Origin: an uncultured Clostridia bacterium | GTDB taxonomy: Bacteria > Bacillota_A > Clostridia > TANB77 > CAG-508 | Direction of reading: 5' to 3' | DNA: 5,590 nucleotides | NCBI GenBank assembly: GCA_947594095.1 | Contig: CANQEA010000088.1 | Coordinates: forward strand, 1 to 5,590 | Shown here: positions 1 through 5,590 of the stretch, piece after piece | How the letters are laid out: every line of letters starts with the position of its first letter | How positions within the stretch are numbered: position 1 is the first letter of the stretch | Made by a program: the position numbers and the translations under genes | The notes under the pieces: model-generated | Databases searched by the model: none | What the model was told of the DNA's origin: nothing | The model's input: only the letters and a program-made list of their open reading frames with translations

Positions 1-1
1 C

Positions 2-30
2 TTTATTTTTCCATAAATATATGATATAAT
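2..30 (+). promoter_or_regulatory. Promoter of the SPFH gene, extended -10 type
   Basis: A perfect -10 TATAAT lies at 25-30 and is preceded by TG at 22-23, giving the extended -10 form TGnTATAAT. The -35 position 17 bp upstream (about 2-7, TTTATT) is a poor match to TTGACA, which an extended -10 can tolerate. Transcription would begin near 37, and an AAAGGAG ribosome binding site follows at 47-53. The region upstream is cut by the window edge, so additional upstream promoters cannot be excluded. Confidence 0.65.
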
Positions 31-63
31 ATAAATAGTTGATTTGAAAGGAGATATTTTTTT

Positions 64-981
64 ATGCCATTTTTATTAATATTTTTAGCTATTATCTTAG
101 TTATTGCTTTTATGTCTATAAAGATAGTTAAGCAATCAGAGGTGTATGTTATTGAAAGGTTAGGTAAATTCTATAAAGTAGCAGATGCAGGTTTAACAAT
201 TATTATTCCTTTTATTGACCACGTTAGAAGTGTTGTAAGTCTTAAACAACAAACCATGGACGTACCTCCTCAAGGAGTTATTACAAAAGACAATGTTACA
301 ATTACTATAGATACTGTTGTGTTCTACCAAATAACAGACCCAGCAAAAGCTGTTTATGAAATTCAAAACTTAAAGAAAGGTATTGAATATTTAGCAATTA
401 CTACAATCCGTGACATTATTGGTAAAATGGATTTAGACCAAACATTTAGTTCACGTGATGGAATAAATGATCAATTAAGAGTTGTTTTAGATGAAGCAAC
501 AGATAAATGGGGCTGTAAAGTAGATAGAGTGGAAATTAAAGATATTACTCCACCTGCAGATATTAGAGACGCCATGGAAAAAGAAATGAACGCAGAAAGA
601 AATAAAAGAGCTTTAATTCTAGAAGCCGAAGCTCAAAGACAGTCAGACATTACAATTGCTGAAGGTAAAAAACAAGCTGCTATCTTAGAAGCGGAAGCTG
701 ATAGAGAAGCACAAATTAGAAGGGCATCTGGAGAGGCTCAAGCTATTAAAGAAGTTGCTGATGCCAAAGCTCAAGAAATAGCTAAAGTATATGATGCAAT
801 TAAAAATTCTAACCCTGACGAAAAACTAGTTCAATTAAAATCTTTAGAGGCATTGCAAGAAGTTGCAAAAGGTGATGCAAATAAAATATTTATTCCATTT
901 GAAGCAACATCAGCATTAGGTTCTTTAGGAGCTATAAAAGATGTTATAAAAGATGATAAGAAAAAATCAAAAAAAGAATAA
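64..981 (+). CDS. SPFH/band-7 domain membrane protein (stomatin/QmcA-like)
   Basis: The 305-residue product has the full layout of bacterial stomatin-like (slipin/QmcA-type) proteins. A hydrophobic N-terminal anchor covers roughly residues 3-20, and a band-7 domain runs from about 20 to 185, with the typical ERLGKF.....GL....PF opening and a Q.MDVPPQ....DNV strand. It is followed by a long Ala/Glu-rich coiled coil (about 175-245, with repeated EAEA and GEAQA blocks), a short hydrophobic oligomerisation segment and a Lys-rich tail. Such proteins form large membrane-attached cages or rings associated with membrane microdomains and often act with an NfeD-family partner or a membrane protease. 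That role comes from family knowledge, not from this sequence. The start is supported by AAAGGAG at 47-53, ten bases upstream of ATG. The gene appears monocistronic: it has its own promoter, and a terminator follows five bases after the stop. No NfeD gene is seen downstream, and upstream DNA is outside the window. Confidence 0.93.
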   Translation: MPFLLIFLAIILVIAFMSIKIVKQSEVYVIERLGKFYKVADAGLTIIIPFIDHVRSVVSLKQQTMDVPPQGVITKDNVTITIDTVVFYQITDPAKAVYEIQNLKKGIEYLAITTIRDIIGKMDLDQTFSSRDGINDQLRVVLDEATDKWGCKVDRVEIKDITPPADIRDAMEKEMNAERNKRALILEAEAQRQSDITIAEGKKQAAILEAEADREAQIRRASGEAQAIKEVADAKAQEIAKVYDAIKNSNPDEKLVQLKSLEALQEVAKGDANKIFIPFEATSALGSLGAIKDVIKDDKKKSKKE

Positions 982-985
982 TATT

Positions 986-1016
986 AAAAGGTCTAAGATT
1001 TCCTTAGACCTTTTTT
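986..1016. terminator. Strong intrinsic terminator, probably bidirectional
   Basis: A perfect 12-bp stem (986-997 with 1003-1014) closes a five-base loop and is followed by an uninterrupted T run to 1016. It begins five bases after the SPFH stop. Because the stem ends in A:T pairs and the SPFH 3' end is A-rich, the opposite strand also reads as a hairpin followed by T-rich sequence. The convergent gene ends at 1038, only about 21 bases away, so this one hairpin probably serves both genes. Confidence 0.92.
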
Positions 1017-1037
1017 ACTTACTTTATAATTCTATTT

Positions 1038-1898
1038 TTACGAATTAGTACTTGTATTAATTAGACTTTCTAATCCAGGTAATAATAATGTAACTAATTC
1101 GCTATTTGCTGTAACAACCCATTTTCCGTCTACTTTTTTTACTTCAATTGTTTTTGAAACAGTAGTTGTAGGTATATCTTCTTTTCTTAATTCTTCTAAT
1201 AAATAATTATTATATTCTTCTTCTGTTGGTTCTGTTCCACTAAATGCGATTTTTACAACTTTTTGCATATAATTACTAAGTACAGTTTCAAAGTTTTTAT
1301 TTGTAATTTCTACTTCAACAGTTGCTGTATCTTGTTCTTCTTTTACTTCTCCAATTTTCCATGATATTTTATTAAATAATAATCTTTGAGCTTCTTCATT
1401 CATTGTTTTACTCTCATCGTCTAAATCTACTGAATTAATTAAATCATTATAATTTGTATATGTTTCAATACTGTTAAAATCTCCTGTTTTTAGACAATTA
1501 AGCATTGCTTCAACTGTTTCTTTTGCAGATTTTTGTCTAAATGCAAGTAAAGCTATAATTGCAACTAAAACAACAATTAAAATTATAGCTAAAACCCATA
1601 AACCATTATTTTTTGAATCTTTTGCATTAGTTTCTTTAGAAGTGGTAGTATTTTTAAATTTTGGTTCTTCTTTTTTAGCTTCTGCTACAGGTTTTTCTAC
1701 TTTTTTCTCCTCTTTTTTAGTTTCCTCAACTGGTTTTTCTGCTTTCTTATCTTCTTTATCTGCTTTTACATCTTTCTTTGCCTTTGCGTCTTCTTTATTT
1801 TCAGTTTTTTTCTTTGGTTCTTCCTTTTTCTCCTCAGGTTTATTTACTTCTACCTTAACCTCTTCCTTTACTTCTTCGTTTTCCTTTTTTTCGTCCAT
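1038..1898 (-). CDS. Single-pass membrane protein with Lys/Glu-rich N-terminal tail and NTF2-like-looking extracytoplasmic domain
   Basis: This 286-residue protein has three parts. Residues 1-95 are almost entirely Lys, Glu, Ala, Pro and Asp, presumably disordered, and contain a 13-residue block (EKPV.E.KKEE.K) twice, at 54-66 and 68-80. A single strong transmembrane helix spans about 99-120 and is followed by RQK. Residues 124-286 form a globular domain starting AKETVEAMLNCLKTGDF, with a later VEVEITN strand and VDGKWVV near the end. That pattern resembles NTF2-like/DUF4878- or DUF5105-type domains common in clostridial envelope proteins. I cannot name a specific family or function. The charged tail is probably cytoplasmic and the C-terminal domain outside. 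The start is supported by AGGAG at 1907-1911, eight bases before ATG. The gene has its own promoter and leader, and converges on the SPFH gene. A forward open frame at 1642-1980 is only its shadow. Confidence 0.85.
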   Translation of the reverse strand: MDEKKENEEVKEEVKVEVNKPEEKKEEPKKKTENKEDAKAKKDVKADKEDKKAEKPVEETKKEEKKVEKPVAEAKKEEPKFKNTTTSKETNAKDSKNNGLWVLAIILIVVLVAIIALLAFRQKSAKETVEAMLNCLKTGDFNSIETYTNYNDLINSVDLDDESKTMNEEAQRLLFNKISWKIGEVKEEQDTATVEVEITNKNFETVLSNYMQKVVKIAFSGTEPTEEEYNNYLLEELRKEDIPTTTVSKTIEVKKVDGKWVVTANSELVTLLLPGLESLINTSTNS

Positions 1899-1929
1899 TT
1901 ATAATTCTCCTTTCTTTTTTATAAATGTG

Positions 1930-1957
1930 GAATTTCTATATTTTTACTTAGAAATTC
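1930..1957 (-). other. Hairpin in the 5' leader of the charged-tail membrane protein gene
   Basis: A perfect 9-bp inverted repeat (1930-1938 with 1949-1957, ten-base loop) lies in the untranslated leader, between the predicted start of transcription near 1974 and the ribosome binding site at 1907-1911. No T run follows it on the minus strand, so it does not look like a terminator. It is AT-rich, and its role, if any, is unknown. It might stabilise the message 5' end. Confidence 0.45.
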
Positions 1958-1980
1958 TTAAATTTGTTTTAACTAATTGA

Positions 1981-2009
1981 ATTATATATTAACTATACGA
2001 TTTTTGCAA
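1981..2009 (-). promoter_or_regulatory. Promoter of the charged-tail membrane protein gene
   Basis: On the minus strand, TTGCAA (2009-2004) is followed by a 17-bp spacer and a perfect TATAAT (1986-1981). The ATG lies about 75 bases downstream of the expected start. It sits in the 149-bp gap after prfB, so this gene need not depend on read-through from prfB. No convincing terminator was found between prfB and this promoter, so some co-transcription is possible. Confidence 0.7.
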
Positions 2010-2047
2010 CTATTTTTAAGAAAATTTTTAAATTATAAAAAATAATG

Positions 2048-3152
2048 TTATTTTTTTATATATTTTAAATAACTTTCCATAAATCCGTCTAAATCTCCAT
2101 CCATAACAGCTTGAACATTTCCCACTTCGTAATTTGTTCTATGGTCTTTTACCATAGTATATGGACAAAATACGTAGGATCTAATTTGACTTCCCCATGC
2201 AATATCCATTTGTACACCTTTTAAATCTTCAATTTTGTCTTTATGTTCTTTTTCTTTTAAATCATATAATTTAGATTTAAGCATTCTCATAGCTGTTTCT
2301 CTATTTTGTATTTGTGAACGTTCTGATTGACAGCTTACAACAATATTTGTTGGAATATGTGTTATTCTAACAGCTGATGAAGTTTTATTTATATGTTGCC
2401 CCCCTGCACCAGATGCGCGATATGTGTCAACTCGCAAATCATCTGGATTTATATCAATTTCAATATCATCTGTAATTTCTGGCAAAACTTCAACAGATGC
2501 AAATGATGTGTGCCTTCTTCCCCCACTATCAAAAGGAGAAATTCTAACTAATCGATGAACTCCCATTTCAGATTTCATATATCCATAAGCGTTTTCTCCT
2601 ATAATTTCAAATGTAACGCTTTTTAATCCTGCTTCTTCGCCTTCTAAATAATCTAGCTCTTTTACCTCATATTCGTTTCTTACACCCCATCTTGTGTACA
2701 TTCTGTATAACATCTCTGCCCAATCTTGAGATTCAGTTCCACCTGCACCTGGATGTATTGTTACAATTGCATTATTTGAATCATATTTTCCTGATAAAAA
2801 AGTTTTAATTTCAAATTTTTCAATATCTTTTTGTAAAATACTTGTATTTTTTAAAATTTCTTTTACAATTTCTTCGTCTGGTTCTATTTGTACTAATTCT
2901 GTTAGTTCTTCTAAATTTATTAATTCACTTTTAATTCTTTGGAATTCAGTTGTCTTTGATTTTATTGATTTAATTTGAGAGAGAATTTTAGTAGAATTAT
3001 TACTATCATTCCAAAATCCTTCTTTTGATGTTTGCTCTTCTAAAGATTTTAAATCTTTTTCTAATTTAACAATGTCAAAGAGAATCCCCAAGTAAATTTA
3101 ATTTTTCTTTTAATGTATCTAATAATCTTGTATTTTCTTCTAATTCAATCAT
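2048..3152 (-). CDS. prfB: Peptide chain release factor 2, expressed through a programmed +1 frameshift
   Basis: Release factor 2 recognises UGA and UAA stop codons in the ribosome and triggers release of the finished protein. The gene starts at ATG 3152-3150, with GGAG at 3164-3161. It reads 25 codons to an in-frame TGA at 3077-3075, and must skip base 3077 to continue from GAC at 3076 down to the TAA at 2050-2048. The result is a 367-residue protein, close to the 365 of E. coli RF2. In the full-length numbering the stop-recognition tripeptide SPF is at 205-207 and the catalytic GGQ is at 250-252, as in E. coli. Residue 246 is Ala, as in most bacteria. The N-terminal helical domain, the GVHRL.R.SPFDS.GRRHTSF block and the C-terminal WGSQIRSYV block are all present. 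A naive reading that starts at TTG 3091 would give a false 347-residue product lacking the regulatory first exon. Confidence 0.97.
3075..3089 (-). promoter_or_regulatory. prfB programmed +1 frameshift signal (GGGG ... CTT TGA C)
   Basis: Reading the minus strand, GGGG (3089-3086) acts as an internal Shine-Dalgarno-like element. After five bases come the slippery codon CTT (3080-3078), the stop TGA (3077-3075) and C (3074). When RF2 is scarce, the ribosome pauses at UGA and slips forward one base from CUU to UUU, making more RF2. This is the established autoregulatory mechanism of bacterial prfB. The distance from the last G of the purine element to CTT is five bases, against three in the E. 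coli signal. Confidence 0.95.
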
Positions 3153-3185
3153 ACTTATCACTCCATAACATAAATTGATATTTTA

Positions 3186-3214
3186 ATTATATAGATTTAT
3201 ACTTTATTTGTCAA
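3186..3214 (-). promoter_or_regulatory. prfB promoter, full consensus
   Basis: The minus strand carries a perfect TTGACA (3214-3209), a 17-bp spacer and a perfect TATAAT (3191-3186). Transcription should start near 3179, giving a short leader of about 27 bases before the ATG at 3152. The ribosome binding site GGAG is at 3164-3161, eight bases before the ATG. This is the strongest promoter in the window by sequence and matches a constitutive housekeeping gene. Confidence 0.9.
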
Positions 3215-3285
3215 TTGCACTGTTATACAATTACATACTCTTTTGAAAATTTAATGTTTTACAAATATTTATTTTTTAATAAATT

Positions 3286-3315
3286 TTGATTATTTTTGGA
3301 TTTATTGGATACAAT
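3286..3315 (+). promoter_or_regulatory. Candidate promoter of the VanW-domain gene
   Basis: TTGATT at 3286-3291 (4 of 6 consensus bases), an 18-bp spacer and TACAAT at 3310-3315 (5 of 6) face away from prfB. Transcription would begin near 3322, giving a leader of about 100 bases before the ATG at 3422. The surrounding DNA is so AT-rich that other -10-like hexamers occur, for example near 3345-3350, so the exact promoter is uncertain. Confidence 0.45.
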
Positions 3316-3380
3316 AAAAAATGAATTTAAATTAGCTATTAAAATATTTATACATAAAATTATTTTTTAAAATATATGAA

Positions 3381-3424
3381 AGGAGAAGATGTAAAAAATT
3401 GCTTTTACATCAAATATTTTAATG
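3381..3424 (+). promoter_or_regulatory. Split ribosome binding site: Shine-Dalgarno, hairpin, then start codon
   Basis: AGGAG at 3381-3385 is the only good ribosome binding site ahead of the VanW gene, but it lies 36 bases from the ATG at 3422. Between them is a perfect 9-bp inverted repeat (3388-3396 with 3403-3411, six-base loop). Folding it would leave 12 bases between AGGAG and ATG, near a workable spacing. No better start was found: the frame upstream of the ATG hits TAA at 3392-3394, and the ATG at 3389 is followed directly by TAA. Folding-dependent translation is my inference. Phage T4 genes with Shine-Dalgarno elements brought close by a stem-loop are the known precedent. Confidence 0.55.
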
Positions 3425-4055
3425 AACAAAAAAGTATGGATTATAATTGGTATTTTGTTAATTGTTATAATTGGGGTTATTTATGCTGTAAATACAACTA
3501 ATAACTCTAATGTTCAAAATTATGATGCAAACAGAACATCTGCATCTGAAAACAATACAAATGAAAATAATCAAGAAGAAAAAAAATACACTGAACAAGA
3601 AATTGCAACATATTCAACAAAAATATATGATAAAGATGAAGCAAGACAAAATAATGTTTCAATCACTTGTAATACATTAAATGGAACAATTGTTAAAGCA
3701 GGAGATACTTTTTCTTTTTGTAATACTGTTGGGCAAGCTACTTCTAACAAAGGTTATAAAGAGGCCAAAATCTTTGATAAGAATGGAAATATAAAAAAAG
3801 GTCTACGGTGGCGGCAATTGTCAAATAAGTTCAACTTTGTATAATGCGGTTTTGGCTGTTCCTGACTTAGTTGTAACGGAAAGACATGAACACAGTAATT
3901 ATGTTCCATATATTCAAAAAGGAATGGATGCAGCAGTTGCTTATGGAAGTTATGATTTTAAATTTAGAAATAACTCTCCTTCTGATATTAAAATTATTGC
4001 AGAAACAACAGAAGATAATATTACAACAAAATTAGTTTCAATTAAATACGAGTAA
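3422..4055 (+). pseudogene. VanW-domain membrane-anchored protein, broken by one frameshift
   Basis: Two overlapping frames together encode one short VanW-family protein. The first (3422-3844) gives an N-terminal anchor (residues about 4-23), an Asn/Glu-rich linker, and the VanW opening with AGDTFSFCNTVG and NKGYKEAKIF. It then runs into nonsense after GNIKK. The second frame carries the rest: YGGGNCQISSTLYNAVL, ERHEHSNYVPY, GMDAAVAYGSYDFKF and a final beta-rich end at 4055. The join lies at about 3793-3804. Removing one base there, either one A of the A7 run at 3793-3799 or one base of GGTC at 3800-3803, restores a continuous protein of 210 residues. Everything else looks intact, so the lesion is recent, a phase-variable state, or a sequencing error. 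VanW proteins accompany some vancomycin-resistance clusters, but most are chromosomal envelope proteins of unknown function. No van genes are nearby. A terminator follows the stop. Confidence 0.85.
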
Positions 4056-4062
4056 ATATTGT

Positions 4063-4114
4063 AGGTCTAACATTTTTATGAATAGTTTTCTAAAAATTTT
4101 AGGCCTTATATTTT
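4063..4114 (+). terminator. Intrinsic terminator after the VanW-domain gene
   Basis: An 8-bp stem with one G:U pair (4063-4070 with 4099-4106) continues, after one mismatch, as a 7-bp A/T stem (4072-4078 with 4091-4097) around a 12-base loop. The T-rich TATATTTT follows. It starts seven bases after the stop of the VanW frame and separates that gene from the variable operon. Confidence 0.7.
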
Positions 4115-4122
4115 CATAAAAC

Positions 4123-4151
4123 TTGCAAATTATGTAAAATTGTATTATAAT
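4123..4151 (+). promoter_or_regulatory. Promoter of the variable tandem gene pair
   Basis: TTGCAA at 4123-4128, a 17-bp spacer and a perfect TATAAT at 4146-4151. Transcription should begin near 4158, just upstream of the leader hairpin at 4164-4204. It lies between the VanW terminator and the first variable gene, so the pair is an independent transcription unit. Confidence 0.72.
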
Positions 4152-4163
4152 AATAAACATAAA

Positions 4164-4204
4164 AGGCAAAATAAATCTGTTTTGAATATCAAAACAGGTA
4201 GCCT
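4164..4204 (+). promoter_or_regulatory. Leader hairpin of the variable operon
   Basis: A perfect 9-bp inverted repeat (4177-4185 with 4189-4197, three-base loop) can be extended by a G:U and an A:T pair to 4175-4199. It is flanked by a 4-bp outer pairing, AGGC 4164-4167 with GCCT 4201-4204. No T run follows, so it is not a standard terminator. It sits near the very 5' end of the predicted message, about 25 bases before the AAGGAGG at 4227-4233. It could stabilise the transcript or bind a regulator. It matches no riboswitch class that I recognise. Confidence 0.6.
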
Positions 4205-4240
4205 AATAATTTTAACATTTATTAAAAAGGAGGAATAAAA

Positions 4241-4876
4241 ATGGCAAAATTAATTTCATTTGAGGAGGCTCTTCGGGGTACAATCAAGGAAGGGGATGAA
4301 GTCATAATAAATGCACTTTATCCCGATGAAAGTGAAGTTGTTAAACTCTATCCTAACGAAACAGGATATGAAGAAGAACAACTTTTTAGTAGAGAAGAAG
4401 ATCTAAAATTCTTCTATGCTAAAAACAAGGAGGGTATCCCCACCTTTTGGGGAAATGCTACTAAGAAACAAATAAACCTTTATGGAAGAACAGGTGCGAC
4501 ATTCGGAATTACATCTGTTAACAAAGCATGTAAGCCTTGGACGAATCTTGAAATGGGACTTTACTCCAAGGCTACTACGGAAGATGATTACAATCATCTT
4601 CGTAATACCTTGAAACTTTATTACGATTTAATCCGTAAAGGTTCATGGCTTGGGTCGCAGTATGTCTACACAATTGAGGGCCATATCTACTTCGGTTTGC
4701 ACAGTGTGGAAAGCTCTGGCAACGTGAGCGGGTACGAGTTGTTCAGTTCTCTTAGCGGTGCTTTCTACGACGACCATTACATTCGCCCTGCAGTTTCTGT
4801 ATATCTACCATCTAAAATCATGGTTGATATGGAAAAAAGTAAGGACGGAGCGTGGGTGTTAGTTCCCAATAACTAA
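4241..4876 (+). CDS. Variable protein A, C-type-lectin/FGE-like C-terminal domain (tandem copy 1)
   Basis: A 211-residue protein with no signal peptide or membrane segment. Residues 1-134 form a conserved region shared with copy 2, including FEEALRGTIK.GDEVIINALYP, LFSREEDLKFFYA, GIPTFWG, GATFG, and NKACKPWTNLEMGLYSKA. Residues 135-189 are the hypervariable block, in which a scaffold of W136, G138-S139, F151-H154 (FGLH), G160, V162, L167-F168, Y180 and R182-V185 (RPAV) carries mostly unconserved residues rich in S, Y, D, E and H. Residues 190-211 are a nearly invariant tail ending PNN. The W..S...FG.R.V...G.V....L..S....VRP pattern recalls large paralogous families of gut Firmicutes (DUF6273-like, formylglycine-generating-enzyme/C-type-lectin fold). 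This is from memory of such proteins and not a search. Function is unknown; ligand binding through variable surface residues is an inference. The start is fixed by AAGGAGG at 4227-4233, seven bases upstream. Confidence 0.85.
   Translation: MAKLISFEEALRGTIKEGDEVIINALYPDESEVVKLYPNETGYEEEQLFSREEDLKFFYAKNKEGIPTFWGNATKKQINLYGRTGATFGITSVNKACKPWTNLEMGLYSKATTEDDYNHLRNTLKLYYDLIRKGSWLGSQYVYTIEGHIYFGLHSVESSGNVSGYELFSSLSGAFYDDHYIRPAVSVYLPSKIMVDMEKSKDGAWVLVPNN
4643..4807 (+). other. Hypervariable region of copy 1 (codons 135-189)
   Basis: Aligned codon by codon without gaps to 5304-5468, 32 of 55 codons change the amino acid, only three differ silently and 20 are identical. By hand count about 42 of 54 base differences fall at codon positions 1 and 2. 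GC is 80 of 165 bases (48%), against 39% in the 69-bp tail that follows. The variable codons mostly end in C or T (AGC, TAC, GAC, CAT), as expected if derived from AAC/AAT-type template codons. The 5' border is gradual, since divergence already rises from about codon 121. The 3' border is sharp at 4807/4808. Confidence 0.75.
4803..4828 (+). repeat. Imperfect inverted repeat at the variable/constant border, copy 1
   Basis: Positions 4803-4811 pair with 4820-4828 at 8 of 9 positions around an eight-base loop. The mismatch (4806 with 4825) coincides with a base that differs from copy 2. The left arm straddles the end of the variable block and the right arm lies in the constant tail. See the perfect version at 5464-5489. 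Confidence 0.4.
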
Positions 4877-4901
4877 TAAATAAGTGTGAGGAGGAATAAA
4901 A

Positions 4902-5537
4902 ATGGAAAAAAAATTAATTCCATTTGAGGAGGCCCTTCGGGGTACAATCAAGAAAGGGGATGAAGTCATAATAAATGCACTTTATCCTGCTGAAAATGAA
5001 ACCGTAAGCCTATATCCTAACGAAACAGGATATAAAGATGTACAACTTTTTAGTAGAGAAGAAGATTTAAAATTTTTCTATGCTCAAAAAGACGGTATCC
5101 CTACCTTTTGGGGAGATGCCACTAAGACAAAATTAAACCTTGTTGGAAAAACAGGTGCAACATTTGGGGTCACGGCTATTAATAAGGCATGTAAGCCTTG
5201 GACAAATCTTGAAATGGGGCTTTATTCAAAGGCTGCTACGGCTGATGATTACAACTATCTTCGAGATAACTTAAAAGCGTGTCACGACTTACTATTCAAA
5301 CCTGCATGGGTCGGGTCGCTGTGTGTCCGCACAGTTGGTAGCTATTTTCTCTTCGGTTTGCACTATGTTAACAACTACGGCTACGTGTACGGTATTTCCT
5401 TGTTCAACTCTCTCGACGTTGAAAGCAACGGCAGCAGTTACGTTCGCCCTGCAGTTTTTGTACATCAACCATCTAAAATCATGGTTGATATGGAAAAAAG
5501 TAAGGACGGAGTGTGGGTATTAGTCCCCAATAACTAA
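4902..5537 (+). CDS. Variable protein B, C-type-lectin/FGE-like C-terminal domain (tandem copy 2)
   Basis: A 211-residue paralog of the preceding gene, starting 26 bases after its stop, with its own AGGAGG at 4889-4894, seven bases before ATG. The N-terminal 134 residues are about 75% identical to copy 1. The block 135-189 keeps the same scaffold (W136, GS, FGLH, G.V.G, LF.SL, RPAV) but is otherwise rewritten, rich in Asn, Tyr, Ser and Gly (for example VNNYGYVYG). The 22-residue tail differs only by Val for Ala at residue 205. There is no signal peptide or membrane segment, so secretion, if it occurs, needs another route. Co-expression of two scaffolds with different variable faces suggests a small repertoire of binding proteins. 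The biochemical role is unknown. A forward open frame inside it (5323-5523) is a shadow. A terminator follows 19 bases after the stop. Confidence 0.85.
   Translation: MEKKLIPFEEALRGTIKKGDEVIINALYPAENETVSLYPNETGYKDVQLFSREEDLKFFYAQKDGIPTFWGDATKTKLNLVGKTGATFGVTAINKACKPWTNLEMGLYSKAATADDYNYLRDNLKACHDLLFKPAWVGSLCVRTVGSYFLFGLHYVNNYGYVYGISLFNSLDVESNGSSYVRPAVFVHQPSKIMVDMEKSKDGVWVLVPNN
5304..5468 (+). other. Hypervariable region of copy 2 (codons 135-189)
   Basis: This is the counterpart of 4643-4807, the same length with no gaps. GC is 80 of 165 bases (48%), identical to copy 1 despite the many differences. Conserved islands such as TTCGGT.TGCAC (FGLH) and CGCCCTGCAGTT (RPAV) alternate with changed codons. 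Several changed codons are AAC, TAC, AGC, GAC or GGC, a set reachable from AAC by changing only the A positions. The 3' border with the constant tail is at 5468/5469. Confidence 0.75.
5464..5489 (+). repeat. Perfect inverted repeat at the variable/constant border, copy 2
   Basis: ATCAACCAT (5464-5472) and ATGGTTGAT (5481-5489) form a perfect 9-bp inverted repeat around an eight-base loop. It starts at the last variable codons and extends into the constant tail. In well-studied DGRs a hairpin or cruciform just downstream of the variable region assists retrohoming. Whether this one plays such a role is unknown, and the arms also encode protein. Confidence 0.5.
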
Positions 5538-5556
5538 ATAAGTGTTAAGATTAATT

Positions 5557-5588
5557 CAACCTAGCATTGTATATTAAATGCTAGGTTG
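5557..5588 (+). terminator. Terminator hairpin of the variable operon, at the window edge
   Basis: A perfect 12-bp stem (5557-5568 with 5577-5588) closes an eight-base loop, 19 bases after the stop of copy 2. Two T residues follow before the window ends, so the expected T run cannot be checked fully. Position and stem strength make a terminator the best reading. Confidence 0.75.
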
Positions 5589-5590
5589 TT

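Follow-up and report, generated by a model that had tools for sequence, protein, structure and literature searches.

Why do two adjacent genes of an uncultured Clostridia bacterium, alike over most of their length, differ so heavily in one short stretch near their 3' ends, and could a diversity-generating retroelement (DGR) encoded elsewhere have written that stretch? The window analysed here is an entire contig of 5,590 bases, which ends 53 bases past the second gene. Gene 1 (4241..4876, plus strand) encodes a stem-less lectin-like protein of a DGR-target family (P0002, 211 amino acids), and gene 2 (4902..5537, plus strand) encodes its tandem paralogue (P0001, also 211 amino acids). The part of the variable block that aligns with the template repeats (TRs) of relatives spans 4649..4789 in gene 1 and 5310..5450 in gene 2, both on the plus strand. 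At ~140 bp, and ending 29 codons before the stop, the block has the length (roughly 100-200 bp) and the 3'-proximal place in the gene that are expected of a DGR variable region (VR). Each block contains a constant island, TTCGGTTTGCAC (4691..4702 and 5352..5363, plus strand), and closes on a constant end read from the sequence, CGCCCTGCAGTT (4784..4795 and 5445..5456, plus strand), which in block 1 was marked as a possible homing anchor.

The two proteins are identical at 98 of 124 residues (79%) in the front and at 26 of 64 (41%) in the gap-free block, and their tails are nearly invariant. An earlier note on this DNA had described a tandem pair with a hypervariable C-terminal block, and recomputing gene 1 against gene 2 on a codon alignment confirmed this description. 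Among the 124 codons compared within codons 1-126, 76 were identical, 22 silent and 26 replaced, with 17, 11 and 27 differences at codon positions 1, 2 and 3. Codons 137-190 gave 54 comparisons without a gap, of which 20 were identical, 3 silent and 31 replaced (20, 21 and 12 differences at the three positions), and codons 191-212 gave 22 comparisons (19 identical, 2 silent, 1 replaced). The replacement excess of codons 127-190 over codons 1-126 is strong (Fisher P = 2.7e-7), and the claimed concentration of block differences at codon positions 1 and 2 also held (P = 0.0045). The block had further been called sharply bounded. A three-segment split does gain more likelihood than any of 200 shuffles, which were searched on every second split point, and falls best after codons 122 and 190, but the front edge is softer than claimed, with 7 of the 10 codons 127-136 replaced. 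The block is free of gaps, stops and frame loss in either gene. A third protein, P0003, from a 7,939-bp contig, is identical to P0002 at 109 of 125 residues before the block, 29 of 64 within it and 28 of 29 after it.

A strong replacement excess in the block could also arise without any retroelement, by ordinary divergence in which selection diversifies a ligand-binding face, and the adenine share of the differences is compatible with that explanation. Of the 53 block sites that differ, 34 have adenine in one of the two copies. The earlier description of a mild enrichment (about 34 of 54) is right for this overall count, but hides the split between 32 of 41 sites at codon positions 1 and 2 and 2 of 12 at position 3. 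Base composition predicts a share of 0.49 for block positions 1 and 2; since the flank (codons 1-126) has adenine in one copy at 22 of 28 differences at these positions as well (0.65 predicted on part of the flank), the adenine share alone is not diagnostic. Third-position differences in the block mostly involve no A (10 of 12), so one single template cannot explain both copies. The third bases of the replaced codons nevertheless argue against selection as the sole author. Within codons 137-182, 24 of 28 and 26 of 28 replaced codons end in C or T, compared with 65 and 64 of 125 in codons 1-126, the pattern expected if the AAC and AAT codons of a template had their adenines randomised. The same bias reaches 36 of 38 at columns where templates carry Asn, against 36 of 54 elsewhere in the block. 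Block GC is also raised (0.50, versus 0.37-0.38 in the front, in a contig of 30% GC), and the homologues described below are DGR targets. Selection on a binding face without a retroelement is consequently a very improbable account of the pair.

If a DGR wrote these blocks, the window does not carry its other parts in any form that our searches recognise. No reverse transcriptase (RT) of the relatives' kind was found on the contig by tblastn, nor was a second copy of the variable block; an Rfam scan of the window at gathering scores gave no match, and the template-RNA element of relatives described below scored at chance level (best 13 and 10 bits, E 0.93 and 0.12). Because the pair is followed by a 12-bp perfect inverted repeat (5557..5588, no strand assigned, terminator-like on the minus strand in our scan) and then by the contig end, an RT, Avd and template would have to act from elsewhere. 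A promoter-like site upstream of gene 1 (TTGCAA, 17 nt, TATAAT; 4123..4151, plus strand; 10/12 in a consensus scan) is weak, as the region holds 8 such sites where 4.6 are expected.

The contig carries further genes. An SPFH protein (64-981, Pfam Band_7 match) has 86 to 91% identity to its counterparts in the best 80 of 236 loci, which are nearly all labelled as uncultured Clostridia, Clostridium or Eubacteriales; gut samples are the source of several. Its neighbour (1038-1898, minus strand) encodes a lysine-rich protein in which one hydrophobic segment is visible by eye; its best identity among 390 sampled genomes is 47%, which sets the organism apart from those genomes. The gene at 2048-3091 (minus strand), probably prfB, has no single-piece frame started by ATG; the split at 3085-3165 (minus strand) looks like the known programmed frameshift of release factor 2. 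A VanW-domain gene (3422-4055) lies in two frames (3422-3844, 3837-4055), with a Pfam match for the first part, and is thus either broken by a frameshift in the contig or affected by a sequencing error.

Standard protein collections said little about the pair. Pfam gave at best E 0.12 for the window proteins, under the cut-off, and 0 matches for P0003; PHROGs gave 0 matches for both window proteins, and NCBIfam at best E 0.16. Protein searches yielded three family members and then six, and a profile of these six sequences found matches in 14 of the 50 SPFH-relative genomes tried, out of a set with 30 loci more, and in 110 of 390 genomes belonging to one family. With the threshold at E 1e-9, 9 of 385 genomes matched, in a sample of the order that overlaps the 390. 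The matches are of two kinds: short stem-less proteins, often tandem or dispersed, and longer ones whose N terminus is prepilin-like. Several of the short homologues (e.g. L198, L200, L202) lack parts of the block scaffold. A 26-row profile found 19 proteins, 13 of them stem-type. Twelve stem-type proteins have a mean identity of 96% over alignment columns 40-370, which falls to 50% within the block and is 87% beyond it. The DGR targets whose N terminus is prepilin-like (L136, L144, P0010-P0021) may constitute a surface-displayed class in Clostridia; a match to GspG was weak. In two relatives, short stem-less homologues in L265 (758-2061, two in tandem) and L266 (1414-2025) adjoin the upstream side of a mutL-like gene.

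Structure prediction with AlphaFold reached a pLDDT of 40 with 6 sequences, a model that was set aside, and 90 after more homologues were added, a rise that counts in favour of the DGR-target reading. When the predicted model was compared with known folds, C-type lectins ranked behind the top match, and a viral fold library gave no match at E 0.001. Further relatives were not found in several collections: exact peptide patterns of the target found none in genome_contigs and viral_contigs, tblastn of the target found none in phages and plasmids, and the stem-type relative P0013 had no match in viral_contigs. Unlike the stem-type relatives, the window proteins have no hydrophobic N terminus by eye, and so should be cytosolic or released.

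Related Clostridia do carry DGRs. Of the genomes asked, 12 of 14 and 11 of 12 contain RVT_1 matches, bearing in mind that not every RVT_1 protein is a DGR RT, and in relatives RT and TR adjoin several target genes. The one locus tested for Avd, L144, has a match (E 2.2e-15, 56.9 bits, below the curated cut-off of 80). We compared 13 TR/VR pairs, six from unfiltered repeats (among the matches listed) and seven from repeats filtered for adenine bias. Mismatches fall at template adenines in 17/18, 25/27, 25/26, 26/27, 30/33 and 25/25 cases for the six unfiltered pairs and in 23/26, 21/22, 12/13, 11/11, 18/18 and 12/14 for six of the seven filtered ones; L222 gave 34/52 in an ungapped and 31/39 in a gapped alignment. 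The scaffold of the window block is present in six of the 13 pairs (L136, L137, L138, L144, L220 and L222). These DGRs share with the window the block scaffold and the kind of domain, and their templates are of AAC and AAT codons, but, unlike the window pair on its contig, their targets adjoin RT and TR and carry a prepilin-like N terminus.

The closest analogue of the pair is in genome G187, where two stem-less tandem genes, homologous to those of the window, do not differ in the first 125 codons of their frames. Over 241 codons they show 39 base differences, of which codons 1-160 contain 4, codons 161-219 contain 33 and codons 220-241 contain 2. Used as a DNA query, one of these blocks matched 15 places in G187 and 14 in G224. 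Such multiplicity would suit conversion from silent variant cassettes, the option that the earlier note had set beside a DGR, but the extra copies inspected look like coding targets or template RNA copies: sorted by eye, some places are coding VRs and others are Asn-rich copies with shared flanks, which we read as templates. Differences also lean to template adenines. A VR at L238 has 14 mismatches to the template at L234, 12 of them at template A, and the tandem copies have 31 and 21 mismatches to the template at L240, with 25 and 13 at template A, a good but imperfect fit, as several slightly different templates are expected. Cassette conversion gained no positive support from this comparison, and we judge it extremely unlikely.

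The base pattern of the window pair resembles that of the G187 VRs. Across 45 VR-VR pairs of G187, A is present at 69% of differences at positions 1 and 2, and position 3 contributes 17% of all differences; the same measures for the window pair are 78% and 23%. Templates related to the G187 pair sit in the same genome, on other contigs than the pair. Short homologues from eight relatives were compared with RT loci of the same genomes; among pairs whose adenine or thymine share exceeded 0.65, no adenine-specific partner was found for them. For L213, from G187, a later whole-genome DNA search found related templates.

A more direct link comes from the columns that vary. The window blocks were aligned with 11 TR translations, namely six RT-adjacent ones, that of L142 (read from an open frame, without a TR/VR mismatch count) and four of 12 dispersed ones; the seven TR/VR pairs without the window scaffold were left out. 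Columns at which the majority of templates encode Asn are variable in the window pair in 15 of 17 cases, versus 12 of 30 other columns. For all 11 templates, Asn columns are enriched among window-variable columns (P 0.0004 to 0.026), in tests that are not independent because the templates are related. With L222, 17 of 19 Asn columns are window-variable versus 10 of 27 others, and none of 46 other registers reaches 17. Of the columns that are hypervariable among 12 natural variants of a stem-type relative, 18 of 19 also vary in the window pair, versus 9 of 30. This agreement fits DGR writing, past or present, and would also arise on any exposed, otherwise free face. The suggestion that the pair are DGR targets, perhaps remote ones, is thus supported through its relatives: homologues are DGR targets with mostly adenine-specific differences, the G187 pair shows the same arrangement, and the Asn columns agree.

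Whether such writing is current is a separate matter. The blocks might be relics, written by a DGR in the past and now drifting with no matching template active, and this would account for the third-position differences that lack A (10 of 12) and for the short homologues of eight relatives without a partner in RT loci. A template pattern predicted from the sites constant between the window blocks likewise gave 0 matches in viral_contigs, and its 18-base end 0 matches in 300 loci, as expected of relics. Yet the intact frames of both window blocks speak against decay, and the third-position share is similar in the VR-VR pairs of G187 (0.17, versus 0.23 in the window). We consider relic targets unlikely.

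We have good confidence that the window pair are instead stem-less DGR-type targets rewritten in trans and served from elsewhere, a kind of target that is already known. Each gene would combine a stable front and tail with a VR of ~140 bp, whose free codons would derive from AAC and AAT codons of a template. An RT with Avd, both encoded elsewhere in the organism, would copy a template RNA and misread its adenines, and the cDNA would replace the VR of either gene in trans, leaving the two copies and P0003 different mainly in the block. The constant CGCCCTGCAGTT end would serve as the anchor, and third-base differences would come from drift or from rewriting by templates that differ slightly. 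The proteins themselves would be free C-type-lectin-like binding modules with a randomised face and without the pilin-like stem of their relatives.

Remote DGR targets have precedents. They are described in Treponema (PMC4891356) and in cyanobacteria (PMC7517822), and for two loci of Thiohalocapsa PB-PSB1 action in trans is given as the best explanation (PMC10907252). The cyanobacterial and PB-PSB1 cases resemble the window in having lectin-type variable proteins away from the RT, but those targets are matched to a template within the same genome, whereas the window contig shows none, and the window proteins, unlike those targets, are single stem-less modules in tandem. In one survey, 271 of 948 DGRs have several VRs, and 216 of those 271 have one TR (PMC6642488). 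Another reports lectin folds for annotated VR regions, and states that its own approach would not detect remote targets (PMC8144416). The Bordetella phage BPP-1 DGR shares with the system proposed here a C-terminal VR, adenine-directed changes and a constant 3' end, but has all parts in one cassette, with a target hairpin, GC-rich and of 8 bp, after the VR (PMC3240598). The window has a 9-bp AT-rich hairpin after gene 2 only, a perfect inverted repeat with an 8-nt loop just after block 2 (5464..5489, plus strand), of doubtful meaning since the counterpart after block 1 is only 5 bp. In a size control, 8 of 179 window slices reached 9 bp, and only 4 of 13 VRs of relatives had 7-8 bp. The downstream hairpin is weak, and we did not use it as evidence.

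How a template might be supplied from a distance is suggested by the relatives. Dispersed template-RNA copies were observed at L234, L240 and L242 in G187 and at L231, L233, L237, L239, L241, L247, L249, L251 and L253 in G224. Eleven copies from these two genomes align over ~400 bases, comprising a template core, a conserved 3' region and a terminator, and 8 of the 11 have a TATAAT box at the same columns (by eye). The 3' region folds with 58 pairs, 18 of which show compensatory change. Of 26 sources tried, 9 match a model of this region, scoring 105 to 163 bits and each with an RT in the locus; the RT loci L226 and L227 (of G224 and G187) give no credible match. No RT was found by tblastn in 12 loci of 2 to 3.1 kb that carry template RNA, and Rfam gave no match at E 0.1 for five template-RNA loci. 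In L139 (2925-3126) and L145 (2100-2301), the conserved 3' region of the template RNA runs across the end of a target-like open frame with a block that is not rich in Asn; one stretch may thus serve there as both template and target.

In selected relatives, template-RNA copies are several per genome, and many lie far from any RT. Six genomes chosen for good matches were searched by scoring the best 40 candidates per genome and counting places that include the 3' region, which gave at least 11 copies in G224, 9 in G236, 8 in G323, 5 in G143, 3 in G187 and 3 in G355, leaving out two G236 copies at contig starts and one 43-base match in G143; RT matches in the same genomes numbered 1, 0, 1, 1, 2 and 1. 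No template-RNA copy shares a contig with an RT in G224 or G187, all 11 copies of G224 lying on other contigs than its single RT match; in each of G143, G323 and G355 at least one copy does share a contig with an RT. Over 340 genomes, with the best two places per genome scored, the template-RNA model found any match in 131, many of the weak ones covering the terminator only, and at least 25 below E 1e-15 among the matches listed. When templates were compared with one another, A was present at 28 of 30 differences at positions 1 and 2 in G187 (3 pairs) and at 154 of 188 in G224 (10 pairs of five ungapped copies). Templates thus differ mostly at adenine sites, as if they had themselves been rewritten.

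The window pair may belong to a distributed DGR of this type, a tentative proposal in which one RT with Avd would serve dispersed stem-less lectin-like targets from many scattered template-RNA genes. Each free-standing template-RNA gene would have its own conserved 3' structure and terminator, away from the RT. Open-licence literature searched by title and passage gave no description of many free-standing template RNA genes with one RT, and the distributed template-RNA system, seen in relatives only, would be the new element.

Surveys that require an RT beside the target miss genes like the window pair. Where a target has no evident surface anchor, one may ask what is being randomised within the cell or released from it. 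In the relatives, the template RNA genes stand apart from the enzyme, which opens the supply and choice of templates, and their possible self-mutation, to separate study.
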